The position numbers were made by a program, and so were the translations under genes. The notes under the pieces were generated by a model that was not told the DNA's origin, ran no database searches, and saw only the letters and a list, made by a program, of their open reading frames with translations. This document shows, piece by piece, positions 1 through 33,431 of a stretch of DNA of 33,431 nucleotides (within the stretch, counting starts at the first letter, position 1; the number at the start of each line of letters is the position of its first letter). Origin of the DNA: a virus; IMG/VR virus record IMGVR_UViG_3300023084_000075, positions 1-33,431 of that record; one strand, written 5' to 3'.

Positions 1-1
1 G

Positions 2-124
2 ATACACGGCTATGGAGCAAGTCAATCTCCTAATACCCGTATTAGTTTGGCTTGGAATATACTGCTCAATCAACCAGAACATCTTGCTCCACAAGGTTGG
101 TATCATATTAAGTTTGCAAAGTAA
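2..124 (+). CDS. C-terminal end of a probable 2OG-Fe(II) oxygenase (partial)
   Basis: An open frame enters from the window's left edge and stops with TAA at 122-124, giving 40 residues. The stretch TRISLAWNILL resembles the last strand of phage 2-oxoglutarate/Fe(II) dioxygenases, where an Arg in an RISxxxN context binds the 2OG carboxylate. A short tail ending in HIKFAK follows. The metal-binding HxD and most of the fold lie outside the window, so the family call rests on this one motif. The next gene starts 13 bases downstream and also has dioxygenase motifs, so the two are probably co-transcribed. Another beta-rich enzyme with a similar C-terminus is possible. Confidence 0.5.
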   Translation: MHGYGASQSPNTRISLAWNILLNQPEHLAPQGWYHIKFAK

Positions 125-137
125 TGAAGGAAACAAC

Positions 138-704
138 ATGATAGATAAAAATAGTATTATTGAAATCAATAATGTACTACCGGATAATTTATTAAAAGAA
201 TTTCAAACAGTATTAAATGGATACGATTTTCCTTGGTATTATAATGACGGCGCAACAGCAAAAGACAACCATCCTCAATTTACTCATGTTTTTTACGATC
301 ATCGACCAATAAGCGATTGGTGGATTTATCCTTTTACTATTAACAATTTTATTGCTAAAGAGTTAGATATTAATATGACTCCAAGGCGTGTAAAAGCAAA
401 TTATCAATATCCATTAGTATTATCAGATATTGATAAATTAAATAGAATCCATGCTGATATGCAATATGAATCAGAAGGCTTTTACAGTTTCATTTACTAT
501 CCGTTTGATTGTGACGGTGATACTATTTTATATAATCACTTCTATGGTGATGATTTAAATGATCTTTCGATTGCTAAATCTTATACACCTAAGGAAAATT
601 CAGCACTGTTTTTCTATAGTCACAGATTGCATCAAAGTATGCCTCCTGTAACTAATAAGAAAAGAATTGTGTTAAATTTTGTAAATTCTATTAGTAGCGA
701 ATAA
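138..704 (+). CDS. 2OG-Fe(II) dioxygenase-like protein, 188 aa
   Basis: Probably an iron- and 2-oxoglutarate-dependent hydroxylase. Visible catalytic residues are H105 and D107 (motif RIHADM), a distal His (H165 in RLHQSMPP, or H162) and R176 in KKRIVLNF, which would bind 2OG. The order and spacing match the cupin-like core of the family. The frame is open upstream to an ATG at 12, but the ATG at 138 is preferred: an AAGGA-type Shine-Dalgarno precedes it, and the upstream part overlaps the previous gene, which ends at 124. Its 3' end overlaps the convergent adhesin gene by 14 bases. Such enzymes are frequent in marine T4-like phages. The substrate is unknown; a virion protein or a sugar is possible given the neighbours, but that is inference. 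Confidence 0.7.
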   Translation: MIDKNSIIEINNVLPDNLLKEFQTVLNGYDFPWYYNDGATAKDNHPQFTHVFYDHRPISDWWIYPFTINNFIAKELDINMTPRRVKANYQYPLVLSDIDKLNRIHADMQYESEGFYSFIYYPFDCDGDTILYNHFYGDDLNDLSIAKSYTPKENSALFFYSHRLHQSMPPVTNKKRIVLNFVNSISSE

Positions 705-2310
705 CACAGTAACCATTACCACCTGACGAATTGTTACCGCCTATCGCGATAGGTGAACCTGGATAATCCGAATCACTCGAACCTTGAGATGGTAACGAAT
801 TATTGTTTCCAGTATATGTGTTACCATTACTTATTGTAAAGCCGCCACGTGAACCGCTGTGAACATATCCAGAGCCACCGCCTCCGGCGCCGTTGTTTGG
901 AGAACCGCCGCCTCCGCCACCGCCACCCCAGTAGCCGCCGCCACCGCCGCCACCGTTCGAACCACCGCCCGATGCTCCGTTGCCACCGTCTGGCCAACCT
1001 GCACCGTTTGGTGTATTACCTGTTCCACGGCCGCCGCTGAATGCTCCGCCTGTTACAGCATTTGGTGTACCTGCTGTATTATTACCATTTTGTCCGCCAG
1101 CAGATTGTGTTCCGCCACCACCGCCAGTACCATTACCACCTGAACGACTAGGTGCAGTTGAACGAGAATCGCCACCTTCGTCTAGACCGCCTTGACCTGA
1201 AGTTCCTCCGCCTGCGCCGGCGTGTTCTGCGCCAACATCGCCATGACTTGCGCCACCGCCACCAGCAACTAACAAAGCATTACCTTGAGATAATGATCCA
1301 GCACTCATAATAGATGTAGAACCACCACCTCCGCCACCGTTTCCACCGTTGAAGCCACCTTGACCTACATAAATGTATAGTGTTCCTGAACCAGTGATTT
1401 CGCCAGTTGTATAACCGCCAGAACCGCCAAACGAAGTACCAAAGTTACCAGTGTAACTCATGTCGCCACCTGCTCCCCAAAGTTTTGCGGTAACAGTAAC
1501 ACCAGCCGGGACAGAGAATGTTTGCGATCCTCCTGTATAACTGAATGTTTGGACAACAGGTGCATTTACTGTAATACTAAATGCTCTGTCTAAACTAATT
1601 CCACCAGCAGTTGCTCTAATTGTAAAATTATAAGTTGTGTTAGAACCTACAGCACTAACATTTCCGCTAATTGTGCCGTTGCTTGTGTTTAAAGTTGTTC
1701 CGTTTGGTAATGCACCACTCTGTAATGCATATGTTACAGCATCTCCGTCTGCGTCTGTTGCTTGAACCTGCACAGAATATCCCGAGCGTTGTAAATCATA
1801 AATTGTTCCTAAACTGCCTGCCGCAGTAGACCAAACAGGTTCTCTGTTAACGGTTCCTGCAGGATCTAAAAATGAACTTAAACCTGAAGGATTAACTACC
1901 TTGATACCGTATTGTGCGCCGCCTACAAAAGAAACACTGCTTGAATTTGTTGATGCTGTTAGTTCGCTTGAACTAACAAAAGTTGTAGATAATGCTCTTT
2001 CTATATTGCTTACGCCGGGCCCTGTAACATAAACTGAACTTCCGCTTTTAAAATTTGATCCTGATACAGTAATAGTAGTATCAGTATCTTCATAGATAGT
2101 TCCTGTTTGGTTTGTAACAACCGGAGGTGCGTCAATACCTGCCCAACCTGTTGCATTATACTGTTCTAAAAATCCTAAGTCAGTGTTATAACGTATTTTA
2201 CCTACTTCAGTAACAACTCTTTCTGCTGTAGTCCCTTTAGGTACAACAAGTCCGTCGGTACCATCAATGCGTAAATTTTTATTTTTTGCTTTGCTATAAT
2301 CAATAGCCAT
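691..2310 (-). CDS. Glycine-rich tail fibre tip / adhesin, 539 aa
   Basis: Probably a receptor-binding fibre or fibre-tip protein. Order of parts: an N-terminal cassette (about residues 20-60) of the type VPKGTTAER...GKIRYNT that also occurs in the neighbouring fibres; an IPT/TIG-like beta-sandwich (about 65-150); a putative Ig-like domain (about 155-250, with ALPNGTTLNTSNGTISG); then, from about 255, a very glycine-rich C-terminal domain with runs of G/S/N, opening with WGAGG and closing with NGYCVIRY. Glycine-rich domains with alternating loops are known in phage adhesins such as the gp38-type tips of T-even phages, where the loops set host range. It starts 2 bases after the stop of the 1671-aa fibre, so it is in the same unit, with a GAGG Shine-Dalgarno. 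The exact receptor is unknown. Confidence 0.7.
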   Translation of the reverse strand: MAIDYSKAKNKNLRIDGTDGLVVPKGTTAERVVTEVGKIRYNTDLGFLEQYNATGWAGIDAPPVVTNQTGTIYEDTDTTITVSGSNFKSGSSVYVTGPGVSNIERALSTTFVSSSELTASTNSSSVSFVGGAQYGIKVVNPSGLSSFLDPAGTVNREPVWSTAAGSLGTIYDLQRSGYSVQVQATDADGDAVTYALQSGALPNGTTLNTSNGTISGNVSAVGSNTTYNFTIRATAGGISLDRAFSITVNAPVVQTFSYTGGSQTFSVPAGVTVTAKLWGAGGDMSYTGNFGTSFGGSGGYTTGEITGSGTLYIYVGQGGFNGGNGGGGGGSTSIMSAGSLSQGNALLVAGGGGASHGDVGAEHAGAGGGTSGQGGLDEGGDSRSTAPSRSGGNGTGGGGGTQSAGGQNGNNTAGTPNAVTGGAFSGGRGTGNTPNGAGWPDGGNGASGGGSNGGGGGGGYWGGGGGGGGSPNNGAGGGGSGYVHSGSRGGFTISNGNTYTGNNNSLPSQGSSDSDYPGSPIAIGGNNSSGGNGYCVIRY

Positions 2311-2311
2311 A

Positions 2312-5300
2312 TTATACCTCCAATAACTTCCAACCGTATGTACTTCCAGTATATACTAACTGGAAACCAGCATTTTCTGTTGTTACGTTTAATGTATCTA
2401 CTACACCGTTAATTTTTTCAGAACCAGGATCAATTAAAGCATTATAAACATCAAATGTTCCTGCTAAATCCATAATTCTTATATTATCGCCAACTTGAGG
2501 ACTAGTGGGAAGATTAATAGTTATAGTAGTACCACCGCTAGTATCAACTAATAATCGATCATTGTTCGATGCTGTGTAAGGAGTTGTATTAACTACTGCC
2601 CACGGATTACCACCGCCAATTCCTGACCATTGTGTTCCATCGTAACCTTCAAATGTAGTTGTATCAGTATTAAATCTAAAATATCCACTTGCAGGACTTC
2701 CTGGTCTATTTGCAGTTGTTCCTTTTGGAACAAGAACATATTGACTTCCTATTTGTGCTACCTGTGTTCCGTTAATATCAAAATCAATTGTATCTGTTGC
2801 CGCTCCTGTGCCTGTGACTTCTACTTTAGATTGGGTTGGTGAATCACCAGCAACAATAGTACCTTGGCTAGCACTTAAATTATCAATCTCTTGATCTACG
2901 TAAGTTTTGACTGCCTTTTCGGTCGGTACTGCTGTATCTGAGTTATCAGCAAACGTACCATCTGTACTAAATTCATTGATTGTAGCACCTTGTTTACCTG
3001 CTGTAATAGATCCTAATTGTAATTCATTCAAACCAGCCAAGTCAAACTCTTCAGATGAAAGTGTGGCTCTACCTGTGGCCTGTTCAACTTTGAAGTAATC
3101 GCCAACTCGGAAGTTACCATCTTGGTCAGTGGTTACGTAGAATACTCGTCCACCATTTTCACTTAATGTTTCTCTGTTTTGATCCGGTTGTTGCGTATAG
3201 TCACTTGAAATAATAACCGGATAGTTTGTATCAGCAAATCCACCTGTACCAATATCTAAGAAGTCGTGTCCACTCATACGCACTTGACTGTATGCTTCAC
3301 GGAACGTAATATGAGTTAAATCGTTTGGTGTCTTGTTACTTGGAATCGGAGGATCAATACCAATAGTAGCGGTACCATAATTTGTTTTTGCTGGAGCACT
3401 ATCTAAACCATTAGTGATTGTATCAATAAACCCTTGAACATTATTTTCTGTTAGTGTAACTGACCCTGCTTCTGTAGCAGTTAATCCTGTAGTTTGTGAT
3501 ACAGCATTACCACTCGATGGTGTAATCGGGTTTTGATTTAAAATGTCATCTACAATAGATTTAAAATAAGTCCATGCCGCGGAATTTTGTGCATTTTCAT
3601 TATTGATAGAATATAATCCACTTGCATTATCCCAATATGAATATGCCGCATCTATAGTGTTTCCGTTTGAATTATAGTCTAAGTCGGTAATCAATGCGTC
3701 AACAACTAATCCAACATCTCTTTCACAAGTTGCTTCATCATAACTAAATCCACTCCATATACCTGCGCCGCCTGCTATCTGAACAGCAAGCCAAGCAGTA
3801 ATTTCTGCTTGTAAAAATGATTTGTTTGCGGTTAAAATTGCTTGTGCATTTAGATTATTACCTGTTGTATAACTAGGTGCTAAGTAATTTGCAACACTAA
3901 TAACAAAATAAGTTTCGCTGTCACCATTAATTTGTAATACTGAACCATCTTTTGGTAGTCTATTCAAACTGTCAACACTAAATGAAGTACCTCTACCAAT
4001 ACCAGCAAAACCTGCTCTTGTTGCTACAACTGTTCTTGTTTGACTCGGTGATTGATTTAATGTTAATGTTGTATCGGTTAAGCCTAATGTAACAGAATAA
4101 CTGTCAATTCCCTGAATTGTTTTTAATACAACAGTATCAGTTGTTACTGTTGATCCGGTGCTTGCTTCGTCAGCAACAGCATAACTTCCGCTAGTTACAG
4201 TTCCAATTCCGCCTGATTGATCACGTTGTATGTTAACAATAACACTATTTGCTTCTTCAATACCTGCGGTAATTACGTTAATACCATCAAGCATTACTCC
4301 TTTAAGTGCAATATTATTAGTTCCGTTAGTTGCTTGATAATTCCAAATCATAGATCCTGCAGATGAATAACGTACTATCAATCCTGCATTATTAGTATTT
4401 GAATTATCATTAATATATCCAACAGCGTATACATCATTGCCAAATGCCAACACATCTGTAAATTCACCATTTTCAGTACCAAATACTTGTTGTGATTGCC
4501 ATGCAATATTTCCGTCAACTGTTATTCTAAAAATCAAAGGACGTTTAGTAACAGCACCTGCAGGATCATAATAGCCGCCTGCTACTAGATAAATGCCATC
4601 GCCGTTACCTGTATCAAGATCTAAAGAATTAATCCTTACATCACCGTACTCATAGTTTGCTACATAGGCTCCGTTTGATGAAACCCTTGTAATTAATGCT
4701 TGATTAACAGTGCTATCATAACTTGCTATATATAAGTTACCTTCTGCTGTTGCGTCGCCGGCGAGTGCATACGTGTCTGTTGATGTTGTTGGAGTTTTAG
4801 CAACTGTACAACTTGTTGGTACAACAGTATTAGTTGCACTTGAATCATTATAGTCTAAGTTAGTTGACCACTGCTCAACACCTGCTGGATTAATTTTAAT
4901 AGCAGTCATTCCTGAAGTTGTATGTGTACCAACAGCATATAAATTATTGTCATCTGTTGTTACATCTACAATTTCACTTGTGTTACCTACTGTTTTTTGC
5001 CATTGGATTTCACCTGCTTTTGAAATAGCAAGAATGAATCCTTTGTTTTGACCGCCGTCATAAATTACGCCACCTGCATAGTATCTATCACTTACTTCTA
5101 CTACCGAATGAATAGCACCAAATGAACTCTCATATGTATAAATCCAATCTAAACTACCTGCTGAATTATACTTTGCAATAAACGGATAACTTGCTGTATT
5201 ATCCCAACTCGATGTTACATCAGTTCCGGTTGGCGCAGTATGTCCAACAAAAATTCTGTTACCTACAGTATCTCTGTAACTTGTAAACACATGTACACTT

Positions 5301-7327
5301 GTTCCAAGTTGTGTTACTGAATCAATTGTTTTATCGTTAAGTCTTAATTTACCTCTTAACGGTGTTTCTGTTTGTGAATAACCTCTTGCAACAGCACCAT
5401 ATTCTCCATAGGAGTTGTTACCAACAATAGCACGAATTTTACCTCCGCTTTCAGCAAGGTAACCAATATTACAATAGTATGTAAAGCATGATACAATTTC
5501 TGAACGTCCGTCGTTTAATACGTGAATACCAATACCATCACTGTTGATTTGTGTAAAGTCATTGTTAACAATTGACTTATAACCACCGTTGTGTAATGCA
5601 CCGTCTACCTTCATACCAGTTCCGCCTGGTGAGAAGTTTGTACAGTTTTGTACATACGGTGACTGTGATGTAATCCAAACTGAAGTATCGTCTGGCCCAG
5701 TACCAGGATCAAGTGATACCTGTGTACTTCCTGTTGAGAAGTTTCGGAATACAAAGTTACGAATACGTGTTCCGTTGTTTACAAGAAACACTTCTGAATT
5801 AGCATTAGGTGTTGAACCATCACTTGAAATACCTACACCATAACCTTTATCGTTTGTTGTATCTGGTGAAATCGTAACAGCACCAAGACCATTACCTTCC
5901 ATTACAACACCACGGCCTAATCTAATAGGACATAGTTCTTCATATGTACCCGAACTTACGTTAATGCGACACTGACCTAAACTAAATGTTTGCTCGGCCG
6001 CGTGTTGTAGTGTACGCCAACTGTTTGTAGGAGTTCTACCGTCATTACTATCACTACCTTGTGGAGATACATAATAATCGTTTTGTGGTGTTAGGTGACC
6101 CCAACTCGGAATACCATTGTTTACACTTAAAAATGCACCACTTGGTCCAATTGGTAGTCTTTCAATATTACCACTAGCATTGCGATAAATCATATCGCCT
6201 GTAGTTGTCATTGGTGAACTAATATCTCCCTGTGACATTAATTCCCACTTGCTAGGATCTGTTCCTGGAGTTACACCAACAACGTCATCACCGATACAAA
6301 TAAACGAACTGCCTGAATATTCTACTACATCTCCGTATTCATATTCTGTGCCGCCGGCATATGTACCTTTCCAACTAAACCCTTCTGTAAATACTTCCCA
6401 ATATTGTGATGCAGGTGGTTCAGTTGATGTTGACCCATCGTTTTCGTAACTTTCAATACAAATGTAAGTTCTACCACCTAGTTTAACAATGTCACCTAAA
6501 GAATAATCTGTTGCAGATTGCCATAGACCTTTGTATGTTAAACCGCTTGTGAATAATGTAAAACTATTTGTTTGATCTGGTCTTTGACCTTTGATTTCTG
6601 TTGTACATAGATAGACATACGAACCATACTTAACAATTTCGCCAGGCAAATATTCTGTTGCACTAGACCAACTACCTTTCCAACTAAATCCACTAAGAAT
6701 TTTACTAAAGTTATCTGTATCAGTTGGACGAATTGCTAAAGGTCTTTTTCCTTCTTTAACTACATATCGATTACCACCATATAGCATAGTATCACCTGGA
6801 CGGTATTGTACTGCTTCAGTCCAAGTACTACCAACTACTTCTTCGTAACCTTTTGCATATACGTCCCAATATGTTGTATTAGTTGGGTTATTGTTTAATG
6901 AATTCTGTTTAGCAACATATAGGTATCCGCCATAATAAACAATATCGCCTTTTTGATAGTTTGTTGATATACTCCAGTTTCCTTCAAACTGTTGTCCGTC
7001 TACAAATTTTGCCCAATATGATACATTGTCATATGGATTAATATTTGTATGTTCTTGTAAACACACATAAACAGCACCACCGTAGGTTACCGTTTGTCCT
7101 TTTTTGTATAATGTTGATTGATTCCAAGTTCCGGCGCTTTCTAGGCCTTCTGCCATTACCTCAAATTTAGCAGAATTGTTAACAAAAGCACTTGCACTAG
7201 TATGAGCGTCCACACAAACGTAAACGCTAGGACCATATTTTACTATGTCATCTTTGTTGTATGCTGTAGAAGGTGCCCATTCGCCCTTCCAAGTAAACTT
7301 TAAATTTCCTAGGTTAATTACTGTCAT
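2312..7327 (-). CDS. Giant modular tail fibre protein, 1671 aa
   Basis: A virion fibre built from recognisable modules. Residues about 9-375 hold seven tandem repeats of about 50 aa with the pattern W-K-G-x-W...Y..GD-I-V-x-Y-G-G...Y-V-C, resembling carbohydrate-binding modules of family 5/12. A fibre linker (PMTTTGDMIYRNASG) follows. From about 416 a right-handed beta-helix-like region begins (YYVSPQGSDSNDGRTP). Residues about 680-1030 carry repeated strands of the type GNDVYAVGY and AKYNSAGSLDWIY, suggesting a beta-propeller. A module at about 1355-1440 (SENGGRVFYVTTDQDGNFRVG) is shared with the 1557-aa fibre. A GTTANRPGSPASGYFRFNT cassette lies at about 1532-1570. The start overlaps the 86-aa gene by 4 bases (ATGA). 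The fold assignments are inferred from sequence patterns only. Confidence 0.75.
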   Translation of the reverse strand: MTVINLGNLKFTWKGEWAPSTAYNKDDIVKYGPSVYVCVDAHTSASAFVNNSAKFEVMAEGLESAGTWNQSTLYKKGQTVTYGGAVYVCLQEHTNINPYDNVSYWAKFVDGQQFEGNWSISTNYQKGDIVYYGGYLYVAKQNSLNNNPTNTTYWDVYAKGYEEVVGSTWTEAVQYRPGDTMLYGGNRYVVKEGKRPLAIRPTDTDNFSKILSGFSWKGSWSSATEYLPGEIVKYGSYVYLCTTEIKGQRPDQTNSFTLFTSGLTYKGLWQSATDYSLGDIVKLGGRTYICIESYENDGSTSTEPPASQYWEVFTEGFSWKGTYAGGTEYEYGDVVEYSGSSFICIGDDVVGVTPGTDPSKWELMSQGDISSPMTTTGDMIYRNASGNIERLPIGPSGAFLSVNNGIPSWGHLTPQNDYYVSPQGSDSNDGRTPTNSWRTLQHAAEQTFSLGQCRINVSSGTYEELCPIRLGRGVVMEGNGLGAVTISPDTTNDKGYGVGISSDGSTPNANSEVFLVNNGTRIRNFVFRNFSTGSTQVSLDPGTGPDDTSVWITSQSPYVQNCTNFSPGGTGMKVDGALHNGGYKSIVNNDFTQINSDGIGIHVLNDGRSEIVSCFTYYCNIGYLAESGGKIRAIVGNNSYGEYGAVARGYSQTETPLRGKLRLNDKTIDSVTQLGTSVHVFTSYRDTVGNRIFVGHTAPTGTDVTSSWDNTASYPFIAKYNSAGSLDWIYTYESSFGAIHSVVEVSDRYYAGGVIYDGGQNKGFILAISKAGEIQWQKTVGNTSEIVDVTTDDNNLYAVGTHTTSGMTAIKINPAGVEQWSTNLDYNDSSATNTVVPTSCTVAKTPTTSTDTYALAGDATAEGNLYIASYDSTVNQALITRVSSNGAYVANYEYGDVRINSLDLDTGNGDGIYLVAGGYYDPAGAVTKRPLIFRITVDGNIAWQSQQVFGTENGEFTDVLAFGNDVYAVGYINDNSNTNNAGLIVRYSSAGSMIWNYQATNGTNNIALKGVMLDGINVITAGIEEANSVIVNIQRDQSGGIGTVTSGSYAVADEASTGSTVTTDTVVLKTIQGIDSYSVTLGLTDTTLTLNQSPSQTRTVVATRAGFAGIGRGTSFSVDSLNRLPKDGSVLQINGDSETYFVISVANYLAPSYTTGNNLNAQAILTANKSFLQAEITAWLAVQIAGGAGIWSGFSYDEATCERDVGLVVDALITDLDYNSNGNTIDAAYSYWDNASGLYSINNENAQNSAAWTYFKSIVDDILNQNPITPSSGNAVSQTTGLTATEAGSVTLTENNVQGFIDTITNGLDSAPAKTNYGTATIGIDPPIPSNKTPNDLTHITFREAYSQVRMSGHDFLDIGTGGFADTNYPVIISSDYTQQPDQNRETLSENGGRVFYVTTDQDGNFRVGDYFKVEQATGRATLSSEEFDLAGLNELQLGSITAGKQGATINEFSTDGTFADNSDTAVPTEKAVKTYVDQEIDNLSASQGTIVAGDSPTQSKVEVTGTGAATDTIDFDINGTQVAQIGSQYVLVPKGTTANRPGSPASGYFRFNTDTTTFEGYDGTQWSGIGGGNPWAVVNTTPYTASNNDRLLVDTSGGTTITINLPTSPQVGDNIRIMDLAGTFDVYNALIDPGSEKINGVVDTLNVTTENAGFQLVYTGSTYGWKLLEV

Positions 7328-7584
7328 TGTGGATTCTCTCTATACGTATAAATTAATTGTCCATTGGTATTTATCGAATATGTTCCATCATCGTCACCAA
7401 TGTATTTTTCAACGTACAAATCATTTTGATTGCCGTCTTTTAGTTTAACTTCGCCCGATGTGACCTTTGTATACAGCAAATCGCCGTTTGCATTCTTTGA
7501 AAAACCGTGGAAACAACTACGTCCCTGTCCGCCACCTGCTGGTCCTCCTTGTGGATTACCTATAAATCTTGGAATAGTTGACAT
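7324..7584 (-). CDS. Small hypothetical virion-block protein, 86 aa
   Basis: Not recognised. The N-terminus is rich in Gly, Pro and Gln (about residues 10-22), followed by FHGFSKNANGDLLYTKV and alternating polar/hydrophobic stretches typical of a small beta protein. It lies between the 110-aa structural protein and the giant fibre, ending in a 4-base ATGA overlap with the fibre start, so translation is probably coupled. The start has GGAGA 8 bases upstream. A role as a fibre connector or assembly factor is plausible from position only. Confidence 0.6.
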   Translation of the reverse strand: MSTIPRFIGNPQGGPAGGGQGRSCFHGFSKNANGDLLYTKVTSGEVKLKDGNQNDLYVEKYIGDDDGTYSINTNGQLIYTYRENPQ

Positions 7585-7585
7585 A

Positions 7586-7918
7586 TTATGTTATCTCCAA
7601 TACGCTTACTGTAACATCAGCACTATCAGCAGTATCTGATCTTACACAAATTTCTTGTCCAGGCAGTACAACTAGTTTTTGCTCGCCGCCTACGGGGACC
7701 AATGCAGATCCTGCATTTAGGGTTGTACCTTTTAGTAGGTAAACTTCTGTTGAGTCTGTATCACGCATAAACAGGTCTACAACAATGCTTGATGCTGTTC
7801 TATTTGCTACGGTATATCCAATAACTGTGGTATAAACTATGCCACTTCCTGGAGTGTATACAGTAACATCTCCTGTTCCTATGCTTGCTGTTAATTTATT
7901 ACTAAAACTATTTGCCAT
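7586..7918 (-). CDS. Small beta-rich virion structural protein, 110 aa (paralogue of the 116-aa protein)
   Basis: A small protein of mostly alternating hydrophobic/polar residues, with TTVIGYTVANRTASSIVVDL, a central GG-x-Q-K-L-V-V-L-P-G-QEICVRSDT and the end VTVSVLEIT. The layout resembles the 116-aa product encoded at 13217-13567: an N-terminal LT(A/T)...(T/S)SGD-type start, a central GTT/GG-x-(K/T)..PGGE-like turn and a final V-x-V-S/T strand. The two are probably paralogous beta-sandwich virion proteins. It is flanked directly (1 and 8 bases) by other fibre genes on the same strand. AGGA precedes the ATG. The function is not known. Confidence 0.6.
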   Translation of the reverse strand: MANSFSNKLTASIGTGDVTVYTPGSGIVYTTVIGYTVANRTASSIVVDLFMRDTDSTEVYLLKGTTLNAGSALVPVGGEQKLVVLPGQEICVRSDTADSADVTVSVLEIT

Positions 7919-7926
7919 ACTATTAA

Positions 7927-10900
7927 TTATCCTAACGCTATCGAATATGTTATTGCTTCATCTACTGCTTCTGCTCTAGTAATTACCTCAGGAGCAGGTA
8001 TTGTTGAGTAGTTTATGATGTTAATTCTAGCATCCTCATCGGGTGCTTCGTCAACAAACACAATGTATTGCCCATCAATATCATAAACAAGTGGATCCTG
8101 ATACACGTTGTCCACAAAAGGAATAACACCAAATTTATCCAAAGGTGCTACACTTAATAGGAATCTGCGTGTGCTTCCATCACCAACAAATGTATCAACC
8201 CTTGTTGTTGCTACACTTGGTGCACTTAAATGTCTAACATCAATAATAGCACCATCTTCCACAGGATACGCCGTGCTTGTGTTATCAATGAATATTAATT
8301 CTTGGCCACTAACAATGTAACTGTCTCCTGGATTCTGAACAACACCATTAATAGCAACCATAAGTGCTTGTGCTGAACTCACAGGATTTGTTAATGTAAA
8401 CGAATATGCTACACCATCACCGGTAAACTGTTGATATTGAACAGGAGTACCATAACCAAGACCCATGTAATTCCAACCAGCATCTGGGTAATACATTTCT
8501 GCTCTGTTAAGAGTTTCGTTGTATCTTACTTCACCGTTGGTTGGTGAACTTGGTCTTTCTGCTGTGGTACCTTGTGGAATAACAAGTCTACCATCTGCAA
8601 AACTTACAATACCTTCAGCATTAATTGTTGTACCGTTTGCACTTGTAATTAATTCTTTGTTACTACCTGTACCAACAAGCATGTTAGCATCATAGTTTTC
8701 AATTCTTACTGTTCCTGTTGCAACAGTTTCATAATTTGTAATTGCAACATTACCTTTAACAGTACCTTGTTCAATTGTGGTAATTGCCGCAAACTCATCT
8801 GCACTTTCGTCGTAGATAAAACCTTTGTTAATATCTGAACCACGTTCAAATATAAGTCCCATGTCAACATAGTTAGGACCTTGTGCAGTTGTGTTTAAAC
8901 TCATTAACGGATCAGTAGCAAAAATATTACCAGCACTGGTTTCACCTGCACTACCATCAAGTATAACTCTACCTGTTCCGCTTGCTCTAATAATTAAATC
9001 TTCATTGGTGTTAATGTTTTCAATAACATTGCCGTTGATTTGAATTTTGCCATCAACTGTTAAACCATTTCTGCTGATGTTAACCTTACCATAACTCTGT
9101 GGAGTATCGTCTGGATTGTTACTACCAACATAAAAAGTAAATGTATCACTGTCATCGTTTGCTGTTTCAACAGTTAGATATGTATCACCATCACCGTCAG
9201 TAACTGAGCCGCCACCAATAAGTTCCCAAGCAGTTCCCGTCCAACTTTCTAGTGAACGTAGTGCTGTGTTAAATCTAATTACACCATTATCATCTGCATC
9301 ATAACCTGCCGGTCTTTCCAATGTTGTACCACGTGGAATTCTAATACCGTGGATTCCAGTAAAGTCAACATATGCTTCTGAAGCAGTACTTATTGGAGAA
9401 ATTTTATCAACTTTAAATCCGTTTGATGCATCAAGTGTTGCTGTGTTTGTTCCACCATTATAAAAATATAATGTGTCTTCATCTGTGCCAGCCGCTAGTT
9501 CTGGAATAATATAAGTGTCATTGTCAACGTCACGGACGCCGCCTAAACTTGACCATGCAATACCATTATAACCTTCAAACTGTGTAGTTTGTGTGTTGAA
9601 TCTAACCAATCCAGTTGCCGGCGAACCTGGACGTTGTACATTGTTTCCTACCGGAAGTTTTAATGCTGATGTTGAGTTAAAGTCAACCCAATTTTGTGTA
9701 AGTGGTTGGATATCATCTACTCTAAAACTTGTTTGATCTAGATTAGCAACTTCAACACCACCTGCAAAGAATTGTAAAACATCTTCGTCACTACCCGGTG
9801 AAGTTTCTGGTTGAATGTATGTATCACTGTCAACATCTCTAACACCACCCAATGAACTCCAAGCATTAACAGCATAACCTTCAAACTGTTGTGTTGTGCT
9901 GTTAAAACGAATGTGTCCTGTTACACCTGTTGGTCTTTGTAGTGTTGTACCAACCGGTATGTTAAGTGCTTGGTTACCAATAATATCAACATAACCTGTT
10001 GCATTACCTTGCAATTCTAGGTTAGCGCCACTAATTGTTGTTTCTAAACCGTTGTTTCTAATTAATACGTTGTCAACTTGAATCTGTGTAGCATTAACTT
10101 GATTGTCTTCTAGTACCATAATCAAGTTAGAAGTAGCACCATCTCCTCCGTAGAAGTTTCTAATGTGTGCATTTCTCCAACGTTTTGTTGTTTTACCAAT
10201 GTCGTAAGTAATATCAGCATCTGGTATTAAGTTTGAACTTAAATCAGCATTAATAACAATATTATCAGTATCTTGATTACCAAGTGTAATGTTACCTTCT
10301 AGGTCAATGTTACCTGTAACATTTAGGTTACCTGTAATATTTGTTTCACCGCTAAATGGAGAAATGTTAATGTCGCCTTGTGTGGACGACATTGTGTTTC
10401 CACTTAGTACAATATTACCTGTAGCAACTTGGAATGGATCAACGGTAGTTGTGTTTCCGCCTTGTGTAAAGTTAATACCTGAAAGTGAACTTACATCAAA
10501 TGTTCCGCCGCTGAATGTAACAGCACCAGTATCTTGGTCTACATAAAATAAATCACCAATTCTGTAATCACCATATTGGTCAGTTGAGTTATAAAATACT
10601 CTACCACCATTTACTTCTACAACTTCATTTGCTTGTGCTACATCATTATCATTGTTATCAAACTTTTTACCTGCACCAATGTAACCAAAATCATGTGAAC
10701 TCATTCTCAAACGCACATCTGGACCATCTGCTCTAATACCAAACTGTCCATAAACGTTTGCTGATGCAATTGAACGCATTTCTGCGCCAAAATCTTTTCT
10801 ATCGTATCTTATAATGCTAGTTGCTGTTGCACCACTACCTGTTGTTGCTACAATACTTTGTGGAGTAAAATCAAATCCATCTAATCCGTCATAGCGTCCG

Positions 10901-12600
10901 TCAACAATAAGTGTATCGCTTCCACTTACACTCTCAACTGTACAATTTGTTACTGTTGATCCGTCGGTTGATGTAAATGTTACAACATCTCCTGCTAGGA
11001 ACGTTCCTGTAATTCCACTTAGTTGAATTTTAGTTTTACCATCTCCAAACGTACCTGTAGTACCTGCATATGCTTCGATACCTTGTTGAGCAAAATAAAT
11101 GAAACTGTTTAACCATTCTGCTCTACCACCTTCAGTAATTACAATACCTTTTGAGTTTGGTACAATAAATGTACAACTATCAAACAACATTGCCGCTTCA
11201 AGTGATCCTGGAGCAATGCTTGCACCGTTTACAATAGCACCACGTCCTGCGTCTGCCGCATCATAACCATATGGATCATCTGCCGCATTTGTTCCTAGTC
11301 TTACACTAGAACCAAAGTTTAATACTGTTACGTCTTTGACATATGCTGAACGTCTTGAAATGCTTGCACCCGAATTATAACAAAATGCATAACCTGTTGT
11401 ACCACTCCACTCAACTTCTCTAACGGTTAAGTTTTCAATAGTACAATCACCATTCAATCTAAAAAAGTCGTTTGTTCTTGTTGCCGCAGTTGGTTTTAAT
11501 TGTGTAGCACGTAATCCATGTCCTGTGATTGTGATACCTTGTGGTAAGTCCAATGGTGCTACTTCTTCAAAAGTACCAGCACCCAGTCTAATTGTGTCTC
11601 CAAATGTTGCAACAGATAATGCATGTTTTAATGTTGCAAAGGCTTCGTTAATTTCTCCACCATTGTTAGCATCATTACCATTTACTGTAACGTGATAAAC
11701 ATTACCTTCTTGTAGTAAAATATCTGTGCCATTAGCATAAATTTTACCTGTACCTGAACTTGAAATGTACATATTGGTATTTGAGTCATTTGCAAAAATA
11801 CCTGTGTTATCTCCGTCACCATCTATTGTGATGTTACCAAAATTTAATTGTGTACCAGCAAGGCTAACATTACCACCTGCTTCAATTTGTAAACCGTAAA
11901 TATCAACAACACCTGTACCATTAGCACGAATAATCAAATCACTGTTGGTATTGATTGGTTCTAGTATATTATCTGTAATCTGCAATTCGCCAATGTTAGC
12001 ATTGTTGGCATCAATTGTTTTCCAACGTTTTGTTGGTAAACCCAATCTGTAAGTATCACTTACATCGGGAACAATGTCAGAAACAACATCTGCATTAATT
12101 TGAACATTGTCTAAATTTCCATCACCAAGTGTAATATTACCTGCCGCAGTAATGTTACCTGTTGCAAATAAGTTACCTGTTACGTTTGTGTTACCTACTA
12201 ATTCAATTGTACCTGTACCGTTTGGTCTCAATTCAATAGGTGCATTAGAATCCAATGTCGTAATATAGTTGTCATTGAATTCTAATGAATCTACATGAAT
12301 TTTTGAATGATAGATAACAGGATCGTTACCAGCGGGTAACAATTCAATTGTACCTAAATTTGATGAAATGGTATTGTTTTGTAGGTTTAAGTTACCTACT
12401 TCTATTTGATTTGTTGCTTGTAAATTTGTTGCGTTTATAGTTCCGTTTACATCTACATCGTAAGCGGGGCTTGCGGTCTTAACACCAATTCGATTGTTGT
12501 TAACATCTAAGTATAATAAATCCGTTTCAAACGCTAAGTCCACGCCATTACGCAGAAGGTTAGCCTTCAACAACGGACCTGAAATTCGACCGACGGCCAT
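7927..12600 (-). CDS. Giant modular tail fibre protein, 1557 aa
   Basis: A large fibrous virion protein. The N-terminal part repeats GNITAAGNITLGDGN-type strands and a segment DTYRLG..TKRWK that recurs at mid-protein (DITYDIGKTTKRWRNA), an internal duplication. A beta-helix-like region begins near residue 300 (YHVTVNGNDANNGG). A module near 633 (SSHDFGYIGAG, then EVNGGRVFYNSTDQYGDYR) is shared with the 1671-aa fibre. Four cassettes of the type P.GTT..RP......G.IRFN....FEGY occur near 880, 980, 1087 and 1337. The C-terminus holds two copies of a common fibre module (QFTGDGVAYSFTL and TFVGDGSTRRFLL). It is preceded by its own late-type promoter and a roughly 100-base structured leader, with an AGGAG site before ATG. 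Attachment point and receptor are unknown. Confidence 0.75.
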   Translation of the reverse strand: MAVGRISGPLLKANLLRNGVDLAFETDLLYLDVNNNRIGVKTASPAYDVDVNGTINATNLQATNQIEVGNLNLQNNTISSNLGTIELLPAGNDPVIYHSKIHVDSLEFNDNYITTLDSNAPIELRPNGTGTIELVGNTNVTGNLFATGNITAAGNITLGDGNLDNVQINADVVSDIVPDVSDTYRLGLPTKRWKTIDANNANIGELQITDNILEPINTNSDLIIRANGTGVVDIYGLQIEAGGNVSLAGTQLNFGNITIDGDGDNTGIFANDSNTNMYISSSGTGKIYANGTDILLQEGNVYHVTVNGNDANNGGEINEAFATLKHALSVATFGDTIRLGAGTFEEVAPLDLPQGITITGHGLRATQLKPTAATRTNDFFRLNGDCTIENLTVREVEWSGTTGYAFCYNSGASISRRSAYVKDVTVLNFGSSVRLGTNAADDPYGYDAADAGRGAIVNGASIAPGSLEAAMLFDSCTFIVPNSKGIVITEGGRAEWLNSFIYFAQQGIEAYAGTTGTFGDGKTKIQLSGITGTFLAGDVVTFTSTDGSTVTNCTVESVSGSDTLIVDGRYDGLDGFDFTPQSIVATTGSGATATSIIRYDRKDFGAEMRSIASANVYGQFGIRADGPDVRLRMSSHDFGYIGAGKKFDNNDNDVAQANEVVEVNGGRVFYNSTDQYGDYRIGDLFYVDQDTGAVTFSGGTFDVSSLSGINFTQGGNTTTVDPFQVATGNIVLSGNTMSSTQGDINISPFSGETNITGNLNVTGNIDLEGNITLGNQDTDNIVINADLSSNLIPDADITYDIGKTTKRWRNAHIRNFYGGDGATSNLIMVLEDNQVNATQIQVDNVLIRNNGLETTISGANLELQGNATGYVDIIGNQALNIPVGTTLQRPTGVTGHIRFNSTTQQFEGYAVNAWSSLGGVRDVDSDTYIQPETSPGSDEDVLQFFAGGVEVANLDQTSFRVDDIQPLTQNWVDFNSTSALKLPVGNNVQRPGSPATGLVRFNTQTTQFEGYNGIAWSSLGGVRDVDNDTYIIPELAAGTDEDTLYFYNGGTNTATLDASNGFKVDKISPISTASEAYVDFTGIHGIRIPRGTTLERPAGYDADDNGVIRFNTALRSLESWTGTAWELIGGGSVTDGDGDTYLTVETANDDSDTFTFYVGSNNPDDTPQSYGKVNISRNGLTVDGKIQINGNVIENINTNEDLIIRASGTGRVILDGSAGETSAGNIFATDPLMSLNTTAQGPNYVDMGLIFERGSDINKGFIYDESADEFAAITTIEQGTVKGNVAITNYETVATGTVRIENYDANMLVGTGSNKELITSANGTTINAEGIVSFADGRLVIPQGTTAERPSSPTNGEVRYNETLNRAEMYYPDAGWNYMGLGYGTPVQYQQFTGDGVAYSFTLTNPVSSAQALMVAINGVVQNPGDSYIVSGQELIFIDNTSTAYPVEDGAIIDVRHLSAPSVATTRVDTFVGDGSTRRFLLSVAPLDKFGVIPFVDNVYQDPLVYDIDGQYIVFVDEAPDEDARINIINYSTIPAPEVITRAEAVDEAITYSIALG

Positions 12601-12705
12601 TGTGTTCTCCTATAAACGGGCATCCTGTGCCTCCAGCCACCTTACATAGCGGGCTGACCACTGTTTGTCCTGCAAACCGTAATTCGGTCAAGTTTGCATT
12701 AACAG
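12601..12705 (-). promoter_or_regulatory. Structured 5' leader of the 1557-aa fibre gene
   Basis: About 100 bases separate the ACTAAATA box from the fibre start, long for this phage. Two hairpins are visible: a 7-bp perfect stem (12671-12677 with 12692-12698, TGCAAAC/GTTTGCA) and a 5-bp stem (12634-12638 with 12652-12656, CAGCC/GGCTG). They may protect the mRNA or tune translation. No known riboswitch is recognised. Confidence 0.4.
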
Positions 12706-12713
12706 TATTTAGT
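12706..12713 (-). promoter_or_regulatory. Late-type promoter box ACTAAATA
   Basis: On the minus strand the sequence reads GACTAAATAC, close to the T4 late consensus TATAAATA. It lies between the stop of the 158-aa gene and the 1557-aa fibre. The same GACTAAATA occurs at 14544 and 15088, each time ahead of structural genes. It would be read by RNA polymerase carrying gp55. Confidence 0.6.
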
Positions 12714-12740
12714 CTTTATTGGAAAAAGGGTGTGATCGGC

Positions 12741-13217
12741 TTAGTCGAAACCGTGGATTACTACAACGTCTTTGCCTAGCGGAACAGCACTATCAAAGCG
12801 TAGATAGTAACCTTCAGCCCCACCTGGGTTTTGAACCATTGTGTAGTTAATGCCTGCAATTTGCACAACGTTTTCAACTAACACTAAAACATTTTGTGCC
12901 GCCGCAGGAACCGGACTTAAAGGACCAAAGTTCTGCTCACTTGCATCACCTGTTCCTAAATTTTGTACTGTAACTGTTGCCGGTCTATCAGTTCTTGCTT
13001 GTTCCCAAGTATTGTTTACATAAAATTCAAATTCATTTGAATCGGTGTTGTATCTAATTTGACCATTTTCAGGAAAAGCAGGGCGTTCTGCTGAATTACC
13101 AACGGGAACTTTTACAGCATAGTTTGTTCCAAGCACAACTTGGCCGTTTGCTTCAACACTAACACTTGGATCAGTGATGAGTTTAGAATTTAGTTGTTGC
13201 TTTTTAACAAATCTCAT
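12741..13217 (-). CDS. Virion structural protein with fibre cassette, 158 aa
   Basis: The start of the protein (after RFVKKQQLNSKLITDPSVS) runs into a cassette of the same type as in the large fibres: VPVGNSAERPAFPENGQIRYNT, then EFEFYVNNTWEQA (about residues 37-75). The C-terminal half (VLVLVENVVQIAGINY, then FDSAVPLGKDVVVIHGFD) resembles the end module seen at the C-terminus of the 1557-aa fibre (LMVAINGVVQNPGDSYIV). So this looks like a miniature fibre made of two shared modules. It starts at the stop of the 116-aa gene (TAATG-type overlap), implying translational coupling. It may be a short tail fibre or a connector. The exact role is unknown. Confidence 0.6.
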   Translation of the reverse strand: MRFVKKQQLNSKLITDPSVSVEANGQVVLGTNYAVKVPVGNSAERPAFPENGQIRYNTDSNEFEFYVNNTWEQARTDRPATVTVQNLGTGDASEQNFGPLSPVPAAAQNVLVLVENVVQIAGINYTMVQNPGGAEGYYLRFDSAVPLGKDVVVIHGFD

Positions 13218-13567
13218 TATACTGCTACCGAACTAATAGTTGCACTAACTGTAGCAGGTGATGTTGTTTGTGCTACAATAGTGTCACCGTTTTCTAATAC
13301 CAAACGCTCTGTATCCATAATAAATGTTTCACCGCCTGGAATTTTTAATTGGTGTAAAATTTTGTTTTGATCACTTGCTGATCCGCCATTTGGTACAACG
13401 TGCAGATCTAAGAATGTATCTGCATCTGTAAGAACAGTACCACTTGGTGACGCAATATTATCAACGTCAGCATAGTTACAGAAAATCATGCTTGTGATTG
13501 CTGTATCACCACTGCTGGTGTATAATGTTGTTAGTGTAGCATCAATAAAGTTGTTTGTAATCGCCAT
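13217..13567 (-). CDS. Small beta-rich virion structural protein, 116 aa
   Basis: Not recognised by name. The sequence is a compact beta pattern: ITSMIFCNYAD, a central HQLKIPGGETFIMDTERL, and the end ATVSATISSVAV. The organisation parallels the 110-aa protein at 7586-7918. Similar small proteins occur among virion components of marine T4-like phages. It sits between the 313-aa and 158-aa structural genes in one unit, 8 bases after the former and overlapping the latter. The start has an AGGAA site. A trimeric fibre-associated or decoration role is possible but not shown. Confidence 0.6.
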   Translation of the reverse strand: MAITNNFIDATLTTLYTSSGDTAITSMIFCNYADVDNIASPSGTVLTDADTFLDLHVVPNGGSASDQNKILHQLKIPGGETFIMDTERLVLENGDTIVAQTTSPATVSATISSVAV

Positions 13568-13575
13568 TTTCTTTC

Positions 13576-14517
13576 CTAAAATAACATGCTATACAGCAAT
13601 GCTTTCTTTTTACTTACAAGTTCATCTCTTGTACTAGATGTATTTACAAAAAACAGTCCAGAACCACCCTCTGCTTCGGTTTGGACATATAGTTTTAATC
13701 TACCTGTATCTGCCGCAGGAGCACTTGGTACTACTGTACCTTCAATACTTAATACGTCTCTTGCTACAACTTCGCCACTACCATTTGATTCAAGATACAA
13801 ACTTTCGCCGGAATTTTTAGGACGAATTGTTGTTCCGTCAATTTGTAAATTGTGTAATTCTGTTGTTGTTCCATTTACGCTAAACTTTTCAACTCCATCA
13901 ATTTCAATAGTGAATTGACTTAGAGGATCGCCTTCGCTTGTGTCAAATACTTCAGCAATAGTATTACCTGCTGTGATTCTACTAATAGCCGCTCCTGCTA
14001 CTGCTGTGTCCACATATTTTTTATTTGGAATATCGTCGTCATCTGTAACGTTGTTTTCATAATCGCTTGTACCAGTTACACTGACAACAGCATTAGGAGC
14101 ATTTTGTCCTAGTAGTATTAAGTCTTCACCTGAAGTTTCTAATACGTGTGCTTGCAAAGCACCTAAACTAGCACCAACTTTAAAAGTAAAAACACCAGGT
14201 CCTGTACCGCCGTTTGGTTGTAGATAACTTAATGTGTCATCAAACAAAAATGTTGCCGCTGAACTTGAAGGACCCCTATAAATTGATAGTCCTGCTGTGC
14301 CTAAACTAATTCCTGTTAACGAAGTTTCACCTGTATTAAGTTCAATAATATTATCTTCAACAGTCATATTTGCTGTATCAATAGTAGTTGTGTTACCTAA
14401 TACTGTAAGATCGCCTGTAATTCTTACTTCTGGCGTGTCCAAGGTGAGTTGAGTTCCTGATGAAGAACTTGTTATAATTTTGTAATCACCGGTTACTTTT
14501 AATACGTCTACAGCCAT
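13576..14517 (-). CDS. Virion structural / fibre protein, 313 aa
   Basis: The N-terminal section contains RITGDLTVLGNTTTIDTANM followed by TVEDNIIELNTGE, a signature seen in tail-fibre-like structural proteins of T4-like marine phages. The middle part has LQAHVLETSGEDLILLG and NKKYVDTAVAGAAIS, a fibre coil-like region. The C-terminal part ends with a Lys-rich stretch and LLYSMLF. No enzymatic motif is seen. It is the first gene of a three-gene unit (313, 116 and 158 aa) behind a late-type promoter at 14544-14551, with AAGGATCC before the ATG. It may trimerise and attach to another fibre. Confidence 0.6.
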   Translation of the reverse strand: MAVDVLKVTGDYKIITSSSSGTQLTLDTPEVRITGDLTVLGNTTTIDTANMTVEDNIIELNTGETSLTGISLGTAGLSIYRGPSSSAATFLFDDTLSYLQPNGGTGPGVFTFKVGASLGALQAHVLETSGEDLILLGQNAPNAVVSVTGTSDYENNVTDDDDIPNKKYVDTAVAGAAISRITAGNTIAEVFDTSEGDPLSQFTIEIDGVEKFSVNGTTTELHNLQIDGTTIRPKNSGESLYLESNGSGEVVARDVLSIEGTVVPSAPAADTGRLKLYVQTEAEGGSGLFFVNTSSTRDELVSKKKALLYSMLF

Positions 14518-14543
14518 TTGTTAGGATCCTTTGTCTATAGCAT

Positions 14544-14551
14544 TATTTAGT
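14544..14551 (-). promoter_or_regulatory. Late-type promoter box ACTAAATA
   Basis: The minus strand reads TTGACTAAATAATG, 26 bases before the ATG of the 313-aa gene and directly after the terminator of the upstream unit. It is a close match to T4 late TATAAATA and shares GACTAAATA with two other boxes in this window. Confidence 0.65.
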
Positions 14552-14558
14552 CAAGAGA

Positions 14559-14584
14559 AAAGGGCAAAGCGAACTCTGCCCTTT
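14559..14584 (-). terminator. Intrinsic terminator after the 134-aa gene
   Basis: A perfect 8-bp stem AAAGGGCA/TGCCCTTT with a 10-base loop lies 10 bases past the stop at 14595. On the minus strand it ends in CCCTTTTCTC. It closes the 134-aa transcript just ahead of the next late promoter. Confidence 0.8.
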
Positions 14585-14594
14585 CCAAAGTTAA

Positions 14595-14999
14595 TTAACC
14601 AGTGATTTGTTGTCCTTCAACAACAGCATCACCTGAATCAGAGTTGTTAGCAAATCCTGCTCCGATAACAAATTTAACATTTCCTACGTTTGCAGTTCCG
14701 CCTTCGTATTGAATAGTTCTATTACGTAGTTTAGTAACTTGAACTACAGACGAATCATCAAGTAAAGCGTTAATAATAAACTCTCCAGCCGCTAAACTGC
14801 CTGCTGTTTTGTTTACTAGTTTAAGAGTCTGTGTAGTAGTTCCATCAGTAACAATGAACTTGTTAGTAGATCTTTGTGATACAATCCAAGCACGGGTTGT
14901 GCCACCGTTTACTTCAGACGCAGATGTAAAGTAATATGCAGAGCATAAAATTTTACCTTCACCTGAACCGATTAGTCTTTTATTAATTGGTCTTCCCAT
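14595..14999 (-). CDS. Conserved marine T4-like virion-block protein, 134 aa
   Basis: Begins MGRPINKRLIGSGEGKILCSAYYF and continues as a beta-rich protein (RAWIVSQRSTNKFIVTDGTT, then VQVTKLRNRTIQYEGGTA). This is a type of small protein found near the capsid gene in marine T4-like phages. No function is known to me. The basic N-terminus followed by beta strands would suit a head-decoration or connector protein. It has its own late-type promoter, a structured leader, a good AAGGAG site and its own terminator, so it is an independent single-gene unit likely made in large amounts. Confidence 0.6.
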   Translation of the reverse strand: MGRPINKRLIGSGEGKILCSAYYFTSASEVNGGTTRAWIVSQRSTNKFIVTDGTTTQTLKLVNKTAGSLAAGEFIINALLDDSSVVQVTKLRNRTIQYEGGTANVGNVKFVIGAGFANNSDSGDAVVEGQQITG

Positions 15000-15087
15000 T
15001 TTTTTCTCCTTGTTGACGTTCTAGGTCTACGCTGTGGGTTAAACAGCATAAGTCCAACGTTATGTTGGCCCTTTCTAACGTGTAATG
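15000..15087 (-). promoter_or_regulatory. Structured 5' leader of the 134-aa gene
   Basis: A leader of nearly 90 bases with two hairpins: CCAAC/GTTGG (15054-15058 with 15064-15068, 5-base loop) and GCTGT/ACAGC (15031-15035 with 15043-15047). Its layout resembles that of the 1557-aa fibre leader: promoter, two hairpins, Shine-Dalgarno. Confidence 0.4.
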
Positions 15088-15095
15088 TATTTAGT
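15088..15095 (-). promoter_or_regulatory. Late-type promoter box ACTAAATA
   Basis: The minus strand reads TTGACTAAATACATT. The box overlaps the stop codon of the preceding 94-aa gene (15091-15093) and drives the 134-aa gene. Confidence 0.6.
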
Positions 15096-15375
15096 CAATT
15101 CTGGTAAAGAGGTGCATAAGATGTACAGAACTAAAGTCTTTTATTGCACGATTAATTTTATCGCATTGATCCTTGTGCTTTTGTGCGATGCTATCTCTAC
15201 GCTGTTGTCTGTATTGCATTTCTATGTGTCCTAGTTTTGTAACTTCACCTCTAATGCCCGCACAAAATCTTACAACATCAAATCGAAACTCTGGAGCAGT
15301 TTTAGTAAGTTCTCTTATTTGTTGTTCCACTTCTGCCCAGTCTAAACTAGATTCTATTTCTTTAATACCTTCCAT
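15091..15375 (-). CDS. Small helical hypothetical protein, 94 aa
   Basis: Not recognised. The product (MEGIKEIESSLDWAEVEQQ...) is mostly helical and charged, with RQQRRDSIAQKHKDQCDK in the middle and a C-terminal VHLMHLFTRID. The frame is open to an ATG at 15411, but that codon lies in the loop of the gp23 terminator and would place translation initiation inside its stem. The ATG at 15375 is preferred because a late-type box TTTAAATA ends exactly 5 bases before it. No Shine-Dalgarno is present there, so the message may be leaderless. Its place directly after the major capsid gene suggests a head or tail-completion role, which is inference. Confidence 0.6.
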   Translation of the reverse strand: MEGIKEIESSLDWAEVEQQIRELTKTAPEFRFDVVRFCAGIRGEVTKLGHIEMQYRQQRRDSIAQKHKDQCDKINRAIKDFSSVHLMHLFTRID

Positions 15376-15380
15376 ACTAA

Positions 15381-15388
15381 TATTTAAA
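15381..15388 (-). promoter_or_regulatory. Late-type promoter box TTTAAATA, 5 nt before ATG
   Basis: The minus strand reads TTTAAATATTAGTATG. It matches T4 late TATAAATA in 7 of 8 positions and lies between the gp23 terminator and the 94-aa gene. With a T4-like -13 to -6 position the transcript would begin at the A of the start codon. Confidence 0.55.
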
Positions 15389-15397
15389 AGGTCATAA

Positions 15398-15426
15398 AAA
15401 AAGGGCGACATAAAGCCGCCCTTTTT
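15398..15426 (-). terminator. Strong intrinsic terminator of the capsid gene
   Basis: A perfect 10-bp stem AAAAAGGGCG/CGCCCTTTTT with a 9-base loop, 21 bases after the gp23 stop. On the minus strand the stem is followed by a T-rich run. It is expected to end the abundant head-gene transcript. Confidence 0.85.
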
Positions 15427-15447
15427 GTACTTTTGTACTACTCTCTA

Positions 15448-16614
15448 TTAAGAGAATGATACGTTACTGATTGTAACTTCACCTAAGTAGTCAGCCGCAT
15501 TACCAAGAGATGATGCAGTGTTTGTTAACTCTACATAACCATATCTTGTCATGAAACCTACTACTGGTTCAAATGTATCAGGGTCTAGTACAACGCCTGA
15601 AGACATTAGAGGAATGTATGGGCAGTAGAATGCCGCCGCATCAGCCTCAGATGAACCTTTGTAACCTACAAGCACTGAAGTGTTATCAGAAGCATATGCA
15701 TCAACATATACTCTCATAGCATTGTTCAAAGTACCTACAAACTTAGTGTTAGTTGGTGCTTCAAAAGTACCTTCAGTTGATCTAGCAAACGCTGAAGTTG
15801 TAGCAGACTGAAGAATTGTTAACGCTTGTGGCGAAACAACTGCCCAGTTACCAGCACCTCTACGTGTACGTTGTGCGATCTTGTTAGCAACTCTGTTAAT
15901 TAAAACAGCAAGTGCCGCATGTTCGTCACCAACGAATGTAGCAGTACCACTTACAGCCGCTTGGTCAAATGCCTCTTCATCAGAAGCAAGTGCTCTCAAT
16001 GAAGCAAGGATCTCTTGATCGATCTCAGCAGTAATTTCTTGAGCAAGTGCCGCCATAATTTCTGCTTCGATGTCAATACCTTGTTGTGCTTGAGCATCTT
16101 GTGCCGCTTCAAATGTCCAACGAGCAGATAGTTTACGTGATTTCGCTTCTACTGCTTGTTTTAAGATTTGAATTGACAACTTGTTACCAGGTAGACCTTC
16201 TAAAGCCGCTGTAGCCGCCGCTTTATCATCCAATGCACCTGAATAAGCAGTTGCAATTTTAAATGGTGATAATGCTTCGTCGCCAGCAGTTGTGTCTGTT
16301 CCTGAAGTTGAGTTCACTGCATCTGAGTAACGTACTCTTAATGTGTGAATTTGTGAAACTGGTCCAGTCATAGGCTGTACACCAACAATTTCGTTTGCGA
16401 TAACTGTAGGCATTACACGTCTAATTACTGGAAGGATCACTCTGTTTAGTGTTGCAACATTTCCTGCGGAAGTTGCACCAGCAGTTGCCGACTCAGCGAG
16501 ATAACGTCTAGTGTTCTCGAGAGTGACATCCATTACGCTTTTCTTGTGGCCATTTAGACCTTCAAGCAATGCGCCTTTGGTAGCCTGCCAATTTTCATTG
16601 ATCATTTCTGACAT
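15448..16614 (-). CDS. gp23: Major capsid protein gp23, 388 aa
   Basis: The main shell protein of the T4-type head. It has the characteristic N-terminal region (ENWQATKGALLEG, then TLENTRRYLAESATAG) and the body VILPVIRRVMPTVIANEIVGVQPMTGP of the HK97-type gp23 family. In T4 the prohead protease gp21 cuts after a Glu in (L/I)-x-E. Here LAE41/S42 fits that rule, so about 41 residues may be removed during maturation. T4 gp23 is 521 aa, so this is a clearly short form with insertions missing, as in some marine relatives. It follows gp22 by 16 bases, has a good AAGGAG site and ends at a strong terminator. Confidence 0.95.
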   Translation of the reverse strand: MSEMINENWQATKGALLEGLNGHKKSVMDVTLENTRRYLAESATAGATSAGNVATLNRVILPVIRRVMPTVIANEIVGVQPMTGPVSQIHTLRVRYSDAVNSTSGTDTTAGDEALSPFKIATAYSGALDDKAAATAALEGLPGNKLSIQILKQAVEAKSRKLSARWTFEAAQDAQAQQGIDIEAEIMAALAQEITAEIDQEILASLRALASDEEAFDQAAVSGTATFVGDEHAALAVLINRVANKIAQRTRRGAGNWAVVSPQALTILQSATTSAFARSTEGTFEAPTNTKFVGTLNNAMRVYVDAYASDNTSVLVGYKGSSEADAAAFYCPYIPLMSSGVVLDPDTFEPVVGFMTRYGYVELTNTASSLGNAADYLGEVTISNVSFS

Positions 16615-16630
16615 TTTGTCCTTCTCCTTT

Positions 16631-17722
16631 TTAGTTTAATCCCGCTAATTTGCGGAGTTCAATTAAGTTTGACTTTTCTTGTACCGGTTGTTTAACCTCT
16701 TTGTCGCCTGTTACTTCAATGCCTTCATTTAATGCCTGTTTTTTCGCAATAGTTGGTTTTTTATCTTCCATTACTGCTGGTAGGTACTTGTCAAATGCTG
16801 TGTGCAATTTTTCTGTTTGCACTGATTCCAATAGTTCTGACATAATTGCTTTTTTGTCATGTCCTAATGGAGCCAACAACTCATTCATCACTGCAACACG
16901 TTTCGCATCGTCTTTCGCTTTAGCAATTTCTGCTTGCTTAGACTCAACTAGAGTATCCTTCTCTGTGATGGTTTTCTTAGCCTCTGCTAACTGCTCTTCT
17001 TTCTCAGCAACAAGTTTCATTAACTTCGCAGTTTCTGATTTCTCATTTAGATAAGAATTGCTGTATTCATTAGCAAACGCTTCGAATAGTTTACGTCCAA
17101 AATTGTTTTCACGTGCTGAATGAATATCTTCTTTCAACTGTGAAATCTCTTCTGAAAGTTTTTTACTTACAGTTTCTTTAACAATTTCTGCTGACTTAGC
17201 AACAAATTTTGCTTTGACTTCTGCAAATTTTTCTTTGGCTTCTTTTACAAGGCGAACCTTGGTTTCTGCCAAATCTTTTTTGTCTTCTGCAAACTCATTG
17301 ATTTCATTTGCGAGTTGCTTAACAACAAAGTCTTCCAATTTTGAAAAGTTTTCGCTGACCTTAGCACGGTCTTCGTGTAACTCTCCAATTTCTTTAGTCA
17401 ACTGCTTGAGCATAAACTCTTGCAGTTTCTCAGAATGTTCACCGATCTTCTTCTTATATTCAACTCTTGCTTCCGCAAGTGCTTTCTTATCTTCAGCAAT
17501 TTCAGCAATTTCTGATTCTAAACGTTCGGAAACCATATTGTCGATTGCTTCGACCATGTTCTGCTTATCATGCTCGTAGCGTTTCGCAAATTCCTCACGG
17601 AGTTCAGCAGTAACAGTGTCTTTGTTTTCCTTCACTTTTTGGTCCCATGCTTCCTGCAAGTCAGTACGAACTTCCTCACCTAGCAAGCCTGTTTCAAAAA
17701 GTTTATTAAACATATCACTCAT
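16631..17722 (-). CDS. gp22: Prohead core scaffolding protein gp22, 363 aa
   Basis: The major internal scaffold of the prohead. It is almost entirely helical and highly charged (E, K, A, Q), with repeated segments of the type EIAEIAEDKKALAEARVEYK and EINEFAEDKKDLAETKVR, giving long coiled coils from about residue 30 to 270. The C-terminus (KSNLIELRKLAGLN) is short and conserved-looking, as expected for the part contacting the shell. It sits between gp21 and gp23 in the T4 order. Several (L/I)-x-E sites could be cut by gp21 during maturation. Start: MSDMFNKLFETGLL, with AAGGAG upstream. Confidence 0.9.
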   Translation of the reverse strand: MSDMFNKLFETGLLGEEVRTDLQEAWDQKVKENKDTVTAELREEFAKRYEHDKQNMVEAIDNMVSERLESEIAEIAEDKKALAEARVEYKKKIGEHSEKLQEFMLKQLTKEIGELHEDRAKVSENFSKLEDFVVKQLANEINEFAEDKKDLAETKVRLVKEAKEKFAEVKAKFVAKSAEIVKETVSKKLSEEISQLKEDIHSARENNFGRKLFEAFANEYSNSYLNEKSETAKLMKLVAEKEEQLAEAKKTITEKDTLVESKQAEIAKAKDDAKRVAVMNELLAPLGHDKKAIMSELLESVQTEKLHTAFDKYLPAVMEDKKPTIAKKQALNEGIEVTGDKEVKQPVQEKSNLIELRKLAGLN

Positions 17723-17737
17723 TGGCTTCTCCTTATG

Positions 17738-18364
17738 TTACTGCAAGCCTTTTATGACTCGTAGCATCTGTTCTTTGAGATACTTCTGTGCTTTAGCATC
17801 TTGCGATACTTCTTGCGCCGCCCTAAACGCACCATAACCACCTCTTGTATTCATAAGATGTTCATAGATTGGTGTAGGATAAGCACCTGGCGCACTTGGT
17901 TGTGCTACCACATCAACTGTGATAATTTCAAAGCCGTTAACTTCACCTGTAGATTCATTAACTTCACCTGCTCCACGTGAACTAACTCCCAGTTTCACAC
18001 CTGATTCCAACATGGTTTTTACAAGATTACCCATCGGGGTTGGCAAAATTTTCATCTTGCCAAACCCGTTAGGTCCATCCATCCACATATCTGTAATCAT
18101 ATGCGATACACGATCTAAATTAACCTTTAAATCATCTGGGTGATCAACTTCACCTAGTACAGAGTAACCGCCGTCGATCTGATCCTTGAGTGTTTTTACA
18201 GCGTTGCCTATCTCGGAGACAGGGTAGATACGCTGGTTTGCGTTTTTAACACCACCCTGAATACAAATGCCTTTTAAATAAAGGTTTTTGTTTTCCCCTT
18301 CACCTTGGGACTCAAGGGTGACTTTCGCCTGATCGAACGTAAGATGTTCTCTTAAGTATGCCAT
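17738..18364 (-). CDS. gp21: Prohead core protease gp21, 208 aa
   Basis: A serine protease of the herpesvirus-assemblin-like type that matures the prohead. Visible catalytic elements: H75 in GEVDHPDDL and S128/S129 in KLGVSSRGAG, with an acidic residue from the following region likely completing the triad. The N-terminal part (YLKGICIQGGVKNANQRIYP) and ITVDVVAQPSAPGA are typical of the family. The length is close to the T4 protein (212 aa). It lies between the acidic core gene and gp22 with 15-16-base gaps, and the ATG has AGGAG upstream. Confidence 0.93.
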   Translation of the reverse strand: MAYLREHLTFDQAKVTLESQGEGENKNLYLKGICIQGGVKNANQRIYPVSEIGNAVKTLKDQIDGGYSVLGEVDHPDDLKVNLDRVSHMITDMWMDGPNGFGKMKILPTPMGNLVKTMLESGVKLGVSSRGAGEVNESTGEVNGFEIITVDVVAQPSAPGAYPTPIYEHLMNTRGGYGAFRAAQEVSQDAKAQKYLKEQMLRVIKGLQ

Positions 18365-18380
18365 ATTGGCCGACTCCTAA

Positions 18381-19259
18381 TTACTCAGCACTCTTTGGTG
18401 CAGATGCTTTACTAAAAGTGTCGCCTGCTTTAGCACCTGGTTCATTCTCGAAAGATTTTCCCATGTCCTTTGGCTTTGCTCCACTACCGCCCTTTTCTTC
18501 ACTTCCACCGCCAATAGCGTGTGCTTTAGCATCATTAGGTGCTTTAGCGTTACCTGCTACCGGAGATTTGGTTGCATCAGCGCCTTCGGAATTAGATGGA
18601 GCAGAAACTTTTTCGACATATTCTCTCATAGTTTCGCTAGCGGATTTAGGTTGCTTTGCTTCATCTACAACTTCTGCTTCTTCGTCTGTTGACTCAATAG
18701 CAGGTTCCATTGCTTCCTCTTCGGCTTCTTCTGATTCTTCATCACCTTCTTCTTCACCTTCGTCCTCATCGCCTTCTTCTTTGTCGCCCATCATGGCTTC
18801 AAATTCTGCTTTAAGGTCGTCTAGTGCGTCTTCAAGGTCTACAACACGGTCTTCGATGTCATCATGTGATTCTTCATGATCATCCATTTCACCGTCGTTG
18901 TCAAAATCCATATCTTTGTCTTCTTCGCCAGTAACTGCATCAATCATGCTGTCTGTTGCGTCACCGCCGATTTCTTCAATTGACTCTTCTTCGAAGTTTT
19001 CTTCAACTTTGTCTTCTTCTGACTCGTCTTTTGCTTCTTCAACTTCGTCTTCTGACTCTTCAGTTGCTTCTTCTACTGCTTCTTCTTCTTTTTTGGCAGT
19101 TTCATCAACTTCTTCGTCTTTTTCCTCAGACTCAATTAGTCCTTGGTAAATTTCTTTTGATTTCTCAACCACAATATCGTGGAAAAGTTCTTCTGCTTTT
19201 TCTTTATCTTCGTTGACTAGAAGATCAAGCAGTTGTTCAAATTTGCTTGTATCTGACAT
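18381..19259 (-). CDS. Acidic prohead core protein, gp67/gp68-like, 292 aa
   Basis: A strongly acidic protein: after an N-terminal helical part (FEQLLDLLVNEDKEKAEELF then HDIVVEKSKEIY), residues about 50-210 are dominated by Glu and Asp, and the last 80 residues are a low-complexity A/G/K/S tail. T4 places gene 67 (acidic, 80 aa) and gene 68 (141 aa) just before gene 21, so position and composition suggest a prohead core component that fills the head before DNA and is later degraded by gp21. It is much longer than either T4 protein and may combine the two roles. It has a late-type promoter 46 bases upstream and an AAGGAG site. Confidence 0.7.
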   Translation of the reverse strand: MSDTSKFEQLLDLLVNEDKEKAEELFHDIVVEKSKEIYQGLIESEEKDEEVDETAKKEEEAVEEATEESEDEVEEAKDESEEDKVEENFEEESIEEIGGDATDSMIDAVTGEEDKDMDFDNDGEMDDHEESHDDIEDRVVDLEDALDDLKAEFEAMMGDKEEGDEDEGEEEGDEESEEAEEEAMEPAIESTDEEAEVVDEAKQPKSASETMREYVEKVSAPSNSEGADATKSPVAGNAKAPNDAKAHAIGGGSEEKGGSGAKPKDMGKSFENEPGAKAGDTFSKASAPKSAE

Positions 19260-19305
19260 TGTATTATTCTCCTTTGTTCATGTTAATAGGCAAGGCTGTC
19301 TTTTG

Positions 19306-19313
19306 TATTTACG
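19306..19313 (-). promoter_or_regulatory. Late-type promoter box CGTAAATA
   Basis: The minus strand reads CGTAAATAC, sharing the TAAATA core of the other boxes. It lies directly behind the terminator of the 192-aa gene and ahead of the gp67/68-like, gp21, gp22 and gp23 run, so it is the likely promoter of the head operon. Confidence 0.5.
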
Positions 19314-19335
19314 AAAAAACCACTTTTACCAGTGG
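19314..19335 (-). terminator. Intrinsic terminator after the glycosyltransferase-like gene
   Basis: Stem CCACT/AGTGG (19320-19324 with 19331-19335) with a 6-base loop, followed on the minus strand by TTTTTT (19314-19319). It closes the 192-aa gene and abuts the next late box. Confidence 0.7.
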
Positions 19336-19376
19336 AAATAGGTAAATTTTTGACGTTTTTGACAAAACGATCAAAA

Positions 19377-19955
19377 TTACAGTTCTTTTTTGAACTGATC
19401 ATATGTAATTGTTTTAAAATTATCATAATTATTTAACTGAGCGGGGCAAAAATCCCCACTATTAATTACCCTAATGTAGGTTGTTTTCGGGTTAGAAGTG
19501 ATTGTTTTTTCGGTTTGGCGTAGCCAATTACCGTAATATGTGGCGGGTTCGGCGGATTTTTTGTAGTTTTGCGTGTCCGCATATATGTTATTAAAGCGTT
19601 TACCGCCATTTAAACCCATGTAATCAAAGCCAAGGATGTATATTTTCTTGTGATTATCTTCGCTGGCTTTGTAAAGTGCTGTTGGCCCACTGCTCCAACC
19701 CAGGCTGGGTTGAAAGTAATTTAGGTTGGTATAGTTTTTGTATCCGTTGTTGTAATTGGTCCATACCACATGATTGTGATGATAACCATCCGCAACAATT
19801 TCGTGAATCATTTTAGGATCAACGGCAACTAGGACATCAGGCTCAAAATTCCTGTACACCGCATTGCAGGCGTAGATGTTTCCCTTGCCACGCAGTGTTT
19901 CTAAATCTAAATGCTGTCTAGAGGTACCATTACCCAATACGAATGCTGTGTTCAT
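19377..19955 (-). CDS. Glycosyltransferase-like protein (GT42/DUF115-type), 192 aa
   Basis: Begins AFVLGNGTSRQHLDLETLRG then NIYACNAVYRNFEPDVLVAVD, followed later by SSGPTALYKASEDNHKKIYI and LGFDYMG. This order (GNG-x-S...L...CN..Y, then SG...A...IY-x-x-G-x-D) resembles the nucleotide-sugar-binding fold of Cst-II-type sialyltransferases (GT42) and of DUF115/MAF proteins. A sugar-transfer role is therefore plausible, but the acceptor is unknown and catalytic residues cannot be assigned with confidence. The gene has its own late-type box and terminator and interrupts the portal-to-scaffold order of T4, so it looks like an added cassette. No Shine-Dalgarno precedes its ATG. Confidence 0.5.
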   Translation of the reverse strand: MNTAFVLGNGTSRQHLDLETLRGKGNIYACNAVYRNFEPDVLVAVDPKMIHEIVADGYHHNHVVWTNYNNGYKNYTNLNYFQPSLGWSSGPTALYKASEDNHKKIYILGFDYMGLNGGKRFNNIYADTQNYKKSAEPATYYGNWLRQTEKTITSNPKTTYIRVINSGDFCPAQLNNYDNFKTITYDQFKKEL

Positions 19956-19960
19956 ATGGG

Positions 19961-19968
19961 TATTTAAA
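19961..19968 (-). promoter_or_regulatory. Late-type promoter box TTTAAATA, 5 nt before ATG
   Basis: The minus strand reads TTTAAATACCCATATG. The identical octamer, with the identical 5-base gap to ATG, occurs before the 94-aa gene (15381-15388). There is no Shine-Dalgarno between box and start. Confidence 0.55.
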
Positions 19969-19976
19969 TGGTTTTA

Positions 19977-20222
19977 TTATAGTGCTTGTTCTTCTTGAAC
20001 AGGTTGTCCGTACATTAGTTGTACAAACTCTAATTCTTTGGCTTGTTCGACTTCTCTTGCTTCTGATGTGCGTCGAATATCGTTAAGTTGTTTAAGTGTT
20101 AGCCTTGTTTTTCTAGTATCAGTGGGTTTGATCACAGAAATATCACGCTCTGAATCGTAACGCTTGTCATCTTCAAAGCCTTGACCGTCTTTATCGAAAT
20201 AAAAAAATTCTTTTAACAACAT
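19977..20222 (-). CDS. Conserved small head-block protein, 81 aa
   Basis: A charged protein: MLLKEFFYFDKDGQGFEDD, then RYDSERDISVIKPTDTRKTR, then helices with many Arg/Glu (RRTSEAREVEQAKELEFVQL). The frame is open further upstream to 20303, but that part overlaps the 3' end of gp20 and reads as a shadow. The ATG at 20222 is chosen because it follows the gp20 stop, with a TAAATA box exactly 5 bases before it and AAGG slightly further upstream. Its position between portal and prohead core genes suggests a role in head assembly. The family is not recognised. Confidence 0.65.
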   Translation of the reverse strand: MLLKEFFYFDKDGQGFEDDKRYDSERDISVIKPTDTRKTRLTLKQLNDIRRTSEAREVEQAKELEFVQLMYGQPVQEEQAL

Positions 20223-20227
20223 AATCT

Positions 20228-20235
20228 TATTTACC
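20228..20235 (-). promoter_or_regulatory. Possible late-type box GGTAAATA, 5 nt before ATG
   Basis: The minus strand reads GGTAAATAAGATTATG. It fits entirely between the gp20 stop and the next start. The first two bases differ from the T4 consensus. An AAGG overlapping the box could serve as a distant Shine-Dalgarno if the gene is read from a longer transcript. Confidence 0.4.
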
Positions 20236-21930
20236 TTAAATTGTTTCGCCTGCACCAGGTGTCTCAGATGACACATCTGCTGGTGGTTCTGGTGATTCTG
20301 CATCAGGTTCTGTTGTTCCTAGTGTATCTAGGTCGGATTGAATGCCACTTGGTGTAACTCCAGCACCACGCATTTCTGCTCCAGCACCCATATTGTTAAA
20401 TGATTCACCTGAATTTTCTTCACGCCATAATGTTTCGTTTTCTGCAAGTTCTTCTTGGCTTAAACCTAAGAAACGTTTAAGTGCAAAACGTTTGCTCATG
20501 TAAGGAACTTCCTGTAATGAAGCAAAAGTGTTAACACGAGCATTATCCATTTCACTTTGTCTGTAACTTGCAAAGTTTTGTGGTGGATTCATTTTTAAAT
20601 CAAACAAATTGTTGTCAATGTTAACGCCTTTGGCATTCATGTACATCTTGAATTCTCTATCAAAGATGTATGCAACAAGATTTTGCAGTCTTGTGCAGTA
20701 TTTGTTGAATCTTAGTTCCTGAATATAAGCAGTGCCTACCCTACCATCGTTATACTGTGCGGCAGAATCGTCTGCGCCGGTAGGTAAGTATGAACTTGGA
20801 ATACGTAAACCGCGGAATAACTTGTTGGTAAAATATTTTAGGTCATCAATTTCACCCAAGTTAGTACCGCCAGGTAGTGTTTCTACCTTGGAACCACGTC
20901 CTTCCGCTGTTGTTGGGAAGAAATAGTCCTCATTAATTGATAGTGGATTAAAACTAGCGTCAATAACATTAGTACCACCGCCTGTTGCACTTGGAATTCT
21001 ACGTTGATGAATTTCATTTTTGATTCTTTCAACAAATCCCATAGCAAGGTGAGTAGGCATGTTACCTACGTCGATGTAAAATACTCTTCTTTCCGGTGCT
21101 CTTTGCACACGGTAGATAATAATTGCATCTTCAAGTAATTCTTTCTGCTTATAAACCTTGAAAACACTTTCTAATAAACTGTTTCCGAACGGAAAGTTTC
21201 TGTCCAGTCCTTCACTTAGTGAAAGGTGCACAACATGATCCGCTTCAATTGCTGTTTGGTTCATTGTTTTTTCAAATCTTGAACCATACTGCTGTGGATT
21301 TGATCCAGCAAATCCTCTTCCATACGCACCACTAGTAGTTGTATAGTCAACTTGGCCTGTTGGTGCACTTGGATTTTTCTGTGTAACGCTTAAATGTTGG
21401 AAATTAATATTAATGTCTCTGATAACATACTGTTCTGGTTGTTTTCCCTCGCTTTCGTTAACAATAATCTTGTCTACTTTTGCGGGATCTATGTGGAACA
21501 GTTTAAATGTTTCAGGATCTCTTACAAAAAATGCATCTCCGTATTTGAATACGTTACGCATTACCCTAAAAATTCTTCTGTCGAATTGATTTAAATCAAC
21601 CCATTGTTGCAAATAACTTTTTAATATTTTTGTTTCAGAACTTGTTGCTTGTTGTTTAAAGAAAAGTTGGAATGGTGTTTTGTTTTCTGTGTTTTCTTGT
21701 GTACAAAATTCTGCAAGAATATCCAAAGCGGCATTGACTTCACTGTCAGCGTCCATTGTTTCATACTGACCGTATCTTTCAATTCTATTTGGATGTCCAG
21801 AATACACATCAGGTAGATATGATGAATAGTTTGTTCTGGCAGGACCTGTTTGCCCTACACCAGATACAGGACTATTTCTTCCCGAAGTGTCTTCTGGTTG
21901 GTATTCCTGAAAGTATTTTTTCCAACTCAT
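20236..21930 (-). CDS. gp20: Portal vertex protein gp20, 564 aa
   Basis: The dodecameric portal through which DNA enters and leaves the head. Typical T4-family stretches: RIERYGQYETMDADSEVNAA, QFDRRIFRVMRNVFKYGDAF, then IYRVQRAPERRVFYIDVGNM and the helix region KYFTNKLFRGLRIPSSYLP. The length is close to T4 gp20 (524 aa), with a somewhat longer acidic/Pro-rich C-terminus. It follows the 757-aa gene by 9 bases on the same strand, so both are likely transcribed from the promoter at 24274. The ATG has an AGGAA site. This is a secure identification. Confidence 0.93.
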   Translation of the reverse strand: MSWKKYFQEYQPEDTSGRNSPVSGVGQTGPARTNYSSYLPDVYSGHPNRIERYGQYETMDADSEVNAALDILAEFCTQENTENKTPFQLFFKQQATSSETKILKSYLQQWVDLNQFDRRIFRVMRNVFKYGDAFFVRDPETFKLFHIDPAKVDKIIVNESEGKQPEQYVIRDININFQHLSVTQKNPSAPTGQVDYTTTSGAYGRGFAGSNPQQYGSRFEKTMNQTAIEADHVVHLSLSEGLDRNFPFGNSLLESVFKVYKQKELLEDAIIIYRVQRAPERRVFYIDVGNMPTHLAMGFVERIKNEIHQRRIPSATGGGTNVIDASFNPLSINEDYFFPTTAEGRGSKVETLPGGTNLGEIDDLKYFTNKLFRGLRIPSSYLPTGADDSAAQYNDGRVGTAYIQELRFNKYCTRLQNLVAYIFDREFKMYMNAKGVNIDNNLFDLKMNPPQNFASYRQSEMDNARVNTFASLQEVPYMSKRFALKRFLGLSQEELAENETLWREENSGESFNNMGAGAEMRGAGVTPSGIQSDLDTLGTTEPDAESPEPPADVSSETPGAGETI

Positions 21931-21939
21931 TTAATTTTC

Positions 21940-24213
21940 CTAAACATTTTCAACAGCACTTATTACTTGGCGTGTCAAATTATTTTGTTCTGTCATCTTT
22001 GCTATAAGCATATTTAACGTATTATCTAATTTTACACTACTATCGCGGTTGCTGTCAACCACCTTATTAACCAAATTGGCTGAACCAGACGAGGAAGCAC
22101 TTGCTTCATTAGCATTGTATTTGGCCGCTTCTGGTGGACTTAAAACTCTTTCATCTTTACGAATCTTAACCAGTGCGTTTGCAGGTTCGACTACTTTTCC
22201 GGTTGCCGCTTTTGTACCAAAGTGTCTTTGATCAACTCTGTTCATACGATCATCCAATATCTCGTCAAACATGTTGAGCAAGTCTTGATCGTCTTTGAAC
22301 CATCTTCCAGAACCAGTTAGGTCTTCTAGATAATCCAGCAGTAAACCTTTTCCTGTAACACTAGCAAATCCTGCGGCAAGCGTGTTCCAAAAACCTCCTT
22401 CTTCGTACATTCCGGCACGTTTTTGTTCTCTAAACCACAAAATTAGTTGATCTTTGTCCTCATCAGAAGCAGTACCTGCCTTAAGTTTTTCTACAATTTC
22501 TTTTATTTGTCTGTCAGAGCCGCCGGTTAATCCCAGATTTCCTGAAAACTCAGTCATCAACCCGTTCTGTTGATTAAATCCTTTATTGATTTGATCAGAA
22601 ATAGTAGTACCAATTTTGTCTAACATTTGTTTTCCATCGGTTTCCCACCAATTTTGCAACCATGTTTTGAAATCTTCCCACATCTGTTTGGCGTCGTTTA
22701 TTATATTCTCTCTGCCTTCTTTGTCAAATGGATTGTACTTTTTAATTTTTTCTATAATACCATCAATTGCTTCTACCATCGCAGGAGTATTTTCTCTAAT
22801 GGTCTTAGCAAATTTTTTCATGGCGTCGGTAAATGTACCGCTTTTGAATACTTCTTTGAACAAGTTACCCAACGCTTCTCTAACATCCGCAACGGCTTTA
22901 TTAAAACTAATCATAGCATCAGCAATAGCATCTGTTTTACCCATTCGGCTTTCCACTTCTTCCATTGAACCGCCAAATCTGTTAACAAATCCCACAATGT
23001 CGCTACCAGCCTGACCGTATGGATCTCCCATCAATGCCAATGTTCCAAAGTATGAACTGTTTGCATCAGCAAAAGCACGATTAGCATTTGCAAATTGATT
23101 CATTGACCCTAATGTCATTTTATTAAAGTCATCCAACGAACCGTTAAAGTTTTTAGCCTGGTTAGTCATCATTGCAAACTGCTGATTAAATCCAGGCATC
23201 ATTGCTGTTAGATTTTGTGCACCTTCGGTTACAGGTGCTACACCCATCATCATTGCCATTGCGGCTTCTCTACCGCTGTCACCGAATGCCGCTTGCGCCG
23301 TGCCAATGATAGATCTCATTCTGTTGGCTGTTTCGCCATCCATGCCAGAAATAAAGTTTTCAAAGGCCTTGTTCATGTTGGCCTTGTCTATACCTTCTTT
23401 AATTTGATCCGCTTGTATACCAGTTAATTCAGAAAGTCTACGCAATCCTTTTGCATAGTCGTCGCTTTGCTCAATTATTTGTTCTCTAGAAATTCTGTCT
23501 CTTCTAAATGCAATCGCATTTTGACCAACAAAATCAAAAAATTGTTCGCTTTGCTCCGCATAACTTATTCCAAATCTTTCAAGCATTTCAGCATTTTTAT
23601 CAAATGCCTGTTCTTGCATTCCTAGTGCTAGTGTTGCACCTCGTGTTGCAGTTCCCATCATTGCAAGTTGTTCACTGTTTTTTGCTAGTAAACCAGCCAT
23701 TTGGTTGATGTCAATACCAGCGGAAGCCGCTTGCGCCGCCAATGTTCCCATCCTGTCACCAAATGCAATACCCGACGACGATAACTGTTGGAATACCTGA
23801 TAATCTTTGTACAATAATTCTGTTATAGCATGTAACGCATCACCAAGACCTAAAAAGTTAATTCCACTTTCTTTAATAATTTTAGTAAAGTCGGTAATAG
23901 TATTTTGTGTTTGTACTATGTTGGTGCTTAATACAGTAAGTCCGGAACCGGCTTTTACTAATCCACCTGCAAGACTTGTAACAATGCCTAGTGCTTTACC
24001 TAGCAGTGTAAAACTGCCGGTAACACCCTTCATGGCTAGTCCTAGAGGATTAAACGAAGTTTTAATAATGTTTTTTGTTGCTTTGCCAAGAATACCGTCT
24101 CCGCCCTGATCGGCGTTCCTGTCAATCGCTTTTAAAATGGCTTCAAGGGTTGCTTGTTCCGCCGCATTTTCCAATACAACGTCTGCATCTCCTATTTGAC
24201 CTCTTACTGCCAT
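21940..24213 (-). CDS. Probable tail tape-measure protein (gp29 role), 757 aa
   Basis: A long, mostly helical protein with hydrophobic, Gly/Ala-rich segments near the N-terminus (residues about 50-100, SLAGGLVKAGSGLTVLSTN) and long amphipathic stretches after that. Near the C-terminus NALVKIRKDERVLSPPEAAKY resembles a motif common in tape-measure proteins. It lies beside gp26, a hub/tail-assembly protein with a possible chaperone-type frameshift; tape-measure genes usually adjoin such chaperone genes. T4 gp29 is about 590 aa. If each residue spans about 0.15 nm, 757 aa would give a tail near 110 nm. Alternatives are an internal head protein or another large virion protein. Confidence 0.55.
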   Translation of the reverse strand: MAVRGQIGDADVVLENAAEQATLEAILKAIDRNADQGGDGILGKATKNIIKTSFNPLGLAMKGVTGSFTLLGKALGIVTSLAGGLVKAGSGLTVLSTNIVQTQNTITDFTKIIKESGINFLGLGDALHAITELLYKDYQVFQQLSSSGIAFGDRMGTLAAQAASAGIDINQMAGLLAKNSEQLAMMGTATRGATLALGMQEQAFDKNAEMLERFGISYAEQSEQFFDFVGQNAIAFRRDRISREQIIEQSDDYAKGLRRLSELTGIQADQIKEGIDKANMNKAFENFISGMDGETANRMRSIIGTAQAAFGDSGREAAMAMMMGVAPVTEGAQNLTAMMPGFNQQFAMMTNQAKNFNGSLDDFNKMTLGSMNQFANANRAFADANSSYFGTLALMGDPYGQAGSDIVGFVNRFGGSMEEVESRMGKTDAIADAMISFNKAVADVREALGNLFKEVFKSGTFTDAMKKFAKTIRENTPAMVEAIDGIIEKIKKYNPFDKEGRENIINDAKQMWEDFKTWLQNWWETDGKQMLDKIGTTISDQINKGFNQQNGLMTEFSGNLGLTGGSDRQIKEIVEKLKAGTASDEDKDQLILWFREQKRAGMYEEGGFWNTLAAGFASVTGKGLLLDYLEDLTGSGRWFKDDQDLLNMFDEILDDRMNRVDQRHFGTKAATGKVVEPANALVKIRKDERVLSPPEAAKYNANEASASSSGSANLVNKVVDSNRDSSVKLDNTLNMLIAKMTEQNNLTRQVISAVENV

Positions 24214-24240
24214 GATCTAAAAATCTCCATAATATACGTA

Positions 24241-24248
24241 TATAAATA
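24241..24248 (+). promoter_or_regulatory. Late promoter TATAAATA for gp26
   Basis: Perfect 8-of-8 match to the T4 late consensus, 46 bases before the gp26 ATG. It reads rightward and crosses the opposing late box at 24274-24281. Confidence 0.75.
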
Positions 24249-24273
24249 CATTTGCTAAATTAAAGCACAATAC

Positions 24274-24281
24274 TATTTATA
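24274..24281 (-). promoter_or_regulatory. Late promoter TATAAATA for the 757-aa gene and gp20
   Basis: Perfect T4 late consensus on the minus strand, 60 bases before the ATG at 24213. It also directly precedes the gp26 Shine-Dalgarno on the other strand, so each transcript begins upstream of and runs through the other promoter. Confidence 0.7.
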
Positions 24282-24294
24282 GAGGATAACAACC

Positions 24295-25155
24295 ATGGAT
24301 AATCAAAGCGTTTTAAGCAAATACAAACGTCAACCAAAAATTTATCTTGCTTTGCCCAGCAAAGGCAAGTACTATGATGTTAATCCTATGGAAAAAAGCG
24401 GTAGTGGTGAACTTCCAATTTACAGCATGACAGCACGTGATGAGTTGGAACTAAAGACTCCAGATGCACTCATGAACGGTGAAGCAACCACAAAAGTAAT
24501 TAAGAGTTGTTGTCCACTAATCGATGATCCATGGAAAATGCCTAACATCGACCTAGATGCTGTTCTAATTGCAATTAGAATTGCTACATACGGTGAAAAA
24601 ATGGAAATGGAAATTCCTATTCCAGGATTAAAAGAACCCGAAACTGCAACATACTCCATTGATCTAAGACAGATTCTTGATAGCCTAAACAATTTAGTTT
24701 GGGAAGAAGAGTTAGTTGTAGGAGATTTAACATTTACTGTTAAACCAATTAGTTACAAGCAAGGAACTGATTTCTATCAATCAACATACGAACAACAGCG
24801 TATTGCTAATATTCTTTCAAATGAAAAAATTTCAGATGAAGAAAAAATGCAAGCATTTAGAGAAGCCTTTAAAAAACTAAGTCAAACAACATTAGAAATT
24901 GTTTGTGCTCACGTTACGGAAATTAAAACACCCGAAGGTATTGAAACTAATCCTAAAGCAATTAGAGATTTCTTTGATAACACCGACAAAGAAACGTTTG
25001 TTGCTGTTAGTGAATTTGTTGATAAAAATCGCAAAGCATGGCAGATTCAATCAAAAACATTTCAAGTAGAACAGGAGTTACAAGACAAAGGTGCTCCGCC
25101 AACGGTTGAGGTTCCATTGCTTTTTGATCAATCAAATTTTTTCGCATCAAGGTAG
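24295..25155 (+). CDS. gp26: Baseplate hub protein gp26 (T4_baseplate family), 286 aa
   Basis: Resembles the gp26/gp51 family of T4 hub-assembly proteins: an N-terminal YKRQPKIYLALPSKGKYYDV, then PIYSMTARDELELKTPDALM and VIKSCCPLIDDPWKMPNIDL, and a helical C-terminal half. T4 gp26 is 208 aa, so this is a longer form. The start has GAGG 7 bases upstream. Near the 3' end the reading frame crosses AAATTTTTTC (25134-25143), which has two canonical -1 slippery heptamers, and stops at TAG 25153-25155, while a startless ORF continues in the -1 frame to 25373. Without slippage the product ends in FFASR. It is transcribed opposite to its functional neighbours. Confidence 0.8.
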   Translation: MDNQSVLSKYKRQPKIYLALPSKGKYYDVNPMEKSGSGELPIYSMTARDELELKTPDALMNGEATTKVIKSCCPLIDDPWKMPNIDLDAVLIAIRIATYGEKMEMEIPIPGLKEPETATYSIDLRQILDSLNNLVWEEELVVGDLTFTVKPISYKQGTDFYQSTYEQQRIANILSNEKISDEEKMQAFREAFKKLSQTTLEIVCAHVTEIKTPEGIETNPKAIRDFFDNTDKETFVAVSEFVDKNRKAWQIQSKTFQVEQELQDKGAPPTVEVPLLFDQSNFFASR

Positions 25156-25373
25156 CGACTCTCTCGATTTCTGAAATCGAAGAACTTGTAAAGGATCTAG
25201 AAAAACAAACCTCGGTTGTTCTAGAAGAGTTGGTTACCTTGTGTTGGTACATGAGGGGAGGCCTACAGTTGCGAGATGCTTATGATACCACATACGAAGA
25301 ACGTCAAAAAATAGGTAAACTGGTTGAAAGAAATATGGAAACAACCAAAAAAACTGGAATTAATTTTATTTAG
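25128..25373 (+). CDS. -1 frame extension of gp26, likely made by ribosomal frameshift
   Basis: An open frame one base back from gp26, opening after a TGA at 25125-25127 and ending at TAG 25371-25373. It has no ATG in its first half; the first is at WYMRGG. After a slip in the heptamer A-AAT-TTT or T-TTT-TTC the fusion would read on as FRIKVATLSISEIEELVKDL, followed by a Trp/Arg/Glu-rich helical part (CWYMRGGLQLRDAYDTTYEE, then RQKIGKLVERNMETTKK). Small helical domains of this kind follow the frameshift in tape-measure chaperones of other tailed phages (G/GT of lambda type). The frame fills all space up to the convergent gene, overlapping its stop by three bases. Coding is well supported; the frameshift mechanism is inference. 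Confidence 0.65.
   Translation, partial: SIKFFRIKVATLSISEIEELVKDLEKQTSVVLEELVTLCWYMRGGLQLRDAYDTTYEERQKIGKLVERNMETTKKTGINFI
25134..25143 (+). promoter_or_regulatory. Candidate -1 frameshift slippery site
   Basis: The sequence AAATTTTTTC contains two overlapping X-XXY-YYZ heptamers in the gp26 frame: A-AAT-TTT (25134-25140) and T-TTT-TTC (25137-25143). Both allow re-pairing after a -1 slip. The 0-frame stop follows 9 bases later. A stable downstream stem was not identified by eye. Confidence 0.6.
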
Positions 25374-25912
25374 GATTTTTTCATCATCTTTGCAAGTTGC
25401 AACAGTCTTGTTCTTCCCTGCTGTGATTGCAAAGCGGCTTCAATTGTGTTAATAATAGGAGCCAGTGATGCTAGTTCTCTTTGATTTAGCGGCTTACCAT
25501 CCTGTATTTTGTTAATGCCTCTAACAGCAAGTTCAGGATTTTCAATTCCCATTTCCTTGCTCATAAAACGCAAACCGCCCTTGGTTTTTGCATCTCCTTG
25601 TGCATCCTTTGAACCCTTATCGTCGGATCCTTTACCGCTTAGTTTATCCTTGATTGCCTGACCAATGTCAGTATTGCCCTTGGCAATATCTCCAAGTTTA
25701 TCCAACTTGGTCTGTGTACCGCCAAATCCTTTTTGAAATCCTTTGATGAAACCGTCGCTTTTGCCCCAGTCTTTTTTCTTTGTGATTACATTAGGTTGTT
25801 CTTTAGCAAAAAATGTCTGCCGTATTGCTTCCGCTTCCTGCGGAGTAGGCTCGTTGCCAGCAATTTCAACTTCTTTAACACCGTCTGGTGTTTCTACTTT
25901 AATAACTGCCAT
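25370..25912 (-). CDS. Hypothetical protein, possibly virion-internal, 180 aa
   Basis: Not recognised by function. The N-terminal part has a short beta pattern (VIKVETPDGVKEVEIAGNEP) followed by TPQEAEAIRQTFFAKEQ. Then comes a low-complexity K/G/D-rich linker (about residues 75-115, with DKGSKDAQGDAKTKGGLRF) and a helical end (REASLAP-like region, QSQQGRTRLLQLAKMMKK). The start overlaps the stop of the 234-aa gene (TAATG), so both are in one unit from the late promoter at 26635. Basic flexible linkers and co-expression with structural genes suggest a DNA-contacting or injected internal protein, which is inference only. Confidence 0.5.
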   Translation of the reverse strand: MAVIKVETPDGVKEVEIAGNEPTPQEAEAIRQTFFAKEQPNVITKKKDWGKSDGFIKGFQKGFGGTQTKLDKLGDIAKGNTDIGQAIKDKLSGKGSDDKGSKDAQGDAKTKGGLRFMSKEMGIENPELAVRGINKIQDGKPLNQRELASLAPIINTIEAALQSQQGRTRLLQLAKMMKKS

Positions 25913-26616
25913 TATTGAAACCTATAAATTCCGTCTTGGCCTTGTGCAAGTTTTCCTGTTCCGGCGCCTTTGTTGCCCGCATCCTGTTGCTGTTTTACAT
26001 GGTCTTTGTATCCAGGTGTAAATTTGCCTGGCGCTAGATTTGCTATCTGGTCGTTTTCAAAACTCTTTTTAACAGCAAACATGATAATTTGCTCAACTTC
26101 CTTGTTGCCAATTACCTTTTGTTCTTTGTCTGTTCCAACCACCGGTGCTTCATACATACCAGAGGCTATTTTCTGATTAGGATCGTTGGTTTGTTTTCCT
26201 AGGCTTATGTCCGCAACGTTGTCATCACCACCCTTGTCACCACCAAACATGCCTCCTACCTTTTGACCCAGTTTGGTCATTTTGTCTTTAAGGCTACCAG
26301 GCTGTGTTTGGCTTGCTGTTGCCTGTGCCGCACCCATGCTTTGTTTTAGTTGAGCCATGTTTTTAACCGGAAAACCTTTTCCTTTAAGGAATGCAAGCAG
26401 TCCTTCTTCTGTGGGTTTACCGATTGTGGAGTTTTTGGCAATTGCCATAAATTCTTTATAAACTGCATTTGCTGTGGATTGTACCTGATCGGCCATTTTT
26501 GCTCCGGAAGCACCCGGAACCTTGGAAGCAATTTTTGTAGCCGCCCTTTTAAGCATGCCTACAGGCGCTTCATTAACTTTAGATTCATTTAAAACAGCAA
26601 TTTCATTAATTTTCAT
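25912..26616 (-). CDS. Hypothetical virion-associated protein, 234 aa
   Basis: Begins MKINEIAVLNESKVNEAPVG, a type of N-terminus seen in virion proteins of marine T4-like phages. It is rich in Lys, Ala, Gly and Gln with helices at about residues 25-65 and 85-110, a Gly/Asp-rich linker (GGMFGGDKGGDDNVADISL), and a C-terminal part with VEQIIMFAVKKSFENDQI and a disordered GNKGAGTGKLAQGQDG tail. No enzyme motif. It is the first gene of a two-gene unit with a perfect late promoter and an AGGAG site. A role as internal head protein or assembly factor is possible but not shown. Confidence 0.5.
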   Translation of the reverse strand: MKINEIAVLNESKVNEAPVGMLKRAATKIASKVPGASGAKMADQVQSTANAVYKEFMAIAKNSTIGKPTEEGLLAFLKGKGFPVKNMAQLKQSMGAAQATASQTQPGSLKDKMTKLGQKVGGMFGGDKGGDDNVADISLGKQTNDPNQKIASGMYEAPVVGTDKEQKVIGNKEVEQIIMFAVKKSFENDQIANLAPGKFTPGYKDHVKQQQDAGNKGAGTGKLAQGQDGIYRFQ

Positions 26617-26634
26617 ACCAAATTCTCCTACTGT

Positions 26635-26642
26635 TATTTATA
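26635..26642 (-). promoter_or_regulatory. Late promoter TATAAATA
   Basis: Perfect T4 late consensus on the minus strand, 18 bases before the ATG at 26616, with AGGAGAAT between. It drives the 234-aa and 180-aa genes. Confidence 0.75.
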
Positions 26643-26701
26643 TAATAAGTGTTACACCAACAGAAAACCAAATAGCGTAGTTTAATAGCGATAACTACTA
26701 A

Positions 26702-26709
26702 TCTAAATA
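26702..26709 (+). promoter_or_regulatory. Late-type promoter box TCTAAATA, 5 nt before ATG
   Basis: Plus-strand TCTAAATATTTCTATG. The gap to the start codon is again exactly 5 bases and there is no Shine-Dalgarno, as for the boxes at 15381 and 19961. Confidence 0.5.
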
Positions 26710-26714
26710 TTTCT

Positions 26715-26900
26715 ATGATTACAAAGTATAGAGTAATTGAAAACGGTACACAAGAAATATGCGTTGCAAATTCGCCAGAAGAAGCAAGCACGGTTGTTGC
26801 CTGTTATCAAATGCAAAATCCACACAACACTTATGAGGTTGTTGAATATCAAGAAAGTTCTGTTAAGCCGGGATTTGGAAGAGATCCTGATCTACATTAG
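26715..26900 (+). CDS. Small conserved-looking hypothetical protein, 61 aa
   Basis: A short protein MITKYRVIENGTQEICVANS then PEEASTVVACYQMQNP and TYEVVEYQESSVKPGFGRDP. The beta-alpha-beta pattern (YRVIENG; SPEEAS...ACYQMQ; TYEVVEYQ) resembles small phage proteins with an R-V-x-E-x-G...A...V fold, which supports real coding. No function is known. It stands alone on the plus strand between a minus-strand unit and the hairpin-rich non-coding region. Its stop codon sits in the loop of a 6-bp hairpin CTACAT/ATGTAG (26892-26907). A late-type box lies 5 bases before ATG with no Shine-Dalgarno. Confidence 0.55.
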   Translation: MITKYRVIENGTQEICVANSPEEASTVVACYQMQNPHNTYEVVEYQESSVKPGFGRDPDLH

Positions 26901-27422
26901 TATGTAGTAAGAAGTGAACTGCGTTCACTTGTGTTTATCGCTATCGCTCAAACACCACTTTCTTTTTCTTAATATATAAGAACAATAATTGCGAAGCAAT
27001 TTAGCATCATGTAGATTGTTTCAGTCAGACGGAACCTGCTAAAGGTCCCATCTAATCTTGAACATCATGTGAGTTCGTCACAGCCAAGACTTGGAAGTAG
27101 GTATTTTGTTTATACACCTGTTTGTGGGGCTCTGACCTTTCCCCTACCTACGTCGACATCACGTAAAATTTCTGCTAAAAACCGCTTTGCTACCGCAAGC
27201 CGCTTCGCGGGTCTCTACGCTACCGCCCACTTCGTTCCTTTGTGAGCGTTTTTTCAAACCTAGTGTTTTTGATTGACAGCATTCAATCTACATCAACCAG
27301 TGAGCCCGATTTGTTTGTTGGCTTCCTCCCATTGGGGGTCGATCAATGTGTACGAGTGTCCTTTTCAAGGGTACCTTTTACTCAGCGGTATTTGCAAACT
27401 GGCCCGCCAACCTTGTGTGCTG
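26892..27422 (+). ncRNA. Hairpin-rich non-coding region, candidate structured RNA
   Basis: About 520 bases between convergent genes with no convincing ORF. Visible stems on the plus strand: 26912-26919/26923-26930 (8 bp), 26931-26936/26950-26955 (6 bp), 26987-26992/26996-27001 (6 bp), 27031-27036/27044-27048 (5 bp with one bulge), 27056-27060/27085-27089 enclosing 27068-27072/27078-27082, 27097-27102/27146-27151 enclosing a GGGG/CCCC hairpin, and 27326-27330/27334-27338. The last contains a G-U pair that works only on the plus strand. A 10-bp perfect long-range pairing (27009-27018 with 27284-27293) could close a domain of 285 nt, competing with some local stems. Strand and ends are uncertain. 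It does not read as tRNA, tmRNA or RNase P RNA by eye. A replication origin is an alternative. Confidence 0.4.
27224..27254 (+). terminator. Weak intrinsic terminator inside the non-coding region
   Basis: Imperfect stem CGCCCAC/GTGAGCG (one C-A mismatch) with an 11-base loop, followed by TTTTTT at 27249-27254. It could end a plus-strand transcript, or be an internal hairpin of a longer RNA. Confidence 0.4.
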
Positions 27423-27854
27423 TTATGTGTTGCCTAATTTTTCTAGTGCTTCTTTTAGAACTTTTGAGCCGCCTACTCTTACATTAATAATTCCGTTATA
27501 ATACTCGTCTGTTTCTAATACTCTGCGGTCAAACTGTTCTTTTGCCTCGAGGTAACTCATCAAGCCTCTGCTATTACAGTAGTGGAGAATTTCGCGTGTG
27601 AACTTTTCTGGGCCTAGTGCCTTAACGTCTGCCTGTAAATGATCTGAAGATCCCCAATAGTCTCTCCAATCACTTTCAACTTTGCTTCTTCGTTTGTTTT
27701 TCTTGCCTTTAAGAGGTGGCTTTGTTTTCTTGAATTTTGCTAGTTTTTTGCCTACGTACTTGCGATTGTTGGTAGTGTTTGTTATCAGGTATACAAAACC
27801 TTCGCAATCTGCGGGAAGTTCTTGTACTATTTTGCCCTGATAAGTCCACTCCAT
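27423..27854 (-). CDS. GIY-YIG-like nuclease family protein, 143 aa
   Basis: The N-terminal motif GFVYLITNTTNNRKYVGKK (residues 19-37) matches the GIY...YIG signature in relaxed form (FVY/YVG). Further signs are a very basic stretch (about 40-58), WRDYWGSSDHLQ (63-74) and E103 in SYLEAKEQ, a candidate for the catalytic Glu. The reaction would be cutting of DNA, perhaps at branched or specific sites. It lies directly downstream of gp47, gp46 and a small basic gene in one unit, so a part in recombination or DNA degradation is plausible. A homing endonuclease is less likely because it does not interrupt a gene. The start has only a weak ribosome site. Confidence 0.65.
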   Translation of the reverse strand: MEWTYQGKIVQELPADCEGFVYLITNTTNNRKYVGKKLAKFKKTKPPLKGKKNKRRSKVESDWRDYWGSSDHLQADVKALGPEKFTREILHYCNSRGLMSYLEAKEQFDRRVLETDEYYNGIINVRVGGSKVLKEALEKLGNT

Positions 27855-27872
27855 AGTGATACTTACCGATGC

Positions 27873-28109
27873 CTAATCTTCTATGTCTCGATTCTGGTTT
27901 TGAGCCTTGTTTTCTCGTTTTTGTGCTTTTAGTGCCTTGCGTTTAGCCTGTATTTCGTTGCGCCTTTCGGTCGCTAATTTTCGTATATCACTAAGGATAA
28001 CTCGTGCCTTGCGGCCAGTTTCGTCGAAACCTTTTGCTTCAAATCGTTCTTGTGCGTTATAGTAATCCATCATTGCTTGGACAAGCAATTCATGGGTAGA
28101 CTTAGCCAC
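27873..28109 (-). CDS. Small basic helical protein, 78 aa (GTG start)
   Basis: Not recognised. Helical and basic, with AMMDYYNAQERFEAKGFDET, then GRKARVILSDIRKLATERRN and a Lys/Arg/Gln-rich tail, so nucleic-acid or gp46/47 binding is possible. The start codon is GTG (28107-28109), supported by a GGAGG site 7 bases upstream inside the 3' end of gp46. The two genes overlap by 8 bases, so translation is probably coupled. It belongs to the gp47-gp46 unit. Confidence 0.65.
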   Translation of the reverse strand: MAKSTHELLVQAMMDYYNAQERFEAKGFDETGRKARVILSDIRKLATERRNEIQAKRKALKAQKRENKAQNQNRDIED

Positions 28110-29883
28110 TTACAACCTCCGTGTCGTTGGAGTATGAAGTGAATCCGTTATCCTTAATTACCTTCAAAATGTTATTCACCCTGGAAGATAGTTCATCTTT
28201 GTGCGAAATGAGATATATGTTTTTACCTCGTTCTCTAGCCATCTTTTTAAGTATACCAATTGAACTTTCTACACCAGCGGCATCAAGACCGTTATCGATA
28301 AGTTCATCAATAAACAACAAATTAATGCTCTGATATAGGCTTTCCCAAACATCACGGAACGCCCAACTCATGGATAAAATGAGTCTATTTCGTTCACCTC
28401 TACTGAGGTTATCAAAGTCTAAGTCACGTCCTAGTTCTGTAATTTCCACAGTTAAATCATTCAAAAATATAACCTGATGTGGTAATCCTGTGCGTTCTAG
28501 GTAATATTGTAAACGCTTGTTTAAGAATGCTAAATTTTGATCAATGATACGTTTACGTATAAAACTGTCTTTGCTTGTAAGCAATTTATACAAGAAATCC
28601 ATATGCTCTTTCATTTCTGTTAGTGCATTTATATTTTCCCAACTTACTTCTTGTAGTGCTTGCTCACGAAGTTCTTTCATTTGTTCGGTATATGGATTTA
28701 CTTCTTCTTCTTTTTCAATTTTGCGTTCTTCTAAACTTGCAAGATTGTTTCTATGATTATATGCTTCTTCACTGGTTTCATAAAATGTATTAGGACATCC
28801 ATTAATATCACCAATATCATTTATTTTTTCATTTACAGTTTTAAGTTCTAAAGTAATTCCGTCAATGTATGTTTGACTTTCATTAACATCATTTTGTTTT
28901 TCAGCAAGAATTTTTCCATGTGCTTCGTCATGTAAATCCTGACCACATGTAAAACATTTTTTACCTGCAATATCTTTAAGTTCTTGTTCATATTTTGAAT
29001 GTGTACGTTCAGCACGTAGCAAACTACTTTCTAAACTTGCTTTTTCTTTGTTAAGATTTGTAAGTTCGTTGTTTTTGCTATCCCATTCTTTTTTATCTTT
29101 GTGTGCTTGAATTTCAGCATCAATATCAACAGTGATTAATTGACTAATTGCTTTGGTTGTTCTTGCAATTTCTTCTGCTTGGTTAGCGTCCCATGCTTTT
29201 GATTTAATTTCTAAATTGTCAATTGATTCCTGTACTTTTTTGTTTGCGGTTTCAATACCTTTGATTGTTGCTTCTTCTTCACTAATAGCATCACGTATTT
29301 TTTTCTGTTCTTCTTTTAAACGTTCTGCTTTTTCAGATAAGATGGTGATGCCCAATAACTGCTCAATGATCTCTCGTTGATCGTTGGCTTTTAATGAAAG
29401 GAAAGGCTCTGTGTAGGTATTGAGCGCCACCAAATGCTTGAACATAGTATGAGTCATGTCCAGTAATCGTATAATATCTTCTTGTGTTTTTCGACTATCG
29501 CCTTGCGATTCGTCAACATCATCTGCTGTTACATCAATGTTTTCTTTATAAAATTTAAGTATGTTAGGTTTGCGTCCACGTTCAATTCTGTAGTTTTGAC
29601 CGTCTTTTTCAAATTCAACAGTAACCAACATGCCTTTGCCGTTGGTTTTATTGATTAAATTTTCTCTGCGAATCTTAGTAAGTGCCTCGCCATACAGTGC
29701 ATAACTTAGTGCATTTACAATGGTTGTTTTACCAGTACCGTTACGTGAACCAGCATCGTCACCACCTAAATCTAGGTTTTCTCCTAGCACAAGTGTTAGC
29801 AAGTTTTTATCAAAATCAACAGCCTGGGTTTGATTACCCACACTCATAAAGTTTTTTACTGTTATTGTTTTAATTTTAAACAT
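28102..29883 (-). CDS. gp46: Recombination endonuclease subunit gp46 (SbcC/Rad50-type ATPase), 593 aa
   Basis: Forms with gp47 the complex that resects DNA ends for recombination-dependent replication and host DNA degradation. Walker A is GSRNGTGKTT at residues 45-54. Long coiled coils flank a zinc hook CFTCGQDL at about 310-317. The ABC signature LSRGERNRLILSMSW is at about 490 and Walker B LLFIDELIDNGLD at about 522. The length is close to T4 gp46 (560 aa). Its ATG overlaps the gp47 stop (TAATG), so the two subunits are translationally coupled. Confidence 0.95.
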   Translation of the reverse strand: MFKIKTITVKNFMSVGNQTQAVDFDKNLLTLVLGENLDLGGDDAGSRNGTGKTTIVNALSYALYGEALTKIRRENLINKTNGKGMLVTVEFEKDGQNYRIERGRKPNILKFYKENIDVTADDVDESQGDSRKTQEDIIRLLDMTHTMFKHLVALNTYTEPFLSLKANDQREIIEQLLGITILSEKAERLKEEQKKIRDAISEEEATIKGIETANKKVQESIDNLEIKSKAWDANQAEEIARTTKAISQLITVDIDAEIQAHKDKKEWDSKNNELTNLNKEKASLESSLLRAERTHSKYEQELKDIAGKKCFTCGQDLHDEAHGKILAEKQNDVNESQTYIDGITLELKTVNEKINDIGDINGCPNTFYETSEEAYNHRNNLASLEERKIEKEEEVNPYTEQMKELREQALQEVSWENINALTEMKEHMDFLYKLLTSKDSFIRKRIIDQNLAFLNKRLQYYLERTGLPHQVIFLNDLTVEITELGRDLDFDNLSRGERNRLILSMSWAFRDVWESLYQSINLLFIDELIDNGLDAAGVESSIGILKKMARERGKNIYLISHKDELSSRVNNILKVIKDNGFTSYSNDTEVVSG

Positions 29884-30905
29884 TACAATCCTCGATAGAT
29901 ATCCAACAACAAATTAGGTTTATATGTTGTGCTATCTATTTTTGTTATTTGATCTGTTACAATTTGATCCACCGATTCAAAATCAATCTCACCTGGTTCT
30001 AGTTTATTCATTTCATCATCAGCACTTGTGTCTGGTAACAAACTGATTTCTCTAATGTCGTACTGTGCTGAAAAGTTTTCTTTAATAAAGTTTGCTTCTT
30101 CGTATGAAATATCAATGTCTAGTGTTACTCGCAAATACAAGTTTTTAGGTGCAAGTATTTCTTCCGTTTTATCTAGTAATCTGCTAAGTGGTATAGTTCT
30201 GTATTTTGGACAATCTGGCCAATCGATGAACTCAGGCTCACTTCCCCATTCTAATACCATCATACCACGCTCATCATCCCATGCATCGGCGTAATTGTGT
30301 GGAAAGGCATTACCGATGTAGTAGATGTTTTTGCGTTGTTGACGTTTGTGGAAGTGGCCTGTGAACACCATTTCTTGGTTAGCAAAATCGTCTGCTTTGA
30401 TTTCACCTGTATCAGGCATTTCAACCATAGCATTCATTTTAAAGTTAGGAAGTTCAAAGTGTCCAAACATATATTTGCATTTTAGTTTGGCAACATCTTT
30501 CCATTCTTCTCCTACCAACCACGGAACCAAAGCAACATCGTCTATTACTTGTGGTTCGTTTACCACAGTTATACCCGGTACATGTTTACCAAATACAACA
30601 CTGTGAATCTCACGCTTGTCCTTATAGTACAAGTCATGGTTACCTGGAAAAAAGAAAAACTTATCAAATGCTTTTCCTAGTTTTTCCAAAGAACGCAAAC
30701 TTGCATCCATTGTGGTTAAGTTTAATGCACTTCTGTTATGATGCCAGTCACCTGTAAAGATACCTACATCACAACCTTGTGCTTTTGCTTGTTCAATGTA
30801 CCAATCTACGAATCTTTCGCAGTCGTCATTGTGAATTTTAGAATTACTTTTAAGACCAAAGTGTATATCTGTAAAAACTGCGGCCTTTTTGAATAACTGT
30901 GCCAT
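29883..30905 (-). CDS. gp47: Recombination endonuclease subunit gp47 (SbcD/Mre11-type nuclease), 340 aa
   Basis: Metallophosphoesterase nuclease partner of gp46. Metal-binding motifs in order: D13-x-H15 in TDIHFGLKS, GDWHHNR (residues 52-58), GNHD (88-91) and GHFHKR at about 183-188. The length matches T4 gp47 (339 aa). It is the first gene of the operon gp47, gp46, 78-aa, GIY-YIG, driven by a sigma70-type promoter (TATAAT at 30929-30934) and with AGAGGAAAGG before the ATG. Early or middle expression is expected, unlike the structural genes. Confidence 0.95.
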   Translation of the reverse strand: MAQLFKKAAVFTDIHFGLKSNSKIHNDDCERFVDWYIEQAKAQGCDVGIFTGDWHHNRSALNLTTMDASLRSLEKLGKAFDKFFFFPGNHDLYYKDKREIHSVVFGKHVPGITVVNEPQVIDDVALVPWLVGEEWKDVAKLKCKYMFGHFELPNFKMNAMVEMPDTGEIKADDFANQEMVFTGHFHKRQQRKNIYYIGNAFPHNYADAWDDERGMMVLEWGSEPEFIDWPDCPKYRTIPLSRLLDKTEEILAPKNLYLRVTLDIDISYEEANFIKENFSAQYDIREISLLPDTSADDEMNKLEPGEIDFESVDQIVTDQITKIDSTTYKPNLLLDIYRGL

Positions 30906-30928
30906 GCCTTTCCTCTAATAATCTTAAT

Positions 30929-30958
30929 ATTATACGTTCTTATAGATCAAGAAGTCAA
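30929..30958 (-). promoter_or_regulatory. Sigma70-type promoter of gp47/gp46
   Basis: The minus strand shows TTGACT (30953-30958), an 18-base spacer and TATAAT (30929-30934): 5 of 6 and 6 of 6 matches to the bacterial consensus. It lies in the 54-base gap after gp55. Expected to be read by the host polymerase early in infection. Confidence 0.75.
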
Positions 30959-30959
30959 C

Positions 30960-31814
30960 CTAATAGTCCGCCTTTGGACGTCTAATACTCTTATAAAATT
31001 CTGCCAATTTTTCTTTGTCCTCTTTAAACACTTCTTGGTTTTGTCTAGTAAAGGACGGATTAAGGCCATTCTCCTGTAGAATATCGTCACGTATATTTTG
31101 ATTTTTCTTTTCTATGTTTAGTACTCTTGTAAAACTGTTAGTAACCGCGGCAGTGTAATAGGCAAAAGGATTTTCACTTTTGCTTTCGTCAAACTGTAAA
31201 CCAATCTGCGAAAGTTGTAACACAGCCTGTGCCCTCATTTCATCATTGTAGGTGTAACCACGCCAGTTTGAACGTGTTCCGTATCTATCAGCAAGTTTTA
31301 GGAACATACGTCCTAGTTCTTCTGTAATTCTTCCGTGTGTTTTGTTAAAATGTCCATTATGCACACCACCTTCCCAATGGCTTTTACCAACACAAACTAG
31401 GTTGTCCTTTACATCATACTTCCAATGTTGAAAAGGAGGAAAGTTGCAACGTTCATGTTCATCTGCTACTGTTTTGGTTTTGCGTTTGCGGCCAGGCGCT
31501 AGTGGAATATGATCAAACGTCATAATCCTAAAAATTAAGTCAGTCTTTTCAATTTTACGCCAATCTGGTGTAACATCCGCTAATTTTGTCTTTTTATCAC
31601 CTGCTTCACGTGCGGCTTCGTAGGCTTGTTTTCCAATCCTGTCTGCACGATTACGCTTTGCTTCTGCTACTGTTAATCTGTTAACCTTGTCTAAACTAGG
31701 TAAAATTATATCATAAGTCGCATACTCATCATCGGCATACGAACTGAAACTGTTCTTGCTTTTATGTATCTGTTTAAGCAGATCTCTATTGTTCAAATAT
31801 TTTACTTTTCTCAT
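30960..31814 (-). CDS. gp55: Late-transcription sigma factor gp55, long form, 284 aa
   Basis: A sigma factor for late genes. The C-terminal half carries the gp55 signature: YTYNDEMRAQAVLQLSQIGL, FDESKSENPFAYYTAAVTNS and FTRVLNIEKKNQNIRDDIL (about residues 185-245), like the sigma region 2-type core of T4 gp55. T4 gp55 is about 185 aa. The first 150 or so residues here are an extension (SFSSYADDEYATYDIILPSL; RIMTFDHIPLAPGRKRK) without a known domain. The C-terminus SIRRPKADY is basic, unlike the hydrophobic/acidic clamp-binding end of T4 gp55. The ATG at 31814 is chosen over 31826 because GGAGA lies 7 bases before it. Confidence 0.85.
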   Translation of the reverse strand: MRKVKYLNNRDLLKQIHKSKNSFSSYADDEYATYDIILPSLDKVNRLTVAEAKRNRADRIGKQAYEAAREAGDKKTKLADVTPDWRKIEKTDLIFRIMTFDHIPLAPGRKRKTKTVADEHERCNFPPFQHWKYDVKDNLVCVGKSHWEGGVHNGHFNKTHGRITEELGRMFLKLADRYGTRSNWRGYTYNDEMRAQAVLQLSQIGLQFDESKSENPFAYYTAAVTNSFTRVLNIEKKNQNIRDDILQENGLNPSFTRQNQEVFKEDKEKLAEFYKSIRRPKADY

Positions 31815-31837
31815 GAGATTCTCCATGTATAAGTAGT

Positions 31838-31866
31838 ATTATAAACTACGTAGTTAATAATTGCAA
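31838..31866 (-). promoter_or_regulatory. Sigma70-type promoter of gp55
   Basis: The minus strand shows TTGCAA (31861-31866), a 17-base spacer and a perfect TATAAT (31838-31843), about 24 bases before the gp55 ATG. Its -35 shares two bases with the rightward late box at 31865-31872. Confidence 0.7.
31844..31855. promoter_or_regulatory. 12-bp palindrome in the gp55 promoter spacer (candidate operator)
   Basis: AACTACGTAGTT is a perfect palindrome lying directly against the -10 box, between it and the -35. A dimeric repressor bound there would block the polymerase. No other copy was noticed in the window. Confidence 0.35.
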
Positions 31867-31872
31867 TAAATA
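31865..31872 (+). promoter_or_regulatory. Late-type promoter box AATAAATA for baseplate genes
   Basis: Seven of eight matches to TATAAATA, 26 bases before the ATG at 31899, with AAGGAG between. Expected to be read with gp55. Confidence 0.6.
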
Positions 31873-31898
31873 TTGTTACCAAAAGGAGCCAAAACGAT

Positions 31899-32744
31899 AT
31901 GGGAATTTTAGATAATTTTAGATTTACTAATTCAAATAGTAAAGTAACTGCTGGTAAGCAGGGAGCCGATGTACCTGCTGAAGAAACAGGACTTACGGGT
32001 TTTGGCAATTCTCTTGTAGACAATTTGAAAAAGGCTACCGGCCTTGGTGGGGCATTTGAAAGACTTGAAGGAAAACTGGGTAAGGGAGGAAAAGAAGAAG
32101 AGAAAGCCGAACCAACAAAACAGTTTTTCCAAGCAGGTGGTAAACAGTATGAACGTGATCCTCGTATCAAAATTAGAATTCCAACAAGTTATTTAAAGGG
32201 TCCGGCAGGCCATTTAGCGAGCGTAGGTGACAAAGCAGTTGTATTTCCTTACACTCCGCAAATAGTTGTGCAAACAAGAGCCAATTATAATGCAATAAAT
32301 CCCACACATACTAATTATACGTTTTATGCTTACCAGAACTCAATGCTGGATGCAATATCAATTGTTGGAACATTTTCAGCACAAAGTTTAGAAGACGGAA
32401 GGTATATGCTTGGTGCAATTCATGCACTAAGATCTGTTACCAAAATGAATTTTGGTCCAAGCCAAAACTCAGGTGCGCCGCCACCTATTTGTAGACTAGA
32501 TGGTTATGGTGCATACCAATTTAATAATTTGCCTGTTGTTATCAGCAGTTTCTTTTACACACTTAATGAAGATGTAGACTACATGCAGATCACAGATAAA
32601 AATAGTGGAAAAGCAACAAATGTTCCGACCAGAGCAGAATTTACAATTGAATGTTTACCAGTGTTCTCAAGAAGAGATCAAGCAAACTTTAATATCGATA
32701 AATTCATAAGCGGTAGTTTAACTGAAACTAAAGGAATGATCTAA
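31899..32744 (+). CDS. gp48: Baseplate tail-tube cap/initiator, gp48-like, 281 aa
   Basis: The N-terminal third is Gly/Lys/Glu-rich and probably flexible (residues 1-75). The body holds IKIRIPTSYLKGPAGHLASV, NSMLDAISIVGTFSAQSLED, then LGAIHALRSVTKMNFGPSQN and PPPICRLDGYGAYQFNNLPV. A pattern of a F-S-A...-E-x-x-Y/F helix, RSVTKM-F-G, then PPP...L-x-GYG...N-x-PVV is typical of the tube-cap protein gp48 in marine T4-like phages and of related tube proteins. T4 gp48 is 364 aa. The next gene begins at its stop (TAATG). It would sit on the central hub and start tube assembly. gp54 is the main alternative. Confidence 0.6.
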   Translation: MGILDNFRFTNSNSKVTAGKQGADVPAEETGLTGFGNSLVDNLKKATGLGGAFERLEGKLGKGGKEEEKAEPTKQFFQAGGKQYERDPRIKIRIPTSYLKGPAGHLASVGDKAVVFPYTPQIVVQTRANYNAINPTHTNYTFYAYQNSMLDAISIVGTFSAQSLEDGRYMLGAIHALRSVTKMNFGPSQNSGAPPPICRLDGYGAYQFNNLPVVISSFFYTLNEDVDYMQITDKNSGKATNVPTRAEFTIECLPVFSRRDQANFNIDKFISGSLTETKGMI

Positions 32745-33046
32745 TGGCAGTGTATGCTAAAACAAGTCTGTACGCCACAACAGAACAAACAAATCGCAGT
32801 TTAGGAATTTTAGACTATACAGAAATTCCTAAAATATCTGGTGATGTTTTATATGAAATTAAATCTCAATATAATTATAGACCAGATTTGTTGTCTAGCG
32901 ATTTATATGATGATCCTAACTTATGGTGGGTATTTAAATCTAGAAATCCAAGTGTGCTAGAAGATCCTATTTTTGACTTTGTTGCAGGCGTAAAGATATA
33001 CATTCCTACAATCGACACAATTAGATCCGTTATCGGAGGAGTATAA
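32744..33046 (+). CDS. gp53: Baseplate wedge protein gp53-like (LysM-like), 100 aa
   Basis: A small protein with SGDVLYEIKSQYNYRPDLLS, then DDPNLWWVFKSRNPSVLEDP and IFDFVAGVKIYIPTIDTI. The pattern W-W-V...N-x-x-x-x-DP...D...G..I-x-IP is that of the LysM-like domain of T4 gp53-type wedge proteins, although T4 gp53 (196 aa) is twice as long. It starts at the stop of the tube-cap gene and its own stop overlaps the next start, a three-gene coupled baseplate unit behind the late box at 31865. A tail-terminator or other LysM-containing baseplate protein is an alternative. Confidence 0.55.
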   Translation: MAVYAKTSLYATTEQTNRSLGILDYTEIPKISGDVLYEIKSQYNYRPDLLSSDLYDDPNLWWVFKSRNPSVLEDPIFDFVAGVKIYIPTIDTIRSVIGGV

Positions 33047-33431
33047 TGGCAGTAAAAGAATCTCCAAATGTTACAAGGGAGCGTGACGGGCAAACTGTAG
33101 AGTTTAGAAATGAAATACAATCAGCAATAAACTCTGATTCAGTTATCACCGGCGACGGTGTAACAGTAGAAGTTGGTCCTATCGAGTTTGGCGGTTCGTT
33201 TGATGATCCTTCTCCTTGGGGAACTTTTTATAAAGGTGTAAAAGGAAGACACAACCGTTTGCATGATTATAATGTTTACAATTATAACATTGCACTTGTT
33301 GCATTATCAAAAGACCAAGTTGAAAAACCAGAAACATATCAGGGTAGAGTTTTTACTAATGGTCAGGAAAACAAAGGATTTTATGTTGTAGCACGTAGTG
33401 GCGGCTATGGTAGAACCGAAGAAGGTGGATT
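33046..33431 (+). CDS. Probable baseplate protein, N-terminal part (cut by window end)
   Basis: At least 128 residues, open to the right edge. It starts MAVKESPNVTRERDGQTVEF and continues VITGDGVTVEVGPIEFGGSF, GRHNRLHDYNVYNYNIALVA and FYVVARSGGYGRTEEGG. The Y-N-Y-N-x-A-L-V-A-L-S region followed by an ARSGG stretch suggests the N-terminal domain of a larger baseplate or hub protein. The missing remainder prevents a firm call. The ATG overlaps the stop of the gp53-like gene (TAATG), so it belongs to the same unit. Confidence 0.6.
   Translation, partial: MAVKESPNVTRERDGQTVEFRNEIQSAINSDSVITGDGVTVEVGPIEFGGSFDDPSPWGTFYKGVKGRHNRLHDYNVYNYNIALVALSKDQVEKPETYQGRVFTNGQENKGFYVVARSGGYGRTEEGG

Follow-up and report, generated by a model that had tools for sequence, protein, structure and literature searches.

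Does a marine phage tail fibre that opens with a row of chitin-binding-like modules bind a polysaccharide, or do the modules serve another purpose? The window analysed here is a stretch of 33,431 bases from an IMG/VR virus record. Its fibre gene lies on the minus strand, where a frame of 1671 residues begins at an ATG; the plus strand of the same span carries stops throughout. The first-pass annotation had placed the fibre in this frame, had read it as seven carbohydrate-binding-like repeats followed by a beta-helix and a propeller-like region, and had proposed multivalent binding of a polysaccharide such as capsule or chitin. The frame and the list of domains hold up, the beta-helix as a plausible assignment only. 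For the array itself, we consider the best reading to be a docking domain plus a modular shaft that has probably lost its chitin-binding function.

Seven CBM5/12-like modules open the fibre

We began from the domain family of the N-terminal repeats. Pfam CBM_5_12 matches the whole fibre at 100.5 bits, against a cut-off of 26.2 (E 5.1e-29), and a search of NCBIfam gave no match at E 0.01. Six stretches individually reach E ≤1; place by place, two of these six matches pass the cut-off alone, one does so with its neighbours and three fall below it, and module 4 has no Pfam match of its own. An HMM trained on the seven modules together with related ones recovers all seven at E 4e-13 or better, a figure that is circular by construction. 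Together, the Pfam match and the HMM confirm the seven tandem modules of about 50 residues that the annotation had described, which span residues 12–367. The repeat motif it had written down is present but looser: its GD is DD, GQ or GE in modules 1, 2 and 5, its first W is Y in module 7, and its final C/V is A in module 3.

In a predicted structure of residues 1–1060 (model 1, built on a 36-row alignment), the array shows a repeated strand pattern with pLDDT mostly 80–92, falling to 66–73 at residues 291–310. The structure-match list of model 1 is filled by the propeller, the modules having been searched only as part of the whole model. By sequence, the PDB entries closest to the array are the chitin-binding domain (ChBD) of chitinase A1 (1ed7, E 1.8e-4) and a group of chitin-oligosaccharide deacetylases. 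Some predicted structures that match the fibre are labelled 'Carbohydrate-binding module family 5/12' or 'ChiC_BD domain containing protein', and such labels invite chitin stories. All3316 (Cis13 of the Anabaena CIS) reaches only E 0.014 to 0.089 against the array and is kept as a lead. Behind the modules come, in order, a linker, a probable beta-helix, a propeller, an optional helical insert, the segment C1c, a shaft and a C-terminal tip (Table 1).

Table 1. Features of the fibre gene and of other genes in the window (positions in the window; aa, fibre residues)
Feature	aa	Position	Strand	Evidence or remark
Whole fibre gene	1–1671	2312..7327	-	ORF; Pfam CBM_5_12; PHROG 9851 'tail fiber protein' 1.4e-190
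N-terminal tip (MTVINLGNLKF), probable virion arm	1–11	7295..7327	-	Pattern in array ORFs
Module 1, probable docking module; loop H42-T-S...F48	12–61	7145..7294	-	Loop conservation
Module 2, nearest to chitinase A1 ChBD	62–111	6995..7144	-	1ed7 E 1.8e-4; module HMM
Module 3	112–160	6848..6994	-	Module HMM; 7-7-1 fibre (E 0.076) and All3316 (E 0.014) matched weakly
Module 4, variable	161–213	6689..6847	-	Module HMM; 27–61% identity in the 7 of 8 close relatives with this module
Module 5, variable	214–262	6542..6688	-	Module HMM; 29–88% identity to close relatives
Module 6, variable	263–316	6380..6541	-	Module HMM; 35–89% identity to close relatives
Module 7	317–367	6227..6379	-	Module HMM; 37–75% identity to close relatives
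Probable beta-helix	413–660	5348..6091	-	PHROG tail-fibre/baseplate matches; low-confidence model
7-bladed beta-propeller	661–1048	4184..5347	-	CylK 7roo match; designed-propeller sequence match
Optional alpha-helical insert	1151–1318	3374..3877	-	Helices in model
C1c, most conserved segment	1319–1440	3008..3373	-	86–96% identity in 8 close relatives
C-terminal tip domain	1571–1671	2315..2617	-	CBA120 TSP4 and T4 gp9 structure matches
Next gene, 539 aa, Gly-rich, He_PIG, candidate tip adhesin		691..2310	-	Pfam He_PIG 1.6e-12; adjoins fibre
SegE-type GIY-YIG endonuclease		27423..27854	-	Pfam PF19835, 1.2e-35
2OG-Fe(II) oxygenase-like protein		12..704	+	Below Pfam cut-off (22.7 of 27 bits); strand opposite fibre

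Known chitin-contacting residues are gone from the phage modules

CBM5 domains carry the motif AKWWT, and the binding Trp of chitinase A1 is W687. We took the CBM5 aromatic pair to lie 3–7 residues after the strand Tyr, an assumption based in part on the spacing in PMC8449059. The accessible text of that source has chitin bound by two consecutive exposed aromatics and a third; in its example the pair sits at 282–283, and the core Tyr/Trp residues at 265 and 299 (PMC8449059). The residues in the annotation's motif are of the core kind, which belongs to the fold, and not of the binding kind.

We counted both kinds in the 773 phage modules among the matches listed. Here aromatics occupy the six core columns in 84–100% of modules, whereas the CBM5 aromatic pair and the CBM12 loop GW[ET]P each occur in 0 of 773, and 2 modules have a Trp in that loop. 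Among the same 773 listed modules, 21 have a single aromatic in residues 3–5 after the strand Tyr and 264 have F, Y or W anywhere in the CBM12 loop, most regularly first modules; F48 of module 1 in the window is an aromatic near the CBM12 Trp position. The ChBD of Bacillus circulans chitinase A1 (1ED7, CBM12) shares the core W/Y/Y/Y, the Y-x-C and the HTS with the phage modules and differs from them in its GW(E/T)P loop. As a control, we used CBM12 domains to collect 80 bacterial loci, which yielded 96 distinct domains. Loop Trp and loop Pro are each present in 96/96 of these, a result that leans towards Trp, the scan patterns lying outside the loop but the ranking and domain calling having used Trp-bearing sequences, and that covers CBM12 domains, not CBM5. 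As read from the sequences, the known chitin-binding face is missing across the sampled phage family. The residue test suggests that the CBM5/12 label gives ancestry, not function.

If the array were a multivalent lectin for chitin or capsule, holding phages on particles or host glycans, the Pfam match and the chitinase and deacetylase domains closest to it in the PDB would be as expected, but the aromatics that contact chitin in cellular CBM12 domains would not be gone from the phage modules, and the solved relatives would not put such domains at the baseplate (below). The accessible text of PMC10651935 adds that Synechococcus WH7803 has chitinase activity, a point that could count in favour of a lectin. 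We rejected a chitin or capsule lectin on the residue counts, bearing in mind the control's lean towards Trp and its restriction to CBM12, and now regard it as very improbable. The annotation had named two outcomes that would tell against its proposal. One, loss of the binding aromatics in relatives, is what the counts give (0, 2 and 0 of 773); the other, absence of a CBM-like fold, is not borne out by sequence, the relation to CBM5/12 being real. Through other residues the modules may still bind a different glycan.

Relatives of the modules dock other fibres and spikes

The array is related in sequence to a solved fibre, gp015 of Agrobacterium phage 7-7-1. A profile of five arrays matches its structure (9rkv_M) over residues 27–120 (E 2.3e-4), the 36-row profile does so over residues 29–102 (E 1.1e-5), and the module HMM finds gp015 at 2e-9 in two domain lines; module 3 alone reaches only E 0.076. 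Foldseek of model 1 against 9rkv_M gives E 1.4e-8, but with TM-scores of 0.08/0.14, an rmsd of 35.6 and the matched range not shown. According to the accessible text, the long fibre of 7-7-1 is a trimer in which residues 1–120 form the baseplate anchor and residues 177–453 a beta-helix (PMC12796354); 'carbohydrate', 'CBM' and 'chitin' have 0 matches in the text of that paper. Like the window fibre, gp015 (PDB 9RKV) combines CBM12-like N-terminal modules with a beta-helix and a C-terminal beta domain. Unlike it, gp015 has two module matches instead of seven, is 587 residues long and has no named propeller. Its trimeric state and its anchoring to the baseplate by residues 1–120 are features that the window fibre would share.

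The tailspike gp124 of Agrobacterium phage Milano offers a second solved case, here taken from the available portion of its report (PMC10811340). Its N-terminal module is wedged between the wedge proteins BW2 and BW3, with contact loops 55-VPPGTP-60 and 100-RTDLPPGPFDPANWQ-115, and its authors term the docking site unusual. Milano and 7-7-1 are 75.5% identical over the two-module stretch, and the 7-7-1 motifs that resemble the Milano contact loops are flanked by the last strand Tyr and the core Trp. We infer from the sequences that this contact-loop position would be the binding-loop position of chitinases. Small N-terminal domains wedged among wedge proteins and Pro-rich contact loops make gp124 comparable to the fibre; it differs in docking at the sheath–baseplate junction and in having Pro-rich loops where the window has HTS...F. 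Its published globular domains, 26–120 and 121–175, also differ from the module limits found here: both 7-7-1 modules fall inside the Milano-type domain 26–120, 121–175 has no module match, and the units do not coincide.

The head-binding subdomain D2 of CBA120 TSP1, in the virion-binding region of that protein, has the chitinase A1 ChBD fold (1ED7, rmsd 2.1 over 38 CA); in the accessible text, the authors who found this in 2014 called its 'significance unknown' (PMC3966878). One such subdomain is described there, with very low identity to 1ED7, and we liken it to the modules by description. The residue test bears on the question left open in 2014.

Sequence relation to solved docking modules and an N-terminal position with variable distal parts were both found for the array. 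The first module lies within the first 30 residues in 129/129 ORFs among the matches listed, a bias partly built in by retrieval with N-terminal patterns. The array belongs to a known kind of domain, CBM12-like and virion-binding, that occurs in tail fibres and spikes. Its novelty lies in its length, in a module count that is conserved, and in the loss of the known ligand residues across the whole sample; none of the few papers found on CBM5 or CBM_5_12 in phage tails has a title about fibre arrays.

The first modules are conserved and the later ones vary

To follow the array across relatives, viral loci were collected with an array query that returned at least 600 candidate stretches. Of these, 300 were confirmed and 80 of the 300 kept, and additional searches brought the total to 100 loci, some of which overlap on the same contig. 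Among the matches listed, one or more modules are present in 129 distinct ORFs: one module in 19, two in 4, five in 6, six in 18, seven in 53, eight in 26, nine in 1 and ten in 2, which makes 106 arrays of five or more (5–10). One array ORF (L019) is cut by the contig end. Isolates that have such a fibre include Pelagibacter phage Mosig and Synechococcus phage S-CAM1. Behind these 106 listed arrays we found the beta-helix in 88, C1c in 83, the C-terminal tip in 33 and the propeller in 12, the last forming one clade that includes the window.

Several unusual arrangements appeared in this sample. Synechococcus phage S-BM3 has a five-module array alone as a separate 297-residue protein (L011:5992-6891). 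In Vibrio phage Yong XC31 a protein consists almost wholly of modules (L189:2009-6367, E 1.5e-78), with 24 domain lines in the module HMM search, 19 of them marked significant. Three arrays (L071:1126-7092, L075:8001-13496 and L082:7992-14111) contain insertions of ~100–280 residues and still count eight modules.

Conservation is uneven along the array. Modules 1–3 are 49–92% identical to the window in 8 close relatives; modules 4–7 are 61–89% identical in the nearest relative (L002) and 27–75% in the remaining close relatives, module 4 being present in 7/8. The N-terminal tip mostly reads xx(F/I)xLG(R/N)(L/I)(K/R)F among the array ORFs listed. Other fibres in the sampled loci start with a similar tip and one module and continue into different distal parts. 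In the first modules of the arrays among the matches listed, the loop position is His in 106/106 and the loop holds F/Y in 105/106; H42 and F48 of the window are invariant across the 36 alignment rows. Module 2 retains a CBM12-like CLQxHT stretch.

This signature of module 1, stronger than that of the other modules, would suit a fibre that binds a different glycan or surface polymer by another face, with module 1 as the lectin and the others as spacers. Module 1, however, adjoins the N-terminus, the anchoring end of the protein in both 7-7-1 and Milano, and is common to fibres with different distal parts, as a docking module predicts; we therefore judge a lectin at this place improbable. A second possibility is that the array is a spacer only and the N-terminal tip alone anchors the fibre. 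The range of 5–10 modules in 106 arrays, the long insertions tolerated within arrays, the variability of modules 4–7 and the stand-alone protein of S-BM3 all agree with a spacer, yet modules 1–3 are more conserved than a spacer requires, and the module region is itself a contact region in both 7-7-1 and Milano. We rate a spacer-only array as rather unlikely, noting that for modules 4–7 it overlaps with docking plus shaft and that the two are not exclusive.

Tandem long-array fibre genes mostly carry equal numbers of modules

We then compared neighbouring fibre genes, taking only pairs in which both genes have four or more modules. Among at least 111 sequence-distinct adjacent pairs, the counts are 7/7 in 80, 8/8 in 29, and 8/7 and 6/7 once each, so that 109/111 of the pairs listed are equal (including those of loci L060 and L031). 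All of the first 19 pairs, from 19/86 loci, have equal counts. Those 19 served as seeds for the scans behind the larger set, in which the best 80 of 519 confirmed stretches and the best 80 of 561 were kept, and it still includes near-identical contigs. One unequal pair has a 30-residue partial match and the other a 200-residue gap in its array; both may be counting errors.

In one tree all B copies group in a single clade, with two groups of A copies outside it. Tandem partners are thus old paralogues, and their shared count was therefore either inherited or co-adjusted. A separate FastTree phylogeny, computed with no bootstrap, offers three independent contrasts, two in the same direction, none opposite and one without change in B; because there are only three, co-adjustment lies beyond a statistical test. 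Given the seeded scans, the near-identical contigs and these three contrasts, we rejected treating each of the 19 or 111 matched pairs as independent evidence. Equal counts despite old paralogy may, at less than even odds, mean that the two fibres are neighbours on the virion and have to match in length.

The rule is limited to pairs of long arrays, because a long array also adjoins a single-module gene in several loci (L091, L094, L096, L098, L099 and L101 of the 6-module type, L076, L097), which makes a match in length somewhat less likely. In L096:7057-13958, L094 and L099, a six-module fibre gene is followed by a one-module fibre gene. Three contigs carry two propeller-clade array fibres each: L012/L018, ~25 kb apart, L004/L022 and L005/L026. 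The counts of these non-adjacent pairs are 7 vs 8 and 6 vs 7 in L012/L018 and L005/L026, and equal at 7 and 7 in L004/L022.

More tentatively, and again at less than even odds, a former chitin-binding module may have been recruited as a standard component of phage tails, with the ligand loop now a baseplate plug and the copy number a ruler. If matched counts act as a ruler, the length-setting element of long phage fibres would become testable by module deletions.

Distal domains and the neighbouring gene

Close inspection of the parts behind the array gave assignments of uneven strength. The beta-helix is plausible from its PHROG tail-fibre matches but not proven, because pLDDT is <50 for residues 528–673 of model 1. 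The propeller-like region of the annotation, by contrast, is well founded in both sequence (designed propellers, E 4.6e-11) and model, where pLDDT is mostly 75–92 with stretches at 54–74. Its best structural match is CylK (7roo; Z 40.7, rmsd 2.9, 337 aligned, 17% identity); the next non-CylK entry has Z 31.4, and 7-bladed designer propellers about 31. The likeness to CylK (7ROO) concerns the propeller only and was drawn by fold. CylK comes from the cyanobacterium Cylindospermum licheniforme, and the CylK-like propeller occurs in one clade only (12/106 arrays).

Model 2 covers residues 1040–1671 with a poor overall pLDDT (57). The helical insert is essentially absent in 4/8 close relatives (5–7 of 168 positions aligned). 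Its structural matches are phycobiliproteins and globin domains, with Z up to 10.6, within the chance range; we rejected a phycobiliprotein, Z 10.6 being below the tool's chance level for helical models.

The C-terminal tip is modelled with a pLDDT of about 90. It matches residues 78–177 of CBA120 TSP4 (Z 17.9, rmsd 1.3, 99 aligned) and, at Z 12.4 each, T4 gp9 (1qex) and the T4 baseplate chain 5iv5_AC, which from its length we take to be gp10; Foldseek also matches it to gp10 (2fl8_A) at E 3.5e-3. Domains of the gp9/TSP4 kind carry other proteins in T4 and CBA120. The Gly-rich He_PIG protein of the next gene, which we presume to resemble the gp38-type adhesins of T-even phages, has relatives in Methylophilales and Pelagibacter phages. 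Among the matches listed, such a gene stands behind 11/73 array ORFs with room for one, including Mosig, and behind 7/9 of those listed for the window's clade; the remainder of the 73 are followed by another array gene (19), by something else (41) or by none found (2). As gene order suggests, the C-terminal tip probably carries the Gly-rich protein.

Proposed docking through a former ligand loop

On the reading that we prefer and consider likely, docking plus shaft, the seven modules would be derived from CBM12 and would no longer bind chitin. They would constitute the end of the tail fibre nearest the virion, and the fibre itself would by analogy be a trimer. The N-terminal tip and module 1, probably modules 1–3, would dock onto the baseplate via the loop that in chitinases holds the chitin-contacting aromatics. 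The remaining modules would make up a shaft, variable in sequence and nearly fixed in length, that sets the reach of the fibre. The beta-helix, the propeller and a gp9/TSP4-like tip would follow distally, and the Gly-rich protein, probably borne by the tip, would recognise the receptor at the distal end. Among the points that count against this reading, seven modules exceed what docking needs, and both the CLQxHT of module 2 and the F48 of module 1 are retained.

Other genes of the window

The portal protein of the window is nearest to those of Agrobacterium and Sinorhizobium phages (50–52%). Elsewhere, the window encodes a SegE-type endonuclease and a 2OG-Fe(II) oxygenase-like protein (Table 1). 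In Mosig, the region downstream of the fibre encodes four putative 2OG-Fe(II) oxygenases.
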